From Oligoflexia bacterium (GTDB lineage: Bacteria; Bdellovibrionota; UBA1018): 64,000 nt of DNA. Numbering within the stretch: position 1 is the first letter of the stretch; each line of letters opens with the position of its first letter. The DNA lies in contig JARLHE010000016.1 of NCBI GenBank assembly GCA_031292385.1, positions 1 to 64,000 of the forward strand, read 5' to 3'. The notes beneath the pieces were generated by a model, which saw nothing but the letters and a program-made list of their open reading frames with translations, did not search any database and had not been told where the DNA came from. A program made the translations under genes and the position numbers. Positions 1-64,000 of the stretch are shown one piece after another.

Positions 1-1040
1 ACGCGGGCCAGGCTTCCCGCGGACTGATAGACCCCCATCGTCGCTCCTCGGCGCGAGGGCTTGGCCCCGAGCGAAGCCAGGCTTGAAAGCGAGGGGTGAA
101 GGGTTCCATGTCCAATCGATAAAATCGAAAGCGCCAGCACGACCATCGCCACTGAGTGGGAAACGCTGAACGTGACTAAGCCAACGGCCGCCGCGATCAA
201 CCCGAACGAAATCAGCTTGATCTCGCCAAAGCGCTTGGCCAGTCGCCCGATCAGACCGCCTTGGAGCGCAACCATGATCAGCCCGCTGAAGCCGAGCAAC
301 ATGCCCGCTGACCGGGCGTTCAGGCCGAAAGTCTCCAGCATGAAAATCGCGAAGGTGGTTTCCATCTGCGCGATCGCGAAGGTGACCAGAAAGAAAAGCC
401 CGACCGCGAGCCGGGTGCGCGGGTCGGCAAGCGTGAGCCGGATGTTTTCAAAATCAAAACGCTTCACCCGGTTGCCCGATCGGGCTTCGGCGGAAAGAGG
501 CGGCTCCTGCAGGAAAAGTGCGGCAAAAACGAGGTTAACCGCAGCCATCGCCGCTCCGGTGAGCATCGGGACGTTATAGCCGTAGGGCGAAAGCAATCCG
601 CCGATAGCGGGCCCGAAAATGAACCCTAAGCCGAAAGCCGCTCCGATCAGGCCCATGCCTTTGGCGCGATTTTCTTCGGTTGTCACATCTGAGATGTAGG
701 CATACGCGGTCGAGATATTCGCGCTTCCCGCGCCGGCCAGGGTGCGGCCGATAAACAGCCAGAGCAGCGATGGGGCGAAGCCCAGGACCAGCATGGAAAG
801 ACTGGTGCCGAGCAGGCTGATCAAAAGCACCGGTTTTCTGCCGATCCGGTCGGAGAGGCGTCCCCAGAGCGGCGACACTAAAAACTGCATCAAAGAAAAG
901 ACGGCCATGAGCCATCCGAGCTCGCGGGCATTCGCTCCGTAGGCTTTTGCATAGTAGGGGAGAATGGGAATCACGATTCCGAATCCAACCAGATCGATGA
1001 AGACGACCAGGAAGATGATTCCGAGTGATACTTTGCGCAT
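1..1040 (-). CDS. MFS transporter, TetA-like (3' end outside window)
   Basis: This is the N-terminal 346 codons of a major facilitator superfamily efflux-type permease; the C-terminus lies beyond the window edge. Translation from the ATG at 1038-1040 gives a hydrophobic first helix (MRKVSLGIIFLVVFIDLVGF) and the MFS motif-A signature LSDRIGRKPVL between helices 2 and 3. The GxGFGxGFIFGPAIGG pattern in the predicted helix 5 region resembles the drug:proton antiporter motif C of 12-helix exporters. The substrate cannot be told from sequence. The reading frame is open from the start codon to base 1. It is followed upstream by a same-strand GH15 gene 60 bp away. Confidence 0.88.
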   Translation of the reverse strand, partial: MRKVSLGIIFLVVFIDLVGFGIVIPILPYYAKAYGANARELGWLMAVFSLMQFLVSPLWGRLSDRIGRKPVLLISLLGTSLSMLVLGFAPSLLWLFIGRTLAGAGSANISTAYAYISDVTTEENRAKGMGLIGAAFGLGFIFGPAIGGLLSPYGYNVPMLTGAAMAAVNLVFAALFLQEPPLSAEARSGNRVKRFDFENIRLTLADPRTRLAVGLFFLVTFAIAQMETTFAIFMLETFGLNARSAGMLLGFSGLIMVALQGGLIGRLAKRFGEIKLISFGLIAAAVGLVTFSVSHSVAMVVLALSILSIGHGTLHPSLSSLASLGAKPSRRGATMGVYQSAGSLAR

Positions 1041-1099
1041 GCTCTTCTTTTAATGCTGCGCAGGAGCAGGTTCAATCTCTTTCGGTATGGGTCTCTGCG

Positions 1100-2806
1100 T
1101 CAGGCGGTTTTTCCGAGAAGAGTCCCTGAGGGAATTCGCCGTCCACGCGCCGCGCCCACATATAAAGCGGCGTTAATGAGCGCCAGGTGCACCTGAATCG
1201 CAGGGAAGTGGCCGGTGGTTTCGCCGGAGGTGCGGTCCACATTTTCGCCGAAAATGCCGAGCGGCGTGGCGTAGCTGCAGATTTCGGCCAGGCGGTCGCT
1301 TGCGTCGCTGACATGACCGCCCAGCGCCAGGCACTGGACCAGCCATAGGCTCGCAAGCAGATTCGCGTCCTTGTCGCCGCTTGATCTCCGAAGCAGCACA
1401 CCCTCCGAGAGCTCGGTTTGGATCGTGCTCACGGTACCGGCCATCCGTGCATCGTCCATCGGCAAAAATCCCAGGATCGGCATCAGAAGTACTGCTGCAT
1501 CGAGCGTCGAGTCTCCGAATGCGCGGGTGAAGCTGCCGATCGATTCGTCAAAACCCTGCTCGCAAAGGGTTCGGTGCAGAATATCGCGTTCCTGCCCCCA
1601 GCGCGCGGGCGTTCTGACTTTGATGGAGTGGGCGAGCTGAATGGCCCGATCGAGCGCGACCCAGCAATAGAGCTTCGAGGCGGTGAAGTGATCCGGCTTG
1701 GGGTTGACCTCGTCGAATCCCGCGTCGGGTCTCCTCCAGGCTTGGCCCGCGAAATCAGCGATGGAAGAGAGTCTCGGCCAGAGACCCGTGGGCAGTCTGC
1801 CGAAGCAATTGTAGTACTCGGTCGCCGCGAGCATCACATGCCCGTAGAGGCTGAGATGAAATCTCGATTTCTCACGGCTTTTATGGCCGCCGTTGAGTTT
1901 GTAAGCCGCCTCCAAGCCTTCGGCTCCGTCGCGCGCCAGCAGGTCATACAGCCATTGAAACCAGGCCTGGCACTCTTCGCGATATCCTAAATTCGTCATG
2001 GCCTGCAAAGCCCAGGCGCCGTCCCGGATATTGGCGTAGCGAGCTTCGTCGGTCAGTCCCTCGGCGATCGCCCCGGTCTCGGGATCGCTTAAAATATGAA
2101 GCAGCATCGACGACCGTACGACCGTGTCGTGCCATGGCCCCGCGAAAGGACAACCAGCGGGAATGCAGTGGTGCGCCCAGGAGCGCCAGGCATCGATGGC
2201 CGGGCGCGGGTGGATCTCAGAAACAGGCGTGATCAGGTCGCGGCGAGAGAAGCCCCAGCTCCAGCGGAAAATCGCCGATTGGCCCGTCTCCAAAGTGAAT
2301 GACGCTCGCGCGGCGCTTGGCCCTCGCTCACCCACCAGTTCGAGCGGGATATTCGATGCGAGGCGGGCGATGGAAGAGGGATTGCGCCCGCGAAAGACTA
2401 CTTCGCCGTTCTGGTACTCGGCGCCGGGGATGTCGTTTCCAGATTCGAAGCGAGGCGCGCAGCTTAGAAAAAACTGAACGCGGCCTTGGACCACCTCGAT
2501 CCGCCGATGGATGACGGGAACGGTCTCGATCGGCATCCAGTCGGTCAGTCGCGCACGGCCATACGGCGTTTCGAACGCCGTTTCCAGGATCTGCGTCCGC
2601 TGAAGATAGTGCTGCTCCGAGTGATATTCACCGTGCGGAATGATCTGAAAACGGCCGCCGTTCGGCCCGTATTCGAGAGCGCCGAAATGACTGGGAGAAT
2701 CGATTTCCGGAAAACAACACCAGTCGATCCCACCGAATCGATCGACTAATGCGGCGTGCCCCTTGTTGCCGATGATGCCGTAGTCTTTGAGAGAAACGGA
2801 ACTCAC
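1100..2806 (-). CDS. Glycoside hydrolase family 15 protein (glucoamylase/trehalase type)
   Basis: This 568-residue protein matches the GH15 glucoamylase/trehalase layout: an N-terminal beta-rich domain followed by an (alpha/alpha)6 barrel. The N-terminus GIIGNKGHAALVDRFGGIDW is the hallmark GH15 opening. IRDGAW near residue 260 corresponds to the usual W/Y-IRDA motif. GFDEVNPKPDHF near residue 365 corresponds to the GIWE..P.HFT block that carries the general-acid Glu, and FGENVDRTSGE near residue 525 corresponds to the second acidic block. Substrate (trehalose, maltodextrin or another alpha-glucoside) is not determinable. There is no signal peptide, so it is probably cytoplasmic. It lies 10 bp downstream of the PAP2 gene and may be cotranscribed with it. 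Confidence 0.88.
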   Translation of the reverse strand: MSSVSLKDYGIIGNKGHAALVDRFGGIDWCCFPEIDSPSHFGALEYGPNGGRFQIIPHGEYHSEQHYLQRTQILETAFETPYGRARLTDWMPIETVPVIHRRIEVVQGRVQFFLSCAPRFESGNDIPGAEYQNGEVVFRGRNPSSIARLASNIPLELVGERGPSAARASFTLETGQSAIFRWSWGFSRRDLITPVSEIHPRPAIDAWRSWAHHCIPAGCPFAGPWHDTVVRSSMLLHILSDPETGAIAEGLTDEARYANIRDGAWALQAMTNLGYREECQAWFQWLYDLLARDGAEGLEAAYKLNGGHKSREKSRFHLSLYGHVMLAATEYYNCFGRLPTGLWPRLSSIADFAGQAWRRPDAGFDEVNPKPDHFTASKLYCWVALDRAIQLAHSIKVRTPARWGQERDILHRTLCEQGFDESIGSFTRAFGDSTLDAAVLLMPILGFLPMDDARMAGTVSTIQTELSEGVLLRRSSGDKDANLLASLWLVQCLALGGHVSDASDRLAEICSYATPLGIFGENVDRTSGETTGHFPAIQVHLALINAALYVGAARGRRIPSGTLLGKTA

Positions 2807-2815
2807 TTCCCGAGT

Positions 2816-3571
2816 TCAGCAAGATTCATGCAAAGACGGGCTCAGAGGCGGACGATGAACGATCGCGATGAGCAGCGCGGTGAGCGACCCCATGACGATG
2901 GCGACCAGCACGTCACTCAGAAAATGCCTGCCGGCCAGGATTCGGAATACCCCGGTTGTCGTGATGAGGCACTCGGAGAGGACGCCGCATCCGATCAGCA
3001 GCCAGGCGGGCGCGCCGCGGCCGAAAAGCGTCAGCATCAGATAAATGCAGGCCGCCGAAACGAAGCTGGTATGGCCGGAATAGAAAGAAGTGTAGTTTTG
3101 CGGATCCAGAAAAAGCTTGGGATCGACGCCTCGCCCGTAAAGATAGGGGCGGGCCCTGCCGGAGAAAAGGCGGCCGCATTCGGTAAAAAAACCGTTGAGA
3201 AACCAGGTTTGGATAAAAATCAGCAAGTCGGTCATGGCCGCCTTGAACGCGATCGCGGATCCGACGCGGCCTGAGATCATCACGGACACTTGGTAGAGAA
3301 AAGGCATCAAGACCGCGATGACGGCGGTCATGTTTTGCGCGAAGTAGGAATAGAAGTCGGCGTCCCCGCTGAGGTTTCCGATCGAGGGTTGGTCGAGCCA
3401 AAACACTTTGAACTGCGAGCAAGGATTGCTTGCCGAGCAGGAGGGGTGAATCAACAAGGGGCGCGCATAGAGGGCGGCGATCCAGAGGATCATCGGCACG
3501 AGCGTGAGCCAGATGTCGCGCGATTTCAGTCGGGCCGGCAGGCGCAGTCTCTGTAAAAGCGGCGGCATCAT
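2816..3571 (-). CDS. PAP2-family membrane phosphatase
   Basis: This 251-residue integral membrane protein belongs to the type 2 phosphatidic acid phosphatase superfamily, which dephosphorylates lipid phosphates such as phosphatidate or undecaprenyl diphosphate at the membrane. The three signature blocks are visible: block 1 as R-x6-RP (RLFSGRARP, with Arg where Lys is usual), block 2 as SFYSGHTSF, and block 3 as RILAGRHFLSDV with the catalytic His. About six hydrophobic segments are present. The ATG overlaps the stop of the upstream gshA-type gene by 4 bp (ATGA), so the two are probably translationally coupled. The lipid substrate is unknown. Confidence 0.85.
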   Translation of the reverse strand: MMPPLLQRLRLPARLKSRDIWLTLVPMILWIAALYARPLLIHPSCSASNPCSQFKVFWLDQPSIGNLSGDADFYSYFAQNMTAVIAVLMPFLYQVSVMISGRVGSAIAFKAAMTDLLIFIQTWFLNGFFTECGRLFSGRARPYLYGRGVDPKLFLDPQNYTSFYSGHTSFVSAACIYLMLTLFGRGAPAWLLIGCGVLSECLITTTGVFRILAGRHFLSDVLVAIVMGSLTALLIAIVHRPPLSPSLHESC

Positions 3572-4887
3572 TTACTCTGGGTGGTTCGGGCGTGTTGCAG
3601 GAGCTCGCGGCCGGTCGCGAATGCCGAAATCCGCGCGATCGAGCCGTATACCAGCTCCAGGGTCGGTTCGCTCTTCTTTTTATTGCCATGGCCGTCGTCA
3701 TCGGGCTCGTCCGTGTCTTCGGGGACCCGAAGATCCGACATGCAGAGCTTGCGGAAAACCATTCCCGTCGAATTGAGGTTTTCTTCCGCGTTGCGCTCGG
3801 TATTGGTGCGCAGGAACCCGCCGATCAGCTCCGAGCCCGAGAGATAGATCACGGGTTCGGCCGCGAGACGATCGACGAGAGTCGCCGTGGGCACGCCTTC
3901 CTGCACCACCACGCTTCCGATCGGCATCCGGTTTTTCCCGACGCTCATTTTGTTTTTCGTTCGGCGATTCATCGTTCGTAGCTCTTCCGCCGAGTGAACG
4001 ACCATGATTCCGATGCCGTAAGTGCCCGCGTTGTTCTTCACGAAAACGAAAGGTTTGTGATCGACGCCGTGCCGGGCGTAGTTTCCCTCGATTCGTTTCA
4101 GCATCGCTTCCGCGGCGTTCGCGGCGCGATCGATTCCAGAATCCTCGTTGAAATTGACGTGGTCGACCTCCTCGGTATCGATTTGGATATGCCACGGGTC
4201 AACATCGATGATTTTGGCGAATTCCCCCGCGAGCTGGTTGTAGTATTTGAAGTGCTCGCTCTTTTTTCGCGTGTGCCAGCCCAGGGTATGGGAAGGCACG
4301 ACGGGTTGCGTGACCAGGTCGAGCTCTTTCGGGTAGCCGCCGGAGAAATCATTGTTCAGCAGCACGAGATCCGGCACGAACTGATCGACGGACAGTAGCC
4401 CGTTTTCGATGCGCAACGGCCAGGCCCGCAGCTCCTTTTCGGTGGCGGTTTGAAGCACGATCGGCCCTTCGCCGGGGGCGCCTTCCGGGAGGGGGCCATA
4501 CCAGCCGATGCGGCATTCGAAGCCCGCCTCGGTAATTAGCTGGCAGAGATAAAAAAGATTCTCCAGATAATAGCGGTTGGAGGTGTGCGATTCGGGAATG
4601 ACGACAACTTTTTGCACGCCCGGGCGTCCCATGCGGCTGGCTATCGTATCGAGCTGCGCGCGAATGATCGGCGGCGCGGAGCGCATGTCTTCCGGGCAGA
4701 TATTGTTGAAGCCGGCCGGGAAAAGGTTGCTGTCGACGGGCACGATTTTATGACCTGAATCGCGAAGATCGATCGAGCAGTAGAAGGGAGGGGGGGCGAG
4801 CCGTGCTTGCTCCAAATTCCAATCCCAAAGCGCCCGGCGGTTTTTTTGAATCCGGCTGGCAAGCATCCGTTTAAGTTTATCGCTCAT
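3568..4887 (-). CDS. gshA: Glutamate-cysteine ligase, GshA family (Acidithiobacillus type)
   Basis: At 439 residues, the protein resembles the small glutamate-cysteine ligase family first described from Acidithiobacillus ferrooxidans and found in scattered proteobacteria, distinct from the E. coli and plant-type enzymes. Recognisable stretches are the N-terminal segment around residues 35-70 (FYCSIDLRDSGHKIVPVDSN then FPAGFNNI) and the glycine-rich KNNAGTYGIGIMVV block in the second half, which looks like an ATP-handling loop. It would make gamma-glutamylcysteine, the first step to glutathione. No glutathione synthetase gene is nearby. It overlaps its neighbours by 4 bp on both sides, in a run with a PAP2 protein, a TPR protein and two ArsA-like ATPases. 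Confidence 0.82.
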   Translation of the reverse strand: MSDKLKRMLASRIQKNRRALWDWNLEQARLAPPPFYCSIDLRDSGHKIVPVDSNLFPAGFNNICPEDMRSAPPIIRAQLDTIASRMGRPGVQKVVVIPESHTSNRYYLENLFYLCQLITEAGFECRIGWYGPLPEGAPGEGPIVLQTATEKELRAWPLRIENGLLSVDQFVPDLVLLNNDFSGGYPKELDLVTQPVVPSHTLGWHTRKKSEHFKYYNQLAGEFAKIIDVDPWHIQIDTEEVDHVNFNEDSGIDRAANAAEAMLKRIEGNYARHGVDHKPFVFVKNNAGTYGIGIMVVHSAEELRTMNRRTKNKMSVGKNRMPIGSVVVQEGVPTATLVDRLAAEPVIYLSGSELIGGFLRTNTERNAEENLNSTGMVFRKLCMSDLRVPEDTDEPDDDGHGNKKKSEPTLELVYGSIARISAFATGRELLQHARTTQSK

Positions 4888-5966
4888 GAAGAGGCCTTTC
4901 CGTTATGAGTCAAATCCTGAATGAGCCCATTTACCGCTTTTGACGTCGCGCCCGCGGGACCGGGTTGGGTTGCTTTCCATTTTCGCAAAAGCGCGGCCGC
5001 ATTCTCCGCATGCGCCTGGCATGCGGGGATCAATTTCGCCGCGAGCTCCTCCCGATAGGTGACCTTTTGCTGGGCGGTTGTTTGAACCTTGGTTTTGGTC
5101 GAGGGAGGTGGGTTCGCGCAAGCTTCTTTATAATTTTTGAATGCGCGCGAGAAGAGGTCACGCGCGAGCTCGGAATGGGTTTCGCTCTTCGCGTTCACCA
5201 GGCGCTCGAAATAGAGCATGGCCTCTTCGAGGCAGATGCCGCGGCGGTCGAGCTGATTGATGGTTTCCGACTCTTCAAGCGCTTTTGCGGAAGGAAAGCG
5301 CGCGCAGGTCTCCGCCTTCAGTTCGGTTTCGAGCAAGCGCTGCTCTCCCAGTACCGCGGGTTGCGCCGCGCGCTGGGCCGGTGCAGATGCCGAGACGACG
5401 AGCGTCGCCGCCTCATTTTGGCGGCCGAGGGCGATGAGAAGGCGCGCTTCCTGGAGCAGTGAGCGCGCCTCGAGCTCCGAGGTGAGGTTGTGCGCGGGAT
5501 CTTTTTTCAGTTCTTCGACGGCGATCAGGGCGTCTTGAAATTTGCGGAGCTGGGTATAGGCGTCCACGATCCGGATTCGGGCATGAGCCCGGTTCACGCT
5601 TTCTTCGGAGGTCCATAGGCTCGAGTCCGTTCGGCCTGCGCCCTCGAGATAAGCTTGCAGAGGCGAGATGGCCTTTTCCGGTTTTCCTTGAGCAAGCCAC
5701 GCGTGCCCAAGCCATGCGCGAAGTTCACGATACCTTTTCGCGTCCGGATAGCCCGGATAGCGGCTCAATAGGCGTTCGATAGGTGGGATGGCCTCGTCGT
5801 AAAGGCCTTCTTCGTAGGCTTTTTTGGCGTCATGCCAAAGCACCTCGGCGCCCTCCATCGTCGTGGGGCCCGAGCTCGTTTCGACCGCGGGAGCCGGGCG
5901 CGGGGCGAGCCCCGACCCAAGCGTGAAAGCGATGAGCAAGCTAAGGCTCGAGAGCTTGTGATACAT
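4884..5966 (-). CDS. Exported TPR-repeat protein
   Basis: This 360-residue protein begins with a signal peptide (LSLLIAFTLGSGLAPRPAPA, cleavage near residue 27). At least one clear tetratricopeptide repeat follows at about residues 38-75 (AKKAYEEGLYDEAIPPIERL, then LSRYPGYPDA), with further helical repeats to about residue 190 (LGHAWLAQGKPEKAISPLQA). The second half is helical and lacks a recognised domain. It probably acts as a periplasmic scaffold or adaptor. It overlaps the downstream gshA-type gene by 4 bp and the upstream ATPase gene by 26 bp, so it sits inside a single operon. The specific function is unknown. Confidence 0.75.
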   Translation of the reverse strand: MYHKLSSLSLLIAFTLGSGLAPRPAPAVETSSGPTTMEGAEVLWHDAKKAYEEGLYDEAIPPIERLLSRYPGYPDAKRYRELRAWLGHAWLAQGKPEKAISPLQAYLEGAGRTDSSLWTSEESVNRAHARIRIVDAYTQLRKFQDALIAVEELKKDPAHNLTSELEARSLLQEARLLIALGRQNEAATLVVSASAPAQRAAQPAVLGEQRLLETELKAETCARFPSAKALEESETINQLDRRGICLEEAMLYFERLVNAKSETHSELARDLFSRAFKNYKEACANPPPSTKTKVQTTAQQKVTYREELAAKLIPACQAHAENAAALLRKWKATQPGPAGATSKAVNGLIQDLTHNGKASS

Positions 5967-7053
5967 GAACCAGGTCCTCCAGGGTATGGACGTCGCGCGC
6001 GAACTCCGGCAGCTGTGAGCAGATCGGCGCGTCCGCGGCGCTCGCGCGAAGCTCGCGAATGAGCTGCCGCTCGCGCTCGATTAATTCTTGAACCAGCTTT
6101 TCTCCGGCGCTTGGGTTCTTCGGCAACGGCTTTTGGGTCAGATAGGAAAGCGTGCGGTTGATCGAAATCCCATCGAGCCGCATTTTATGCTGTGAAAGTT
6201 TTTCCACGAAATGCCGGAGATCGGGAGCCGTCCCGGGAGACGGCGTGGTCACTAAGATGAAGCCGACTTCCTTGGATTCGAGAAGTTCCATGACCCGCTT
6301 CAAATTCGCCGTGAAGGTGGATTGCACCTGAAGAAGCCCGGTCGCGAAATCCACGAGGCTGGTCATGAAGCCCGCCCCGGTCAGCCGCTCCAAAATGCCG
6401 AGTGCCTTTTTCATTCCCGCCGCGACCAGCGCATTGGCCGGAAACGCGAGCCAGCGAATGAGCTTCTCCTCGAAAAAGCGGGCGAGAAGTCCCGGCGCTT
6501 CCAAAAAGCCCTGGGAGCTCCGGCTGGGTGGGGTATCGAGAACGATGCAGTCATAGCGAGGTCGGCCGTTTTCGGTCTCCATGGCGAGCGCATAAAGGCG
6601 CTCAAGCGCCATGTACTCATTAGTGCCGGAAAATTCTTTGGCGAAAATCTGGAAAATCGGGTTTTTCATCACTCGCTCGGCGCCAGCCGGGGTGGAAGCG
6701 ATGCTTTTGACGAAGCTTTCGAACGTGCGCCGGGTGTCCGGGATAATGGCCGATAGCGCGCCGGTGAATTTTCCGAGCGTGGGATCGACCTTCTTGCACA
6801 CGATTCGGAGCTGTTCGGTCAGATCGGTGGCCTCGTCCCCCAAATGCTTGACGCCCAGGGAAGTGGCGAGCCGCTTGGCCGGGTCGATCGTGATCACCAC
6901 CGCGCGTTTTCCCGCCAATGCCGCCTTGACGGCGATCGCGGCGCTTAGGGTCGTCTTTCCGACTCCGCCCGTGCCGCAGGTGACGATGATCCGCCGTTTC
7001 GCGATGATCGCGCTGATCGATGAACCGGAGGGAGTCGTTCGGGCCGGGCTCAC
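5941..7053 (-). CDS. ArsA/Get3-like ATPase (first of a tandem pair)
   Basis: This 370-residue cytosolic ATPase of the ArsA/Get3 branch of SIMIBI P-loop proteins has the deviant Walker A motif TCGTGGVGKTTLSAAIA near residue 30, the switch-I-like VITIDPAKRLATSLGV, and a Walker B/switch II block DCIVLDTPPSRSSQGFLEAP. Family members act as arsenite-pump ATPases or as targeting factors for tail-anchored membrane proteins. No ArsB, arsenate reductase or ArsR gene is near, which argues against arsenic resistance. The start overlaps the stop of the second ATPase by 4 bp. The pair may form a heterodimer; this is inference. Confidence 0.83.
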   Translation of the reverse strand: MSPARTTPSGSSISAIIAKRRIIVTCGTGGVGKTTLSAAIAVKAALAGKRAVVITIDPAKRLATSLGVKHLGDEATDLTEQLRIVCKKVDPTLGKFTGALSAIIPDTRRTFESFVKSIASTPAGAERVMKNPIFQIFAKEFSGTNEYMALERLYALAMETENGRPRYDCIVLDTPPSRSSQGFLEAPGLLARFFEEKLIRWLAFPANALVAAGMKKALGILERLTGAGFMTSLVDFATGLLQVQSTFTANLKRVMELLESKEVGFILVTTPSPGTAPDLRHFVEKLSQHKMRLDGISINRTLSYLTQKPLPKNPSAGEKLVQELIERERQLIRELRASAADAPICSQLPEFARDVHTLEDLVHVSQALEP

Positions 7054-7982
7054 GAGACAATTCCTTTCTCGCGGATTTCGTCGGCCAGGCTTCGCACGAG
7101 CTCGGCTTCATCGCGGGATTGCGAAGGAGGGATATAGCCGATTTCCGTGTACTTGATCTTCGCTTGGTCCCAGAGCTTGAGATTATGGGCTTCGAGCGTC
7201 GATCGTTTGGCCGCGTAATCTTTGATATCGGTCGCGAAAGGCGTTTCCCATTGGTCGGGAGCTTCCGGATTCGGATGGGTGGATTCTGGAAAAACGCGAT
7301 TGACGACGAACTCCGCCGGGTTGTCCGGAAAAAGCTCGCGCAAAAGCTCATCGAGCTCAATCGCTTCCCGCAAGGGCATCTCCTCCGGCAAGGCGACGAT
7401 CCAGAACCCCGATTTTTCCGGATCCCGAAAGGTGGCCAGCATCTGATCGGCGTCCCGAGCGAGCGGACCGCCGCCGAAGAGCTTCGAAAAATTAATCGTG
7501 CTTTGAAACATCGCCACGCCATAGCCGGTCGACGGCATGTCGATCACCACATGATCGTAATGCTCGCGCTCATACCAAACTTTGCCGAGCAGGACGAGCT
7601 CGTGAATGCCCGGAGCCGCCTTGGCCATGTAGCGAATCAACTTATTGTCCAAGAAGGTTTTGGTGAGTCGTGTGGTGCCTATTTTTAATCTGCTGAGAAA
7701 CGTTCCGCCGAGAGCCTCGATTTTCAGGCTGGCGTATTCTTCGAACGCGTCCATGGGATCCAAATTCAGGTGCCACAGTTGACCTTTTCCCTCCGGGCGT
7801 GGAATCAGCTTGCTCATAGGCCGGGAAGGGTCTTCGAAGCACACCCAGAGAATCTTTTTACTCTTACCGCTTTTATTTTGGGTTTGGGAGAGAGCGAGAG
7901 CGAGCGCCTGAGAGAGGACCGTCTTGCCGACGCCACCTTTCCCGATCACGAAAATCAAGTTGCGCTGGCAGGCCTGGGTCAT
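7050..7982 (-). CDS. ArsA/Get3-like ATPase (second of a tandem pair)
   Basis: This protein is related to its downstream neighbour but shorter (310 residues from the ATG at 7980-7982). It has a deviant Walker A LIFVIGKGGVGKTVLSQALA close to its N-terminus, and YDHVVIDMPSTGYGVAMFQS as Walker B/switch region. The frame stays open upstream to 8099, but the shorter start places the P-loop about 15 residues from the N-terminus, as is usual in the family, and avoids overlap with the divergent lipoprotein gene. It is the first gene of a minus-strand run through ATPase, TPR protein, GshA-type ligase and PAP2 phosphatase. Confidence 0.8.
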   Translation of the reverse strand: MTQACQRNLIFVIGKGGVGKTVLSQALALALSQTQNKSGKSKKILWVCFEDPSRPMSKLIPRPEGKGQLWHLNLDPMDAFEEYASLKIEALGGTFLSRLKIGTTRLTKTFLDNKLIRYMAKAAPGIHELVLLGKVWYEREHYDHVVIDMPSTGYGVAMFQSTINFSKLFGGGPLARDADQMLATFRDPEKSGFWIVALPEEMPLREAIELDELLRELFPDNPAEFVVNRVFPESTHPNPEAPDQWETPFATDIKDYAAKRSTLEAHNLKLWDQAKIKYTEIGYIPPSQSRDEAELVRSLADEIREKGIVS

Positions 7983-8041
7983 AAGATTTCGCGACAATTT
8001 AGCAGAGAACACCACAATCTCCGTCGGAGGGAAAGAGGCTC

Positions 8042-8069
8042 TTGCATTTATTACGCGGAACCCTATCCT
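8042..8069 (+). promoter_or_regulatory. Possible sigma-70-type promoter for the LpoB-like gene
   Basis: TTGCAT (8042-8047) and TATCCT (8064-8069), separated by 16 bp, lie 30 bp before the ATG of the LpoB-like lipoprotein gene. Both hexamers deviate from consensus; this is a candidate only. Confidence 0.3.
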
Positions 8070-8098
8070 AGGTAATATTTCTAAGAAAGGATTCTGCA

Positions 8099-8716
8099 AT
8101 GCAGCGCAACAATCGTCTCGTATCGAAAGTTCTCCTGATTTCCGTCGCGGGTGCGAGCCTCTGGCTCTCCGGTTGCGGCCCGAAGGCCTTTACCAAGGGC
8201 GATTACGACGACCCGAACCGGGTTGAGCTGCTTGATGACAAATTCAACGAGGCCGATATGCAGCAAATGGCCGACACGACGATCAAAGGGATGGTCGGTT
8301 GCGCTTATGTCGCCAACGCTCCGAAGCCACCGGTCGTGATCGTCGAACGCGTTCAAAACCGCACGGAAGAGCATATCGACACGGTCGCGATGACCGATAT
8401 GGTTCGCAGCAATCTGATCCAGTCCGGGAAGATGCGCTTCATCAATAAAGAAGAGCGCGGAACCCTCGGCGATGAGACCAGTTACGGCGAATCCGGCAAC
8501 GTCGATCCGGTCAGCGCGAAAAAGCGCGGCAAGCAGATCGGCGCGGATTACATCCTGAGCGGAGCGATCGCCACGAACGTGCAGCAGGTCGGTGACGACA
8601 AATTCATTTATTACAAGCTCACGATGAATCTCACGAACATCGAGACCTCCACGATCGACTGCACGCAGGAAAAGCAGATCCGCAAGAAGTTCCGCAAGCG
8701 CAGCGTCGGCTTCTGA
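8099..8716 (+). CDS. LpoB-family lipoprotein (penicillin-binding protein activator-like)
   Basis: This 205-residue lipoprotein has a signal peptide ending in the lipobox LSGC (Cys at about residue 26). The mature part resembles LpoB, the outer-membrane lipoprotein that reaches through the periplasm to stimulate PBP1b. The match includes VVIVERVQNRTEEHIDT, then TDMVRSNLIQSGKMRFINKE and KKRGKQIGADYILSGAI. It starts at an ATG preceded by AAAGGA at a good distance. The next gene, a COG3014-like lipoprotein, follows after 19 bp, a pairing seen in other Gram-negative genomes. Family assignment is good; the role in cell-wall synthesis here is inferred. Confidence 0.82.
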   Translation: MQRNNRLVSKVLLISVAGASLWLSGCGPKAFTKGDYDDPNRVELLDDKFNEADMQQMADTTIKGMVGCAYVANAPKPPVVIVERVQNRTEEHIDTVAMTDMVRSNLIQSGKMRFINKEERGTLGDETSYGESGNVDPVSAKKRGKQIGADYILSGAIATNVQQVGDDKFIYYKLTMNLTNIETSTIDCTQEKQIRKKFRKRSVGF

Positions 8717-8735
8717 TTCAGCGGTAGTTTCAAAA

Positions 8736-10007
8736 ATGACTTCACGACACGCGACCGCATCGCTGTTTGGCGCCGTTTTTCTGGCCTGCGCGGTCGCGCT
8801 GTCGGGATGCTCCTCGGCGCGCATGTCGGATACGCAGAGCGACTCGCTTTTCCAGCGGGGCCAGTACGACGTGGCGGCCAAACATCTCCGTGAAGGCCTG
8901 GACAAGCAGGGGGGCGAGGGCTCCCGCGACAGCCTGCTCTATATGCTCGATCTCGGTCTCGCGCTTCACTCGGCGGGAGAATTCGACGAGAGCACGAAGG
9001 TTTTCCGGGAGGCCGATCGCGTTGCCGAAATCAAGGACTATACGAGCCTTTCCAAGGAAACCGCGACCTTGCTCGTTTCCGAGAACATCCAGGATTATAA
9101 AGCCGAGGAATTCGAGAACGTGCTGATCAACACGTATTTGGCGATGAACTACGCGCTTCAGGGCAATACCGAGGACGCCCTCGTGGAAGCGCGCCGGGTC
9201 AACCAGAAACTCTATATGATGGTGAGCGAAGGGAAGCGCAAATATCAGCAAAGCGCTTTTGCCCGCTATCTTTCGGCGATTCTGTATGAATCCGAAGGTA
9301 ATTGGAACGACGCTTACGTCGACTATAAGAATGCTTACGCTCTTAAGCCTTCTTTTCCCGGCCTGGGGCGCGATCTTTGGAGAATGGCCCGCGCGACCGA
9401 AAATACGCAGGACATGGAAAGATGGGATCAGGAGTTCGGCCTGAGCGCGGAAGACCATCAACGCGAAAAGGCCAGGATCGGCAAGGCTGAGATCGTCGTG
9501 CTTTACGAGAACGGAATCTCGCCGGTCAAAAGGCCCAATCCCTCGATGAACTCGGTCCCCAAATTTTACCCGCGCTTCAACCCGGTATCGTTCGCCGAGG
9601 TCGACCTTCGTTCCGCGCAAGGCGCCTGGCAAAATGCCGGTACCACCGCCGTTTTGGATAGCATCCAGGCCATGGCGATCGAAAATCTCGACGAAAAGTA
9701 TGGCGGAATCGTTGCCAAGAAGGTGGCCGGGATGGTCGCCAAAGGGGCGGTTGGTTACGGCGTCGCCAGAATGACCAATAGCCCGGTGCTGGGCGAGCTG
9801 GCGGGTTGGATTCTTTATAAAGCGGATAAAGCCGATTTGCGTTCTTGGAACCTGCTGCCGCAAACTTTGCAGGTCCTGCGGATTCCGGTCGAGCCCGGCA
9901 CTTACGACATCCAGGTGCGTCCTGGGAGGTACGGCGCGCTTTCTCCAAAAACCGTTCAGGTGGCCCCCGGTAAAAAAGTATTCGTCGATTTCCGTTACAT
10001 GCCGTAA
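8736..10007 (+). CDS. COG3014-like TPR lipoprotein
   Basis: This 423-residue lipoprotein (lipobox LSGC, Cys near residue 25) has a TPR-like N-terminal half: a repeat at about residues 38-75 (FQRGQYDVAAKHLREGLDKQ) and further helices containing NYALQGNTEDALVEARRVNQ. The C-terminal half carries the features of the uncharacterised COG3014 group, including a glycine-rich hydrophobic stretch around residues 325-360 and a final beta-rich domain. Members often sit beside LpoB-like lipoproteins, as here, so a role in envelope or cell-wall assembly is plausible. The biochemical function is unknown. Confidence 0.75.
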   Translation: MTSRHATASLFGAVFLACAVALSGCSSARMSDTQSDSLFQRGQYDVAAKHLREGLDKQGGEGSRDSLLYMLDLGLALHSAGEFDESTKVFREADRVAEIKDYTSLSKETATLLVSENIQDYKAEEFENVLINTYLAMNYALQGNTEDALVEARRVNQKLYMMVSEGKRKYQQSAFARYLSAILYESEGNWNDAYVDYKNAYALKPSFPGLGRDLWRMARATENTQDMERWDQEFGLSAEDHQREKARIGKAEIVVLYENGISPVKRPNPSMNSVPKFYPRFNPVSFAEVDLRSAQGAWQNAGTTAVLDSIQAMAIENLDEKYGGIVAKKVAGMVAKGAVGYGVARMTNSPVLGELAGWILYKADKADLRSWNLLPQTLQVLRIPVEPGTYDIQVRPGRYGALSPKTVQVAPGKKVFVDFRYMP

Positions 10008-10016
10008 TGAGAGGGC

Positions 10017-11066
10017 ATGACGATGCAATTTCGCTGGTTCTTCGTTTTATTTTCAGCAATCGCGTTGAGCGCCTGTAATCACGGCAAAGCGCCGAGTCAA
10101 CGGGTGGTCAATCTCGGCATCTGGTCGAACTACCTCGCGCCTGAAGCCGTCGCGGACTTCGAGAAGCGAACCGGCATTAAAGTCCAGATTTCCAATTATT
10201 CATCCAATGAAGAGCTTTTGGCCAAGCTTCAAGCCGGAGGCTCCGATTTCGACGTGATCGTGCCGTCCGATTACATGGTTTACGCGATGGTCCGAACCGG
10301 CGCGCTCCGGCGGCTGGAGATGAAAAAACTTCCGCATGCCCAGGGGCTGGATCCCCGCTTTTTGAAAAAGCCGTTCGATCCCCGCAACGAGTACTCGCTT
10401 CCTTACGATTGGGGCACGACCGGCATTGCCGTCAATCGCGCGCTTTATGCGGGTGAGGTGAGGGGTTGGAAGGATCTTTTCGAAAAGCCTGATTTGTCAG
10501 GAAAGATTTCGCTCCTGGATGACGCTCGCGAAGTCATCGGCGCGGCCCTGAAAGAGCAAGGATATAGCCTCAATTCGCATAATGCCGCGGAGCTGGCGAA
10601 AGCCAAAGCGCTGCTCATGCGCTCGCGGCACCGGGTCAAGCTCTTCACCTCGGAAACTTTGAGCAGCCTCACCAATGCTGAAACCTCGGTCGCGCAAGCC
10701 TATGTGACCGATGCGCTTCAAGCGCGTCGCGCCACCGGCGGGCGAGTTCAGTACGTCTTGCCCGAAGAAGGCGGAACGCTTTGGCTTGATAATCTGGTGA
10801 TTCCGGCCCAAGCCCCTCATCCGGACGAAGCCCATGCGCTGATCGATTACCTGCTTGAGCCTAAAACCGTGACGACGGCCGTGACTCAGCTCTTTGTATC
10901 GCCGGCCAATCTCGATGCGATCTCGCTTCTGCCCGAGCCGCTTCGCAAGGATCCGCTCATCTTTCCGTCGGCGCAAGCGCTGTCGAAATTCGAAATGATC
11001 GAAGATTTGGGAGACACGGCGCGGGATTGGGACCGAATCTGGACCGAGTTCAAAGCCGCGAGCTAA
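10017..11066 (+). CDS. Polyamine-type ABC transporter substrate-binding lipoprotein (PotD-like), orphan
   Basis: This 349-residue periplasmic binding lipoprotein (lipobox LSAC near residue 20) is of the spermidine/putrescine family. Matches are VVNLGIWSNYLAPEAVADFE, FDVIVPSDYMV, and PYDWGTTGIAVNR, the usual Y-x-W-GT-G motif. PotD proteins deliver polyamines to PotABC, but no permease or ATPase gene is adjacent. A second ATG lies two codons downstream (10023) and fits the GAGAGGG ribosome-binding site about equally. It follows the COG3014-like gene by 9 bp and is probably cotranscribed. Substrate is inferred from family only. Confidence 0.83.
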   Translation: MTMQFRWFFVLFSAIALSACNHGKAPSQRVVNLGIWSNYLAPEAVADFEKRTGIKVQISNYSSNEELLAKLQAGGSDFDVIVPSDYMVYAMVRTGALRRLEMKKLPHAQGLDPRFLKKPFDPRNEYSLPYDWGTTGIAVNRALYAGEVRGWKDLFEKPDLSGKISLLDDAREVIGAALKEQGYSLNSHNAAELAKAKALLMRSRHRVKLFTSETLSSLTNAETSVAQAYVTDALQARRATGGRVQYVLPEEGGTLWLDNLVIPAQAPHPDEAHALIDYLLEPKTVTTAVTQLFVSPANLDAISLLPEPLRKDPLIFPSAQALSKFEMIEDLGDTARDWDRIWTEFKAAS

Positions 11067-11072
11067 GCTCGT

Positions 11073-11819
11073 CTATTTCAAGGCTTTCAAGATGACCTGA
11101 TGGATCGGTAGCCCGTCGTTGATGAAGAGGCGCTCAAAGAGCGTGACGTCGGGGATCTGAAGTTTTTTCGCGTCCGGATTTCCGCCGTGAAGATCGCGCG
11201 TGTGGCTCATGACTTCCCAAAGCGCGCGGGTTTCCTGGAGCGCGTCGTTGATCCAGTCGAAATAGCCCGGATGATCGGTCTTGATGTGGAGAATTCCGCC
11301 AGTTCGCAGCACGGAGTGCAGGTCGCGCAAGCGATCCGCGGTGACCCAGCGGTTTTTGAAATGCTTTTTCTTGGGCCAGGGGTCGGGAAAGAAAATCGAG
11401 ACCCGGTCGAGCTCGTTTTCAGCGAACATGAAACGCACCCGTTCGGCATGCGCACGGAAAAAGATCAGATTTTCGAGGCCATGCTTCAGGCCCTTTTCCG
11501 CTCCGCGGAAAATCGGTTTGTATTTCCAATCGAGCCCGATGTACGCCGTTTTCGGGTCGCGAGCCGCCCACTGCGAAACCACATGCCCGGCATTGCAGCC
11601 GATCTCGAGGTGCAATGCCTCGCGGTTGGGCCCGGAGAACGTGCCCCGCCATTTGCCTCGATGCGTTTCCGTATCGTGGTCCGCATAAACCTTGCCCTTC
11701 AGCTCAAGCAGCTTCTTGGCGTAGATGTTCCTGGACTCGGCATAGCGAAATGCCGGATCCGTTACGGGAGTCGCGTTTTCGGAAGAGGCTCGTGAGCCTC
11801 TGGGACTTTTGTCGCTCAA
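11073..11819 (-). CDS. trmB: tRNA (guanine-N7-)-methyltransferase
   Basis: This 248-residue SAM-dependent methyltransferase forms m7G46 in the tRNA variable loop. Family hallmarks are the SAM-binding block LHLEIGCNAGHVVSQWA, YIGLDWKYKPIFRG, and the TrmB signature SIFFPDPWPKKKHFKNRWV, followed by GGILHIKTDHPGYFDWI. An N-terminal extension of about 60 polar residues precedes the catalytic domain. The coding region is convergent with the PotD-like gene (6 bp apart) and lies 20 bp downstream of the flagellin stop. Confidence 0.93.
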   Translation of the reverse strand: MSDKSPRGSRASSENATPVTDPAFRYAESRNIYAKKLLELKGKVYADHDTETHRGKWRGTFSGPNREALHLEIGCNAGHVVSQWAARDPKTAYIGLDWKYKPIFRGAEKGLKHGLENLIFFRAHAERVRFMFAENELDRVSIFFPDPWPKKKHFKNRWVTADRLRDLHSVLRTGGILHIKTDHPGYFDWINDALQETRALWEVMSHTRDLHGGNPDAKKLQIPDVTLFERLFINDGLPIHQVILKALK

Positions 11820-11839
11820 AGTTGTCTTAGCCCTAACCC

Positions 11840-12673
11840 TTATCCGAGCAGCTTCAGCGCCATCTGCGGAGACTGGTTCGCCTGAGATAGCACAGCGATG
11901 TTGGCTTGTGACAAAATATTGCTCTTGGCGAGCTCAGTCGTCTCTTCGGCCATGTCGGTATCGCGGATGCGGCTATTAGCGGCCGAGATATTCTCGATGT
12001 AGATGCCCAAGTTGTTGATCGTCGATTGGAGCCGGTTCTGGAAGGCGCCCAAAGTCGACCGGTTGCCGTTCATATGCTCGATGGCGGCATCGAGCTCGGC
12101 GAGGTTTCGCTGAGACGATTCTTTATCCATCGTCGACACGTTTGCGAGCCCCAGCTTCGCGAGAGTGGAGTTGAGGGACTCGGTCGTGATCGTGAAGCGA
12201 TCTTCCGTCGGAATGTTATGGATGCCGACTTGAAGATCGAGATCCTGTTCGACGCCGGAGAGAAGCTTCCTGCCGTTGAACTCCGTCGAGTTCGCGATAC
12301 GGTCGATTTCCGACTTCAGGCCTTGAACTTCCTTATCGATGAAGCCGCGCTCCACCTGTCCGATCGTGTCGCTGGCGCCTTGGATCGAAAGCTCGCGAAG
12401 GCGGATCAGGATATTGCCGACTTCGTTCATCGCGCCTTCCGCCGTCTGGATCAAGCTGATGCCGTCGTTGGCATTCCGATTCGCTTGTTTCATGCTGCGG
12501 ATGTTGGCTTTTAACTTTTCGCTGATCGCGAGGCCCGCGGCATCGTCACCGGCGCGGTTGATGCGCATGCCGGAAGAGAGGCGCTCCAGGGAGCGATTCA
12601 GGTTATCGTGGTTCACATTGAGGATGCGCTGTGCCGCGATCGAAGGAATGTTGGTTGCGATTCGTAAACCCAT
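11840..12673 (-). CDS. fliC: Flagellin
   Basis: This 277-residue flagellin has the conserved D0/D1 termini and a very short central region. The N-terminal segment contains the usual RLSSGMRINRAGDDAAGLAI motif, and the C-terminal segment contains SRIRDTDMAEETTELAKSNI and ends in QSPQMALKLLG. It builds the flagellar filament after export by the type III apparatus encoded at 53-64 kb. TTAGGAG precedes the ATG, and a sigma-28-like promoter lies at 12747-12772. It is the only flagellin gene in the window and stands apart from the structural cluster. Confidence 0.96.
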   Translation of the reverse strand: MGLRIATNIPSIAAQRILNVNHDNLNRSLERLSSGMRINRAGDDAAGLAISEKLKANIRSMKQANRNANDGISLIQTAEGAMNEVGNILIRLRELSIQGASDTIGQVERGFIDKEVQGLKSEIDRIANSTEFNGRKLLSGVEQDLDLQVGIHNIPTEDRFTITTESLNSTLAKLGLANVSTMDKESSQRNLAELDAAIEHMNGNRSTLGAFQNRLQSTINNLGIYIENISAANSRIRDTDMAEETTELAKSNILSQANIAVLSQANQSPQMALKLLG

Positions 12674-12746
12674 TTGAGACTCCTAAGTAAAAAACCGTCC
12701 CTGAAGTTTACTCACCAGCTTTTCCTTGCCGGCTACCACAACACTC

Positions 12747-12772
12747 CTATCGGTGCAGATTTTTCCCACTTA
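12747..12772 (-). promoter_or_regulatory. Sigma-28 (FliA)-type promoter of flagellin
   Basis: Reading the minus strand, TAAG (12772-12769) is followed after 14 bases by ACCGATAG (12754-12747). This is close to the FliA consensus TAAA-N15-GCCGATAA, with one base shorter spacing. The -10 end lies 74 bp before the flagellin ATG. Identification by pattern and context. Confidence 0.65.
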
Positions 12773-12799
12773 AGTATTTTTGTAACAAAATCAGGAACT

Positions 12800-12828
12800 T
12801 ATACATGATCATTTAAGTCAGATATAAG
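12800..12828 (+). promoter_or_regulatory. Possible sigma-70-type promoter for the lipoprotein at 12877
   Basis: TATACA (12800-12805) and TATAAG (12823-12828), with a 17-bp spacer, lie in the AT-rich divergent region between flagellin and the lipoprotein gene. Each hexamer is imperfect, so this is a candidate only. Confidence 0.33.
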
Positions 12829-12876
12829 TCTTACCAATTTAATTAAGTTTTAGTGCGGGTCGGCCGAAAGATCAGT

Positions 12877-13356
12877 ATGCGGCCGTTATCTCTAGCTATT
12901 TGGGCTAGCACAACTTGGGTCCTTCTCGCGCTGAGTGGCTGTAAAGACTCCGATTTGACCGCGGCCTGCGCCGGAAAATTCGAAAAAAATTTTGCGGATG
13001 CGGCGGAATCGATGAAGCCTCTGGTGACGAAACGAGCGTTCGCGTCCGTCTCGGCGTCCATTTCGAACGAGGAGCGCGAAGAGCGCGAAAAATGGCAAAC
13101 CTGGGCCGATACCAATCTTTTTGAGATTCAGCACCTGCTGGACGGCTTGAAAATGATGGATACCCCGGTTGGCGCCGTAGCCATTGAGCGCCGTCAAAAA
13201 CTGAACGACGAGCTTTCCCGAACCGCGGATGAGCTGGTGCAAATTCACGGGCTCGTTCATCAGGGATATTTTCATTCGGCGATTAGCGCACTGGGTCGCC
13301 TTCGGCAGCGTGCCTCCCGCGCTCGCGAGCTTGCGTGTAGCGATAGTTCAAGCTAG
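12877..13356 (+). CDS. Small lipoprotein of unknown function
   Basis: This predicted lipoprotein of 159 residues starts at the ATG 12877 (MRPLSLAIW); a GTG eight codons upstream is less likely. The signal peptide ends in the lipobox LSGC. The mature part is mostly alpha-helical and charged (SISNEEREEREKWQTW), with two further cysteines. No family is recognised. It is divergent from flagellin and ends 27 bp before the aminopeptidase gene, so it may be cotranscribed with that gene. Confidence 0.65.
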   Translation: MRPLSLAIWASTTWVLLALSGCKDSDLTAACAGKFEKNFADAAESMKPLVTKRAFASVSASISNEEREEREKWQTWADTNLFEIQHLLDGLKMMDTPVGAVAIERRQKLNDELSRTADELVQIHGLVHQGYFHSAISALGRLRQRASRARELACSDSSS

Positions 13357-13383
13357 CTTCTGGACTCCAAATGGGGGTCATTC

Positions 13384-16113
13384 ATGACGTTTTGCTCTAA
13401 GTGCGTAGGTGCGGCTTCTTTCGGCGCGGGTGCGGGTTCGAGATCGGATCGCGGTTCATTTTTTGTTCCGGGTGCCGTGAAACATTACGCGCCCGACCTT
13501 CCTTTGAAGCTCGAGCATATCCGTCTCGAAGTCGCGGTGAATCCCCAGGGAAAAACGCTTGCGGGCACGGTGACTCAGCGGGTGAGCGTGATCGCCCCGG
13601 GCCAGACCTCTTTCAAGCTCGATCAAGTCGGCCTTGCGATCGAAAAAGTCGAGGTGGGCGGAAAGCTCGCGCGCTTCGAAATTCAGGGAGACTCCATGCG
13701 CGTCTATCTCGCTGAAAGCCCGGAGCAGGCTCCGAAGGAGGGGGAGAGCTTCGAATTCAGCGTGCGCTACAAAGTTTCAGACCCGAGACGCGGCCTTTAC
13801 TTCACCGGGCCCGATGCCGACCATCCCAAAAAGCCCTGGCAGGTTTGGTCGCAGGGGCAGGATGAAGACAATCGTCACTGGTTTCCGACGTTCGATTACC
13901 CGAATCAAAAAGCGACCTCCGAAGTGATTGCAACCGTTCCGAAGGGTTTTACCGCGGTTTCGAACGGCGCGCTTCTTTCCAAAAAAGATTCGTCGGAAGG
14001 GGTGGTCTATCACTATCGTCTCGGCACCCCGCACGTCACGTATCTGATCACGCTCACGGTGGGAGAGTTCGTCGAATGGGCCGATGCCGGCCCGCGCGGC
14101 CTTCCGGTGCAGTACTTCGTGGCGCCCGGTCTGCAGGAGAACGGCAAGCGCGCTTTCGGCAACACGCCGAAAATGATCGAGGCTTACGAGAAGCGCGTGG
14201 GCGTTCCGTATGCTTACGAAAAATACAGTCAGGTCGCCGTCCAGGATTTCATCTTCGGCGGGATGGAAAACACCTCGGCCACGACGCAAACCGATCTCGT
14301 CTTGCACGATGCGCGCGCGCATCTGGATTTCTCGGGAGATCCGCTCGTCTCGCATGAGCTCGCCCACCAATGGTTCGGCGATCTATTGACCTGCCGCGAT
14401 TGGTCGCATGGCTGGCTGAACGAGGGCTTCGCGACTTTCATGGAGCGCGTTTGGATCGAGGAAAATCCGGGAGAGGGAGGAGGAATCGACGAAGCGAAGT
14501 ACTATCAGCTCGCCGATCTCCGCGAATATCTCGATGAGGATGCTCACCGCTATCGCCGCCCGATCGTCTGCAATAGCTATCTCGAGCCGATCGATTTGTT
14601 CGATTGCCACCTTTATCAAAAGGGCGGCCTCGTTTTGAACCTGATCCGGCACGTGCTCGGCGCCGACCTTTTCTGGAAGTCCGTGCAGCTCTATGTCTCG
14701 CGCCATCGCGGACAAAACGTTGAAACGCTGGATTTGATCCGCGCGATCGAGGAGGCGACGGGGCGCAATCTTCGAAGGCTTTTCGATGAGTGGGTTTTCG
14801 GGGCGGGCCATCCCGAGCTTGAGCTCGCGTTCGAGTGGCATGAAGACAAGAAAACGGCTGAAATCTCCATCGAGCAAAAACAAACCGGTGGCGAGGCTTC
14901 GGTCACCAAAGAAGGGGCCACGACCCATCTTTTCCACGTGCCCGCGATTCTTGAGTTAACGGTCGCGGACGGCGTCGGACGGAAAAAAATCACGCGTCAG
15001 ATCGAGCTTGGCGGCTCCGCGCGCGAGCGGGTTTTCGTCGCTTGCGATTCCAAACCGATCGCGGTGCGCTTCGATCCCAACAATAATATCCCGAAGACCC
15101 TGCTTTTCCCACGCCCCAAGGAAATGCTTCTTGATCAGCTGGTTCACGACGAAGATTGCATCGGCCGGATCGAGGCCGCGCTGGAGCTTGCGCGCGAGCC
15201 CGGAAAATTCGCGACCCGTGACGTAGTGGATGCCTTGGCGAAGGCCATGAGCACCGATCGCTTTTGGGGCGTGCAGGCGGAAGCCGCGTCGGCCCTGGCT
15301 ACGATGGCAGCTGTCTCCGGAAGCGCCGTCGCCGACGCCGCCCGTGACGCATTGATCGCCGCCCTTTCGGTAAAGCATCCCAAAGCGCGCCGTGGGATCG
15401 TCAAGGCGCTCGGAAAGCTCAAGGACATCAAAGCGTCGCAGGCGCTGAAAAAACTCGCCGTAAGCGATCCAAGCTACGCCGTGGAGGGCGAGGCGACGCT
15501 TGCCTGGACTAGCTCCATGTTCCTTCCGAGTCAGGCTCCGGCCGAAGCCCGGGGCGCGGCGGATGAGGCTGAGGCGTTTTTGATTCAGCAGCTTTCCAAG
15601 GAAAGCTATCGCGAGCAAATTCGAGGCGCGGCCCTGAGAGCGCTTGCCACTTTGCCGGGCATCGCGCGCGGCGAGCGTCCCAAGGCGATCGCGGCTCTCG
15701 TTGAGCGCGCTCGACTGCGAACCACTCCGCTGGATGCCCGGATCGCGGCGATCGATGCGTTGAGCACGGTCGTGCGTTCGGCGACCCTCGCGATGCGGGC
15801 CGAGATCTTCGAAACCTTTACCGAGCTTTCGGCGGAGGCGAATTTTCGGATCCGGATGGGCCTGATCCACGCGCTGGATAACGCCGGCGTTGCGGAAGGA
15901 ATTCCGCTTCTTTCTCGGATTAGCATGAGCGACGCCGACGGACGGGTAAAAAGATCCGCCACGGTCGCGATGAGGCATTTACAGGCCGCGGGGACCACGC
16001 CGGAATCGGTGGCCGAGCTTCGCAGCGCCTTTGAAAAGCTGCAGGAAGAGCAAAAGAAGCTCAAAGGCTGGGTCGAAGAGCTTCGGGCCGCGTCCACGCC
16101 CGCGCAGAAGTAG
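13384..16113 (+). CDS. M1-family zinc aminopeptidase with HEAT-like C-terminal repeats
   Basis: This 909-residue metalloaminopeptidase has the zinc-binding signature HELAH (residues 324-328), an 18-residue spacer and the third ligand in NEGF (Glu347). The exopeptidase motif appears as FGGMENTSA about 40 residues upstream; GAMEN is usual. The first 200 residues form the beta-rich M1 N-terminal domain. After about residue 590 the protein switches to alpha-helical repeats with a HEAT-like pattern (SALATMAAVSGSAVADAARD, GIVKALGKLKDIKASQALKK). No convincing signal peptide is seen. A role in peptide turnover is inferred; in a predatory lineage it could help digest prey protein. Confidence 0.9.
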   Translation: MTFCSKCVGAASFGAGAGSRSDRGSFFVPGAVKHYAPDLPLKLEHIRLEVAVNPQGKTLAGTVTQRVSVIAPGQTSFKLDQVGLAIEKVEVGGKLARFEIQGDSMRVYLAESPEQAPKEGESFEFSVRYKVSDPRRGLYFTGPDADHPKKPWQVWSQGQDEDNRHWFPTFDYPNQKATSEVIATVPKGFTAVSNGALLSKKDSSEGVVYHYRLGTPHVTYLITLTVGEFVEWADAGPRGLPVQYFVAPGLQENGKRAFGNTPKMIEAYEKRVGVPYAYEKYSQVAVQDFIFGGMENTSATTQTDLVLHDARAHLDFSGDPLVSHELAHQWFGDLLTCRDWSHGWLNEGFATFMERVWIEENPGEGGGIDEAKYYQLADLREYLDEDAHRYRRPIVCNSYLEPIDLFDCHLYQKGGLVLNLIRHVLGADLFWKSVQLYVSRHRGQNVETLDLIRAIEEATGRNLRRLFDEWVFGAGHPELELAFEWHEDKKTAEISIEQKQTGGEASVTKEGATTHLFHVPAILELTVADGVGRKKITRQIELGGSARERVFVACDSKPIAVRFDPNNNIPKTLLFPRPKEMLLDQLVHDEDCIGRIEAALELAREPGKFATRDVVDALAKAMSTDRFWGVQAEAASALATMAAVSGSAVADAARDALIAALSVKHPKARRGIVKALGKLKDIKASQALKKLAVSDPSYAVEGEATLAWTSSMFLPSQAPAEARGAADEAEAFLIQQLSKESYREQIRGAALRALATLPGIARGERPKAIAALVERARLRTTPLDARIAAIDALSTVVRSATLAMRAEIFETFTELSAEANFRIRMGLIHALDNAGVAEGIPLLSRISMSDADGRVKRSATVAMRHLQAAGTTPESVAELRSAFEKLQEEQKKLKGWVEELRAASTPAQK

Positions 16114-16119
16114 CTCGGC

Positions 16120-16797
16120 ATGAAAAAGGCCTGGATGAGCTGGTCGAGCGGCAAAGACAGCGCCTTCGCGCTGTACGAGCTGAGTCGCCAACCGGATATT
16201 CGAACGGTCGGCTTGCTTACGACCGTGAACGAAACTCACGAGCGTGTCGCGATGCATGCGGTACGGGACGAGCTGCTCGCGCGGCAAGCGGACGAACTCG
16301 GGCTGCCTCTCCATCGGGTGAAAATCCCGCATGGCTGCTCGGACGAGCTTTATGCGAGCCGAATGCGCGAAGCCGTTGCCGCGGCGGTGAAAGCGGGGGT
16401 CACCCACATGGCCTTTGGCGATCTTTTTCTCGAGGATATCAAGACGTATCGCGAGACGATGCTGGCCTCTACCCCGATTCAGCCGCTGTTCCCGCTTTGG
16501 AAGAGACCGACTCAAGACCTGGCGATCGAAATGATCGCGGCCGGGCAGAAGGCGATCATTACTTGCGTCGATCCGAAGAAATTGCCCGCGCACTTCGCTG
16601 GTCGCGAGTTTGATCGTTCTTTCCTGGCGGATCTGCCTCCAGGCGTCGATCCTTGCGGCGAGAACGGCGAATTCCATTCCTTTGTTTACGATAGCCCGGG
16701 ATTTAAGCGTGCTATTCCGGTCCGGGTGGGTGAGGTCGTGGGGCGCGAGGGTTTCGTGTTTGCCGATCTGAAAATCAGCTCCACCGCCGGAGCTTAG
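16120..16797 (+). CDS. PP-loop ATP pyrophosphatase, diphthine-ammonia-ligase-like (ATP_bind_4)
   Basis: This 225-residue member of the adenine nucleotide alpha-hydrolase superfamily has the PP-loop SWSSGKDSAFALYEL at residues 7-21 and the family-specific C-terminal motif GENGEFHSFVYDSP. MAFGDLFLEDIKTYRE is also typical. Eukaryotic Dph6 amidates diphthine on EF2, but bacteria lack diphthamide, so the bacterial substrate is different and unknown. It follows the aminopeptidase by 6 bp in the same direction. Its last 4 bp overlap the convergent gene at 16794. Confidence 0.83.
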   Translation: MKKAWMSWSSGKDSAFALYELSRQPDIRTVGLLTTVNETHERVAMHAVRDELLARQADELGLPLHRVKIPHGCSDELYASRMREAVAAAVKAGVTHMAFGDLFLEDIKTYRETMLASTPIQPLFPLWKRPTQDLAIEMIAAGQKAIITCVDPKKLPAHFAGREFDRSFLADLPPGVDPCGENGEFHSFVYDSPGFKRAIPVRVGEVVGREGFVFADLKISSTAGA

Positions 16798-17417
16798 TCG
16801 TTCTGCGAATCTGAATCAGAATCGTCGCTCTTGCCGTCGTCTCTTTTAGATGAAGAGGGAATCGCTTCCGCCGGCTTCGCGTTCGGGTCGAGCTTGGAAA
16901 CGTTTATTTCCTGCGTGCTCGTTTTGCCGCCGCGATACGAGAATTCGATGCGCAGCGTATTGGTGCCTTCCGCGAGGGGAATGTAATCGGTCGTGAACTG
17001 CGGCGAGTTCGAGTCGGTAAAAATCGATGCATTGAAGCGATTGGAGTTGTTCAGCACGGTCGCCTTCACTAATTGGCCGCCCGTGGCGCCTTCGGCTCCG
17101 CAGAGCACGCCGGAGAGCCTGACTTTGCTTGCCAAAGTTTTGATGCTTTCAGTGCCATTTTGGCATTTCACTTCGAGATTGGCAAAAGCCGAGGAGGCGG
17201 CGGAGGCGAGGCCGCGGTTGTCCGCGGTCATGGCGCTGGCCGCTACACTCTTGAAATCGGCCGGGCGAAAGCTGTCCGTTCCATAAAGAAGGTTATAGGC
17301 CGAGTTGCCTACGACGATAGTCATGGTCATCAAGATCAGGACTTCGACGGGATTGACGCGAAACCGTCGGGTTTCTGTCTTCTGAGCTGGAGTTTCCGGG
17401 GTTGTAGTCTCATCCAT
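16794..17417 (-). CDS. Membrane-anchored protein of unknown function
   Basis: This 207-residue protein has a short cytoplasmic N-terminus, one transmembrane helix at about residues 26-46 (VEVLILMTMTIVVGNSAYNL) and an exported beta-rich domain containing two cysteines. The tail is strongly acidic and serine-rich (DDGKSDDSDSDSQND). The central region (LAEGTNTLRIEFSYRG) has an Ig-like or beta-sandwich flavour. No named family is recognised. It is divergent from the histidine kinase gene, 75 bp away. Confidence 0.6.
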   Translation of the reverse strand: MDETTTPETPAQKTETRRFRVNPVEVLILMTMTIVVGNSAYNLLYGTDSFRPADFKSVAASAMTADNRGLASAASSAFANLEVKCQNGTESIKTLASKVRLSGVLCGAEGATGGQLVKATVLNNSNRFNASIFTDSNSPQFTTDYIPLAEGTNTLRIEFSYRGGKTSTQEINVSKLDPNAKPAEAIPSSSKRDDGKSDDSDSDSQND

Positions 17418-17492
17418 ACTTCATGTAGATCGGGCATAAGCCGGAGAAACTTGAGGAAAAACACTCATTAATGCTAAACAGTAAGAATCTTT

Positions 17493-19634
17493 ATGGAAGT
17501 TCTTGCCCAGTCCTCACTTTTGGTCTCGATCACCAGCTTTGCCATCGGCTTTTCGGTCATCGCCCGCAACGTGCGGAACAAGCTCTTCCTGATGTTCTCG
17601 ATTTTGATGACCGTCATTTCGGCCTGGGCGCTCTTCTTTTTTCTGGCTAAATTTTGGAACTCGCCCGGCTTCTACAAAGCCCATTTGCTCGCGCATATCT
17701 GGCTCGCGCCGACCTCGCTGGCGTTCATCCGTACGCTCGTCAAATTGGAAGACGCCATCAGTCGCACGCTTTTGAGCGCGGCATTGGTGATCGCCTGCAT
17801 TCTGAGCGGGCTTTTGGCTTTGGGCTATGAATCGCGCCCGGTCATTCTCGAGATTATCCATTTCGCGCCGGGGGCGGTGGTTCTGCAGCTGCTGCAGCTG
17901 ATCTGGTTGGATCGCAAGGGAAAGGTGTCCAGCTCCGCTCCTTCGCAGGGGGGCGGCAGGATCGATCGCAGGCTTTTGATCTATCTCGGCGGCTTGCTCG
18001 TGCTGGCGATCTCGTCGCTCGACCATGTTCCCTGGCTGGGGCTGGTTGTGCCGTCGATCGGCAACGTGGCGCTCACGGCCTATCTGTTTTTTCTGAGCCA
18101 GGCCGTGTTGCAGCAGCGTTTTCTGAACTTCGGTTCGATTTTTTCCCGATTTCTGGTCTTGCTCGCGATGGCGCTCATGCTCACCGTCATCTATTCGGTG
18201 ATCTTCACCTTCATTGAAGGCAAGCCCGCCTTGTTTTTCCTGAACTCGTTCATCGTCTCGTTTCTGCTTCTCATGATGCTCGAGCCGGTGCGTTCGATGG
18301 TGGGTTATCTGACGCAAAGGCTGTTGACCCAGAAGTACCAGGAGCTTCTGGCGGTCTTGCGGCATTCGCAGCGGACGCTTTCGGGAATCACCGAATCGAG
18401 CTCTCTTTTTCAGGCGATCCTGAGCACGAGCGACCGCTTATTGCGTCCTGAGGGTTCCGCGCTGTTCTTGCTACAGAGCGACGGTACGCTTTTCAGGCGT
18501 GCCGCCGGCGATTTGTCTTCCGGACTGACCGAGATCCTGGCGACTCATCCGCTGGTTGAGCACTGCATATTCCTTCGCTCGCGGAATCTGCTTCCGGTCC
18601 TGCTCGATCAAGTTCTGCAAAATGAAATCGATCGCTCCGCGAGCCGCAAGCAGCGCGAATACTACGCGAGCCTGATCGACGGGTTGCGCGCGCTCAATGC
18701 GAATCTTCTGATCCCGCTTTTCGATGACGTCGAGGCGCCGGGAAGGGTTTCCGAAGCCCAGTGCCTGGGCTTTGTCGTCCTGAGGGTTTCCAATCCGCCC
18801 GAGCCGTGGGGCAATAACTGGGGCTTGCTGTCGGTGATTTATCCGTATTTCGAGCAAGCCGCGCGCGCGATGCGAAGCCTTGAGGTTTTCGCCCGGCAGC
18901 GCGAGAAGGAGCGTCTCGCCGCCTTGGGCGAAATGGCCGCGGGCCTCGCTCATGAAATCCGCAATCCGCTGGGAGCGATCAAAGGAGCGGCTCAGTACCT
19001 CGAAACCGAATGGCGCGGCCAGCCGGAATCGCGACCTGATTCCCGTTTTCTCGAGATCATCGTCGAGGAAACCGACCGACTCAATCGCGTGGTGACGCAG
19101 TTTTTGGAGTATTCGAAACCATGGAGCGTCGAGCCCCAGCGGGTGGAGCTGGGGTCTTTGGTTGCGCGCACTCTGGATGTCGTGCGCGCTACTTTGCCCG
19201 AGGCGGTCCGTCTTGAGTTTCGTTTGCCCCCCTCTCCGGTGAGCGTGACCGGGTCTCCCGAGCAGCTCCGCCAGGTGCTGATTAACCTGATTCAAAACAG
19301 CCTGCGCGCGGTGCAGGGCCGCTCTCAACCCCTGATTCGGGTGGGTTTGGGCGTCGACCCGCGCCGCCCGAGCGAAGTGGTGATCGCCGTCGAAGACAAT
19401 GGTCATGGAATTCGCAGGGAAAACCTGAGCAAGCTGTTTATTCCGTTCTTTACGACCTCGCCCCAAGGCACCGGCCTGGGTTTGTCCATCTGCCAGCGAA
19501 TTATCGAGGCTCATCGCGGCCGTATCGAGGTCGTGAGCGAGGATGCGAGATTTACCCGCTTTTCCGTGATATTACCGACGGGGGACGAGGTAACCGAGGA
19601 GGCCCATGGCAGCGGGAAGAGTTCTCGTCGTTGA
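17493..19634 (+). CDS. Membrane sensor histidine kinase with GAF-like domain
   Basis: This 713-residue kinase has about eight hydrophobic segments in the first 270 residues, a GAF-like sensor region at about 290-470, a dimerisation/phosphoacceptor box LAHEIRNPLGAIKGAAQYLE (His487), and a HATPase domain with N-box LINLIQNSLRAV, G1 VEDNGHGI and G2 GTGLGLSI. The layout resembles NtrB-type or PrsK-type kinases that pair with sigma-54 regulators. The stop overlaps the start of the response regulator by 29 bp, so this is a cognate pair. The signal sensed is unknown. Confidence 0.93.
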   Translation: MEVLAQSSLLVSITSFAIGFSVIARNVRNKLFLMFSILMTVISAWALFFFLAKFWNSPGFYKAHLLAHIWLAPTSLAFIRTLVKLEDAISRTLLSAALVIACILSGLLALGYESRPVILEIIHFAPGAVVLQLLQLIWLDRKGKVSSSAPSQGGGRIDRRLLIYLGGLLVLAISSLDHVPWLGLVVPSIGNVALTAYLFFLSQAVLQQRFLNFGSIFSRFLVLLAMALMLTVIYSVIFTFIEGKPALFFLNSFIVSFLLLMMLEPVRSMVGYLTQRLLTQKYQELLAVLRHSQRTLSGITESSSLFQAILSTSDRLLRPEGSALFLLQSDGTLFRRAAGDLSSGLTEILATHPLVEHCIFLRSRNLLPVLLDQVLQNEIDRSASRKQREYYASLIDGLRALNANLLIPLFDDVEAPGRVSEAQCLGFVVLRVSNPPEPWGNNWGLLSVIYPYFEQAARAMRSLEVFARQREKERLAALGEMAAGLAHEIRNPLGAIKGAAQYLETEWRGQPESRPDSRFLEIIVEETDRLNRVVTQFLEYSKPWSVEPQRVELGSLVARTLDVVRATLPEAVRLEFRLPPSPVSVTGSPEQLRQVLINLIQNSLRAVQGRSQPLIRVGLGVDPRRPSEVVIAVEDNGHGIRRENLSKLFIPFFTTSPQGTGLGLSICQRIIEAHRGRIEVVSEDARFTRFSVILPTGDEVTEEAHGSGKSSRR

Positions 19635-21018
19635 CGACGAAAAAAACATCACTTTCGTGATCCAGGCCGTGCTTGAAAAGGCGGGCTACGAAGTCCTCGC
19701 GTACAATGACAGCGCCGCGGCGCTGGAGGCGATCGATTCGGAAGATCTCGATGCCGTGGTCACGGATCTTTATATGCCGGGCGTGGATGGAATGCAGATT
19801 CTCGAGCATTGCCGCGTCAGCCACGCCGAATTGCCTGTTGTCATCATCACCGCTTACGGAACCGTGGAGGCGGCGGTTTCGGCCTTGAAGCGCGGAGCCT
19901 TTGATTTTGTCACCAAGCCCTTTGACCAAGTCGAGCTTTTGAACGTGATCCGCAAGGCGTCGCATACGTATCAGGCGCGGCAAAAGGAGCCCATTTCGAT
20001 TGTTTCGACTCCGACGCAAGCGCAGCAGGCGGCCGCGTCCATTTCGTCGATCATCGGGTCGAGCGCCCCGATGCAGGATGTTTTTAAAGTCATCACGAAA
20101 ATCGCCGCGAGCTCTTCCACCGTCCTAGTCACGGGCGAAAGCGGTACCGGCAAAGAGCTGGTCGCGTTCGAGATTCACCGTAACTCCCAGCGAATCAATA
20201 AACCCTTCATCAAGATCAATTGCGCGGCGATTCCCGCGACTTTGATCGAAAGCGAGCTTTTCGGCTATGAGCGGGGGGCGTTCACGGGAGCGGTTTCCGC
20301 GAAACCGGGGCGCTTCGAGTTAGCCCATGAGGGAACGCTTTTCCTGGATGAAGTGGCCGAGATGCCGCTCGAAATGCAGGTCAAGCTCTTGCGTGTTCTT
20401 CAGGAGCAGGAGTTCGAGCGCGTGGGCGGGGTGAACACCATCAAGGTCGACGTCCGGATCATCACCGCGACCAATAGGGATCTCGAATCCGAGGTGAAAG
20501 CCGGCCGATTCCGCGAGGATCTTTTTTATCGCTTGAACGTCGTGCCGATCCATCTTCCGCCCCTGCGGGATCGCCGGGAGGACATCGATCTGCTCGTGCG
20601 GTATTTTTTAAAGCAGTTCGTGGAGCGCTTCGAAAAAAGCATCCTGACGATCACGCCCGAGACCGTCGCCGCGTTGCGCGCGTATTCCTGGCCGGGAAAT
20701 ATCCGGCAGCTCGAAAACGTGCTGGAGCGGATGGTGCTCATGGCCGATAGCAATCAGTTGGGAGTCGCCGATCTGCCGGAAGAGATCGCGGTTTCGGCCG
20801 GGCTCTTGCTTCCCGGCGGCGAGCTCGCGGACTCCGCGGGTTTTACCTTCAAGGAAATCGTCAAACGGCAGACTCAGAATTTGGAGAGAGATCTGATCGA
20901 AAAAGCGCTCGAAGAGACCGGCGGCAATATCACGCGCGCCGCCGAGCGCCTCGGCCTTTCGCGAAAGGGCCTGCAGCTCAAGCTTAAGGAGCTTGGCTTG
21001 AAGCGCCAGATCGATTGA
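19606..21018 (+). CDS. Sigma-54-dependent response regulator, NtrC family
   Basis: The 470 residues comprise three domains. The receiver (1-120) has the acidic pocket VVDDEK and the phosphoacceptor Asp54 in TDLYMPG. The AAA+ domain has Walker A GESGTGKE near residue 177, the sigma-54 contact loop GAFTGA and an arginine-finger region. The C-terminal Fis-type helix-turn-helix contains [26 protein letters not shown] precedes the ATG inside the end of the kinase gene, implying coupled translation. It would activate sigma-54 promoters when phosphorylated by the adjacent kinase. Its 3' end overlaps the convergent esterase gene by 35 bp. Targets are unknown. Confidence 0.95.
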
Positions 21019-22060
21019 AGAACTGCCACATCATCTCGCTGGCATCAGGACCCTTCGGGTCCATGTACGGCCCGTTCTTGTGAGCGCCGCTCCAGGCATG
21101 GTCCATTCCGTCGACCGTGACGCTGACAATGTGAATCCCGCTCGTGCCTCCATAGGAATTCATGGTGTATTTGTAACCGCCGGGGACCGTGTAGGATTGC
21201 GTGCCGACCACTTTGTCGGTTTGGGTCGGATCCAGATCATTGTTCATCTGGGTGAATTGCTTGAGAACCTGGGTCGAGTTCACCGGGTTGACGATGGAGT
21301 CACTCGATCCGTGCAGGATCAAGATGTTTTCGAGCTTTGCGCCTGAGCCCGTGCATTTAGCCGCGTGATGGCCGCTGGTGGTCGGGCTAACCTGTGAGCC
21401 CGACGATTGTGCGCTGAAGGCATCCATGGTCGAAGAGGCCGCCGCGTACTCAAGACCGGAATGGATGAATCCACCCGCGAAGACATCCGAGTAACAGGCA
21501 AGCAGATTGGACGCCATTGCCGCGCCCGACGAAAACCCGGCCACGTAAACGCGGCTGGTATCGATTTGGATTTGGCTGCTGACCTGATTGATAATTCCCA
21601 TCGCGATGTCCATCTCGCCGCCGCCGCGAACCTGGTTGGCGGGATCAAACCAGTTCCAGCACTTCATTTGATTGTCGTCCTGGGTTTCCTGGGGATAGAC
21701 GATGGCAAAGCCGTATTTTTCGGCGACATCGTTCAGGCCGGATTGCGCCGCGAAGTTGGGTGCGGCTTCGGTGCAGCCATGAAGGGCAAGGACGAGAGGC
21801 AGAGCGCCGGTCGGTTTATTTTGAGGTATATAAAGATAGTAGGATCGATGGCCGTTTTGGTCTTTAAAGGAGCCTTGGCTCCAATTGCCTGGAAGGCTCG
21901 CAGCTGAAAAAGTTGAATCACCTGAATCCGAATCGCAATTCAAAAAAGGAACACACCAGATCGGACCAGCGGAGGCGCTTGGGCTGACGGTAAAGAGTGC
22001 GGCGATTACAGCTAGAAACATTGAACCCCCCCACAGGTTATGACGCAAAACTGAATTCAT
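20984..22060 (-). CDS. Secreted PHB-depolymerase-family esterase (LpqC-like)
   Basis: This 358-residue alpha/beta-hydrolase has a signal peptide (about residues 1-31, ending SPSASA). The oxyanion region is LPLVLALHGCTEAAPNF, the nucleophile elbow is VAGFSSGAAMASNL, an acid-site candidate is LHGSSDSIVNPV, and the catalytic His is in DGMDHAWSG. Relatives hydrolyse extracellular polyhydroxybutyrate or feruloyl and acetyl esters of plant polymers; the true substrate is not clear. It lies alone on the minus strand, with its end overlapping the regulator gene. Confidence 0.86.
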   Translation of the reverse strand: MNSVLRHNLWGGSMFLAVIAALFTVSPSASAGPIWCVPFLNCDSDSGDSTFSAASLPGNWSQGSFKDQNGHRSYYLYIPQNKPTGALPLVLALHGCTEAAPNFAAQSGLNDVAEKYGFAIVYPQETQDDNQMKCWNWFDPANQVRGGGEMDIAMGIINQVSSQIQIDTSRVYVAGFSSGAAMASNLLACYSDVFAGGFIHSGLEYAAASSTMDAFSAQSSGSQVSPTTSGHHAAKCTGSGAKLENILILHGSSDSIVNPVNSTQVLKQFTQMNNDLDPTQTDKVVGTQSYTVPGGYKYTMNSYGGTSGIHIVSVTVDGMDHAWSGAHKNGPYMDPKGPDASEMMWQFFNRSGASSQAP

Positions 22061-22164
22061 CCAGGCGCTACCCTAGCTTCCTAACGAGCGCCTGACAAGA
22101 GACTTTATGCGTCAAAACCCATGGAGGGTTCTAGTTTTTAATAATGCCCAACAATTACAAATAA

Positions 22165-23472
22165 TTACGGAAAAAGGCCGCGCAGCAACATGGCTTTCGC
22201 GAGGCGTTCAACTCCCGAAATTAAGGCGGCGGTCTTCATTCCGCAGCGATGGCGGGACTGAACATCCATCACCTTTTTGAAGGCGGTTGCCATGACTTCG
22301 GCAAGTCGCGCATTCACTTCAGTTTCGCTCCAGAACAGGTTTTGGATACCTTGGACCCATTCAAAGTACGAAACGATCACGCCACCGGCGTTGCAGAGAA
22401 CGTCAGGGATGATGAATACGCCGCGCTCTTCGAGCTCCTTCAAAGCTTCGTTGGTGATCGGGCCGTTAGCGCCTTCGGCAATGATCTTCGCTTTGACGCG
22501 AGAGACGTTGTCCTTGGTGATAACGCCATCGATCGCCGCTGGGATCAGGACGTCACAATTGACCGCGAGCAACTCTTCATTTGAGATGAGCTCAGCCTCA
22601 GGATAGCCAACGAGCGTGCGATTTTTCGTGAAGTACTTGATCACTTCCGGAATATTCAGGCCGTTCTTGTTATAAAGACCGCCGCTGATATCGCTGACCG
22701 CGATGACTTTGGTGCCGAGATTGAAGATCTCGAGCGCCGCCACGGCGCCGACTTTACCGAAGCCATGCACGGCAACCGTCGTGCTGCTGTCGATCTTCGG
22801 GCCTTGTTGCCCCGTCGCTGCAAGATGCTTGGCCGCGTGTTGAATCGTGTAAACGACCCCGCGTCCCGTGCTCTCGGCGCGTCCGAGGGATCCGCCGACT
22901 TCCACGGGTTTGCCCGTGACCACGCCGGGAATCGCGAAACCGCGCTCTTGCGAGAACGTGTCCATCATCCAGGCCATGTGCTGGGCGTCGGTGCCGACGT
23001 CCGGAGCCGGAATGTCTTTGTCCGGGCCGATGATCATATTGATTTCGGTCGTGTAACGCCGAGTGAGCGATTGCGCTTCCTGGCGGGAGAGCTGAGTTGG
23101 ATCGACTCGAATGCCGCCTTTGGCGCCGCCCAGGGGCAGGCCTACGAGGGAGCATTTGAAAGTCATGAGCATCGCGAGACCCGCGACTTCCGAAAGATTC
23201 ACTTCCGGATGGAAACGAATGCCGCCTTTGCCGGGCCCAAGGGTCATATTGTGCTGAACGCGATAGCCCTCGAATACTTTGATATTGCCGTTGTCCAAGC
23301 GGATCGGAACGCTCACGATCAAAGCGCGCTTCGGAACCTTGAGGCGCTCAGCGACGTTCGGATCGAGCCGCATCACATCGGCGGCTTCCTGGAGCTGAAG
23401 AACAGAGTTGCGGTACAAATCGCTCGAGTCCCAGAGATGAGATCCGAGTGTTCCTGATTTTGAAGTAGACAT
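22165..23472 (-). CDS. gdhA: Glutamate dehydrogenase (Glu/Leu/Phe/Val dehydrogenase family)
   Basis: This 435-residue NAD(P)-dependent dehydrogenase interconverts glutamate and 2-oxoglutarate. The substrate domain has KGGIRFHPEVNLSEV and the catalytic-lysine motif LPLGGAKGGIRVDP. The Rossmann domain has VAVHGFGKVGAVAALEIF, and the later block IIAEGANGPITNEA is typical. GGGGGGCAT-rich sequence precedes the ATG at a spacing suitable for ribosome binding. The neighbouring kinase/NtrC-type pair could link this gene to nitrogen control, but no binding site supports that. Confidence 0.93.
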   Translation of the reverse strand: MSTSKSGTLGSHLWDSSDLYRNSVLQLQEAADVMRLDPNVAERLKVPKRALIVSVPIRLDNGNIKVFEGYRVQHNMTLGPGKGGIRFHPEVNLSEVAGLAMLMTFKCSLVGLPLGGAKGGIRVDPTQLSRQEAQSLTRRYTTEINMIIGPDKDIPAPDVGTDAQHMAWMMDTFSQERGFAIPGVVTGKPVEVGGSLGRAESTGRGVVYTIQHAAKHLAATGQQGPKIDSSTTVAVHGFGKVGAVAALEIFNLGTKVIAVSDISGGLYNKNGLNIPEVIKYFTKNRTLVGYPEAELISNEELLAVNCDVLIPAAIDGVITKDNVSRVKAKIIAEGANGPITNEALKELEERGVFIIPDVLCNAGGVIVSYFEWVQGIQNLFWSETEVNARLAEVMATAFKKVMDVQSRHRCGMKTAALISGVERLAKAMLLRGLFP

Positions 23473-23586
23473 GAGTAATGCCCCCCTTTTGTCTCGATCA
23501 AATTACAATCAATTAGTTTGAACACATTACCCAGCTAGTGACGCAGTGGCAACATATGTTAGCTTGTAAAAATGGGGGTGGTGGGG

Positions 23587-24657
23587 ATGAAAATACGTGT
23601 CGCAGTGCTCTACGGGGGCAAATCAGGTGAGCATGAAGTATCGCTTCGGTCGGCCGCTTCGGTGATTCGCCATCTTGACTCAAAGCGATATGAGGTCATT
23701 CCTATTGCGGTCGATAAAGCGGGACGCTGGTCGCTGACCGAACTGTCTGAAAAAGACCGCGCGGCCGAATCGTTGCCGGTTCGCTCGAATGGCCCTGAAT
23801 TCGTTTTGCCATTGTCGGGCGCCGCTCGGCCGGTGGATGTCGTTTTTCCGGTGATCCATGGCACCTTCGGGGAAGACGGCACTCTTCAAGGCTTGCTCGA
23901 ACTTGCGGATCTTCCTTATGTCGGATGCGGAGTTTTAGCTTCCGCCGTGGGCATGGACAAAGAAGTCGCCAAGCGCTTGATTCAGGGCGCGGGCCTCCCG
24001 ATCGTGCCCTATCTAGCGCTGAGAAAAGATGCCTATGCGCGCGACAAAGTCGCGGCGCAGGTGGGCGAAAAGCTGGGCTACCCGTGTTTCGTCAAGCCCG
24101 CCAACGCCGGATCGAGCGTGGGCGTTCATAAGGTGAAAGACCCGAGCCAGCTTTTGGCCGCGCTCGATGATTCGTTTCGCTACGACACCAAGGTTTTGGT
24201 CGAGAAGGCGATCGCCGCCCGCGAGGTGGAACTTTCGGTTCTGGAAAATCCCGATCCGGCGGGCGAGCCCTTGGTGAGCGTTCCGGGCGAGATCACGCCG
24301 TCGCATGAGTTTTATTCCTACGAAGCCAAGTACCTCGACGAAAAAGGCGCGGCGCTTTTGATTCCCGCGAAGCTTACGGCCGAGCAAACGCAGCGGGCGC
24401 AAGACATCGCCCGCCGCGCATTCCGTGCGCTCGAGGGCGAAGGCATGGCGCGCGTCGATCTATTCGTGGATCGGGTGAGCGGTGATTTTTATTTCAACGA
24501 GGTCAATACCATCCCGGGCTTCACCTCGATCAGCATGTATCCCAAGATGTGGGAAGCGAGCGGATTAGGGTATTCCGAACTTCTCACGCGCCTGGTGGAG
24601 CTGGCGCTCGCGCGCCACAAGCGCAAAGCGGAGCTGGTGCGGGAGTTTCACGTTTAA
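23587..24657 (+). CDS. ddl: D-alanine--D-alanine ligase
   Basis: This ATP-grasp enzyme (356 residues from the ATG at 23587) makes the D-Ala-D-Ala dipeptide of peptidoglycan. Motifs are VLYGGKSGEHEVSLRSA, GCGVLASAVGMDKEVAKRL, the ATP-binding FVKPANAGSSVGVHKV, and the metal-binding C-terminal FNEVNTIPGFTSISMYPKMW. An in-frame ATG 15 bp upstream (23572) is possible, but GGGGTGGTGGGG between the two ATGs supports the later start. It is divergent from gdhA and its stop overlaps the convergent MFS gene by 4 bp. Confidence 0.94.
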   Translation: MKIRVAVLYGGKSGEHEVSLRSAASVIRHLDSKRYEVIPIAVDKAGRWSLTELSEKDRAAESLPVRSNGPEFVLPLSGAARPVDVVFPVIHGTFGEDGTLQGLLELADLPYVGCGVLASAVGMDKEVAKRLIQGAGLPIVPYLALRKDAYARDKVAAQVGEKLGYPCFVKPANAGSSVGVHKVKDPSQLLAALDDSFRYDTKVLVEKAIAAREVELSVLENPDPAGEPLVSVPGEITPSHEFYSYEAKYLDEKGAALLIPAKLTAEQTQRAQDIARRAFRALEGEGMARVDLFVDRVSGDFYFNEVNTIPGFTSISMYPKMWEASGLGYSELLTRLVELALARHKRKAELVREFHV

Positions 24658-25850
24658 TTCTTTTTTGCGGACGTCTCAGGCAGCAGGATGCCGCCGATCG
24701 CGAGCGACCACGAAAGCACCGCGGCCAGGATCAAGCCGGGAATGAACGAGCCGGTGCGATCGCGAAGCGCGCCCGCGACGACGGGCGCCAGAAACGCCGC
24801 CATATAGCCCACGCCGTAACAAACGCCGTTTAAAAGCGCCAAGCGCTCGGGCGTCATTCCGGGAAGCTCCATTCCCAGAGTCATGAGCGGCGAGATCCAC
24901 AGGAAAAGCCCCACGCCGAAAAGCACGGCGCAGATTTTCAAAAGCAGCAAATTCGCGGTTAAAAACAGCCCGAAAGAGGCGATGCCGACGAGGAGTCCCG
25001 AAAAGACGATCAACGGCTTGCGCGCGGGAAGTTTGCGCGTGATCAGGCCGCCGAAGATCGCGGCCGGGATCCCGACCATGTTCGAAAGCCCCGTCAGCCG
25101 TGCAGCCTGAGCGGCGTCCAGTTGAAAGCGCTGCACGTAATAGGTTGGCAGCCAGGTGTTGAACACGAGGTAAACGCAAAGCGGCCCCGCGGCCGCGAAA
25201 GTCAGAAGCCAGGCTTCTTTCATTCGGATAATATCGAGATACCGCGCTGTCGAGACTCCTCGCGCCGAGCCTGGCTGACGTGCCGGCGCGCGGTCCCTGC
25301 CGAAGGCGAACCACGCGATCGCGATGACGAGACTCGCGAGCGCGTAAGCGAAAAGCGTGTTCGTCCGCCCGAACGCTTGCGCCAGCGGAGGCGTGACGAA
25401 AAGCGCCGTCGTGATGCCCGTGTTGACCGCGACGTAATTGAAGCCGTTGACGAGCGGAAGCTCGTTCTTCGGAAACCACTCGAGCACCGCCGATCCGATC
25501 AGCGTCACGACCACGGCGCCGCCCAGGCCGAACACGACGCGCGAGGCGAGAAGCGCGATAAAGCCGGGCGCGAACGGCGTCAGAAGGCTCGCGCAAATAC
25601 AAGCCATGCCGAGCGCGAGAGTGCGGCTCACGCCCCAGCGAAGCGCCAAATAGCCCGCGATAAACGGCATGAAAATCTTGGCAAACGACACCGACGAGAT
25701 CACGAGGCCCGCGGTCGCGTGCGAAAGCTGGTATTGCGCCTGGATGTCATGAAGAAAAGGCGAGTAGCCGATCCATGAAAGCCCGAAAACAAAATAGCTG
25801 AGGAAAAGCAGGATCTCGATCAGGAACCGTTTTCGTGGGGCGGGTTGCAT
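24654..25850 (-). CDS. MFS transporter
   Basis: This 398-residue major facilitator protein has about 12 hydrophobic segments and starts MQPAPRKRFLIEILLFLSYF. After helix 2 a shortened motif A appears (YLALRWGVSRTL), and helix 4-5 contains RVVFGLGGAVVVTLIGSAVL. It looks like a CynX/NarK-like or general metabolite permease; the substrate cannot be assigned. One copy of the 14-bp palindrome associated with the HNH locus sits in its leader, 18-31 bp before the ATG. Confidence 0.88.
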   Translation of the reverse strand: MQPAPRKRFLIEILLFLSYFVFGLSWIGYSPFLHDIQAQYQLSHATAGLVISSVSFAKIFMPFIAGYLALRWGVSRTLALGMACICASLLTPFAPGFIALLASRVVFGLGGAVVVTLIGSAVLEWFPKNELPLVNGFNYVAVNTGITTALFVTPPLAQAFGRTNTLFAYALASLVIAIAWFAFGRDRAPARQPGSARGVSTARYLDIIRMKEAWLLTFAAAGPLCVYLVFNTWLPTYYVQRFQLDAAQAARLTGLSNMVGIPAAIFGGLITRKLPARKPLIVFSGLLVGIASFGLFLTANLLLLKICAVLFGVGLFLWISPLMTLGMELPGMTPERLALLNGVCYGVGYMAAFLAPVVAGALRDRTGSFIPGLILAAVLSWSLAIGGILLPETSAKKN

Positions 25851-25867
25851 TGGCTTAACCTATATGG

Positions 25868-25881
25868 CTCCGCCGGCGGAG
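25868..25881. repeat. HNH-locus palindrome, copy 1
   Basis: Perfect 14-bp palindrome CTCCGCCGGCGGAG in the short intergenic region between the MFS transporter start and the HNH gene. The identical sequence recurs at 26387, 26591 and 26888, and I found no full copy elsewhere in the window. Confidence 0.9.
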
Positions 25882-26386
25882 TCAAATTTCGGTGGCCGCG
25901 AAAATAATTTAAATACATCATATTTATGTTGATGAAGTCGCTTATCGTGGTATTTGTTTGCGATGATGGTTTTCGGTACTGTTTCTGATTCAATTCTTCT
26001 CGAAAAAACAAAGTCCCTGGTGCGCGAGGAGCGAAACCTCACGACTTCGATTCTTTGGCATTTGCACGAAATTCAGAAAAGGCGGCTCTACGCCGAGCAG
26101 GGCTATGCGAGCCTTTTCGATTATTGCGTGCGCGCGCTGGGGTATTCGGAGGCGGCAGCGGGTCGGAGAATCGCGGCGATGAGATTGCTTGTTGAAGTGC
26201 CTGAGGCCGAGACGCTCTTGAGATCGGGCGCGGTGAATTTGTCTACCCTCTGCGCGGTTCAGGGATTCGTTCAAAGAAAGGAAGAGTCGACGTCAAAATC
26301 CGAGAAGTTAAAAATCGTAATCGCACTCCAGGGTATGTCGCGTCGTGAGTGTGAAAAGCATTTGGTGGCACTCTGCCCGGAAGCAG

Positions 26387-26400
26387 CTCCGCCGGCGGAG
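26387..26400. repeat. HNH-locus palindrome, copy 2
   Basis: Perfect copy of CTCCGCCGGCGGAG inside the HNH-like coding sequence, read as APPAE. With flanking bases the palindrome here extends to 16 bp (26386-26401). Confidence 0.9.
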
Positions 26401-26590
26401 CGTGAACGAGTGATCAGCGCGACGGAGACGGAAATCCGCTTTGTGGCCGACGACGCGCTCATGGATAAGCTTAAGCGCATCCGCGACCTCGATGCGCACG
26501 TAAACGATGATCCCTCTTATCTCGAGCTTTTTCATCGCCTGGCCGATCTGGCCCTCAAGAAGCTCGATCCAGAAAAGCGGAAAGAGCCGG

Positions 26591-26604
26591 CTCCGCCGGC
26601 GGAG
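26591..26604. repeat. HNH-locus palindrome, copy 3
   Basis: Perfect copy of CTCCGCCGGCGGAG inside the HNH-like gene, in the linker just before the nuclease domain. It is again read in the frame that gives APPAE. Confidence 0.9.
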
Positions 26605-26887
26605 TCGCAGCGAAAACCAGGGAATGCGCCCGCGACTCCTCATGCCAATTCGCGCTTCATTCCGGTTGCGCTCAAGCGTGAGGTCTGGGAGCGCGATCAG
26701 GGCATATGTGCCTATCAGAGCCCGGATGGGCACACGCTATGCGCTCGAGATTGATCATCGAACTCCGCTTGCTCTGGGAGGCGAAACGCGGCTCGATAAC
26801 TTGCGCCTGCTTTGTCGCGCTCATAATCAGCAACAAGCGATTGCGAAATTGGGGAGTGAGACCATGCAGCCGTATTTGCGGATTTGA

Positions 26888-26901
26888 CTCCGCCGGCGGA
26901 G
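26888..26901. repeat. HNH-locus palindrome, copy 4
   Basis: Perfect copy of CTCCGCCGGCGGAG starting at the base right after the TGA of the restored HNH frame. With copy 1 it brackets the whole gene. Confidence 0.9.
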
Positions 26902-26917
26902 CGGACGGAAAGACGGG

Positions 26918-27811
26918 TCACCGGCGTGGTCGCAAATAATACCGCTGTTTGGCGCCCCAGCGCAGCCAGAAGTGAAAGACTCGGTGGTAGAACGAAGCTT
27001 CGCCCAACCACTCGCTGGGATAGGTGTAGGTGCGAAGCAGTTCGAAGCCCGCGCGCTCGAAAAACGGGCGCATGCTTTTTTCACAGGGCTCGTAAAGATG
27101 ATCGGGCGTCCGCCAGGCTTGCCATTTGTCGCGCTTGAGTCCCAGGCGCTTGAGCAATCTCTTGAAGCGACGATCGATGCTGTTCATGTTCGGCACCGAT
27201 AAGCAGAGGATTCCATCCGGCTTCAGGACTTCGCGAAAACGCCGCATCCACGCCGCGGGATCGGGAATGTGCTCGATGACATGGCTGCAATAGGCGGCGT
27301 CGAAGGGCGCGCCGTACTCTTGGGTGACCCAGTCGCCGGCAAGGGTTTCTACACCGAATTGACGATGAGCGAGCTCGGCCATGCTTCTTGAAATTTCAAC
27401 GCCGACCGGCGACCAGCCCTCGTCGCGCGCGACTTTCAAAAAAAAGCCCGTGTTGCAGCCGACCTCGAGGAGTCGCCCTTTGCGGCCCAAAAGCGCTTCG
27501 ATCTCGCGAAGGGTCTGCGCGTATTCGGCATAAACCACTTTGCCTTTTTCGGTGAGCCCGCCCTTCTGCCAGTGAGCATCGGTATTGTCCGAATAAACTT
27601 CATAAGCCGTCTCGACGAATTCCATATCGTAAACGGGCCGCGGATTCTGGAAGGCGAGTGAGCAGCGCGTGCACCGGCGGTAAGTGTACCGGTGCTCGTA
27701 GCCGAATTTCTCGAAGACGCGGCTCTGTTTCTCCCCGCAAAGGGGGCAGGCGACCTCTTCCCAAGCCTTCGGTTTGAACTCCTGGTTCGTCGCGGTGAGG
27801 GTGGTCGCCAT
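26918..27811 (-). CDS. Class I SAM-dependent methyltransferase with N-terminal zinc ribbon
   Basis: This 297-residue protein opens with a four-cysteine zinc-ribbon-like module (CPLCG at about residues 22-26, CTRC at about 47-50), followed by a Rossmann methyltransferase domain with motif I GRLLEVGCNTGFFLKVA, a PVGVEISRSM acidic loop and FDAAYCSHVIEHIPDP. This arrangement is typical of the broad Methyltransf_11/23 group that modifies sugars, lipids or small molecules in envelope biosynthesis. The C-terminal 60 residues are basic and aromatic. The target is unknown. It lies 6 bp downstream of topA. Confidence 0.84.
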   Translation of the reverse strand: MATTLTATNQEFKPKAWEEVACPLCGEKQSRVFEKFGYEHRYTYRRCTRCSLAFQNPRPVYDMEFVETAYEVYSDNTDAHWQKGGLTEKGKVVYAEYAQTLREIEALLGRKGRLLEVGCNTGFFLKVARDEGWSPVGVEISRSMAELAHRQFGVETLAGDWVTQEYGAPFDAAYCSHVIEHIPDPAAWMRRFREVLKPDGILCLSVPNMNSIDRRFKRLLKRLGLKRDKWQAWRTPDHLYEPCEKSMRPFFERAGFELLRTYTYPSEWLGEASFYHRVFHFWLRWGAKQRYYLRPRR

Positions 27812-27817
27812 GAGTTC

Positions 27818-30145
27818 TTATGCGACCGCGGTTTTCTTGGTCGAATCCTCGGGCTCCGGCGGAGGCGCTTTGCCCGCATCCGGATCGATGATGTCGACGT
27901 AACCGCACTCTTTTTTAATGCACTTGTGCATCAGGCCCGCGCGCTTGGTGATCTTCTCGGCCAGGATCGGGTAGTGGCACTGCGGGCATTCCTTTTGGAT
28001 CGGCTTGTCCCAGCAGGCGAAGGTGCACTTCGGCCACTTGTTGCAGCTGTAGAAAAGCCGGCGGTAGCGCGACTGCTTCTGGCAGATCTCGCCCTCTTTG
28101 CATTCGGGGCACGGGATCCCGAGCGTGATCGCGGCGGTGAATTTGCAGTTCGGGTAATCGCTGCAGGCCAGGAACTTTCCGAATTTGCCGTTTTTCACGA
28201 TCAACGGGTTCGAGCAAAGCTCGCACTTCTTGTCGGTGAACTCCTTGGGCACGATGACGATCTTGCCTTGTTCGTCTTTCGTGAAATCCTGCGTGCATTT
28301 GCATTCGGGATAGTTGGAGCAGGCGAGGAACGACCCCATCTTGCCCCACTTGATGACCATGTTATGGCCGCATTTTTCGCACGGAACGTCCGTCGGCACT
28401 TCCTGCCGCTTGACGTTCTTCATCGTTTCTTTGGCTTTTTCGAGGGTTTTCTCGAAAGGCTTCCAGAAATTGCCGAGCGTTTTTTTCCAATCGCTCTTGC
28501 CTTCCTCGATTTCGTCGAGCTGGTCTTCCATGCCCGCCGTGAACTCGGTGTTCAGGATGTCCGGAAAAGAGTGGACCAAAAGCTCGGTGACGACCGTGCC
28601 GAGCTCGCTCGGGTAGTAGCGGCTTTCCCGCCTTTCGACGTACTCGCGGTCTTGGAGATTGGACAAAATCGTCGCGTAAGTCGACGGGCGCCCGATGCCT
28701 TTTTCTTCGAGGTCGCGGATCAGCGACGCGTCGGTGTAGCGCGGAGGCGGCTGCGTGAAGTGCTGGACCGGGTCATAGGATTTATTCGTGACCGTGTCGC
28801 CTTCCTTGATCTTAGGAAGCTTGAGCGCGCGCTCGTCGTTCTCGCTGTCTTTTTCGTCCTCGGTGCCTTCGGTGTAGACTGCGGTGAATCCGGGAAACTT
28901 CAAAATCGAGCCGGTGGTGCGGAAATTCTGGGTATGCCCGGCGCTGTCTTTCGCTACGATGTCGATCGCGGTTTGATCGTAAACGGCGGGTAGCATCTGC
29001 GACGCGACAAAGCGGTTCCAGATCAGCTGATAGAGCCGCAGCTCGTCTTTTTCCAGGAAAGGGGTGACCTTTTCGGGGGTGAATTCAAGCGACGTTGGGC
29101 GGATCGCTTCGTGGGCGTCCTGCGCGCTTTTCTTGGTCTTATAAACGTTGGCTTCCTCGGGAAGCGAATTCTTGCCGTAAGTTTCGGCGATGTACTCGCG
29201 CACCGATTGCAGCGCGCCCGGCTCGATCCGGACCGAGTCCGTACGCATATAGGTGATGAGGCCGTGCGTGCCCAAATCGCCCAAATCCACGCCTTCATAA
29301 AGACGTTGCGCGAGCGCCATGGTCTTTTTCGCGCTGAAGCCGAGCTTTCTGGCCGCTTCCTGCTGAAGCCGGCTTGTAATGAACGGCGCGGTGGGTTTGC
29401 GTGAGCGTTCTTTCTGCTCGATCGAAGTGATTTTCCACTGCGCGCCTTTCAGCGCCGCGAGCAGCTCGTCCACCGTTTTTTTGTTCGAAAGCTCAGGGTC
29501 TTTTCCGTCGATCTTGAAAAGCTTCGCTTCGAAATCGATGCCGTCCTTCGAGAACTGCGCGCCGATCGTCCAGTACTCTTCGGGTTTGAATTTCTTGATC
29601 TCCGCCTCGCGATCGACGATCAGCCGAAGCGCGACCGATTGCACGCGGCCGGCGGAAATCCCGCGACGAACTTTGTCCCAAAGCAGGGGGCTGATTTTAT
29701 AGCCGACCAGGCGATCGAGGATTCGGCGCGCTTGCTGCGCGTTGAATTTGTCGATGTTGAGCTTTTCGGGCGATTTCATCGCCTCCAGAATCGCGGGTTT
29801 GGTGATGGAATTAAAAAGCACGCGATGGACTTTCTTGCCCTTGGCTTTCAGCTCTTCATTAATATGCCAAGCGATGGCTTCCCCTTCGCGGTCCGGGTCG
29901 GTCGCCAGGTAAAGCTCGGGAACGAGCTGGCTCGCTTTGCGAAGCTCTTCGATGACTTTCACCTTGGCCGGGATGATCTGATAGTCCGGAGCGAAGCCTT
30001 TTTTGGGATCCACGCCCAGCTTGCTTTTGGGCAGATCCTTAATATGTCCAACACTCGCTTTGACGATATAATCGCGGCCTAAGTACTTTTGAATGGTCTT
30101 AGCCTTGGATGGGGATTCCACGATGACGAGCGCTTTTTTAGCCAT
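27818..30145 (-). CDS. topA: DNA topoisomerase I
   Basis: This 775-residue type IA topoisomerase relaxes negative supercoils. The Toprim domain begins at the N-terminus (LVIVESPSKAKTIQKYLG) with the acidic ATDPDREGEAIAWH motif. The active-site Tyr lies in LITYMRTDSVRI near residue 290. The C-terminal part carries at least four four-cysteine zinc-finger modules (CEKCGHNMV, CELCSNPLIV, CPECKEGEIC, CPQCHYPI). The length and domain order match the bacterial TopA norm. It is followed closely by the methyltransferase gene; dprA lies upstream on the same strand, as in many bacteria. Confidence 0.97.
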   Translation of the reverse strand: MAKKALVIVESPSKAKTIQKYLGRDYIVKASVGHIKDLPKSKLGVDPKKGFAPDYQIIPAKVKVIEELRKASQLVPELYLATDPDREGEAIAWHINEELKAKGKKVHRVLFNSITKPAILEAMKSPEKLNIDKFNAQQARRILDRLVGYKISPLLWDKVRRGISAGRVQSVALRLIVDREAEIKKFKPEEYWTIGAQFSKDGIDFEAKLFKIDGKDPELSNKKTVDELLAALKGAQWKITSIEQKERSRKPTAPFITSRLQQEAARKLGFSAKKTMALAQRLYEGVDLGDLGTHGLITYMRTDSVRIEPGALQSVREYIAETYGKNSLPEEANVYKTKKSAQDAHEAIRPTSLEFTPEKVTPFLEKDELRLYQLIWNRFVASQMLPAVYDQTAIDIVAKDSAGHTQNFRTTGSILKFPGFTAVYTEGTEDEKDSENDERALKLPKIKEGDTVTNKSYDPVQHFTQPPPRYTDASLIRDLEEKGIGRPSTYATILSNLQDREYVERRESRYYPSELGTVVTELLVHSFPDILNTEFTAGMEDQLDEIEEGKSDWKKTLGNFWKPFEKTLEKAKETMKNVKRQEVPTDVPCEKCGHNMVIKWGKMGSFLACSNYPECKCTQDFTKDEQGKIVIVPKEFTDKKCELCSNPLIVKNGKFGKFLACSDYPNCKFTAAITLGIPCPECKEGEICQKQSRYRRLFYSCNKWPKCTFACWDKPIQKECPQCHYPILAEKITKRAGLMHKCIKKECGYVDIIDPDAGKAPPPEPEDSTKKTAVA

Positions 30146-30224
30146 GAGTGGCCCTAGAGTATGACTATTCGGAACGGTTTTTCAAGGGGGCTTGCGCGAG
30201 ATGATCGTAACTGATTGATTTTGA

Positions 30225-31154
30225 TCAGATTACTTGATTAGGTCGCATCAGCCCGCTCCGGGCGGCGGTTTCGAAGAACTGCTCGGGGGTCCAACCCGTC
30301 TCAAGGGCCCAGCCAAGCAGCTCGGATAGGCGCACTCCGCCATTCTCGGCCGTTCGGCGTTTGACCTCCTGGGCAAGCAGCTCTTCCGGCGCGGCTTCGC
30401 CTTTTTGAAATTGATTCCGTTGATCCGTTTGTTTTTCTGTCCAGCGCTGCGCGAGGAAGCTCTCGATCTCAAGCCAGACCTGGCCAAAGCTGCGAGAATT
30501 CCATGAGCAGTGCGCAGCACGATCCGAAAGAAGCTTTTGATTTCCGATCATGCCCGGGTCTCCGGGAAAGGCGGGAGTGGCGAAAAGCGTTCGCTCATGC
30601 TGGATCGTCCAGCTTGCCGTGTTGAGCGCTCCTGAGCGGAAGCCCGCTTGCACGACCCAGGTCGCGCGCGCCCAGCCCGCGATCAGGCGATTGCGATGGA
30701 TGAATGCCCAGGGCGCGGGTTCGTGGTCAGCGGGCAGTTCGGTCACGACCAGGCCGCCCGCCGCGAGGATTCTTTGCCGCAGATCCTGGTTTTCGGCCGG
30801 GTACGTGATGTTCAGGCCGCAGCCTAAGATCGCGATGGTCGGAAAGCCGAGTTTTAAGGCTGCCTCATGAGCGTAGGCATCGACGCCCCGGGCGAGCCCC
30901 GAGAGAATGATCCAATCGAAACCTTGCAAGGGAGTCAGAACCTCTTCGATGATCTGGCGCGATCGCTGTTGGCAGGAGCGGGATCCGACGATAGCGAGCC
31001 CGCGCTCGGGTAGTTTTTCCAGAAGGCGCAGGGCCTGGGGCTTTCCCTGGATATGGAGCGTTGTCGGCGGGCGCAGGACTTTCCAAAGGGTGTTTGGAAA
31101 AAACTCCGGCGCGGTTTCGGGAGTGAAGCTCAAGGTTTCGATCATAAGGATCAT
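30225..31154 (-). CDS. dprA: DNA-processing protein DprA/Smf
   Basis: About 309 residues from the ATG at 31154; an ATG three codons later (31145) is also possible, and a TTG at 31190 is less likely. DprA loads RecA on incoming single-stranded DNA in transformation. The Rossmann-like DprA fold is visible in LAIVGSRSCQQRSRQII, LSGLARGVDAYAHEAALKLG, AILGCGLNITYPAENQDL, FIHRNRLIAGWA and FATPAFPGDPGMIGNQKLL. The C-terminal 70 residues resemble the winged-helix extension. The dprA-topA order is a common bacterial arrangement. Confidence 0.9.
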   Translation of the reverse strand: MILMIETLSFTPETAPEFFPNTLWKVLRPPTTLHIQGKPQALRLLEKLPERGLAIVGSRSCQQRSRQIIEEVLTPLQGFDWIILSGLARGVDAYAHEAALKLGFPTIAILGCGLNITYPAENQDLRQRILAAGGLVVTELPADHEPAPWAFIHRNRLIAGWARATWVVQAGFRSGALNTASWTIQHERTLFATPAFPGDPGMIGNQKLLSDRAAHCSWNSRSFGQVWLEIESFLAQRWTEKQTDQRNQFQKGEAAPEELLAQEVKRRTAENGGVRLSELLGWALETGWTPEQFFETAARSGLMRPNQVI

Positions 31155-31240
31155 CCGCTTGAGCAAGCTTGATACCCGCGAGGGCGGCAATATTCGTGAT
31201 CGCCGTTCGAAATCCGGGCGGGTGTTTTTAATTCAGACCG

Positions 31241-33088
31241 TTAAGGAGGCAGTACTTCCATATTGCCAGGGCCATTCGGGGCCTGCTCCGCGGGATTGGA
31301 CGCGGGCGGAGGCGCCAGCATTCCAGGATTGGTTTCCTGGGCAGGAGGTGGCGGTAGAGCTTCGGGTTGCGCGGGCTCAAAAGCGGGCGGTGCTCCCGGT
31401 TCGGGCGTAATAGCCGGAGTCGCGTGGGGAGCAGGCGCCGCGTTCGGAGTAGGCGTCGCATTGGGGGTCGGTGTTGCATTAGGCGTTGGTGTCGCGTTCG
31501 GAGCCGGAGCGGTCTCGGGCGGCGGAAGTGCTTCCTGTTCTCCAGTCGGCGCAGGCAAGGGCGAGGGCGCTTCGGTCGGCGCCGGAAGTTCGCCTTCGTT
31601 CGGCTTGAATTTCTCAAGCTGCTTGAGCTCGCGCTCTTCGTCCGGCCCCAGATGTTCTTGATCCTCCACATTATCCAGAGGATTCGGAGTTGGGACTGGA
31701 GCCGGAGCCGGCAGAGCGCCAGGGGGCGGCAACTCAGTCGGGCTAGGAGTCGGCTCTCCCTCTGTAGGCGTCGGTAGTGGTTGATTGGTTTCAGTTGGGG
31801 CAGGGGTTGGTTGAGCGGGGCCGGCACTACCGCCGAACGCGGTCACGTCCACGAGTAATTTCACCAGATCTCCGCTGGCGATCGTCTGCTTGCCCGCGAT
31901 GATGCGCACGACGCTGAAGTAATCCGACGTTTGCACGATCTGCATGGTGCTGCGGTCGAAATAATCTTCCTGGATCAGGCTATGCTCAGCGACCGGATCC
32001 TGTGATTGATAGCTTTGCGCGAGCATGCCTTCCGCGGCGCCGTCTTTTGAACCGATGCTGATAAAGCCGTAATGTTCGGCCGCGGCGAGAAAGGAGTCAC
32101 TGTCCGGATCGACATAGAAGTGTCCTTCGACTGCCGACGGCGCCGGGACCGGCGTGATGGGCTGGATCCGGGGCGGAAGCGGAATTAAAAAATCGCCTCG
32201 GGAGATAAAGTCCCGCGCGTTGGTGATGGTTCCGACCCAATTGTTGCCGGCGCGCTGGACGACCATTTCTCCGGTGATCGGGTAGGCGTAACCTTTGCGG
32301 TGCCGGCTTGGGTTCTGCTCGTCACCGGACTCGTTACTCGAATTTTGGGCCGTATCTTTGAGGAGGGTTTGACCGGTCGTGAGCGCGTAGGTTTTTCCGG
32401 CCTCGAGATCCGTGCGTGGGTGGATAAAGACCTGATCGCCTACGCTGAGCTGCGCCTGCTCTCCCGGTGACTGGCTGATATCCGCGATGAGAGGGAGGGG
32501 CGACGAGTAGACGACGTAAGGGCACTCCACGCTGGTTTCGGCCGCGAAGTTCTTCGTGAGCGCCTGGGAGACCGTGATCGAATCCGCGCCTTCGGGCTTT
32601 TTGAAGCGGCTCGCGTATTCCCAGGGCTGCTCGGGATAGCTCCGCCAATCATTCGAATGACGGGGAACCTTCGTGCTGGTGAGCGATTCGAGCGTGGTCG
32701 ATGTTTCGGTCAATGCGACTTGCGGGAGCGAGACGCCGGTGCCGGGCATGAACGCGATTTCCCGTCCGGGAAGAATCAAATGCGGATTCAAAATCGTGTC
32801 ATTGTTCATGGCCCAGATCTTGGGCCAGTAGCCCGGATCGCCAAAGAGGCGCTTTGAGATGTCGAAAAGCGTATCGCCTTTTTCGATTTTATATTTCTCG
32901 GTGCTGCGGGCACCGGCGATGGTCTGCCAGTCGGAATCGGAAATCGGCTTTAAGCTGCGGGAGATCGCGAGCGTTTGTTTTTCCGGACTGCCGGCTTCGA
33001 GCGCGAACGACGGTGAAACCGAAGCGCTGATGGCGCTCAAAGCGAAAATCAGCAAGGTGCCGGAACGAGCTCTCGCTTTTACGCTCAT
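31241..33088 (-). CDS. LysM-domain exported protein with proline-rich repeat tail
   Basis: The 615 residues start with a signal peptide (to about residue 30, SVSPSFA). A LysM module at about residues 65-113 (KYKIEKGDTLFDISKRLFGD and then NPHLILPGREI) would bind peptidoglycan. The middle region (about 130-400) is beta-rich and unassigned. From about residue 405 the sequence is a low-complexity Pro/Ala/Thr/Glu tail that includes a tandem hexapeptide PNATPT. Such tails often span the cell wall or periplasm. The start overlaps the stop of the YbgF-like gene by 4 bp, so both are likely made together at the cell envelope. Confidence 0.82.
   Translation of the reverse strand: MSVKARARSGTLLIFALSAISASVSPSFALEAGSPEKQTLAISRSLKPISDSDWQTIAGARSTEKYKIEKGDTLFDISKRLFGDPGYWPKIWAMNNDTILNPHLILPGREIAFMPGTGVSLPQVALTETSTTLESLTSTKVPRHSNDWRSYPEQPWEYASRFKKPEGADSITVSQALTKNFAAETSVECPYVVYSSPLPLIADISQSPGEQAQLSVGDQVFIHPRTDLEAGKTYALTTGQTLLKDTAQNSSNESGDEQNPSRHRKGYAYPITGEMVVQRAGNNWVGTITNARDFISRGDFLIPLPPRIQPITPVPAPSAVEGHFYVDPDSDSFLAAAEHYGFISIGSKDGAAEGMLAQSYQSQDPVAEHSLIQEDYFDRSTMQIVQTSDYFSVVRIIAGKQTIASGDLVKLLVDVTAFGGSAGPAQPTPAPTETNQPLPTPTEGEPTPSPTELPPPGALPAPAPVPTPNPLDNVEDQEHLGPDEERELKQLEKFKPNEGELPAPTEAPSPLPAPTGEQEALPPPETAPAPNATPTPNATPTPNATPTPNAAPAPHATPAITPEPGAPPAFEPAQPEALPPPPAQETNPGMLAPPPASNPAEQAPNGPGNMEVLPP
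31436..31507 (-). repeat. 18-bp imperfect tandem repeat encoding PNATPT
   Basis: About four imperfect 18-bp units in the LysM gene encode successive six-residue units (PNATPT, PNATPT, PNATPT, PNAAPA). Third-position differences between units suggest an old rather than recent expansion. Boundaries are approximate. Confidence 0.7.
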
Positions 33089-33966
33089 GGACTCTTTTCC
33101 ATGGCCGGCGAGCTGGGCGCGCTAGGCGCGGTCGGTGGAGGGTTGTCCAAACCGGATGTCGGGCTGGCGGCTTTCGGTTCAGGCTCTGTTGTCTGCTCGG
33201 GCGCCGGCGCCGCTTTCATTGGTTGGGGTTGGGATTGGGATTGGGATTGGGATTGGGCGCGCGCCGCGGCGGGAGAGGCGGGGAAAAGCGTGAGAAGCTG
33301 TTCCCGGTGATGTGCGGCCTCTTGGTGTTCCTGCAGCCGGTCCTCGCATTCGGCGACCCGTTCCAAGGTGTCGGCCACCCGAGGGCTGCGATCGTAAGTG
33401 GTGAGGACTCTCTGGTATTCGCGGAGAGCGAGTTTCATTTCTCCCTGGGCGAAATAGCTTTCGGCCAAGTAGTACTGCGCCGATCCCGCGAGCGCGTGGT
33501 CCGGGAAACGATCCACAAAGGCCGAGAATCCAAGAATGGCGTCCGCATAGCTTTTGGACTGAAACAAGATCATCGCCTTGCGGTAACGTTGAACGGCCTC
33601 GTCCGCGGCAAAACCCGCCGAAGGGTCGGAGCTCGCCAGATGAGGGTTGACCGGGGTTCCGGCTGAATCGCTCGCCTGGGGCTGGATGCCTTGGGTGCGG
33701 GCCTGCTGGCTTGAAATCAGGTTGTCGATCACGGAGCGCGTTGCGTCAACTTTGTCGTTAAGCGCGTTGGTTCGAGCCTCCAGATTTTGCATTTTCACGT
33801 TCATGGAGTCGAGAAGGGCCTGAAGTTCCTTTTCTTTCTGTTCCGGCGTTTTTTGCGGAACGGCGGCGGGCGACCCGGTCCCGTTGTCCTGGTGGGATTT
33901 CGTTAAGCCGGCGCATCCAGTGAGGAGGGTCGCCGAGATCAGGACACAGAAAGTTTTACTCTTCAT
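33085..33966 (-). CDS. YbgF/CpoB-like TPR lipoprotein
   Basis: This 293-residue lipoprotein (lipobox LTGC, Cys near residue 18) has a coiled-coil segment at about residues 43-88 (ELQALLDSMNVKMQNLEART) and then TPR repeats at about residues 120-230 (YRKAMILFQSKSYADAILGF, YYLAESYFAQGEMKLALREY). This is the architecture of YbgF/CpoB, which coordinates peptidoglycan synthesis with Tol-Pal constriction. No tol-pal genes are adjacent. The C-terminal 60 residues are Gln/Ser/Pro-rich, including a QS run from a hexanucleotide repeat. It overlaps the LysM gene by 4 bp. Confidence 0.78.
   Translation of the reverse strand: MKSKTFCVLISATLLTGCAGLTKSHQDNGTGSPAAVPQKTPEQKEKELQALLDSMNVKMQNLEARTNALNDKVDATRSVIDNLISSQQARTQGIQPQASDSAGTPVNPHLASSDPSAGFAADEAVQRYRKAMILFQSKSYADAILGFSAFVDRFPDHALAGSAQYYLAESYFAQGEMKLALREYQRVLTTYDRSPRVADTLERVAECEDRLQEHQEAAHHREQLLTLFPASPAAARAQSQSQSQSQPQPMKAAPAPEQTTEPEPKAASPTSGLDNPPPTAPSAPSSPAMEKSP
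33223..33258. repeat. Hexanucleotide microsatellite TTGGGA in the YbgF-like gene
   Basis: Six consecutive 6-bp units: TTGGGG, four perfect TTGGGA, then TTGGGC. On the coding strand this gives alternating Gln and Ser codons. Slippage would change length by two residues without a frameshift. Confidence 0.85.
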
Positions 33967-33989
33967 GATATGATAAGAATAAGGGCGTC

Positions 33990-34226
33990 ATGAAGATTGA
34001 GCAAGCGTCGGTATTCAAGAAGATTCGGGTTCGGAAAGAAGATTCGGCCTTTGTTTACTTTATTTTGGAGTCCTATGAGGGAATCGCGAGCTATTCAACC
34101 CTGCCTCACCAGCCGGGCGATCTGCATCGCGACCTGGAGCTCAGGATTCCACCCGATTTTTTAGAGGAAACCCAAGCGCTGCTGCGGCGGCTAGGAGATA
34201 TGGTCTATGAGCTTGAGAACGCCTGA
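33990..34226 (+). CDS. DUF4911-like small protein
   Basis: This 78-residue cytosolic protein is divergent from the YbgF-like gene. The sequence (YFILESYEGIASYSTL, then LELRIPPDFLEETQALL) matches the pattern of the short DUF4911 family, whose function is unknown and whose members commonly neighbour metabolic or RNA-modification genes. Its last 20 bp overlap the start of tldD, suggesting one transcript. Confidence 0.65.
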   Translation: MKIEQASVFKKIRVRKEDSAFVYFILESYEGIASYSTLPHQPGDLHRDLELRIPPDFLEETQALLRRLGDMVYELENA

Positions 34227-35673
34227 GGCTGAATTTTCGAAAATGGGTCTCGCCGGAATCAATCTGGAGCGGGTGCTTCAGGTGGCGCTTCGTCGCGGGG
34301 GCGATCTTTCCGAGCTGTTTTTCGAGGAGACCGCATCGACTCGGGTCATTTTCGAAGGCGGGAAAGTCGATCAAGTGATCGACGGGACGGACCGCGGGGC
34401 GGGCTTGAGGATTATTTTCGAAGGCAAATCCGTTTACGGCTACACGACTGATTTGAGCGAAGCCGCTTTGATCAGTCTGGCCGAGACGCTATCGGAGGCG
34501 ATCACTCCTCGTCCGGGCGCGAGCTTGGGCGTCAAGAAGGTCGATTGGAGATTGGCGCGCCAGCCGACTGAAGGAATTTTGAACTATAAAGTCGCCCGTC
34601 CTCCTCGGAACGCCACGCTGAGCGAAAAAATCGAGATCGCGCGCCGGGCGGAGAAAGCGGCGCGCCAGGAATTGCCGGAGGCAAGGCAGGTGACCGCCGT
34701 GGTCCTCGATTCGCTTCGACGCATTTTGATCGCCAATAGCGACGGCGCCGTGAGCATTGACGAAAAAACCTATCTGCAAAGTTACGTGCAGGTGGTGGGT
34801 GAGCGTGGCGGGCGGGTCGAAACCGCGCACGAAAGCGATGGCGGTTATGTCGGTCTTGAATTTTTTGACCAAGTGACGCCCGAATCGATCGGAAAAGAGG
34901 CCGCCCGCCGGGTCGGCGTTCTTTTATCGGCCAAGCCCGCGCCTGCCGGCACGATGCCGGTGGTGCTTGCGGCCGAGGCCGGCGGAACGATGATTCATGA
35001 AGCCGTGGGACATGGGCTGGAAGCCGATCTCGCGTGCAACGGCTTATCGGTTTATCAAGGCAAGTTGGGCCAGTCGGTGGCTTCACCGCTCATCACGGTC
35101 CTGGACGACGGCACGATGCCCGGCAAGCGCGGCAGCTACGCGTTTGATGACGAAGGCACGCCTTCGCAGAAAAACACGTTGATTGAGAACGGCGTTTTGA
35201 AGGGGTACCTGGTCGATCGTCTCTCGGCGATGAAGTTCGATATGATGGCGACGGGAAACGGCCGGCGCGAGTCGTTTCGCCACAAGCCGATCGTGCGCAT
35301 GACGAACACTTATATCGCGCCCGGAAAAGACGATCCGGCGGAAATTCTCCGGAACACGAAGTACGGCATCTTTGTCAAAGCCATGGGCGGAGGTCAGGTC
35401 AATACCGTGACCGGCGATTTCGTCTTCGCCGTGACGGAAGGCTATCTGATTCACGACGGAAAGTTAGGCGACGCGATTCGCGGAGCGACGCTGGTGGGCA
35501 ACGGCCCGCGAGTGCTTTCGATCGTCGATCGGGTTGGCAATGACCTGGGCTTTTCCACCGGGACCTGCGGCAAGGACGGTCAGGGGGCGCCCGTGACGGA
35601 CGCTCAGCCGACGATCCGCATCCCCGAACTCACCGTCGGCGGAGAAGTCGCGATGGAAACCTATTTCAAGTAA
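34207..35673 (+). CDS. tldD: TldD-family metalloprotease
   Basis: This 488-residue member of the TldD/PmbA (TldE) family, in complex with TldE, degrades unfolded peptides and processes microcins. The zinc-site motif is GGTMIHEAVGHGLEAD (HExxxH, about residues 262-267), with other conserved blocks VVLAAEAGGTMI, GSYAFDDEGTPSQKNTLIEN and MGGGQVNTVTGDFVFAV. The start at 34207 overlaps DUF4911 by 20 bp; an ATG at 34243 would remove 12 residues. No tldE partner gene is in the window. Confidence 0.92.
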   Translation: MSLRTPEAEFSKMGLAGINLERVLQVALRRGGDLSELFFEETASTRVIFEGGKVDQVIDGTDRGAGLRIIFEGKSVYGYTTDLSEAALISLAETLSEAITPRPGASLGVKKVDWRLARQPTEGILNYKVARPPRNATLSEKIEIARRAEKAARQELPEARQVTAVVLDSLRRILIANSDGAVSIDEKTYLQSYVQVVGERGGRVETAHESDGGYVGLEFFDQVTPESIGKEAARRVGVLLSAKPAPAGTMPVVLAAEAGGTMIHEAVGHGLEADLACNGLSVYQGKLGQSVASPLITVLDDGTMPGKRGSYAFDDEGTPSQKNTLIENGVLKGYLVDRLSAMKFDMMATGNGRRESFRHKPIVRMTNTYIAPGKDDPAEILRNTKYGIFVKAMGGGQVNTVTGDFVFAVTEGYLIHDGKLGDAIRGATLVGNGPRVLSIVDRVGNDLGFSTGTCGKDGQGAPVTDAQPTIRIPELTVGGEVAMETYFK

Positions 35674-35777
35674 GCCTTCCGGCCGGGTCTGAATTCCGGC
35701 CACCGCGTGCGGAATATTTGCGAACGACGGGGTAGATCGTCCACTTTTTCGGCGTAACGTTTGCTTGAAGCGCTTCC

Positions 35778-36839
35778 ATGAATTTTCCCGAAGCAAAGGC
35801 CGCGTCCGTCCTTTACGGCGCGGCATCGATTTTTGGCGCGATCGGAATTCGCGGGTTGTTGATCGAAGTCCTGAATCGGGCTCCGATGATTTCCATTCGG
35901 CGCGAGCGGGAATCCCTTCGGCGAGTGATCGATAGCTTGCGGGGCTTAGATGAAAGCCTGGCCGCGGGAATCGTTCCGCCCAGCGCCCGCTGGGAGGCCC
36001 TTGCGGCCTTGCCTTCGCCCTGGGGCCGGCTGGCCTCTGAAAGTGTTCAGGAGTTGCGCGCGGCCGGAGGAGCTTTGCGCCCGACGTTGAAGCGCTTGCG
36101 GGAGCTGGCCGAAAGCCAGGACCGCTTGATCGCGGCAGCCCGCGCTCGCGCATCGACAGCGCTTGGGCAAGCCGCCGCCTGTGCCCTTTTGGGGCCTGGG
36201 TTGGGTTTGGTTTTGTACACCATCGCCCCCGGCGTCGATCAGCGACCGATCGCCTGGGCCATCGGCTGCGCGGTTTCGTTTCTTCTTTCCGGTGTCGGGG
36301 CTCTTTGGATGCTTTCGCTGGCCGAGCACGCGAGATGGGCGGGGCTTCCGGGTTCCCGTCGCCACTGGATTCTCGCCGTGCAATGCGCGGGCGAGCGCTT
36401 TTTATCGATTTTGCGAAGCGGCAACCCAGCTGATTTGGCGTGGTCGAGAGCGTGCTCCTTGCTTGCTCTCGAGGCGCCGGAGCTTGCCGCGCAATGGGGG
36501 CATGCTTTGTGGGGCTCGGGGGCGGCGGGCGCGGAAAGCGCAAACTCAAGCTCAGCCGCGATTCGCTCATCCGGGGCCGAGGCAGCGATGGCCGAGGCCG
36601 GAAACGGGCTTCGTAAGGCGGTGCATGCGTCTCTCATGGATGGACGCCCGTGCGCCGAGCGAGTGGAGGCGGGACTCGATGCCCTGAGGCATGATATCCG
36701 GGTGCGGATCGATGCGGAACTCGCGCAGCTGCCTAATCGAGCGCTCAAGCCCTTGTTCGTCTGTGCCGCGCCCGCGGTTCTGGGCTTGGTTACCTTTGCC
36801 TTCTATCTTTGCTGGCTTCAGGCTGCCGTCGATTTGTGA
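35778..36839 (+). CDS. TadB/TadC-like (GspF-fold) membrane protein
   Basis: This 353-residue protein has one N-terminal hydrophobic segment (about 9-30), a cytoplasmic helical region, a pair of central transmembrane helices (about 128-180), a second cytoplasmic helical region and a final helix at about 330-350. This is the topology of type II secretion F-domain proteins such as TadB/TadC, the inner-membrane platform of Flp/Tad pili. Sequence similarity is weak; the call rests on topology plus the nearby cpaF and cpaC genes on the other strand. A Ser/Ala-rich insert near residues 250-275 is unusual. Confidence 0.5.
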   Translation: MNFPEAKAASVLYGAASIFGAIGIRGLLIEVLNRAPMISIRRERESLRRVIDSLRGLDESLAAGIVPPSARWEALAALPSPWGRLASESVQELRAAGGALRPTLKRLRELAESQDRLIAAARARASTALGQAAACALLGPGLGLVLYTIAPGVDQRPIAWAIGCAVSFLLSGVGALWMLSLAEHARWAGLPGSRRHWILAVQCAGERFLSILRSGNPADLAWSRACSLLALEAPELAAQWGHALWGSGAAGAESANSSSAAIRSSGAEAAMAEAGNGLRKAVHASLMDGRPCAERVEAGLDALRHDIRVRIDAELAQLPNRALKPLFVCAAPAVLGLVTFAFYLCWLQAAVDL

Positions 36840-37054
36840 TCGTTCGGTGGGCGTTGGGAACTTTGTTCGCGGCGATGCTCGCCGGCGGGGGGCCTTGGAG
36901 GTTTTACGATCCGGATGCGCTGCTTGGGGTGGGGCGTCCTACACCTGCAGCGGGACGTACGGATTTTTCTTCGTCGAAACGATCTCCATCGCGGCAGCCT
37001 TCTCGGATTTCAATGCGGCCTCGAGCTTTCCGCGGCGGTAGACGTGGATACTGA
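36836..37054 (+). CDS. Possible short exported ORF, uncertain
   Basis: A GTG overlapping the stop of the TadB/C-like gene (GTGA) opens a 72-codon frame starting MIVRWALGTLFAAMLAGGG, which looks like a signal peptide or membrane anchor. After about 34 codons it runs antisense into the 3' end of the convergent gene at 36939, and its sequence there turns Arg/Ser-rich, as expected for a shadow frame. It may be a truncated downstream gene of the Tad-like set, or chance. Confidence 0.25.
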   Translation: MIVRWALGTLFAAMLAGGGPWRFYDPDALLGVGRPTPAAGRTDFSSSKRSPSRQPSRISMRPRAFRGGRRGY

Positions 37055-37958
37055 GGTCGGCGAGCTCGGATGTGGAGCAGTACAGAAGCGAGCCGTGAAT
37101 GTCCTCGAGCGTAAGGCCCGCTAAATCCTTGTGCTCGACTTGGGCGTGACCGCGGAACATCAGCTCGTCGCGCTCGGCTTGGAAGTGCCATTCGTTCGTC
37201 GTGTGGTGCGATTTGATCCGGATCGCATCCCGAAAGCTGTTGAAGGAATATTTCTGGCCTTTGAATAAAAAGTGAAACGAGGAAAACCGCGGACTCGGCA
37301 GGATGCCTAAAATATGTCCTCTCAGAGTCAGTCCTTCGAAAACGAAGGGCGCGGAAGCGCCGCTTTCGCTCACGAAATGATTGCTGTGCGCCCAGATCCA
37401 GGAGTGATCGGTCAAAGGGCCCTCGTGGCGCTCGACCATGCCTGGCGCCTGGCTCCATTCGAGCTTCGTTCCGTTCATTGCTGAACGGCCGCTGATCAAC
37501 GCGTCGGCCTCGATCGACGACATCGCGCTGCCCGAAATCTTCAGTTTTCTCAGGCTCGGGGGAATCAGCTCGAAGCTTACTTTCTGTCGCGACGTGATCG
37601 ACAAATCCCATTCGAGCGTTTGCCCTTGCGCTTGGATGGAGCCGCGAGTGAGCCCTTCCGAGAGCTCGCAGGTGCCGATCTTGAAGCCGCGGTTGGATAG
37701 AAGCCCGAAGGACGCGGGATCGAAATTCTGTTTTAAAACCTTTGTCTTCGTTTCCCGCCCGGCTTCTCTTTGAAACAGAATCGCGCATACCTCGGCCACT
37801 CTTTGGAAGCCGTTTCGGCTGACCAGAAAAGAAAACCGGAGTTCCAAGGCGTTTTGGCGAACGGGATCCGTCAGGCGTACTTGCCATTCTTGTTGAAATG
37901 GGCCACGGCCTTCGAGGCCTTTTTGAATGCTTTCGGGCGACAAGGAGGAGAGGTTCAT
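36939..37958 (-). CDS. Tocopherol-cyclase/CrtC-like beta-barrel protein, function unknown
   Basis: The 339 residues carry no signal peptide. The sequence is rich in alternating beta-strand patterns. The central block ERHEGPLTDHSWIWAHSNHF recalls the W-x-W-x-H-x-N/F motif of the lipocalin-like tocopherol cyclase / carotenoid hydratase / DUF2804-type superfamily, which binds hydrophobic ligands. The match is by eye and weak. The gene overlaps the next gene upstream by 4 bp and forms a minus-strand run with a small membrane protein, cpaF and cpaC. A lipid- or isoprenoid-related role is only a guess. Confidence 0.42.
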   Translation of the reverse strand: MNLSSLSPESIQKGLEGRGPFQQEWQVRLTDPVRQNALELRFSFLVSRNGFQRVAEVCAILFQREAGRETKTKVLKQNFDPASFGLLSNRGFKIGTCELSEGLTRGSIQAQGQTLEWDLSITSRQKVSFELIPPSLRKLKISGSAMSSIEADALISGRSAMNGTKLEWSQAPGMVERHEGPLTDHSWIWAHSNHFVSESGASAPFVFEGLTLRGHILGILPSPRFSSFHFLFKGQKYSFNSFRDAIRIKSHHTTNEWHFQAERDELMFRGHAQVEHKDLAGLTLEDIHGSLLYCSTSELADLSIHVYRRGKLEAALKSEKAAAMEIVSTKKNPYVPLQV

Positions 37959-38389
37959 GGGGTCGGCGCGTCCTGCGATCTTTGTTTCACCAGTTTAGCG
38001 CGCAGCAAGCGCCAAACGAGGAACAGAAAAATGAGGCATTCGATCCCGCCGCCGAGAACGTAGACGAAGGAATGCTGGAAATTCAGGAAAAAATAGAGAA
38101 AGCCGGCGGCGGACGTCACCTTGGCCAAGAGATGAGTCAAAATATAGCCCCGGACTTTCGGTGATTCGGCGCTGAGAAAAGAAAGCGCGGCGAGTGTCGC
38201 GCATTGGGAGCCGCCGATAATATTCCAAAGCCGATCGCTTGCTTCGGGCAAAGGGTCTCCGAAGTGAAGCAAGTGCGAGCCCGCATTGACGATCGATAGC
38301 CATTCCGAGGAATAAAACACGAAGCTCAAGCCCGCCAAAAGGTAAAGCACGCCTAAGACCTGCAGGGCTCGTGAATATAAAGTCAGCAT
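37955..38389 (-). CDS. Small four-helix membrane protein of unknown function
   Basis: This 144-residue protein has four predicted transmembrane segments (about 8-28, 58-75, 83-103, 108-128; for example ALQVLGVLYLLAGLSFVFY and FVYVLGGGIECLIFLFLVW). It has a basic C-terminus. No family is recognised. The stop overlaps the start of the downstream beta-barrel-like gene by 4 bp. It lies 47 bp after the cpaF stop on the same strand. Confidence 0.65.
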   Translation of the reverse strand: MLTLYSRALQVLGVLYLLAGLSFVFYSSEWLSIVNAGSHLLHFGDPLPEASDRLWNIIGGSQCATLAALSFLSAESPKVRGYILTHLLAKVTSAAGFLYFFLNFQHSFVYVLGGGIECLIFLFLVWRLLRAKLVKQRSQDAPTP

Positions 38390-38436
38390 ATCGTCCGCTT
38401 ACACTCTCATATCCCTCCTTCAGGGGTCAATTGGTC

Positions 38437-39384
38437 TCAGGACGCTAGATCGTTGCGCATCAGGATGGTTTCTCCCTCCCGGCCCTCGATCTTCCAGAGT
38501 GCTTCGATTTTGCGGTGGCGGACTTGCGCGACCCATTGCACTCCCGTGGCCAAGAGCTCGCGAATGGCGAGAAGCGGAATCGCCCCGCCGGATGCCATCA
38601 TGCAAAGAAGCTCCACGCGGCGAAGCGCGTCCCTGGGCGAATTGGCGTGCAGCGTTGAGATCAGTCCGCGATGCCCGGTGTTCAGCGCTTGAAGCAGATC
38701 CAAAACCTCGGGCCCTCGGCATTCCCCCAAGACGATGCGATCCGGGCGCATTCTCAGCGCTTGACGGAGAAGCGTGCGCAGCGTGACCTCTCCTTGCCCT
38801 TCGGCATTAGGCGGGCGGCTTTGCAAGCTGACGAAGTGGGGATGGGCGGGAGCGAGCTCGGGGGTGTCTTCGAGCGCGATGATTCGTTCCGAGGGGGCAA
38901 CGCAGGTCAAAAGATCGTTCGCGAGAGTTGTTTTTCCGCTGCCGGTCGCTCCGGAGATCAGAACCGAATCGCCGGCCCGTGCCTTTTCCTCGAGCCGAAG
39001 AAAGAGTGTCTGGCTTTGCGCGTCCGAGCTCCAGCGGGCGCGGCAGGATTCGGGGCGAGCCTGTTCACGACATGCTTCGGGCAAACGTCTCAGGGAGACA
39101 AGCAGGCCCTGGCGGGAGAGAGGGGGAAAAGCCGCGTGAAGGCGATGGCCCGACGCCAAGGTCGCATCGATAAACGGATTGCGGGCGTCCCAGGCCTTTC
39201 CGACCCGTGTGATCTCTTGGATCAACCAGTCTCTCATGACATCCGCGGGCCAATGACAATGAGGGACCTCGGTCATTCCTTGGCCATTGCCTCGATCGAC
39301 AAAGGCGGTTTCGCTTCCGTTGAGGCAGATATCCGTCGCAAGCGGATCATTTAAAAGTTCCGTGAGCCATTCCGGTGTATTCAT
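38437..39384 (-). CDS. cpaF: CpaF/TadA-family secretion ATPase
   Basis: This hexameric traffic ATPase of the Tad/type IV secretion group has 315 residues from the ATG at 39382-39384. Motifs are Walker A LISGATGSGKTTLANDLL, an Asp box IIALEDTPEL, Walker B RPDRIVLGECRGPEVLDLLQ and a His box in GHRGLISTLHANSPRDAL. It is short compared with canonical CpaF (over 400 residues) and lacks the long N-terminal domain. A longer frame exists upstream, but it would overlap the cpaC coding region heavily; the chosen start lies 19 bp after the cpaC stop. It probably powers a Tad-like pilus or secretion machine. Confidence 0.88.
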   Translation of the reverse strand: MNTPEWLTELLNDPLATDICLNGSETAFVDRGNGQGMTEVPHCHWPADVMRDWLIQEITRVGKAWDARNPFIDATLASGHRLHAAFPPLSRQGLLVSLRRLPEACREQARPESCRARWSSDAQSQTLFLRLEEKARAGDSVLISGATGSGKTTLANDLLTCVAPSERIIALEDTPELAPAHPHFVSLQSRPPNAEGQGEVTLRTLLRQALRMRPDRIVLGECRGPEVLDLLQALNTGHRGLISTLHANSPRDALRRVELLCMMASGGAIPLLAIRELLATGVQWVAQVRHRKIEALWKIEGREGETILMRNDLAS

Positions 39385-39403
39385 TGCTATGGGCCTGCTT
39401 CCG

Positions 39404-40897
39404 TTATTCAAAGACGTTCCAGGGATATTGAGGCGATTCTCGAAGCGCCTGTTCGCTCGCGGTGTCCGGGAAGCCCTGTCTTGGCGGTATCGGCCCGCTC
39501 GGGAGTATGCGGGCCACGCGGTCCATCGGAGCATCCGGGATTTCGGTGGAGGGGACCAGGATGGCGACAAGCTCGGATCTCTCCGTGAGATAGTCCTCGG
39601 ATCCGAAGAGCGCTCCTAAAATCGGGATATCTTTCAAAACAGGAAGCCCTTTCACTTCTTTTCGCAGGTTTTGCTGCAGGAGGCCCGAGAGGAGCAGTGG
39701 TTTCCCGTAGCGGGCGTCGATCTGAGTTTTCATGCGGTTCGATTGCAGGCCGGGGATCTGGCCTTTGCCTGACAGAGTGGGATCAATTCGGCTGACTTCG
39801 GTGAAAATATCGAGGCGCACGCGATCACCCGCGCTTTGGGTGACGTTGAGTTTCAGCGTGAGGCCGAAAGTTTTCCAGGTCACGTTCGCGTAATAGGCGC
39901 TCTCCGTCTGGATGGGGATTTCGCCGCCAGAAAAAAGTTCGGCTTCGCCCGGGGCCCGCACGACGAGTTCGGGTTTGGAAAGGATTTTCGCCCCTCCGTC
40001 GCTTTCGAGCGCCTGAATCGCGACATCCAGCGAAATATTGCTATCGATCCGCGCGGGCGTCACCCGAAAGGCGCCGTCCTGGCCCGCCGGCCAGCCGAGG
40101 CCGAGACTCCGGAAATGGCTCTTTTTGAGCTCTAAAAGATAGACCTTGAAGTGAACCGTTGGGTTCGTGTCAGGCAATGCGTCGACCCGGATTTGGGTGA
40201 GCGGGAAAATCGCCCGCGCCTTGCGCTCGACTCGGGCCTTTTCCGCGGGGCCCTCGATGCTTCCCTGGGCAAGCCACAAAATCAGGGCGCCCTCTTGGAT
40301 TTCCGCCCGAAGCTTCGAGCCGAAGGGGGAGCTCGCAAGCCATTGATCCATTCGCTTTTTTGCTTCGGCCAGCAGCTCGGGGGCGACCTCGGTCTCGTCG
40401 TGAATTTGCGGGGTCTTTCCGTTCGCTCCGCCCATCAGGGTCAGGGCTTCGATACGAGCGGCTTCCGCCAGGGTGTGGATCGTTCCGCGAAGCACCACCC
40501 CTTCGCCCGTAAAATAGACTTCGGCTTCCGAAAGGCGGGAGAGGGGGGCTTCGAGGCTGGGCGGAAGGCTTTCGGTGCTGCCCTTTCGAACCTCGACCGC
40601 TCGGTGTTCGGCCGTTCCGTCCGATTTCCAGACCCAGAAGTCGGCGTTTCCGGGCTGCACGCCTTTCACCAAAAGGATGCCGTCATGGGGGATATGGACA
40701 TGAATAGCGGGGCCACCGACCGAGTAGCGGTCGATTCCCGGGATTTTCAGGGTTCTTTGTTCCCCTAGGGCTAGGAGAAGGGGAGGGCGTTCCGCGTCGC
40801 CACCGAGTGGAGGGGTCGGATGCGAGGTGGCCCCGGCGTTTCCGGGGCTGGCGGTGGCAGTAAAAAGAATCAAAGCGAGGGGCCAAAGTTTTTTCAT
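39404..40897 (-). CDS. cpaC: CpaC/RcpA-type secretin of a Tad/Flp system
   Basis: The 497 residues start with a signal peptide (about 1-22). The N-terminal region (about 35-100) resembles the pilus-assembly N domain (LGEQRTLKIPGIDRYSVGGP). A BON-like segment follows (VYFTGEGVVLRGTIHTLAEA), and then the secretin domain to about residue 455 (KILSKPELVVRAPGEAELFS, GGEIPIQ, LKDIPILGALFGSEDYLTER). It would form the outer-membrane pore for a Flp-like pilus or exported substrate. The cpaF gene follows in the same direction. Other expected parts (pilin, TadG, CpaB, CpaE) are missing locally. Confidence 0.88.
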   Translation of the reverse strand: MKKLWPLALILFTATASPGNAGATSHPTPPLGGDAERPPLLLALGEQRTLKIPGIDRYSVGGPAIHVHIPHDGILLVKGVQPGNADFWVWKSDGTAEHRAVEVRKGSTESLPPSLEAPLSRLSEAEVYFTGEGVVLRGTIHTLAEAARIEALTLMGGANGKTPQIHDETEVAPELLAEAKKRMDQWLASSPFGSKLRAEIQEGALILWLAQGSIEGPAEKARVERKARAIFPLTQIRVDALPDTNPTVHFKVYLLELKKSHFRSLGLGWPAGQDGAFRVTPARIDSNISLDVAIQALESDGGAKILSKPELVVRAPGEAELFSGGEIPIQTESAYYANVTWKTFGLTLKLNVTQSAGDRVRLDIFTEVSRIDPTLSGKGQIPGLQSNRMKTQIDARYGKPLLLSGLLQQNLRKEVKGLPVLKDIPILGALFGSEDYLTERSELVAILVPSTEIPDAPMDRVARILPSGPIPPRQGFPDTASEQALRESPQYPWNVFE

Positions 40898-40934
40898 GGT
40901 GAGTCTTAAAGCAAGGCTTGGGCCCCCAATCCAT

Positions 40935-40963
40935 TTGACAAGAAATCGGGGGACAGTTAGAAG
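40935..40963 (+). promoter_or_regulatory. Sigma-70-type promoter for the small basic protein and metK
   Basis: A perfect TTGACA (40935-40940), a 17-bp spacer and TAGAAG (40958-40963) lie 37 bp before the ATG of the 41-residue gene. No obvious terminator separates that gene from metK, so this may serve both. Confidence 0.6.
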
Positions 40964-40999
40964 AAACTCTAAAATTTCGTTAAATTATTTGGAGTACTT

Positions 41000-41125
41000 A
41001 TGCCGTCTCGGATGATGAAAACCAAAACCGCCCGCAAAATTCGCCAAGCTCGCAAGGGCAAGGCTCGTAAGCGTAAAGAGCAGAACAAAGGAACTACGCC
41101 TAAGTTCGCGATCCATATTGATTAA
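41000..41125 (+). CDS. 41-residue highly basic protein before metK
   Basis: This short frame has a good TTGGAG ribosome-binding site 5 bp before the ATG and a promoter at 40935. The product starts MPSRMMKTKTARKIRQARKG and ends TTPKFAIHID. Sixteen of the 41 residues are Lys or Arg, concentrated between residues 7 and 30, suggesting an RNA- or ribosome-binding peptide. It resembles in style the tiny basic ribosome-associated proteins such as bTHX, but I cannot assign it. It is 70 bp upstream of metK in the same direction. Coding is supported by start, Shine-Dalgarno, promoter and composition. Confidence 0.62.
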   Translation: MPSRMMKTKTARKIRQARKGKARKRKEQNKGTTPKFAIHID

Positions 41126-41195
41126 TCGCTTCACGATCTGATTCAATCGTAGTTTCAACCTCGAGCAGGTAGCTCACTTATAAGGAGCCGGTCGT

Positions 41196-42362
41196 ATGGG
41201 CCAAAACTATCTTTTTACCTCTGAATCCGTAACTGAAGGTCATCCGGATAAAATCGCTGACCAGATTTCGGACGCTGTTTTGGACGCGATCCTCACCCAG
41301 GATCCGAAATCCCGCGTGGCTTGCGAAACCTTGGTGACCACGGGGTTGATCGTGGTGGCCGGTGAAGTCACGACTAACGCCCGCGTGGATTACGCGGATG
41401 TGGCGCGTGAGACGGTGAAAAAGATCGGCTACGACTCCTCGGACAAGGGTTTTGATTACAAAACCTGCGGCGTGGTGGTGACGTTGGATCGCCAGTCGCC
41501 CGATATCGCTCAAGGCGTGACCGTGGGCGAAGGCATTCACAATCAAAAAGAACAGGGTGCCGGTGACCAGGGCATCATGTTCGGCTACGCGGTGCGTGAG
41601 TCGGAAAGCCTGATGCCCTTGACGATCGATCTATCGCACAAGTTGGCGCATCGCTTGTCCGAAGTCCGCAAGAACGGCACGCTGGGTTGGTTGCGCCCGG
41701 ACGGTAAAACCCAAGTGACCGTTGAATACGAAAACGGCGCTCCGAAGCGGGTGGATGCCGTGGTGGTCAGCTCGCAGCATGACGATGGCATCAGTCATAA
41801 GCAGATTCACGACGCGATTCTCGAAGAAGTCATCAAAAAGACGATTCCGGCGAACTTGCTCGACAGCAAAACGAAGTTTTTCATTAACCCGACCGGGCGT
41901 TTCGTGGTCGGCGGTCCTATGGGCGATTGTGGTTTGACGGGACGAAAGATCATCGTCGATACCTACGGCGGTCACGGCGCTCACGGTGGCGGCGCATTCT
42001 CGGGCAAAGACCCGTCGAAGGTGGATCGTTCGGCCTGTTACATGGGCCGATACGTCGCCAAAAATTTGGTGGCCGCGGGTCTGGTCGACAAATGCTTGGT
42101 GCAATTGGCTTACGCGATTGGCGTCGCCGAGCCTGTCAGCGTGATGGTGAACGCTTTCGGAACGGAAAAAATCGAGCTTCGTAAGCTTGAATCCGCGGCT
42201 CGCGAAATTTTCCACCTTCGTCCGGCGGGCATTATCGAATCCCTGAATTTGTTGCGTCCGATCTATTCGAAGACCGCAGCCTATGGCCACTTCGGCCGTT
42301 CCGAGCCTGAGTTCACTTGGGAGCGCACTGATCAGGTGTCTGCTCTTCGTAGCTTGATGTAG
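41196..42362 (+). CDS. metK: S-adenosylmethionine synthetase
   Basis: This 388-residue MetK makes SAM from methionine and ATP. Motifs are the N-terminal [20 protein letters not shown], the [12 protein letters not shown] signature, [20 protein letters not shown] and [20 protein letters not shown] with the phosphate-binding glycine loop. The length equals the family norm. AAGGAG lies 10 bp before the ATG. The 70-bp leader is too short for most SAM riboswitches, and no SAM-I-like pattern was seen. Confidence 0.98.
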
Positions 42363-42366
42363 ACGA

Positions 42367-42594
42367 GTGCATAATCAGGTCTTCCTTTTCGCGCGCATTT
42401 TTCCGTATTGGGCCCTTCCCGTTTGTATTTTATTGGGGCAAGTCGGCATATTTTTGCGTCGCCGGAGAAGCAAGATCCAATGGTGCTTCTGGGGGGCGGT
42501 TGGCTTTCTTGTGGTGAGCGTCGCCTTTTGGGTCCTGGGCCGCGGGGATTTGCATTCGGACGCCTGGGTCCGTACCTTCCTATTTTCTAGTTAA
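42367..42594 (+). CDS. Small two-helix membrane protein
   Basis: This 75-residue frame begins with GTG 4 bp after the metK stop, with two hydrophobic segments (about residues 8-30 and 40-60, for example ALPVCILLGQVGIFL and FWGAVGFLVVSVAFWVL). A basic RRRRSK loop between them would lie in the cytoplasm. No family is recognised. It is probably cotranscribed with metK. Confidence 0.5.
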   Translation: MHNQVFLFARIFPYWALPVCILLGQVGIFLRRRRSKIQWCFWGAVGFLVVSVAFWVLGRGDLHSDAWVRTFLFSS

Positions 42595-42606
42595 ACTCGA
42601 TACTTA

Positions 42607-42784
42607 GAGCGCGTAACAGAATGAAAAACTACTGCGGTAGTCCAGTGGCCGCTCAGACTTCGTTCTCCGTGCTCGGGCTCCCGCAGTGTAGCGTTGGCTA
42701 CACTGCGGGAGCCCGAGCTTGTGCGGCCTTGTCTGAGCGGCCAATGGACCATCCTCGTTACGTTTTTCATTCTGTTACGCGCTC
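42607..42784. repeat. 178-nt nested palindrome, MITE-like
   Basis: This is the main content of the 353-bp gene-free stretch 42595-42947. Three nested pairs of arms are visible: outer 23-bp perfect arms 42607-42629 and 42762-42784 (GAGCGCGTAACAG at the left end); middle arms of about 20 bp around 42639-42658 and 42732-42751 with two mismatches; and inner 22-bp perfect arms 42671-42692 and 42697-42718 around a 4-nt loop GTTG. The element is flanked on both sides by TTA, a possible 3-bp target duplication. No coding frame fits. It could be a non-autonomous foldback element or a strong RNA hairpin after metK. Confidence 0.85.
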
Positions 42785-42840
42785 TTAGCTTGCTTTCCCT
42801 CAGGTAAGTCCGCGCGGCACAAAATGCCCTATAAATTTTT

Positions 42841-42869
42841 TTGACAGGCCGGCAAATCTTGCTTAGCCT
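42841..42869 (+). promoter_or_regulatory. Possible sigma-70-type promoter for the receiver-less activator
   Basis: TTGACA (42841-42846), a 17-bp spacer and TAGCCT (42864-42869). The -35 is perfect and the -10 is weak. A short inverted repeat GAACCC-N5-GGGTTC (42913-42929) lies between this and the ATG at 42948 and could be an operator or leader hairpin. Confidence 0.42.
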
Positions 42870-42947
42870 TTTTCATGTGACTTGTTGAGTTACTTAAATT
42901 GTCTAAAAGCCTGAACCCATGAAGGGTTCTCAAAAGGGGGAGCATTG

Positions 42948-44147
42948 ATGCTCGCGTTTCGTTCTCCGTTGGTGGGTGAAAGCCTTGCGATCCAAAACGT
43001 CCTTAAGACCATCGAAAAGGTCTCCCAGACAGACAGCACCGTACTGATTACTGGCGAGAGTGGGACGGGCAAGGAACTTTTCGCTAGAGCTATCCACGAG
43101 GCTTCGCCTCGGGCCGGAAAAGCTCTGGTTGTCGTTAACTGCGGAGCGATTCCGCCGGAACTTCTCGAAGCCGAGCTTTTTGGCCACGTGAAAGGTGCTT
43201 TCACGGGGGCGGTTCAGGCCCGCCAGGGACGCTTTGAGTTGGCGCATGGCGGCACGATCTTCCTGGATGAAGTAGGCGAGCTGCCGCTTCATCTTCAAGT
43301 CAAACTTCTTCGCGTCATCCAAACCCGTACCTTCGAAGCGGTCGGTTCTTCTAAGACCGTCGAAGTCGACGTTCGGATCATCGCGGCGACGAATCGGGAT
43401 CTCGAGGAAGCGGTTCGCGACAAGGAATTCCGCGAAGATCTTTACTATCGTTTGAATGTGATCCCGGTGAGGATTCCTTCGCTGCGCGAGCGCAAGAGCG
43501 ACATTCCGCTTCTCGTGAATCATTTCGTACAACAGTTCAATCAGATCACCGGTCATGCCGTTGAGGCTCCGAGCGGAGCGATCATGGATGCCCTTTTGGC
43601 CTACGATTGGCCGGGCAACGTGCGCGAGCTCGAGAATTTGATGGAGCGGATCGTGATCCTCAAGGGTCAGGGCAGCGTCGATTTGGGCGATCTTCCGCAT
43701 CGCTTGTTCCAGAAGTACACCGAAAGCCGCCCGAGCGGCGAAGGCGCCACGGCGGAGTGGGAATTTCCGCGCATGGTGCTTCCGCAACAAGGCTTGGATT
43801 TGAAATCGATCGTTGCCGCCTTCGAAAACCACTTGGTGGATCAGGCGTTGGCCCGCACCAACGGGAACAAGAATCGTGCGAGCGAGCTCTTGCAGATGAA
43901 TCGCACGACGTTGGTCGAAAAGCTGCGTAAGCGCGGCATGATCGTTCCGGCCGCCCAAAGCAGGGCGGAAGCGATGGCGGAAGTTGCCGAAGCGATCGCA
44001 TCGAACCAAGTGCCAACCGGTGCGACCACGGGCGCCACGATCAATAATGGCGGTAATAACGCGAACACGAACCCGACGGCGGGAAATATCGGCTCGGTCA
44101 ATCCGACGCCGATCAATCCGACTCGCGGTTTCGAGCCGAACGTTTAA
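42948..44147 (+). CDS. Receiver-less sigma-54-dependent transcriptional activator
   Basis: About 399 residues from the ATG at 42948, preceded by GGGGGAG. The AAA+ domain starts almost at the N-terminus: Walker [18 protein letters not shown] near residue 40, sigma-54 contact motif GAFTGAVQARQG, GGTIFLDEVGELPLHLQVK as Walker B, and [18 protein letters not shown] Fis-type DNA-binding helix pair contains NRASELLQMNRTTLVEKLRK near residue 300. A 70-residue Gly/Asn/Thr-rich tail (INNGGNNANTNPTAG) is unusual for the family. With no receiver or sensory domain it is probably always competent, or controlled by a partner protein. Targets are unknown. Confidence 0.9.
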   Translation: MLAFRSPLVGESLAIQNVLKTIEKVSQTDSTVLITGESGTGKELFARAIHEASPRAGKALVVVNCGAIPPELLEAELFGHVKGAFTGAVQARQGRFELAHGGTIFLDEVGELPLHLQVKLLRVIQTRTFEAVGSSKTVEVDVRIIAATNRDLEEAVRDKEFREDLYYRLNVIPVRIPSLRERKSDIPLLVNHFVQQFNQITGHAVEAPSGAIMDALLAYDWPGNVRELENLMERIVILKGQGSVDLGDLPHRLFQKYTESRPSGEGATAEWEFPRMVLPQQGLDLKSIVAAFENHLVDQALARTNGNKNRASELLQMNRTTLVEKLRKRGMIVPAAQSRAEAMAEVAEAIASNQVPTGATTGATINNGGNNANTNPTAGNIGSVNPTPINPTRGFEPNV

Positions 44148-44175
44148 GTCTTTTGTTTTTCCATGAATCGAGAAA

Positions 44176-44203
44176 GGGAGCCGGAAACGGCTCCCTTTTT
44201 TTT
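44176..44203 (+). terminator. Rho-independent terminator after the activator gene
   Basis: A perfect 8-bp GC stem (GGGAGCCG / CGGCTCCC) with a GAAA loop is followed by eight T residues. It lies 29 bp after the stop at 44147 and would end transcription of the sigma-54 activator. Confidence 0.93.
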
Positions 44204-44224
44204 CGGGCATCGGGCATCGGGCAT
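44204..44224. repeat. Three tandem copies of CGGGCAT
   Basis: Exact 7-bp tandem repeat right after the terminator T-run and just before the stop of the minus-strand four-helix-bundle gene. It might mark an insertion or slippage scar. Confidence 0.8.
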
Positions 44225-44228
44225 CGAG

Positions 44229-44525
44229 TTAACTTTGAACCAGTTTGAAGAGATGCGCGCCTAGCGCGTCAGCTCGGGTGCGAAGCGTTTCCAGATTTTC
44301 CTCGAGATCGATGATGGCTTGAACTTCCCTAAGTGATGCGAATGCGATGACGTAAAACCGCTTACGGTCTTTTCGGCTTGAGCGTGCCGAACCCTCTGAC
44401 AGGTTAAGCGCCACGCTGCTGCTCGCTCGGAGCAACTGATCTTTGAGATAGCTTGGCAGCGGTTTGCGTTTGCAGTCTCGGTGGAGCTGCACGGCTAACT
44501 GATAAATTCTGAAATTTTTGAGCAT
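44229..44525 (-). CDS. Four-helix-bundle protein (S23 / 23S rRNA intervening-sequence family), copy A
   Basis: The product has 98 residues. MLKNFRIYQLAVQLHRDC and LLRASSSVALNLSEGSARSS, followed by FYVIAFASLREVQAIIDL, match the four-helix-bundle family found in 23S rRNA intervening sequences and as stand-alone genes; the Avd accessory protein of diversity-generating retroelements has the same fold. Function of stand-alone members is poorly known, and RNA or protein binding is suspected. Its divergent partner at 44629 is about half identical. AAGGAG lies 16 bp before the ATG at the edge of the shared palindrome. Confidence 0.83.
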   Translation of the reverse strand: MLKNFRIYQLAVQLHRDCKRKPLPSYLKDQLLRASSSVALNLSEGSARSSRKDRKRFYVIAFASLREVQAIIDLEENLETLRTRADALGAHLFKLVQS

Positions 44526-44541
44526 AAAATCGAGGCTCTCC

Positions 44542-44614
44542 TTGTTTTTGGTTTTTTAAAAAATTCACGTCTCGCTCGGGCGTGGACGTGAATTTTTTAA
44601 AAAACCAAAAACAA
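44542..44614. repeat. 30-bp-arm palindrome between divergent four-helix-bundle genes
   Basis: Arms 44542-44571 and 44585-44614 are perfect inverted copies with a 13-nt loop (44572-44584). An additional CTCC/GGAG pair lies just outside with a one-base offset, so each ribosome-binding site abuts its arm. The arms are AT-rich (TTTTTTAAAAAA core), unlike the surrounding DNA. Confidence 0.93.
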
Positions 44615-44628
44615 AGGAGATAAAAACC

Positions 44629-44925
44629 ATGCTCAAAAATTTCAGAACATTCGATCTCGCTGTGCAGCTTTACCGAGGCTGTGAACAGGTCCAAGCCAAA
44701 TCGCTTCTCAAAGATCAGTTGCTCAGAGCGAGTCTCAGTATCGTGCTCAACACGTCAGAAGGCTCAGCAAAGCCCACGGCTAAAGATCGCAGAAGGTTTT
44801 ACGGAATCGCTCTCGGCAGTTGCCGGGAGGTTCAAGCGCTTCTCATGCTCTTAAAACAGGATGCGCTCTTTCAGCTATCCGACCAGGTAGGTGGTTGCTT
44901 GTACAAACTCACGCACAGCCACTAA
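44629..44925 (+). CDS. Four-helix-bundle protein (S23 family), copy B
   Basis: This 98-residue paralogue of copy A on the opposite strand has MLKNFRTFDLAVQLYRGC at the N-terminus, then LLRASLSIVLNTSEGSAKPT and RRFYGIALGSCREVQALLML. It keeps the family SEGSA turn and helix 3 signature. AAAGGAG is placed 9 bp before the ATG. The pair with its inner palindrome looks like an inverted duplication whose coding parts have diverged while the 5' arms stayed identical. The molecular role is unknown. Confidence 0.83.
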   Translation: MLKNFRTFDLAVQLYRGCEQVQAKSLLKDQLLRASLSIVLNTSEGSAKPTAKDRRRFYGIALGSCREVQALLMLLKQDALFQLSDQVGGCLYKLTHSH

Positions 44926-44979
44926 CTCACCCAGAACCCGAGCCGGGCCCGGTTTCCTGTTTCCCGCTGACCGCCCCTG

Positions 44980-45528
44980 TTATTCCACCACCGCGGTGCC
45001 GATTTTAACGTACGGATTCCGCACGACTCCATCGAGACCCGGCTGATGGGTGATCGACGCGGGAGTTCCCGAGGTGATTTCAAAAATGCCGTCGCTTCCC
45101 GAATCGAGCTCGACGAAGACGTCGTAGGGGAATTTTTCCGCGAAAATGGTCACGTGAAGCGTCGGGTGGCCCCAGCGGGTGGTGATTTCGCCCATCGGAA
45201 AGTTCGGGTTTTCGGCCGTGAAGTAATGGCAAGTCCCATCGAAATCGCCGCCCAAGGCGCCTTGGAACGACAGCGATTTCAGCTTGCCGAGCTGGTTGCG
45301 CGCGGGCTCGGAGACGAGCGCGGCGGCGCGGAAGGTGTTGCCATTCACTTCATCCGAACTCAGGGGCTTCAAATCGACGAAGGTGATCGAAACCTGATCG
45401 GGACAGCTGGAGACATCGAAGTCCGATTCCGACGCCCAAACCGAGTGAGCCGAAGCTAAGCCAGTCAGTAACGTCGTAATCACAGAAACCCGAGTAACTA
45501 GAACCCTGCTTATTCTCTTCGTAATCAT
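44980..45528 (-). CDS. Exported protein of unknown function
   Basis: This 182-residue protein has an N-terminal signal peptide (about residues 1-33, cut after SVWA) and a beta-rich mature domain with two cysteines (SSCPDQVS and GTCHYF) that could form a disulphide. No family is recognised. It lies about 100 bp beyond the mlaD-like stop on the same strand, so it might be the last gene of that operon, but the spacing makes independent expression equally possible. Confidence 0.58.
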   Translation of the reverse strand: MITKRISRVLVTRVSVITTLLTGLASAHSVWASESDFDVSSCPDQVSITFVDLKPLSSDEVNGNTFRAAALVSEPARNQLGKLKSLSFQGALGGDFDGTCHYFTAENPNFPMGEITTRWGHPTLHVTIFAEKFPYDVFVELDSGSDGIFEITSGTPASITHQPGLDGVVRNPYVKIGTAVVE

Positions 45529-45629
45529 GCCCTCTATTTAACGCCGCTCGCTCCATCTTTATAATGTATAAAGTAGAGATCAATATGCATCCAGCGCATA
45601 ATAAAGGCTCGGGGCCCGAAGGGAGAAGC

Positions 45630-46445
45630 TTATTTCTGGGAAGCGGCCTTTTGGTCGGCTTCTTTGATGGTCTGACGCACGAGGTTGCGAACAATCCGGT
45701 TCCGATTCGCTTCGCCCATCAAGGCCTTGGCGTTGTCATAGAGGCCCGGGTCGTTGATTACCGCGCCAAGCGTTCCAGTTCCGTTATTGATCTTGTCCGT
45801 GATGCTTTCGATGTTTTTGACGATCTTTTTCAGCTTGAAGTCATCCATCTGGTGATTGAGCTTGTCGGTGGCCTCGGAGAGGTTCTTCGCGCTGGTCGCC
45901 ATGCCTTGAAAGAACTTCTCGCTTCGGTGCTCGGCCTCGAACTCTTTCAAGAGGTGGTCGAGCGAAACGGAGATGTTGTTGAGAGAGGCCATGAGTTGGT
46001 CGCCCTGGCTCAGGAATTGGGAAAGGCTTTTGCCGGGCTGGACCTGGATCACGGAATCTTCCGGAAGTTTGGGTTTGTCTACGGATCCGGCGCTGACGGA
46101 GATGAACTTGTCGCCCAATAGGCCTTGGGTCGCGATTTCGGCAAAGGAGTCGGTTCGGATCCAAGCGCTGGCTTCTTTGGAAACATTCAGACGGATGCGG
46201 ATGTCGCGTTCTTTGTCGTCGAAGCCGATCTGGTCGACGGTGCCGATGTTCACGCCGTTCAGAACGACTTTGGCGCCGACGATCAGGCCTTCCGTATTCT
46301 GCAGATGAACCGCGTAGTGCGAGGTGCGCGAAAGCAGGTTTTCGGCGCTTCCGAGAACCAGGATAGCCGCCATCAAAAGGCCGACGCCTAAGGCGACGAA
46401 GATGCCGACGCGAAATTCGTTCTCAAGTTGTTTGGCTGGATTCAT
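45630..46445 (-). CDS. mlaD: MlaD/MCE-domain lipid transport protein
   Basis: This 271-residue protein is anchored by one N-terminal helix (VGIFVALGVGLLMAAILVLG, about 13-32). The MCE domain at about residues 38-115 includes NTEGLIVGAKVVLNGVNIGT and ATQGLLGDKFISVSAGS. The C-terminal half is helical with coiled-coil character, typical of MlaD proteins that form the periplasmic hexameric ring handing phospholipids to the MlaEF complex. The start overlaps the MlaF gene end by 4 bp. Confidence 0.9.
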   Translation of the reverse strand: MNPAKQLENEFRVGIFVALGVGLLMAAILVLGSAENLLSRTSHYAVHLQNTEGLIVGAKVVLNGVNIGTVDQIGFDDKERDIRIRLNVSKEASAWIRTDSFAEIATQGLLGDKFISVSAGSVDKPKLPEDSVIQVQPGKSLSQFLSQGDQLMASLNNISVSLDHLLKEFEAEHRSEKFFQGMATSAKNLSEATDKLNHQMDDFKLKKIVKNIESITDKINNGTGTLGAVINDPGLYDNAKALMGEANRNRIVRNLVRQTIKEADQKAASQK

Positions 46446-47209
46446 GGCTGGGGCTCCTGACCGCTGCCGTCTTCATCGCCTCGGATGAAGGCGTGGACGA
46501 ACGGGTCTTTTGAGTTACGGATGTTATCGACAGTGTCGACCGTGTAGATCTGGCCCTGCCGCAGGATGGCGATACGGTGGCAGATCTCGAACGCGGCGGG
46601 AAGATCGTGGGTGACGAAGATGCCGGTCGTGCCGCGGCTCTTGACGGATTTGATATTGCGCACGAGCCGGTGGGTGTTGATCGGATCAAGTCCTGCCGTC
46701 GGTTCGTCGAAGAGGATGATTTCGGGAGAGGAAATCGTGGCGCGCGCCAGGCCCGCTCGCTTTTGCATGCCTCCCGAAAGCTCGGCGGGGAAAAGCTCGT
46801 TCGATCCCGTCATGTCGACGGTGGCGAGCACTTCATTGACCTTTTCGAGGATTTCTTTCTCGGAAAGGCGGGTGTGCTCGCGAAGCGGGTAGGCGAGGTT
46901 GTCCTCGACCGAGAGCGAGTCGAAGAGGGCGCCGTTCTGAAACACGTAAGAGATCCGGGCCCGGATCGGAAACAGCTCGCGCTCTCCCATTTGGCTGAGG
47001 TCCTTGCCGTCGAAAATGATTTCTCCCTGATCCGGTTTTTCGAGCCCGATGATGGAGCGGAGGATGAGGCTTTTGCCGCTGCCGGAGCCACCGAGCAGCC
47101 CGAGGATCTCGTTCCAGTAGAGCTGAAAAGAGACCCCGCGGTGAACGACCTTATTCCCGAAGCTCTTATGCAGGTTTTTTATGTCTAGGGCGATTCCGCT
47201 TCGCTGCAT
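46442..47209 (-). CDS. mlaF: MlaF-type ABC transporter ATP-binding protein
   Basis: This 255-residue ABC ATPase has Walker A LLGGSGSGKSLILRSI, a Q-loop, the signature AELSGGMQKRAGLARA, Walker B EIILFDEPTAGLDPI and switch His in GIFVTHDLP. The LSGGMQKR form of the signature is characteristic of MlaF/Mkl lipid transporters. It powers lipid movement through MlaE and MlaD between the inner and outer membranes. It lies 21 bp after mlaE. Confidence 0.93.
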   Translation of the reverse strand: MQRSGIALDIKNLHKSFGNKVVHRGVSFQLYWNEILGLLGGSGSGKSLILRSIIGLEKPDQGEIIFDGKDLSQMGERELFPIRARISYVFQNGALFDSLSVEDNLAYPLREHTRLSEKEILEKVNEVLATVDMTGSNELFPAELSGGMQKRAGLARATISSPEIILFDEPTAGLDPINTHRLVRNIKSVKSRGTTGIFVTHDLPAAFEICHRIAILRQGQIYTVDTVDNIRNSKDPFVHAFIRGDEDGSGQEPQP

Positions 47210-47230
47210 TCGTCGTCTTGTCTCGCAGGT

Positions 47231-48067
47231 TCAATATTTGGGAAATACCGTTAAAAAGAAGAACTTCGTCAGGAAGAAATCGCTGACCATGATGAAGATG
47301 CTCGAGGTGACGACAACCCAGGTGGTGCTGTTTCCGACGCCCTGCGTGCCGCCTTCGGTGTTGAGCCCTTTCCAACAAGCGGTGACCGAGATGAAGAAAG
47401 CGAAAACAAAGGTCTTGGCCATGCCGGTGCTGAGGTCGACGATTCGAAGGGTTTCGAAAATTTTGGAGACGAAGAAGGCGGGGGGGATCGCCAGCTGCGT
47501 CGAGCAGACGATCATGGCGCCGAAGACGCTGATGAAGTCCGCGAAAAGGGTCAGGATCGGGAGCGCGATCATCGAAGCGAGAACGCGCGGGATCACGATT
47601 CGTTGAATGGGGCTCGTGCCCAATGCCCGGATCGCGTCGATCTGTTGCGTGACTTTCATGGAAGCCACTTCGGCGGCGATTCCGGACCCAATGCGGCCGG
47701 CGACGAGAAGGCTTGTGAAGACCGGCCCCATTTCGCGGGCGATCGCGAGGGAGACGATTTTCGGGACGTAGAGCGTGCCGCCGAATTTTTGCAGCCCCAG
47801 CCCGAATTGCAGCGCCATGACTGAGCCGGTGGCGAGCGCCGTTACGGCGACCAGGACGAAGGACTGCACGCCGATGACCAGCATCTGATCGATGAGCAGG
47901 CGAAAGTAGAACGGGCGTCGGATGATTTCGGAGCCGATTTGTTGGCAGAGGACGCCGAAGCCGCCCGCGAACCGGATGAGGGCGAGGGTTTTTTCGCCGG
48001 CGCGGATCGCGAACGAGTGAAAGTAACCGGGTTGTTCGACGGCATGTTTGATAGCTAGTTCAGACAC
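47231..48067 (-). CDS. mlaE: MlaE-type permease
   Basis: This 278-residue integral membrane permease of the MlaE/YrbE family has about five hydrophobic segments. Conserved blocks are REMGPVFTSLLVAGRIGSGI, ASMKVTQQIDAIRALGTSPI and IPRVLASMIALPILTLFADF. The N-terminal 40 residues are amphipathic and cytoplasmic. It is the second gene of the minus-strand operon: lipoprotein, mlaE, mlaF, mlaD. Confidence 0.93.
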   Translation of the reverse strand: MSELAIKHAVEQPGYFHSFAIRAGEKTLALIRFAGGFGVLCQQIGSEIIRRPFYFRLLIDQMLVIGVQSFVLVAVTALATGSVMALQFGLGLQKFGGTLYVPKIVSLAIAREMGPVFTSLLVAGRIGSGIAAEVASMKVTQQIDAIRALGTSPIQRIVIPRVLASMIALPILTLFADFISVFGAMIVCSTQLAIPPAFFVSKIFETLRIVDLSTGMAKTFVFAFFISVTACWKGLNTEGGTQGVGNSTTWVVVTSSIFIMVSDFFLTKFFFLTVFPKY

Positions 48068-48079
48068 AGCCTAACGCTA

Positions 48080-48697
48080 CTATTTGATTCGGAGAGAGGC
48101 AACGAATTCGGCGAAATCGGCCTCCTCTGAATTGAATTTTTCGGGCCGGGCCATGTAAACGAAGTCGTAGTCGCAGTGGCCGCGTTTGACGACAATGGTT
48201 CGAAGGGCCATTCGTCTGCCCTGAGTGTCGCCCGTGAGTCGTCCCTCGATGGTTGTTTGCAGGGCGGGAAGGTTGCCGGCAAGGGTGAGTGGTTCTTCTT
48301 GACGCAGTGTGACGTCCGAAATTCCCAGCAGCAAGAGATTCGTGAGAGCGTGAAGATCCTGATCCGGATTTTCCGGATCGTTTCTGCAAGCGGAATCCAA
48401 GGAGATGATGGAAGCGGTTTTCTTGGACTGATACGCGACATCGGGAATGTCGGTCGATTCGAGATTCCCCGTTTTTTCTCCCTTGGGGGAGCCGAGCTTC
48501 GTCCAGTTCGGCTTGACCTGATCGAGGTGGATCACTCCGTAGCTTTCCGATTTTTGGTCGACGGGCTTGACGTTACCGACTAGGACCGAACAGCTCGAAA
48601 AGGCCGCGCAGACGCCGATCGCGCCTAAAAGCGCGCCCCAACGCGCGGCCGGGAATTTTTCAAAAGAGCCTAAATTTTGGCGTAAATTCGGGAACAT
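48080..48697 (-). CDS. Lipoprotein heading the Mla-type operon, function unknown
   Basis: This 205-residue protein has a long cytoplasmic N-terminus before its hydrophobic segment and a lipobox-like AFSSC (Cys about residue 36). The mature part is mixed alpha/beta with no recognised motif. It is 12 bp upstream of mlaE, which suggests an outer-membrane or periplasmic accessory to lipid transport, in the place where other genomes have MlaA, MlaB, MlaC or an auxiliary lipoprotein. It shows no similarity that I can see to those. Confidence 0.65.
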   Translation of the reverse strand: MFPNLRQNLGSFEKFPAARWGALLGAIGVCAAFSSCSVLVGNVKPVDQKSESYGVIHLDQVKPNWTKLGSPKGEKTGNLESTDIPDVAYQSKKTASIISLDSACRNDPENPDQDLHALTNLLLLGISDVTLRQEEPLTLAGNLPALQTTIEGRLTGDTQGRRMALRTIVVKRGHCDYDFVYMARPEKFNSEEADFAEFVASLRIK

Positions 48698-48855
48698 TTT
48701 GACTGATTGTCGCGTTTCCTGACGCCCGGTTTATTTTTCTCGTCCCCAAACTGCCGAGGGAATGATTCTGCTCAGTCAGAAATTACCTAGTAGGAATCGA
48801 AACTTCAATCGTAATTCCGAAATTTCTGAAACGAATTCCGGCCCTGTGTCCCGGC

Positions 48856-48871
48856 TGGCACTCCAATTGCT
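48856..48871 (+). promoter_or_regulatory. Sigma-54 promoter of the flagellar cluster
   Basis: TGGCAC-N5-TTGCT, with the invariant GG (48857-48858) and GC (48869-48870) exactly 10 bases apart, matches the -24/-12 consensus at every key position. It lies 26 bp before the ATG of the TPR gene at 48898, with AGGTGGGG between. Confidence 0.9.
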
Positions 48872-48897
48872 TTGTAATTCCTCAGGTGGGGACTGTC

Positions 48898-51717
48898 ATG
48901 GATGACGGCCTGAGAGAGAAAAGCCGAAGTTTTGTGAGGATCGTGTTTGTTGGTTTAGGCCTCGGGATCCTCGCGCTCAACACTTCGCTCTATGCCACTT
49001 CGAATAGTTTCGTTCGATTCCAAAGTTTCAAAACCCATGGCCGAATCATTTTCCAAGTAGGGCCGGACGTCCCGGTGGAATGGCAGGCGACGCCGACGGG
49101 CTTCATGGCTTTCTTCAAAGGATCGACGTTGGTCGATCTTGGCGCGCCTTTCGGCGACGAAAAACGCTGGGCTTCGGAGCTTTCTCGAGGAGACGGCTCC
49201 CGGGTCGCTTCGTTGCGCTTCCAGGAGGTTGCCGGCGGCGTTCGCGTCGAGGGGAATTGGAAGTTCGAAAAGGGGCCGAACGCTCCGTTTCAGCCGAAGA
49301 TGGAGACCTTTAGTTATCGAGAGAACGATCCCGCGCGCTTCGTGGCGGATTTTTGGCTGAAGGCGGGCCCGACGGTCGCCGAGGTTCAGGCCAAGAGCGT
49401 GACGGAGGCGAAGAAGCTCGCGGAGCTTCGCGCCCGCCAAGAGGTCGAGCGCCGGGCGCAGCGCCGAATCGCCTCGCAGAAGGCGAAAGAGGAGCTCGAT
49501 GATCTGACTCATTTTTGCCGCGAACCTCTGCGTGATTCGACGAAGGACGGGCGCGATATTTTCCTGCCTTATCTGCCGGTCCACGAGAAAGTGGATTTCG
49601 CCAAATACCTTCCGGCAAAGTGGGCGGATGAGAATTTCACTTATTTCCGCCCCGAGGCGCCGGAGGGCGATGGGGGAGCTCAAGCCCGAGCTAGCGATGG
49701 GCAGTACGTGCGCTTGGCGCTCGATCTGTATAAAGACGGCAAGTACGCCCTGGTGATCCGGACCCTCGATTTCCTGGCCGCCGAATATCCGAAATCCGAA
49801 TATCTGAAAGAGATGGAATTTCTGCGCGCGAACGCTTTGCTGAAGCTGGATCTCAAGGCCGATGGCGAGCGTCTCCTGGAGCAGGTGAGGCTGGATTCGC
49901 GCGGCCTGCCTCCGGCTTTGCACGCGGCGCTTTATCTGGCGGCCAAGGGGCTTGAAAAAAATTCGCCACTGGAAACGGAGGAGGCCTTCTCCTGGTTGAT
50001 CCAGAACTACCCGGGCCATCCCTTGAGCTGGCTTTTCCATCTCGCGGTCGCCGAATCGCTTTATGACATCGAGCAGACCGATCGCGCGACGCAGGAGTAC
50101 AAATGGGTTTCCGAAAAAGCCCCGGAGTCGGCGGCAAAATTCCGGGCGATCGCGGCTTTCCGGGTCGGCGATCTTTATTTGAAACGCGGGCAGTATGAAC
50201 AGGCGCTCAGCGCGTACGTCCGGGCGATTCATCAATTCCCCAAGCAGGCGGCCGACAACCCCGCGCTTTTGTTGAATCGCGCGGAAGCCCTTTTGGGCCT
50301 TCATCGCTATGAAGAAGCCCGATCGGCTTACGCGAATTACTGGAAGGAGTTCACCAGTTATCCCGAGGGCTGGAGAGCCACGTTGCGCCTCGGCGAGATC
50401 AGCGCGCGCGAGGAGGGCTCCGGCGAGCAATTGAAGGCGAGGACTTGGTACTATGAAACGATCAATCGCTTTCCGTTCAGTCCGGGAAGCACGATCGCGC
50501 GCATCCGGCTCCTTCCTTGCGGGGATCACGGCGGCTTCACCGCCGAAGCGGCCGATCGTTTCTTTTCGGGCGAGGCGGCGAAGTTCGACAGCTCGGATTC
50601 GGCGTCGCGGGCCTTCGTCCTCTCAAAGTATCCGGATTTGCGGATTCAGAGCCGGATTCGCGCTTTGATCGCGTTCGGACGGGACGAACAGGCGCTGGAA
50701 GCGATCACGGAAGAACGGGCGCGGGTCCAGTCGCCGGCGCTGCAGAAGGAACTGAAGATCTCGGAAGGCGTGCTGTTTCGTCGAATGGTGCTTGCGCGGC
50801 TGCATACCCAGCGCGCCGAAGATCAATATGCCGCCTTGAAGTTTTATGAGTCGCGCCACGCATCGGTCGAGGACAGCCTGGGGGTGGATCCCGATTATCT
50901 GCTCGAGCTTTCCCATGCGGCGGCCAATCTGGGCCTAGGGAAGCTCGCCGAGCAGTTCGCGCGGAAATACCGGGAGACCTCCTCGGGAGGGCGTTCGGTC
51001 GCGGAAGCCGCGCCGCTTGACCTGGACGAAAGATTGAAAGTTTCCGACGAGAGCTTCGCGGAGGCGAAAGCGCTTTGGATCCATGAGCAAGACGATCCGA
51101 AGCATTACGATGAAATCCGTAAAAAGCTTGATCAGGTCGTGAGCGAGTCGCGTTACGCGCTCGAAAAAGAGGTCATTTTGGGGCTGCTCGAGCAGAAACT
51201 CAAAAAGCCGATGACCGCGTTGGGACATGCGTCGAAGGCCGAGCTTCTCGCCGCGGGAAGTTCTCCCGACGTTTTGCTCCGGATTCGGGGCTGGCTTGCC
51301 TCCATCGAGGTCGAGACCGGTGATTTGCCGGTGGCCCTTGGGATGTATCGTCGTTTGGAAGCAGGCACGCGAGAGAGCGAGACGGGAAAAAAACTCACGC
51401 TGCTGGGAGTTCCGGCGCTTCCGACGCTTGAGCAAAACCTGCTCGCGCAGGGAATGATTTTGGACCGTAAATCGCGCTGGGGCGAATCGGCGGCGGTTTA
51501 CGCGAAGGCCGTGGATACCGGCCTTGGCGGGAATCAGGCGATGTACGGGCTTGCCCGGGCTTTGATTCATGAGGGTGGAAAGAAGAACCATGAGAAGGCG
51601 GTCGCGCTTCTCGAGAAGATATCGGGAAGCAAGACCGAGGATTTTTGGAAAGATTTGGCCGCGAAAACGCTGGAAATCGAGCGTAGCGGCCAGGCGGCCA
51701 AAAACCTGGAAAATTAG
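48898..51717 (+). CDS. Large exported TPR protein at the head of the flagellar cluster
   Basis: This protein of about 939 residues starts at the ATG 48898, with an N-terminal membrane/signal segment (FVRIVFVGLGLGILALNTSL). Residues about 30-150 form a beta-rich domain of AMIN-like flavour (VRFQSFKTHGRIIFQVGP). A charged helical linker follows, then many tetratricopeptide repeats from about 255 to the end (LALDLYKDGKYALVIRTLDF, FRVGDLYLKRGQYEQALSAY). Expression from the sigma-54 promoter immediately upstream and the position before the flagellar regulator and flgB suggest a structural or assembly role in the flagellum, perhaps as a periplasmic scaffold; this is inference. Confidence 0.8.
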   Translation: MDDGLREKSRSFVRIVFVGLGLGILALNTSLYATSNSFVRFQSFKTHGRIIFQVGPDVPVEWQATPTGFMAFFKGSTLVDLGAPFGDEKRWASELSRGDGSRVASLRFQEVAGGVRVEGNWKFEKGPNAPFQPKMETFSYRENDPARFVADFWLKAGPTVAEVQAKSVTEAKKLAELRARQEVERRAQRRIASQKAKEELDDLTHFCREPLRDSTKDGRDIFLPYLPVHEKVDFAKYLPAKWADENFTYFRPEAPEGDGGAQARASDGQYVRLALDLYKDGKYALVIRTLDFLAAEYPKSEYLKEMEFLRANALLKLDLKADGERLLEQVRLDSRGLPPALHAALYLAAKGLEKNSPLETEEAFSWLIQNYPGHPLSWLFHLAVAESLYDIEQTDRATQEYKWVSEKAPESAAKFRAIAAFRVGDLYLKRGQYEQALSAYVRAIHQFPKQAADNPALLLNRAEALLGLHRYEEARSAYANYWKEFTSYPEGWRATLRLGEISAREEGSGEQLKARTWYYETINRFPFSPGSTIARIRLLPCGDHGGFTAEAADRFFSGEAAKFDSSDSASRAFVLSKYPDLRIQSRIRALIAFGRDEQALEAITEERARVQSPALQKELKISEGVLFRRMVLARLHTQRAEDQYAALKFYESRHASVEDSLGVDPDYLLELSHAAANLGLGKLAEQFARKYRETSSGGRSVAEAAPLDLDERLKVSDESFAEAKALWIHEQDDPKHYDEIRKKLDQVVSESRYALEKEVILGLLEQKLKKPMTALGHASKAELLAAGSSPDVLLRIRGWLASIEVETGDLPVALGMYRRLEAGTRESETGKKLTLLGVPALPTLEQNLLAQGMILDRKSRWGESAAVYAKAVDTGLGGNQAMYGLARALIHEGGKKNHEKAVALLEKISGSKTEDFWKDLAAKTLEIERSGQAAKNLEN

Positions 51718-51754
51718 CCCGTGTTTTTGAACAGAGCCAAGGAGGGCTCGCTGA

Positions 51755-52747
51755 ATGAGTGAGATCGTTACTGCGGATCGTCGGATGAGAGAATTGATTC
51801 AACTGGCTAAGACGGTTGCCCAGAGCAAAGCGACCGTACTGATTCAAGGGGAAAGCGGAACCGGCAAGGAATTGATGGCCTCTCTCGTGCACGAAAACAG
51901 CTCGCGCGCGAGCCGCCCCTTCGTCGCGATCAATTGCGCGGCGATCCCCGAAAATCTCCTGGAGTCCGAATTGTTCGGCTACGAGCGGGGCGCTTTCACC
52001 GGCGCGGTGACCAGTAAGGCGGGGAAATTCGAGTTCGCCAACGGCGGAACGCTGCTCCTCGACGAAATCTCGGAAATGGATATCCGTCTTCAGGCCAAGT
52101 TGCTTCGCGTGATTCAGCAGGGCGAGGTGGACCGGATCGGCGGACGCCGCCCGATCCCGGTCGATGTTCGCATTATCGCGACCAGCAACCGAAATTTGAG
52201 CGATTGCGTCCGCGACGGCTCTTTCCGGGAGGACTTGTTTTACCGCCTGAACGTCGTCAACCTCACCGTCCCGCCGCTGCGTGAGCGCGTGGGCGACGTG
52301 CGGCTCCTTTCGCAGCATTTCATCGCGATCTACTCCGAGCGGAACTCGCGGGTGATTTCAAACTTGTCCACCGAGGCTTTGAGCTTGCTCGAGTCGCATG
52401 TTTGGCAGGGCAATGTGCGCGAGCTCGAGAACGTGATCGAACGGGCGGTCATCACCGCGCAGGACGGCGTGATTTTGCCCCGTGATGTTCATATCGAGCG
52501 CCGCGGGTCGCAGTTTCAAGACGGCGCCCTGTCGTTGGCGGATTTCGGTCAGGCAGGCGCAGGCTTGAACGGTGGCGCTCCGTGGGCGCCGGGCCAGACT
52601 TTGAACGATATCGAGCAGAAGGTGATACTCGGCGCGCTCGAGTACCACAAAGGCAACCGCACGCATACGGCGCGCGCCCTGGGGATCTCGATCCGCACGC
52701 TTCGGAACAAGCTCGCTGATTATCGCAAGCTCGGAATTCACGCGTAA
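51755..52747 (+). CDS. Receiver-less sigma-54 activator, FlgR/FleQ-like flagellar regulator
   Basis: The product has 330 residues. The AAA+ domain starts near residue 8 with Walker [18 protein letters not shown], the sigma-54 contact loop [31 protein letters not shown] and [17 protein letters not shown]. The Fis-type helix-turn-helix at the C-terminus contains [27 protein letters not shown] lies 11 bp before the ATG. It lacks a receiver domain. Its location between a sigma-54-driven gene and flgB suggests it activates the flagellar sigma-54 promoters, including the one that transcribes it. Confidence 0.92.
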
Positions 52748-52763
52748 CGGGAAGAGGCGGTCT

Positions 52764-52802
52764 CGGCACGAAGTGCCGCGTGAAGCCGGCAGACTCTGCC
52801 GG
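52764..52802. repeat. Two adjacent small hairpins upstream of flgB
   Basis: CGGCAC-GAA-GTGCCG (52764-52778) and CCGGCAG-ACT-CTGCCGG (52786-52802) are perfect stems 7 bp apart in the 184-bp gap between the activator and flgB. Neither is followed by a T-run, so they are more likely RNA-processing or attenuation elements than terminators. Confidence 0.6.
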
Positions 52803-52931
52803 TTCGCGTGGACGGAATCCGGGTCGGCAAAACGTAACCACTGCATAACAGGGCGAAAATGCCCAGCGGCGGTTCCGGCATGGAAGTTGAAGAACAGACA
52901 TCGGGCTCTCATTAAGACTAGGAAGGTCTAA

Positions 52932-53348
52932 ATGGCAGGAAGTGGTTTTGATCCTACAATTGGCGCTCTGAATACCTCGCTGAATCTGCGTCTGCTCAAT
53001 CAGAACGTGGTCTCCGGGAATATCGCAAACGCCGATACGCCGGGCTATAAAGCGAAGACGGTCGAGTTCGAAAGCGCCCTTCGGGACGCTCTCGGGACCA
53101 GCGGCGAATTGCAGACGCAGACGTCGGATCCCCGTCACATCGCTCACCGCGATACCGATTCCGTCGACCCCGAGATCTATGACGATCCGAACGGCGTCGA
53201 GTCCCTCGATGGCAATACCGTCGATCGCTCAGCCGAGATGGCCAAGCTCGCCGAGAACCAGCTCTTGTACGATTCGTCGGCCGAAATGCTGAAGCGCAAG
53301 CTCGGCATGCTCAAATACGCAATTACCGAAGGTGGAGGTAGCCGCTAA
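52932..53348 (+). CDS. flgB: Flagellar basal-body rod protein FlgB
   Basis: This 138-residue proximal rod subunit has the rod-family N-terminal motif NIANADTPGYKAKTVEFESA at about residues 33-52 and a C-terminal helix (AEMLKRKLGMLKYAITEGG). Length is as expected. The stop codon shares a base with the flgC start (TAATG), so the two are translationally coupled. It is the first structural gene of the flgBC-fliEFGHI run. Confidence 0.95.
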   Translation: MAGSGFDPTIGALNTSLNLRLLNQNVVSGNIANADTPGYKAKTVEFESALRDALGTSGELQTQTSDPRHIAHRDTDSVDPEIYDDPNGVESLDGNTVDRSAEMAKLAENQLLYDSSAEMLKRKLGMLKYAITEGGGSR

Positions 53349-53767
53349 TGGATTTCTTTTCGTCGATGCGCGTGAGCGCCACGGGCCTGGATGCCCAGAC
53401 CAAGCGGATGAACGAGATCTCGAGCAATATCGCGAACGCCGAAAGCGTGGGCTATCGGAAAAAGGACGCGGTTTTCGCGGCCGAGACCGATCGCGAATCC
53501 TTCGGGGAAATCCTGCAGAACCAGCTCGACGAGCAGGTGCAAGGCGTGCGCGTGACCGACATTCACGAGGACGAAAAAACCCCGCGGATGGTCTATAACC
53601 CGTCTCATCCCCAGGCTAACGCGGATGGGTACGTGGCGATGCCGAACGTGAATACGGTCGAGGAAATGGCCAACATGATCAGCGCCCAGCGCTCGTACGA
53701 GGCGAATGTCACGGCGATGAACGCGGCGAAGTCGATGGCGCAAAAGGCGCTGGAAATCGGAAGATAA
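53348..53767 (+). CDS. flgC: Flagellar basal-body rod protein FlgC
   Basis: This 139-residue rod subunit begins MDFFSSMRVSATGLDAQTKR, with the rod motif SSNIANAESVGYRKKDAVFA, the FlgC-specific PNVNTVEEMANMISAQRSYE and a C-terminal helix ending MAQKALEIGR. It interacts with FlgB, FlgF and FlgG to form the rod. It is followed by fliE after 6 bp. Confidence 0.96.
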   Translation: MDFFSSMRVSATGLDAQTKRMNEISSNIANAESVGYRKKDAVFAAETDRESFGEILQNQLDEQVQGVRVTDIHEDEKTPRMVYNPSHPQANADGYVAMPNVNTVEEMANMISAQRSYEANVTAMNAAKSMAQKALEIGR

Positions 53768-53773
53768 TAGAAT

Positions 53774-54196
53774 ATGCCGAATCTGACGGTTGAAAACCTA
53801 AGTCGCAGCGTATCGACCGGGGATGTCCAGGGTTTGATGGGGATGGGCGGCGGCGTGCAGCCAGCCGCGGCTCCGGAAGCCGGCGTCATCCGCGAGATGC
53901 AGGCGCAGGGCATGGAAGTTCCGTCCGTCGACACGGCGTCAGTCGGCGGCGCCGCGGGAGGTGCGGCCGGGCATCCGGCTTCATTCTCCGACATGCTCCA
54001 GAAGTCGATCGACCAGGTTAATACGTACCAGCACGAATCGGATCAGGCGATCAAAGAGCTGGTTTCGGGCCGGACGAAAAACATCCACGAGACGATGTTG
54101 ACCATCGAGCGTGCCGATACTTCCTTGAAATTAATGATGCAGGTTCGCAATAAGGCGCTCGACGCTTATCGCGAAATCATGCGGATGCAGGTCTAG
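53774..54196 (+). CDS. fliE: Flagellar hook-basal body protein FliE
   Basis: FliE joins the MS ring to the rod. The 140 residues are longer than usual (about 105) because of a Gly/Ala-rich N-terminal region. The C-terminal core is typical: FSDMLQKSIDQVNTYQHESD, NIHETMLTIERADTSLKLMM and VRNKALDAYREIMRMQV. It lies in the flgB-flgC-fliE unit. Confidence 0.92.
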   Translation: MPNLTVENLSRSVSTGDVQGLMGMGGGVQPAAAPEAGVIREMQAQGMEVPSVDTASVGGAAGGAAGHPASFSDMLQKSIDQVNTYQHESDQAIKELVSGRTKNIHETMLTIERADTSLKLMMQVRNKALDAYREIMRMQV

Positions 54197-54231
54197 TTAA
54201 CTGAGTTTTAACTGAAAGGTCAGGGTGAGCG

Positions 54232-55911
54232 GTGTTAGAATATCTCCAGCGAGTCGGCAGCCAGTCGCTGAACTTTCTTAAGTCACAGTCGCCCGCGCGG
54301 ATCGCGGCGATCGCGGGGACGAGTGTCGGTATTCTCGTGGTCATCGTCATGCTCTTCGTCTGGGCGGGCGAGAAGACGTATGTTCCGTTGATGACGAATT
54401 TGAACCCCGAGGACGCGACCAATATCATGCGCGTTCTCCGGGATAAGCGCATTCCTTACAGCGTGGATTCCACCGGCCGGGGAATCCTGGTCCCGCCCGA
54501 AAGCATCAACGACCTGCGCCTCGAGCTCTCGACGATGGGGATGCCGCAGTCGAGCGTGGTCGGCTACGAGCTCTTCGATACCGCGAAGCTCGGCCAGACG
54601 ACCTTTGTCCAGAAAATCAATCAGAAGCGCGCCCTCGAAGGCGAGTTGATGCGCACGATCAACTCGATCCGCGGGGTCAGGCGTTCCCGCGTGCACCTGG
54701 CGATGCCCGCGAAGTCCACCTTTGTCGAGGACCAGAAGAAATCGACCGCCTCCGTCGTGCTCGATCTCGATCCCGGAGTCCAGCTGAACGAGAAGCAGGT
54801 CTACGGGATCGGCAATCTCGTGGCTCGCGCGGTTGAAGGAATGGACGTCACTGACGTCATGATCGTCGATTCGAACGGCAAGGTGCTTTCCAAAAATCCG
54901 AACGATCCGTTGGCGGCGGCGACCGCGACCCAATTCGATTTGCAGGCGAAAGTCGAAAACGATCTCGAAAAACGGGTGGAAACGATGCTTTCGCGCGTGG
55001 TGGGCGATGGCAAGGTCGTGGCTAAAGTCACCGCGGATCTCGACTTCTCCCAAGTCAACGAAACGCAAACGATCGTGGACGGCGATTCGGCGACTCCGCT
55101 TTCGGTCGAGCGTCGGAACGACAATATGAGCGGAACGCGTCCGGGGCCGACGGGGTTGGTTGGCGCCGCCTCGAACGCGCCCGGAACGCCTCCCGCGGTC
55201 AATGAGATCAAGACCGAGACGACCAAAGCGAACGAAGTGACGAATTACGTCGTCCCGCAGATCGTTCGCCACACGACCAAGCCTCAGGGAACGGTCAAGC
55301 GTCTCTCGGTATCGGTCGTGTTGGACGGAAAGGAAACCAGGAGCGTCGACAAGGAAGGCAAGGCACAGAGCAAGGTGGTCGCCTGGTCTCCGGAGCAGTT
55401 GAAGCAGTTCGAGGACATCGTGGCCGGCGCGGTGGGATTGGATAAAAAGCGGGGCGACAGCCTTGAAATCACCAATATGGAATTTACCCACGAGGACTTC
55501 GACGAGGCCCAGCGCACGGTGGCCGAGCAGGAGCGTCGCGTTTATATCCAGAACATGGCGCTTTACGGGACGATCGGCTTGCTTATCGCGCTCTTTTTGG
55601 TGCTCGTCGTGCGTCCTTTTATCAAGTGGCTCACCGAGAACACCATGGAGAGCGTCGATTCGTTTCTTCCGCAAACGATCGAGGAGCTGGAGAAATTGCA
55701 GAAGAGCTCGGCCTTGGGATCCTTGGACGATTCGATCCCCGGAACCCCGGACCTGGACCCGGATAAGATGGAAGGCGAGATGATCAAGGAAAAGATCACT
55801 TCGCTGGTGGATGCCAATCCGCATAAGGCCGCCCTGATTCTCAGAGATTGGCTGCATGAGGAGAAAAGAAAGGACGCTGATACACTTGCCGGGCCGGCGG
55901 CCAGCGCTTAG
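54232..55911 (+). CDS. fliF: Flagellar MS-ring protein FliF
   Basis: This 559-residue protein begins with GTG at 54232. Transmembrane helices lie at about residues 23-45 (AIAGTSVGILVVIVMLFVWA) and 443-465 (ALYGTIGLLIALFLVLVVRP). The ring-building motifs include LRLELSTMGMPQSSVVGYEL, RALEGELMRTINSIRGVRRS and RVHLAMPAKSTFVEDQKKST. The C-terminal cytoplasmic tail would bind FliG. The region about 290-345 is the less conserved beta-collar insert. Confidence 0.97.
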   Translation: MLEYLQRVGSQSLNFLKSQSPARIAAIAGTSVGILVVIVMLFVWAGEKTYVPLMTNLNPEDATNIMRVLRDKRIPYSVDSTGRGILVPPESINDLRLELSTMGMPQSSVVGYELFDTAKLGQTTFVQKINQKRALEGELMRTINSIRGVRRSRVHLAMPAKSTFVEDQKKSTASVVLDLDPGVQLNEKQVYGIGNLVARAVEGMDVTDVMIVDSNGKVLSKNPNDPLAAATATQFDLQAKVENDLEKRVETMLSRVVGDGKVVAKVTADLDFSQVNETQTIVDGDSATPLSVERRNDNMSGTRPGPTGLVGAASNAPGTPPAVNEIKTETTKANEVTNYVVPQIVRHTTKPQGTVKRLSVSVVLDGKETRSVDKEGKAQSKVVAWSPEQLKQFEDIVAGAVGLDKKRGDSLEITNMEFTHEDFDEAQRTVAEQERRVYIQNMALYGTIGLLIALFLVLVVRPFIKWLTENTMESVDSFLPQTIEELEKLQKSSALGSLDDSIPGTPDLDPDKMEGEMIKEKITSLVDANPHKAALILRDWLHEEKRKDADTLAGPAASA

Positions 55912-55946
55912 AGCGTCTTACGGTTTAACTATGGTGATTGGGAAAC

Positions 55947-56014
55947 GGTTTCAAAAGCGATCGGTAGGACCCGCGAGCCCGAACGGGCGAGTGGACGATC
56001 GCGTTTTTGAAACC
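55947..56014. repeat. Intercistronic structured element between fliF and fliG
   Basis: Inverted arms GGTTTCAAAAGCGATCG (55947-55963) and its near-complement (55996-56014, two extra bases) enclose an inner hairpin GCCCG-AA-CGGGC (55977-55988). It fills most of the 124-bp gap between fliF and fliG, whose spacing is otherwise only a few bases across the operon. There is no T-run, so termination is not implied. Confidence 0.65.
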
Positions 56015-56035
56015 GGCCTTTAAAAGGATAAACGG

Positions 56036-57049
56036 ATGGGCTTCTCGGTATACGAAGAGATGACTGGAATTGAGCGCTCGGCGCTGCTTTTGAATCTGCT
56101 CGGCAATCAGGTGACGAGCCAGATTTTCAAAAAAATGCGCGATAACGACGTGAAGCGTCTGGTGAGCATCATGGGCTCGGTCAACAAGGTTCCGATCCCG
56201 GTTTGCAAACGGGTGCTCGAGGATTTTTACGCCGAGCTTTCCGAGGAGGAAACGCTCATCTTCGGCCACGCATCCGGCAAGGAGTTCGTGCTCGCGACCC
56301 TGGGCGAGGAGCGCGCCAAAACCGTTTTGGGCCAGCTGTCGGTCTTGGACGGCGCGCGCACGCTGGAAGCGCTTGAACTGGTGGACTCGAGGACGCTTTC
56401 GAACTTCCTGGTCAACGAGCATCCGCAGACCGTGGCCTTGATCATGGCGCATCTCGAGCCGAACAAGAAATGCGACGTCTTGAAGCGGCTGCCGGAGCCG
56501 ATCCAGACCGAGGTGGTCTTGCGCATCTCGAACCTCGATTTCATCTCGCCGACCTTGATCGCTCAGGTCGACGAAGTCCTCAAACAGGAGCTGGCGACGC
56601 TGGGCTCGATCGATACCCAGCAGCTGGGCGGCGTGCAACCGATCGCGGAAATGCTCAACGTCATGGACAAGTCGGCCGAGCAAAACATCATGGCCCGAGT
56701 GGAAGAGAAGGACCCGCAGCTGGCCGAGGAGATCCGGAAACTCATGTTCGTCTTCGAGGACATCGTGTTCATCGACGACCGCGGGATGCAGACTCTCCTC
56801 AAGGAGGTCGACAACTCGAAGCTCGTGGTCGCCCTCAAGACCGCTCCGGAGGAGATCAAAGAAAAGATCTTCAAGAACATCTCCAAGCGCGCGGCCGATA
56901 TGCTCAAGGAAGACCTGGACGCGATGGGGCCGGTGCGCCTCTCCGACGTCGAGACCGCGCAGCAGGAAATCGTCAACATCGCCAACCGTCTCGAGACGGA
57001 AGGCAAGATCGTCATCAGCCGCGGCGGCGATGCCGACGCACTGGTGTAG
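56036..57049 (+). CDS. fliG: Flagellar motor switch protein FliG
   Basis: This 337-residue rotor protein couples MotAB torque to rotation. The N-terminal domain (GIERSALLLNLLGNQVTSQI) would bind FliF. The middle domain has the EHPQ motif NEHPQTVALIMAHLEPNK. The C-terminal torque domain has LMFVFEDIVFIDDRGMQTLL and charged torque-helix residues in KNISKRAADMLKEDLDAMGP. AAGGA lies 8 bp before the ATG. Confidence 0.97.
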   Translation: MGFSVYEEMTGIERSALLLNLLGNQVTSQIFKKMRDNDVKRLVSIMGSVNKVPIPVCKRVLEDFYAELSEEETLIFGHASGKEFVLATLGEERAKTVLGQLSVLDGARTLEALELVDSRTLSNFLVNEHPQTVALIMAHLEPNKKCDVLKRLPEPIQTEVVLRISNLDFISPTLIAQVDEVLKQELATLGSIDTQQLGGVQPIAEMLNVMDKSAEQNIMARVEEKDPQLAEEIRKLMFVFEDIVFIDDRGMQTLLKEVDNSKLVVALKTAPEEIKEKIFKNISKRAADMLKEDLDAMGPVRLSDVETAQQEIVNIANRLETEGKIVISRGGDADALV

Positions 57050-57057
57050 GGTAGGGT

Positions 57058-57873
57058 ATGTCGGTGACGCACTTCAAAACGCCGGTGTTTGATACGCTGA
57101 AGACCGAGGTCGCCGAGACCCGGGTCGTGAAAACCCAGGAGGCGGTCACGCAGTCGGTGCAGGAATTCGAGCTGCAGCGCCTGGGCGGCCGGCACGCGAT
57201 GCCGAGTCCGCGGCAAAGGGCGCAGGCCGAATCGGTTCACCACGACCGTTTTAAAATGAGCCAGCTCGCCAAAGAGGCCTTAGGGGCGGAAGAGCAGGAA
57301 AAAAGGGAAATGGCCGAAGCCATCCGGAAACGAGTCGAGCTCGAGACCGAGGCCGCCCGCGCGGTCGGCGTGAAGGAAGGCTACGTCGAAGGGCTCGAAA
57401 AGGGCCGCATCGAGGCGTTCGAGCGGTACCGGAAAGTTTTCGACGAGAAGCTCAACCGGCTGGAAGAGATCGTCCGTTCTTTCGAGACGGCCAAGACCGC
57501 GGTCTTTGAAGCTAACCAGAAGTTTTTGATCGACCTGTCTTTTCGCGTGGGGCGCTCGGTGCTTTTGCGAGAGCTGAGTACCGATCGCGACTACGTGTCC
57601 CGGCTGGCGCGCGAGCTGCTCGAGAAAACGGAGCTGCGCGAAAATCTCACGCTCAAGATCAACCCCTCCGATCTCGCTCTGGTCGACGAGTTGAAAAACG
57701 GCCTGCAGGCCGAGTTCGGCAATCTTCGCAATATTTCGGTCGAGACCTCGTCCGAAGTCCGAGGCGGAGGAGCGGTGCTCGAGACAGAATGGGGCGCGAT
57801 CGACGCCGGCATCGACACCCAGCTGGCTAACCTATATGCGGCCTTGCAGCTTTCCCAAAAAGCGGACGGATAA
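57058..57873 (+). CDS. fliH: Flagellar assembly protein FliH
   Basis: This 271-residue regulator of the FliI ATPase sits 8 bp after fliG and 3 bp before fliI. The N-terminal half is a charged helical region (KEALGAEEQEKREMAEAIRK, VKEGYVEGLEKGRIEAFERY), and the C-terminal domain (LSFRVGRSVLLRELSTDRDY, GGGAVLETEWGAIDAGIDTQ) shows the V/FliH-like fold with the conserved ending pattern. The order fliG-fliH-fliI is the usual one. Confidence 0.92.
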   Translation: MSVTHFKTPVFDTLKTEVAETRVVKTQEAVTQSVQEFELQRLGGRHAMPSPRQRAQAESVHHDRFKMSQLAKEALGAEEQEKREMAEAIRKRVELETEAARAVGVKEGYVEGLEKGRIEAFERYRKVFDEKLNRLEEIVRSFETAKTAVFEANQKFLIDLSFRVGRSVLLRELSTDRDYVSRLARELLEKTELRENLTLKINPSDLALVDELKNGLQAEFGNLRNISVETSSEVRGGGAVLETEWGAIDAGIDTQLANLYAALQLSQKADG

Positions 57874-57876
57874 GAC

Positions 57877-59292
57877 GTGGCACAAGACGGCGAGATCAAT
57901 CGGGATTTGCTCATCGATTCGAGTCGGTACTTCGAGGCGCTGCAGGACGCCCCTGTCTATCTTGAAGCCGGTAAAATTAGGAAATCACGCGGCCTGGTCT
58001 ACGAGGCGCATTTGCCTGGCGCGGCGATCGGTAGTTTTTGTCGAATTCTCTCTTCCAAGGATTTGAGCTCGAGCGAAGGCATCGATGCCGAGGTGATCGG
58101 CTTTCACGATAAGCGCGTGATGCTGATGCCGTTCGAAGAGGCCCACGGGGTGAGCAACGACAGCCTCGTTGTGTTGCGCAACCGATCCTCGAGCGTCAGG
58201 ATCGGAAACGGCTTTCTCGGGCGCGTGATCGACGGCTTGGGCCGGCCCCTCGACGGCAAGGGGCCGCTTTTCGTCAAGGACGAGCCGTTTTTCGAGAGGA
58301 AACTTTACGATTTGCCCGCGCACCCGTTGGAGCGAGAGGTGATCAGTCAGCCCTTGGATCTCGGCGTGCGGGCCATCAATGGCTTGTTGACCTGCGGGAA
58401 AGGGCAGCGTGTCGGCGTCATGGCGGGATCGGGCGTGGGCAAGTCCGTGCTCTTGGGCATGATGGCCCGTCATACGGCAGCGGACGTGAACGTGATCGCG
58501 CTCATCGGCGAGCGAGGCCGCGAGGTCCGTGAATTCATCGAGCGCGACCTGGGGCCCGAGGGCATGAAGCGTTCGGTGGTGGTGGTTTCGACCTCCGATA
58601 AATCGCCTCTGCTGCGCATGCGCGGGGCGTTCCTGGCGACGACCATCGCCGAGCATTTCCGGGACCAGGGAAAAGACGTTCTGTTGCTCATGGATTCGGT
58701 GACGCGTTTTTGCATGGCCCAGCGTGAAATCGGCTTGTCGTTGGGCGAGCCGCCCGCATCGAAGGGATACACTCCCAGCGTGTTTTCCACCTTGCCCAAA
58801 TTGCTTGAGCGGGCGGGGATGGCGCCCAAGCAAGGCAGCATCACGGGGCTTTACACGGTTCTTGCCGACGGCGATGACATGGACGACCCGATCGTCGATG
58901 CCGCGCGATCGATTTTGGACGGCCATATCGTGCTTTCCAGAAAAATCGCGCAAAAGAATCACTTTCCGGCGATCGACATCCTGGCGAGCGCGAGCCGCGT
59001 GATGCGCGCGGTGATCGATTCCGAGCAGGCGCGTTGGGCGGGCCAGATCCGGGAATGGATGGCGCTCTACGCTCAAGCCGAGGATTTGATCAATATCGGG
59101 GCTTATGTTCGGGGAGCGAACCCCAAGATCGACCAAGCGGTCGCGGTGATCGATCGGATCAACGCGTTTTTACGGCAAGGCGTGGATGAGCGCTGCAATT
59201 ACTCCGAAGCGGTGGCGATGATGCACGCGATTTCCCGCAGCGGGGAGGCGTTTCTCGCCTCGCAGGGAAATCAAGGGGCGCCCCGCAGATAG
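57877..59292 (+). CDS. fliI: Flagellum-specific ATP synthase FliI
   Basis: This 471-residue ATPase of the flagellar type III export apparatus starts with GTG at 57877. Walker A is VGVMAGSGVGKSVLLGMMAR, Walker B is DVLLLMDSVTRFCMAQREIG, and the typical ASKGYTPSVFSTLPKLLERA and DPIVDAARSILDGHIVLSRK blocks are present. It is homologous to the F1 beta subunit. The 3' end overlaps the convergent peptidase gene by 22 bp, which separates it from fliJ. Confidence 0.97.
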   Translation: MAQDGEINRDLLIDSSRYFEALQDAPVYLEAGKIRKSRGLVYEAHLPGAAIGSFCRILSSKDLSSSEGIDAEVIGFHDKRVMLMPFEEAHGVSNDSLVVLRNRSSSVRIGNGFLGRVIDGLGRPLDGKGPLFVKDEPFFERKLYDLPAHPLEREVISQPLDLGVRAINGLLTCGKGQRVGVMAGSGVGKSVLLGMMARHTAADVNVIALIGERGREVREFIERDLGPEGMKRSVVVVSTSDKSPLLRMRGAFLATTIAEHFRDQGKDVLLLMDSVTRFCMAQREIGLSLGEPPASKGYTPSVFSTLPKLLERAGMAPKQGSITGLYTVLADGDDMDDPIVDAARSILDGHIVLSRKIAQKNHFPAIDILASASRVMRAVIDSEQARWAGQIREWMALYAQAEDLINIGAYVRGANPKIDQAVAVIDRINAFLRQGVDERCNYSEAVAMMHAISRSGEAFLASQGNQGAPRR

Positions 59293-60491
59293 GTTTTGGG
59301 TACGACGAATGACCAGCCGTTCGTCTTGGGCTGGTTTTCCGCCTCACGCAGATAGTCCGACGAGACCAGGAAGAACCCGCGCTGCGCCGGATCCTGCGTG
59401 ACTTCGCCGTGGTCGTCGAGGCCGACGGTCCCCCAGCTGTTCTTGATGATCAACGCGTCGATCGGATCCGGGGATTGCTGCGAAGTTTCCTTGAGTCCGA
59501 TCGCCAGAACGGCATGGCCTCCCTCGAGCGTTTTGCAGCTGTCGCCGTCGCAATCCTGAGGGGTGAATACGCCGGTTTGCTCCGCCGTCAACTGGTCGGA
59601 GTAGATCAAGAAGGCGATCGGAACGGAAACGCCGTCGCGAAGCGCGGATTCGATGATCCGCATCGCCTGATCGTGCGTGTAGCCCAGTACCGGATTATCC
59701 GAGGTCACGCTGTTGTATTTTCCCGACAGAACCGCGACCTCCTCGTAATTGCCGGGGTTGAAGGCCAGGTACGTGCTCATGAACGTCATCGGAGTGTACG
59801 ATGCGCCTTCGTAAGTAAACGAATCGGCCGGCTGCGGCACCGTGACTCCGAGCGCGTTGAAAAGCTCGGTTCTCAGTAGTTCCGGGTTGGCCTGATACGC
59901 GGCGACTTTGTTCTTGTCGAAAAGGTTCTTCGAGGTGAACGTCTGAAGCCGCTCTTGAAGAGTCGGGTGGATTTCATGACGCTTTCCCTGAGCATCCACG
60001 GCGAACGGGAATTTATATTGGAACGCGGATTCAGGCATCGTGCCGGTGATCGCGAGCTCTCGCAGCGCCATCGTGAGATTCACGTTGCCCTGGGGGTTGA
60101 AAATTTCCTCGACGATCCATTTCAAAAGCCAGCCCAGCGAGCCCGCCTGATCCACTTGCGCGAACAACGGAAGATAGGTGTTGATCATGTAGTACATGTG
60201 ATTCAGGGCAAGGTATTCCGGCGAAAGGGTCACCTTCGTTCCCCGCTTGAGTGACTCGGCTTCCATCAGTCCCGAAAGGCTGTAAGCCCAGCAGAAGCCC
60301 ACATCTCCCTGGTCCTCCACGGCACTGTGAACCACGGGGCCGACTGTTTGCTCGGCCATGAGGGTGTTGTCGTAGCTGGCAGGGGGCGGAGGGGCTTTTC
60401 CCATCGCCAGCGCCGGATGAGTCGGGAGAGCCGCCGCGAGGAAGAGAAACGACGCGGCCAAAGACCAGGAATTACCGTTCAATAGCTTCAT
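59271..60491 (-). CDS. Secreted papain-like (C1 family) cysteine protease inside the flagellar cluster
   Basis: This protein of about 406 residues starts at the ATG 60491, with a signal peptide (WSLAASFLFLAAALPTHPALA region, cleaved near residue 29). The catalytic triad region is complete: the Cys in DQGDVGFCWAYSLSGLMEAE, the His in LEGGHAVLAIGL and the Asn in LIIKNSWGTVG. The mature enzyme begins directly at the catalytic domain, so no long inhibitory propeptide is seen. It is encoded on the opposite strand between fliI and fliJ, with its 3' end overlapping fliI by 22 bp. A function in digestion or envelope processing is inferred. A longer start at 60539 is less likely. Confidence 0.88.
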   Translation of the reverse strand: MKLLNGNSWSLAASFLFLAAALPTHPALAMGKAPPPPASYDNTLMAEQTVGPVVHSAVEDQGDVGFCWAYSLSGLMEAESLKRGTKVTLSPEYLALNHMYYMINTYLPLFAQVDQAGSLGWLLKWIVEEIFNPQGNVNLTMALRELAITGTMPESAFQYKFPFAVDAQGKRHEIHPTLQERLQTFTSKNLFDKNKVAAYQANPELLRTELFNALGVTVPQPADSFTYEGASYTPMTFMSTYLAFNPGNYEEVAVLSGKYNSVTSDNPVLGYTHDQAMRIIESALRDGVSVPIAFLIYSDQLTAEQTGVFTPQDCDGDSCKTLEGGHAVLAIGLKETSQQSPDPIDALIIKNSWGTVGLDDHGEVTQDPAQRGFFLVSSDYLREAENQPKTNGWSFVVPKTYLRGAP

Positions 60492-60663
60492 ACTCGCGCT
60501 CCGATTGACTGGTGGTGAGTCGGGCTCGTGCTTTAACACAGCGCGTAACGCACCGCAATATTATTTGTATCGAGGCATTGTTTTTCATATTCGGCGGGTG
60601 GAGGCATCCAAATAAACTGACAAGGTAGATAAAATAGTGTCAAAGCCGTGGAAGGGAGCATAT

Positions 60664-60687
60664 TTTGCCGAACGCGGTATCGGCAAA
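60664..60687. repeat. Inverted repeat upstream of fliJ
   Basis: TTTGCCGA-N8-TCGGCAAA, perfect 8-bp arms, in the 243-bp divergent region between the peptidase and fliJ, 48 bp before the fliJ ATG. Spacing and symmetry suit a dimeric regulator operator or a weak hairpin. Confidence 0.55.
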
Positions 60688-60734
60688 TCTTTCAGTCTAG
60701 CGCGGGCTGTCTCTTCGGCAGATTCTATTAAAGA

Positions 60735-61238
60735 ATGAAGCGCTTTCTTTTTCAGTTTGCTTCCGTATTGAAGCTCCGCAAGCTGCGCGAGGACGAGGCC
60801 TTGCGCGCGCTCGGTGCCACGCAACGCGCGCTCAGCGCGGCGTTGGAGGAAAAGGCCGCGCTTTTATCGAAATTAAATGAATCGTTGGTTCGTCGCGAGG
60901 CCCTGGGCGCCCGCGGCGGCTCGGTGACGCCCGAGGACTTCCGGGTCGAGCAGGATTTTATCGACGGGCAGAAGTCCCGGCTCGCCCGCCAGGAGCAGAT
61001 CATCATTCGCTCGCAGCGCTCGGTCGAAAAGGCGTTCCGCACTTATCTCAGCGCCCGCAGACAAACGCAGATGCTCGAAAAGCTGCGCGAGCGCCATCTG
61101 GAGAAATTCAAGCAGGACCGCGCCAAGAAGGAACAGCGCGAGCTCGATGACTTGACCGTGATGCGGGCGCGGATGGTGGCCGAAGAGCGGGCGGAAGCCG
61201 AGGAACTGGCAGAGGAAGCGACCGGGGTAGCGAAATGA
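60735..61238 (+). CDS. fliJ: Flagellar export protein FliJ
   Basis: This 167-residue coiled-coil protein opens KRFLFQFASVLKLRKLREDE and has typical helices (SRLARQEQIIIRSQRSVEKA) and a charged tail. FliJ acts as a stalk/escort protein of the FliI ATPase. The stop overlaps the next gene by 4 bp (ATGA). It is separated from fliI by the opposite-strand peptidase, so it needs its own promoter or readthrough. Confidence 0.85.
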   Translation: MKRFLFQFASVLKLRKLREDEALRALGATQRALSAALEEKAALLSKLNESLVRREALGARGGSVTPEDFRVEQDFIDGQKSRLARQEQIIIRSQRSVEKAFRTYLSARRQTQMLEKLRERHLEKFKQDRAKKEQRELDDLTVMRARMVAEERAEAEELAEEATGVAK

Positions 61239-61984
61239 AGGCTGCGCGTCTTTTGATCTTTTTGCTGGGCTCGGCCGGGGTTTTCTTCGGGGGAGCCGCG
61301 TTCGTCGGCGACGGCTCGATTCCGGGCGCGGTGTCGGCGGCGGACGGCGAGACCGTCGGCGCCGGCGCGAGCAAGGCTCCGGTTGCGGCGCAGCCCAAAG
61401 TCGAGCCGAAAGTCGACGAAGTGGCGGTGGATCCGCGCACGGGCCGCGGGGAGGGTTGTTTGACCGATCCTTCGGTTCTCGATGATATCCAGAGTCAGCG
61501 CGACCAGTTGGCGCGCCGTGAAAAGGATCTCGCGGCCAAGGAAGCCGAAATGAAATCCCGCGAGCAGGCGGTGAGCGAGCAAATCAAAAAGCTCGAACAG
61601 ATCAGGGCCGACATCGCGAAGACGGAAGCTTTGCACAAGCAGGATTCGGAAGAGAAGGTCGCCAAGCTCGTCGATATGATGCAGACGATGAGCCCGAAGT
61701 CGGCCGCGAGGGTGATGAGCGAGCTCGACGAAACGCTCGCGGTCGCGACGATGGACAAAATGGAAACCGTCAAGCTCGCCAAGATCATGAACAATTTGGA
61801 GCCGAAGAAATCATCCCGGCTCTCCGAAATTCTGGCTGGAGTCGTCCGGGCCAGAGACGTCGCTGCGGCGGTAGCCGCGCATCCGGATGCGGTGCGCGGG
61901 CCGGCCTCGACGGAACCCAATCGGACGAACACAGGAAATCAGTCCGAGAAGGGAGGTGTGAACAATGATGGACATAATAAATAG
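61235..61984 (+). CDS. MotE-like (MgtE N-terminal-domain) flagellar protein
   Basis: This 249-residue protein has an N-terminal hydrophobic segment (LLIFLLGSAGVFFGGAAFVG), an Ala/Val linker, a coiled coil at about residues 85-140 (KKLEQIRADIAKTEALHKQD) and an MgtE_N-like helical domain at about 145-205 (LVDMMQTMSPKSAARVMSEL, LAKIMNNLEPKKSSRLSEIL). MotE proteins of this design act as chaperones or stabilisers of periplasmic motor components. It is encoded between fliJ and fliK, as is usual in related operons. Confidence 0.8.
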   Translation: MKAARLLIFLLGSAGVFFGGAAFVGDGSIPGAVSAADGETVGAGASKAPVAAQPKVEPKVDEVAVDPRTGRGEGCLTDPSVLDDIQSQRDQLARREKDLAAKEAEMKSREQAVSEQIKKLEQIRADIAKTEALHKQDSEEKVAKLVDMMQTMSPKSAARVMSELDETLAVATMDKMETVKLAKIMNNLEPKKSSRLSEILAGVVRARDVAAAVAAHPDAVRGPASTEPNRTNTGNQSEKGGVNNDGHNK

Positions 61985-63740
61985 ACATAGCGTAGCGGGC
62001 GGCCGATCAAGCGGCCCCGCTATGAAATCGGCATTTCAGGATCCGGTCGCCGAACCCGCGCAGAAGAAAGCGGGCTCGAACGGCGCGGACGAAGCCGCCT
62101 TCGCGAGCGAGCTCAGTCTGCTCGCGGCGGCGGGACAACCTCAGGTGAAGCCCGTGGCCGTACCGGCCGCAGGCGCTGCCCAGGGGCAGCCGAAGCCGGC
62201 TTTGGACTCCGATGCTCCGGCCGTCGCGACGACGGTTTCGGGCGCGCCAGCAGGGAAAGACGCCCCGATGGCGGGCCCTATGGCAGGAATGATGTTGGGA
62301 ACGAGCGCGATTTTGGCGCGCGACGCCCAATCGCTTTTCCAAGGAGAGTCGCAAGCAGGCCTGCCGATTCAGAACACGAAGCAAGCGCCGAACGCAAACT
62401 TGAGCTCGAGCTCGATTCAAAGTGGCGCTACGAACAACGAGAGAATTGCCAACAGTACGAATACTGCGACCGCCATGGCTGGACTTACGCCATGGAGCGG
62501 AGGCGAGGCGGTTCCCGCGGGCCAGCCTAAGCACGCTTCAATGCAAGCGAGCTCGGCGGCGAAGCCGGAAACCGTCACCGATCGCTCCATGAGCACAGCA
62601 TTGCCGAATGAGTTGTCAGCGGCATCGATGCCGGGACATCCTGCAATGTTACAGAGAGGCGAGGTGGAAGCGGGTGCGGACTCACGCATCCCGGTGGCCG
62701 ATTCTCGAAGTGCAGTAGCGAACACGGTTTTGAATTCTCAGGTTCCACTGCAAGGACAGACGTTCCTTGCGTCGGGCGTGAGTGTGCAGCAAAAGTCCAT
62801 GGGAAAAACCGCTCTTTCCGGGAGCGATTTCCTGAGTATGCGTGACATGGTGCAGGCTTCGGGCGCAGGTGCGGGAATGGGAGTCGCAGGAAACAAAGTC
62901 AGCGGCAAAGCCGACGCGGACGCGGGCCTTGGGTCCGAGTCCGGCGCGGGCAAAGGCGGTTTCTCCGGCAGCGGAGAGCAGGCCTTTGGCTTGAAGCTGG
63001 CTGGGGCTCGCTCGGAGCGGGCTCATGCGGACGGCAGGTCCGCCGGACAGGCGGCCGAGTCCGCGATGAGCTCATTGGCCGGCGCCGGCGCGGGGGCGAA
63101 GAGTTCTTTCGCTCTTCCCGCGGCTGCGACGGCGAACCCGGGCATCAGCAATCTGACGGGACACGTGACTCAGGGATCGATGGCGAAGGATCGCTTGAAC
63201 TCCGAGTCGCTGGTCACTCTCGGAATGGGAATTCGCAATATCGCTCCTCAAGGAGGCGGCGAAATCCATTTGAGATTGCATCCCGAAAACCTGGGTGAAC
63301 TGCACTTGAAAGTATTGGCCGACGGAAACCAAGTAGGCCTTCAGATCCAAGCGTCCGACGATCGGGCGCGGAAGATTCTCGAGGAAAGCTTGGGTTCGTT
63401 GCAGGAAAGCCTTGCTTCTCATCAGCTGAGCCTGAAATCCGTGGAGTTCACGGTGGCTCAAGCCGGTGCGGCGCAAGGGGAGTTCCGCGATATGGGCGGT
63501 CAGGGGCAACAATCCCAGACTCAGCACCAATCGCAGCAGCAATCCGTCGGAGGCCAGTGGAGTCCCTCTCAGCAGGGGTTTCGCGATCCTCAAGGCCGCG
63601 ATGGCTGGGGAGAAAGGTCCGGCTCGGGTTCCGTAGCGGGAGCCGGAGGCGGATTCTCTTCGGGTCTCGCGGCGGGCAATGCTTTCAGCGCGCGATCACG
63701 CGTGGCCGCGTCGAATGGGCGGCTTGACGTGATGGCGTAG
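61965..63740 (+). CDS. fliK: Flagellar hook-length control protein FliK
   Basis: The 591 residues are mostly low-complexity Ala/Gly/Ser/Gln-rich, as expected for a secreted ruler. The C-terminal substrate-specificity switch (Flg_hook) domain lies at about residues 420-500: GGGEIHLRLHPENLGELHLK, VLADGNQVGLQIQASDDRAR and LEESLGSLQESLASHQLSLK. The tail is Gln/Gly-rich. GGGAGG precedes the ATG, which overlaps the previous gene by 20 bp. It switches export from hook to filament type. Confidence 0.93.
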   Translation: MMDIINRHSVAGGRSSGPAMKSAFQDPVAEPAQKKAGSNGADEAAFASELSLLAAAGQPQVKPVAVPAAGAAQGQPKPALDSDAPAVATTVSGAPAGKDAPMAGPMAGMMLGTSAILARDAQSLFQGESQAGLPIQNTKQAPNANLSSSSIQSGATNNERIANSTNTATAMAGLTPWSGGEAVPAGQPKHASMQASSAAKPETVTDRSMSTALPNELSAASMPGHPAMLQRGEVEAGADSRIPVADSRSAVANTVLNSQVPLQGQTFLASGVSVQQKSMGKTALSGSDFLSMRDMVQASGAGAGMGVAGNKVSGKADADAGLGSESGAGKGGFSGSGEQAFGLKLAGARSERAHADGRSAGQAAESAMSSLAGAGAGAKSSFALPAAATANPGISNLTGHVTQGSMAKDRLNSESLVTLGMGIRNIAPQGGGEIHLRLHPENLGELHLKVLADGNQVGLQIQASDDRARKILEESLGSLQESLASHQLSLKSVEFTVAQAGAAQGEFRDMGGQGQQSQTQHQSQQQSVGGQWSPSQQGFRDPQGRDGWGERSGSGSVAGAGGGFSSGLAAGNAFSARSRVAASNGRLDVMA

Positions 63741-63768
63741 TTCGCGGGCGTCGATCAAATTATTTGCG

Positions 63769-63791
63769 GCGCGGAGGGGTTCCCTCCGCGC
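63769..63791. repeat. GC-rich hairpin between fliK and the flgD-like gene
   Basis: Perfect 9-bp stem GCGCGGAGG / CCTCCGCGC with a 5-nt loop. Only an A-rich stretch follows, so it is a weak or non-canonical terminator at best. Confidence 0.55.
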
Positions 63792-63840
63792 TCGAATAAA
63801 AATACGGGGATTTTCAACGGATTTTGGCTTGGGGGTAATC

Positions 63841-64000
63841 GTGGCTGACGTAGGAAGCGTGAATTCATTTGCGGCGGCGGCTCAGGAAGGCGCGAGTTTG
63901 GGCGCGAAGGGCCAGAAGGACCGCAAAGAGCCGGATAGCGGAACGCAGTTCGGCGACGTGTTGAAGCGCATGCAGGCCCAGTATGGCGCCAAAGCCGAAA
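63841..64000 (+). CDS. flgD: Start of a flgD-like gene (hook capping), truncated by window
   Basis: A GTG at 63841, preceded by TTGGGGGT, opens a frame that runs to the window end (53 codons: ADVGSVNSFAAAAQEGASLG, then KEPDSGTQFGDVLKRMQAQY). It lies directly after fliK, where flgD is normally found. The visible part is only the variable N-terminal secretion region, so the call rests on position more than on sequence. Confidence 0.55.
   Translation, partial: MADVGSVNSFAAAAQEGASLGAKGQKDRKEPDSGTQFGDVLKRMQAQYGAKAE

Follow-up and report, generated by a model that had tools for sequence, protein, structure and literature searches.

The window, which is the whole stretch of 64,000 nucleotides of an Oligoflexia genome that was analysed, contains two divergent genes of the S23 family (PF05635, 23S_rRNA_IVP), each encoding 98 amino acids, which flank a perfect palindrome with arms of 30 bp (Table 1). 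The two products, designated L type and S type, score 56.7 and 58.2 bits against PF05635, above the curated cut-off of 33.8, and therefore belong to the family. The original prediction of two S23 genes pointing apart, with proteins of about half identity, was confirmed by the PF05635 and TIGR02436 matches and by an identity of 55% between both proteins. The L type is recognised by two extra residues ahead of the last helix, and in a tree the C-terminal part of the window L gene clusters with the L-type members of other pairs. The AlphaFold model of the S protein consists of four helices (pLDDT 96.6) with the fold of a four-helix bundle. Its best Foldseek matches, 2GSC and 2RLD (TM mostly 0.74–0.80, E about 1e-3), are solved S23 members, both proteins of unknown function. 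None of the PADLOC defence profiles matched the S23 proteins of the window.

Table 1. Coordinates of the paired S23 genes, the palindrome and the shared ends in the window.
Feature	Position	Strand	Basis or remark
Left end of dispersed unit, CGGGCAT heptamer repeats	44204..44228		Directly after terminator-like T-run
S23-family gene, L type	44229..44525	-	PF05635 3.1e-15; TIGR02436
Outer inverted-repeat zone, L coding start	44468..44525		76% complementary to 44629-44686
L-gene ribosome-binding site GGAG	44538..44541	-	Sequence; read-through RNA fold
Left palindrome arm	44542..44571		30/30 complementary to 44585-44614
Spacer, asymmetric, 13 nt (TCGCTCGGGCGTG)	44572..44584		Between arms
Right palindrome arm	44585..44614		30/30 complementary to 44542-44571
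S-gene ribosome-binding site AGGAG	44615..44619	+	Sequence; pairs with left side in read-through RNA fold
S23-family gene, S type	44629..44925	+	PF05635 1.1e-15; TIGR02436
Outer inverted-repeat partner, S coding start	44629..44686		Pairs with 44468..44525
Right end of dispersed unit, GAGCCGG... and CCCGCTGACC motif	44926..44981		Common to C6, C9 and C21 copies

The arms between the genes are identical, as had been claimed. Their inverted-repeat score of 30 compares with at most 11 in dinucleotide shuffles of the intergenic region, and the palindrome is far beyond chance. As a correction, inverted similarity extends beyond the arms, and about 530 bp of the unit form an imperfect palindrome of 69%. 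In other elements the spacers measure 11–15 nt and frequently contain a related C(A/T)CGCC...GGCG-like sequence, and among four compared copies of the window genome (G000) the spacer orientation is identical. All Rfam matches to the hairpin (plant microRNAs and similar) remained below the gathering score, and an Rfam identity was rejected, these matches reflecting only the long stem.

Both ribosome-binding sites abut the arms and each is predicted to pair with the complement of the other via a one-base bulge. RNA reading through the unit has a predicted folding energy of −126 kcal/mol versus −48 for shuffles (z = −18.8), while no excess structure was predicted for RNA begun within the right arm. 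As a structural prediction, the idea that read-through RNA hides both ribosome-binding sites is thus supported, both sites being paired in the fold. No sigma-70 promoter-like site was found within the window unit, and transcription is presumed to start inside the palindrome.

On each side of the G+C stem in the window lies a T6 run, and a terminator-like site was called at 44564-44586, as would suit a palindrome acting mainly as an intrinsic terminator in both directions, protecting both genes against transcription from outside. The T-run is missing, however, in two copies of G036 (C174 and C61) and in G009 and G039, whereas the perfect pairing is seen repeatedly, and so is the burial of the ribosome-binding site. 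Termination was rejected as the general function of the palindrome because the T-runs are not conserved among elements, and as its main function it is improbable. Another terminator-like stem with T-run is located at 44178-44203, 3' of the regulator gene, and the unit starts directly afterwards. Since the copy at C43:118738 is likewise preceded by a T-run, insertion may favour terminators.

Copies in the window genome and gain at the locus

At least five other related copies or fragments, with differing neighbours, are present in G000. The S gene has three extra copies with 93–99% identity on contigs C6, C9 and C21, a relative of the L type lies at the C43 end and truncated ones are found on C9 and C34, and C15 carries a lone, more distant S23 gene. 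The window palindrome recurs in this genome at C9, C6 and C34 only, all of them S23 loci. Four contigs (C6, C34, C21 and the C43 end) terminate in or at the palindrome; as the assembly breaks there, the copy count in this draft genome (94.7% complete) is a minimum, and the C6 and C34 copies could be two halves of one copy. At the end of C21 (L011), the contig enters a long poly-G tract at the palindrome, which is probably artefactual and due to assembly or sequencing.

A brute-force search for terminal inverted repeats and a target duplication of the window copy and its siblings gave results no better than shuffles, and therefore only ends derived from alignment of multiple copies were used. 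The approximate shared ends of the window copy obtained in this way are rich in short repeats. On the left, similarity to the C43:118738 and C9 copies begins at about 44218; on the right, it stops at about 44977–44981 in the copies on C6, C9 and C21 and in solo right-end fragments on C31, on C18 and at C9:29978. Left ends in this genome consist of variable CGGGNNN heptamers and right ends of a hairpin motif that is short and GC-rich. On C15, a 16-bp palindrome of the type GGTCGCCNNGGCGACC is repeated several times next to the lone S23 gene (L012, ~1820–2320). These palindromes lie near an apparent ParA-like gene, and none is present in the window.

The window unit is flanked by a regulator gene (42945-44147) and mlaD (45630-46445), and it shares this interval with an additional gene (44980-45528). 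The regulator gene and mlaD are convergent neighbours in relatives of the same family, and in seven of them the gap, delimited by alignment ends, measures about 105–330 bp and holds no S23 gene. None of the 11 relatives read has an S23 gene at the syntenic locus. Judged from this comparison, which is between genera, the S23 unit was gained at the window locus.

Paired elements, ends and target duplications in relatives

Homologues of S23 were found in 27 of the 97 genomes searched and were absent from 70, with uneven numbers per genome (10 matches in G001, 12 in G059 and 23 in G070, many of the latter broken). A search for the same inverted arrangement in other genomes had been proposed as a check. 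It returned, from 11 genomes, 19 divergent pairs in which both genes keep their 5' ends, and all 19 have a near-perfect palindrome scoring above all of its own shuffles, with arms of 14–68 bp, 0–2 mismatches and a spacer of mostly 11–14 nt. Single genes without a palindrome had been named as an argument against a functional unit; this was borne out in part, as the hairpin is absent at the single copies L088, L094, L099, L104 and L124, but no pair that retains both 5' ends is without one, and an upstream hairpin also accompanies the single genes L012, L103, L119, L121 and L122. Often one gene has decayed while the palindrome and the ends are kept (L010, L018, L091 and L092). Many of the 23 copies in G070 are broken by stop codons, the family apparently dying out in this genome, where the copy L114 has T8 on each side and the ends GACTCTC/GAGAACC.

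The flanks of S23 units are richer in repeats of short period (5–9 nt) than control segments (Mann-Whitney p = 2e-17, with segments of the same locus not fully independent). Imperfect edge repeats of 5–9 nt, of the CGGGNNN, CRGTWT and ACAGTA types, were seen in G000, G001, G009 and G044. The plasmid and phage collections searched gave no match to the element, the viral contigs searched contained one weak relative only, and a wider scan of genome contigs yielded one locus, in a Halobacteriovoraceae genome.

The ends are best defined in G059, in which about 25 places, including deletion derivatives, match one element (L113:1400-2200) and have the left end GGTTCTTTCTAAATAA and the right end AAATAAAAGAAAGAGC in common. 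Target duplications were read off the flanks of these copies: exact 8-bp repeats are present at L113 (AATTTCCG), L155 (CTATTTCT) and L160 (TAAATTCT), the flanks of L152 share 10 bp and those of L156 agree at 7/8 positions. The copies L152, L155, L156, L158 and L160 are internally deleted, MITE-like derivatives of about 184–474 bp with both ends kept. The homologous site in G067, of the same genus, measures about 116 bp versus about 913 bp in G059. The excess corresponds to an element of about 799 bp, and the G067 site was therefore read as empty. G039 has a 957-bp unit in two copies of 97.7% identity, with inverted ends and 7/8 duplications at both. The proposal of a mobile two-gene unit gained support from the dispersal of copies, from an empty site and from the target duplications of a relative.

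The ends in G059 and G039 are presumably of the ISL3 type. ISL3 transposases, intact in G000 and G070 and as fragments in G059, were matched to no element ends, and none was found in G039. For the Y1 transposase, one weak match was obtained in G000 and none in the copy-rich genomes G009, G039 and G070. Dependence on this enzyme (as in IS200/IS605 and REP-RAYT) was rejected because its presence does not track copy number. The ends differ among genomes and the core is common.

The pairs could instead be a host gene family, not mobile, that has grown by recombination and inverted duplication. The head-to-head arrangement seemingly arose more than once (the S/L pairs and a separate group in G036, G014 and G082), and no target duplication was detected for the window copy, both of which would agree with such a history. 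The exactly shared ends and the 8-bp duplications of the G059 copies, the empty homologous site in G067 and the absence of S23 from the syntenic locus in 11 relatives argue against it, and this reading is disfavoured as very improbable.

Evolution of the arms and of the S23 proteins

The arm sequence varies among elements, and within each element the arms remain self-complementary. Two copies in G036 differ at five arm positions and by indels, each mirrored exactly in the opposite arm, and two copies in G001 have identical 30-bp arms and oppositely oriented spacers. Template switching between inverted repeats homogenises arms and flips spacers (PMC8604942; see also PMC8794818), and both the arm identity and the spacer inversion observed here fit template switching during replication. 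The same process, and the inversion between the G001 copies, could make the palindrome a mutational by-product of nearby head-to-head duplicates, homogenised with no selected function. Spacer length and the related tip sequence nevertheless recur across genomes, several single genes retain an upstream hairpin, and in G000 the palindromes of C43, C9 and C6 are about 97% identical despite a synonymous divergence of about 0.5–0.9 between the S genes of these copies. A mere by-product is accordingly considered unlikely.

Homogenisation extends into the genes. Among nine S/L pairs, residues 1–20 have a within-element likeness of 0.71 and 0.63 versus 0.51 and 0.41 for the same type in other elements (permutation p ≤ 5e-5). 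The last quarter (residues 71–95) has the opposite pattern, being closer to the same type elsewhere. In a tree of the C-terminal two-thirds, in which columns are few and many forks open, 11 of the 14 S-type rows group together (SH-aLRT 94) and the L-type rows form two groups. By these comparisons, S and L are two old paralogue types that make up most pairs, with N-termini homogenised within each element. In the zone corresponding to the outer inverted repeat of Table 1, most other pairs have a second block of nucleotide identity at codons 7–15 (69–92% identical codons at 7–13), separated from the palindrome by the diverged codons 2–4 (31%), which a simple decay of identity with distance fails to explain. 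This block of inverted identity, within both coding starts, was seen for the pairs in L085-L111 and is weak in the window copy.

Between copies of the same genome, dN/dS was 0.03–0.18 in the families measured, with dS up to about 1, and 0 for one near-identical pair; L118 versus L119 was left out as too diverged. The window L gene compared with the copy at the contig end C43:118752 gave 0.085, and the S gene among its four copies in G000 0.04–0.11. The S23 proteins have been kept by purifying selection while synonymous sites changed freely.

Such strong selection could equally mean a host function. The pair would then be cargo, host-useful S23 genes spread by ordinary insertion sequences, in which the palindrome serves local regulation and S23 has no role in movement. 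The ends and 8-bp duplications in G059 and G039 do resemble a standard DDE transposon, and the ends vary between genomes around a common core. On the other hand, the pair and the palindrome stay associated whatever the ends or the genome, decay of one gene often leaves the palindrome and the ends in place, and the distribution is patchy (27/97). Selfish spread therefore fits better than a host trait, and the cargo explanation, a serious possibility, is given somewhat less than even odds.

Interpretation and comparison with known systems

The preferred reading, with a probability of roughly 0.68 for the explanation as a whole, is that the window holds one copy of a mobile two-gene element, probably non-autonomous and about 0.7–0.8 kb long. 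From left end to right end it would comprise the L-type S23 gene, the perfect palindrome and the S-type S23 gene. From the genomes compared, its dispersal, its gain at the locus, selection on its proteins, the conservation of the palindrome despite varying arm sequence, the N-terminal homogenisation of the pairs and the target duplications of a relative are established, and it is a conserved core with changing ends. The element would be moved by an enzyme acting in trans, which in at least two relatives is probably a transposase making 8-bp target duplications. RNA reading through from host genes would fold the unit into one hairpin and bury both ribosome-binding sites, so that only RNAs begun inside the palindrome would be translated. 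Arm identity would be maintained by polymerase template switching, in which one arm is copied into the other. The S and L proteins probably assemble into a mixed ring of Avd/S23 type, which would bind the hairpin nucleic acid of the element and may help its maintenance or spread; we infer this role, as well as the enzyme moving the window copy.

For decades, S23 proteins have been familiar from the intervening sequences (IVS) of 23S rRNA, with no function and with mobility only guessed. Dispersal, the empty site, target duplications, selection and the hairpin make S23 function open to tests of binding, expression and movement, and the old idea of the family as mobile DNA now has a testable form. 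The elements also provide a clear example, in bacteria, of palindrome arms and adjacent codons that are rewritten inside each individual copy.

The window proteins have the sequence family (PF05635, TIGR02436) and the four-helix fold in common with the S23 members known already, including 2GSC and 2RLD. The S23 pair with palindrome as a dispersed element may be new, as no description was found in the literature searched, which was short on subscription journals and preprints.

For the IVS of Coxiella, an S23 ORF, heptamer repeats near this ORF and past proposals of mobility have been described (PMC4990558). The IVS of Leptospira and Coxiella thus resemble the window unit in having an S23 ORF in a small element, inverted repeats, heptamers and proposed mobility. 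They differ in that they reside in 23S rRNA, where a stem encloses a single ORF and RNase III excises the element, whereas here the hairpin lies between two genes; the window palindrome is central and does not form terminal inverted repeats around an ORF. A link with 23S rRNA had been suggested, together with a search for the arm sequence elsewhere, including 23S rRNA genes. This link was not supported, since rRNA models gave no match at 20 S23 loci and the palindrome copies in G000 are confined to S23 loci.

Avd of diversity-generating retroelements belongs to the same broad family of four-helix proteins as S23. A tie to a reverse transcriptase, as this likeness might suggest, found no support: none was detected in the copy-rich genomes G009, G036, G039 and G070, and G000 has one distant RVT_1 match, on another contig than the window. 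Dependence on reverse transcriptase was rejected, its presence not tracking S23 copy number. Quite unlikely, and more speculative than the preferred reading, is that the S23 pair and palindrome constitute a mobile-element class of their own, in which a mixed ring of two Avd-like proteins would bind the hairpin and recruit host replication or repair or a borrowed transposase. Movement would then depend on S23 and not on an encoded recombinase, and the 23S rRNA IVS would be a special case.

Parallels also exist with non-autonomous DDE transposons and MITEs of ISL3-like type. The G059 and G039 elements have inverted ends beginning GGTTCTTTC and GGCTCTCCC, and resemble such transposons in their 8-bp target duplications and internal deletion derivatives. 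They differ in carrying the conserved S23 pair and palindrome, and the window copies are without recognisable ends of this kind. In IS10 and IS50, the ribosome-binding site is masked by a hairpin in read-through RNA alone, and the same masking is predicted for the window hairpin. The hairpin of these insertion sequences is placed at the element end and guards the transposase, whereas that of the window is central and would guard two S23 genes.
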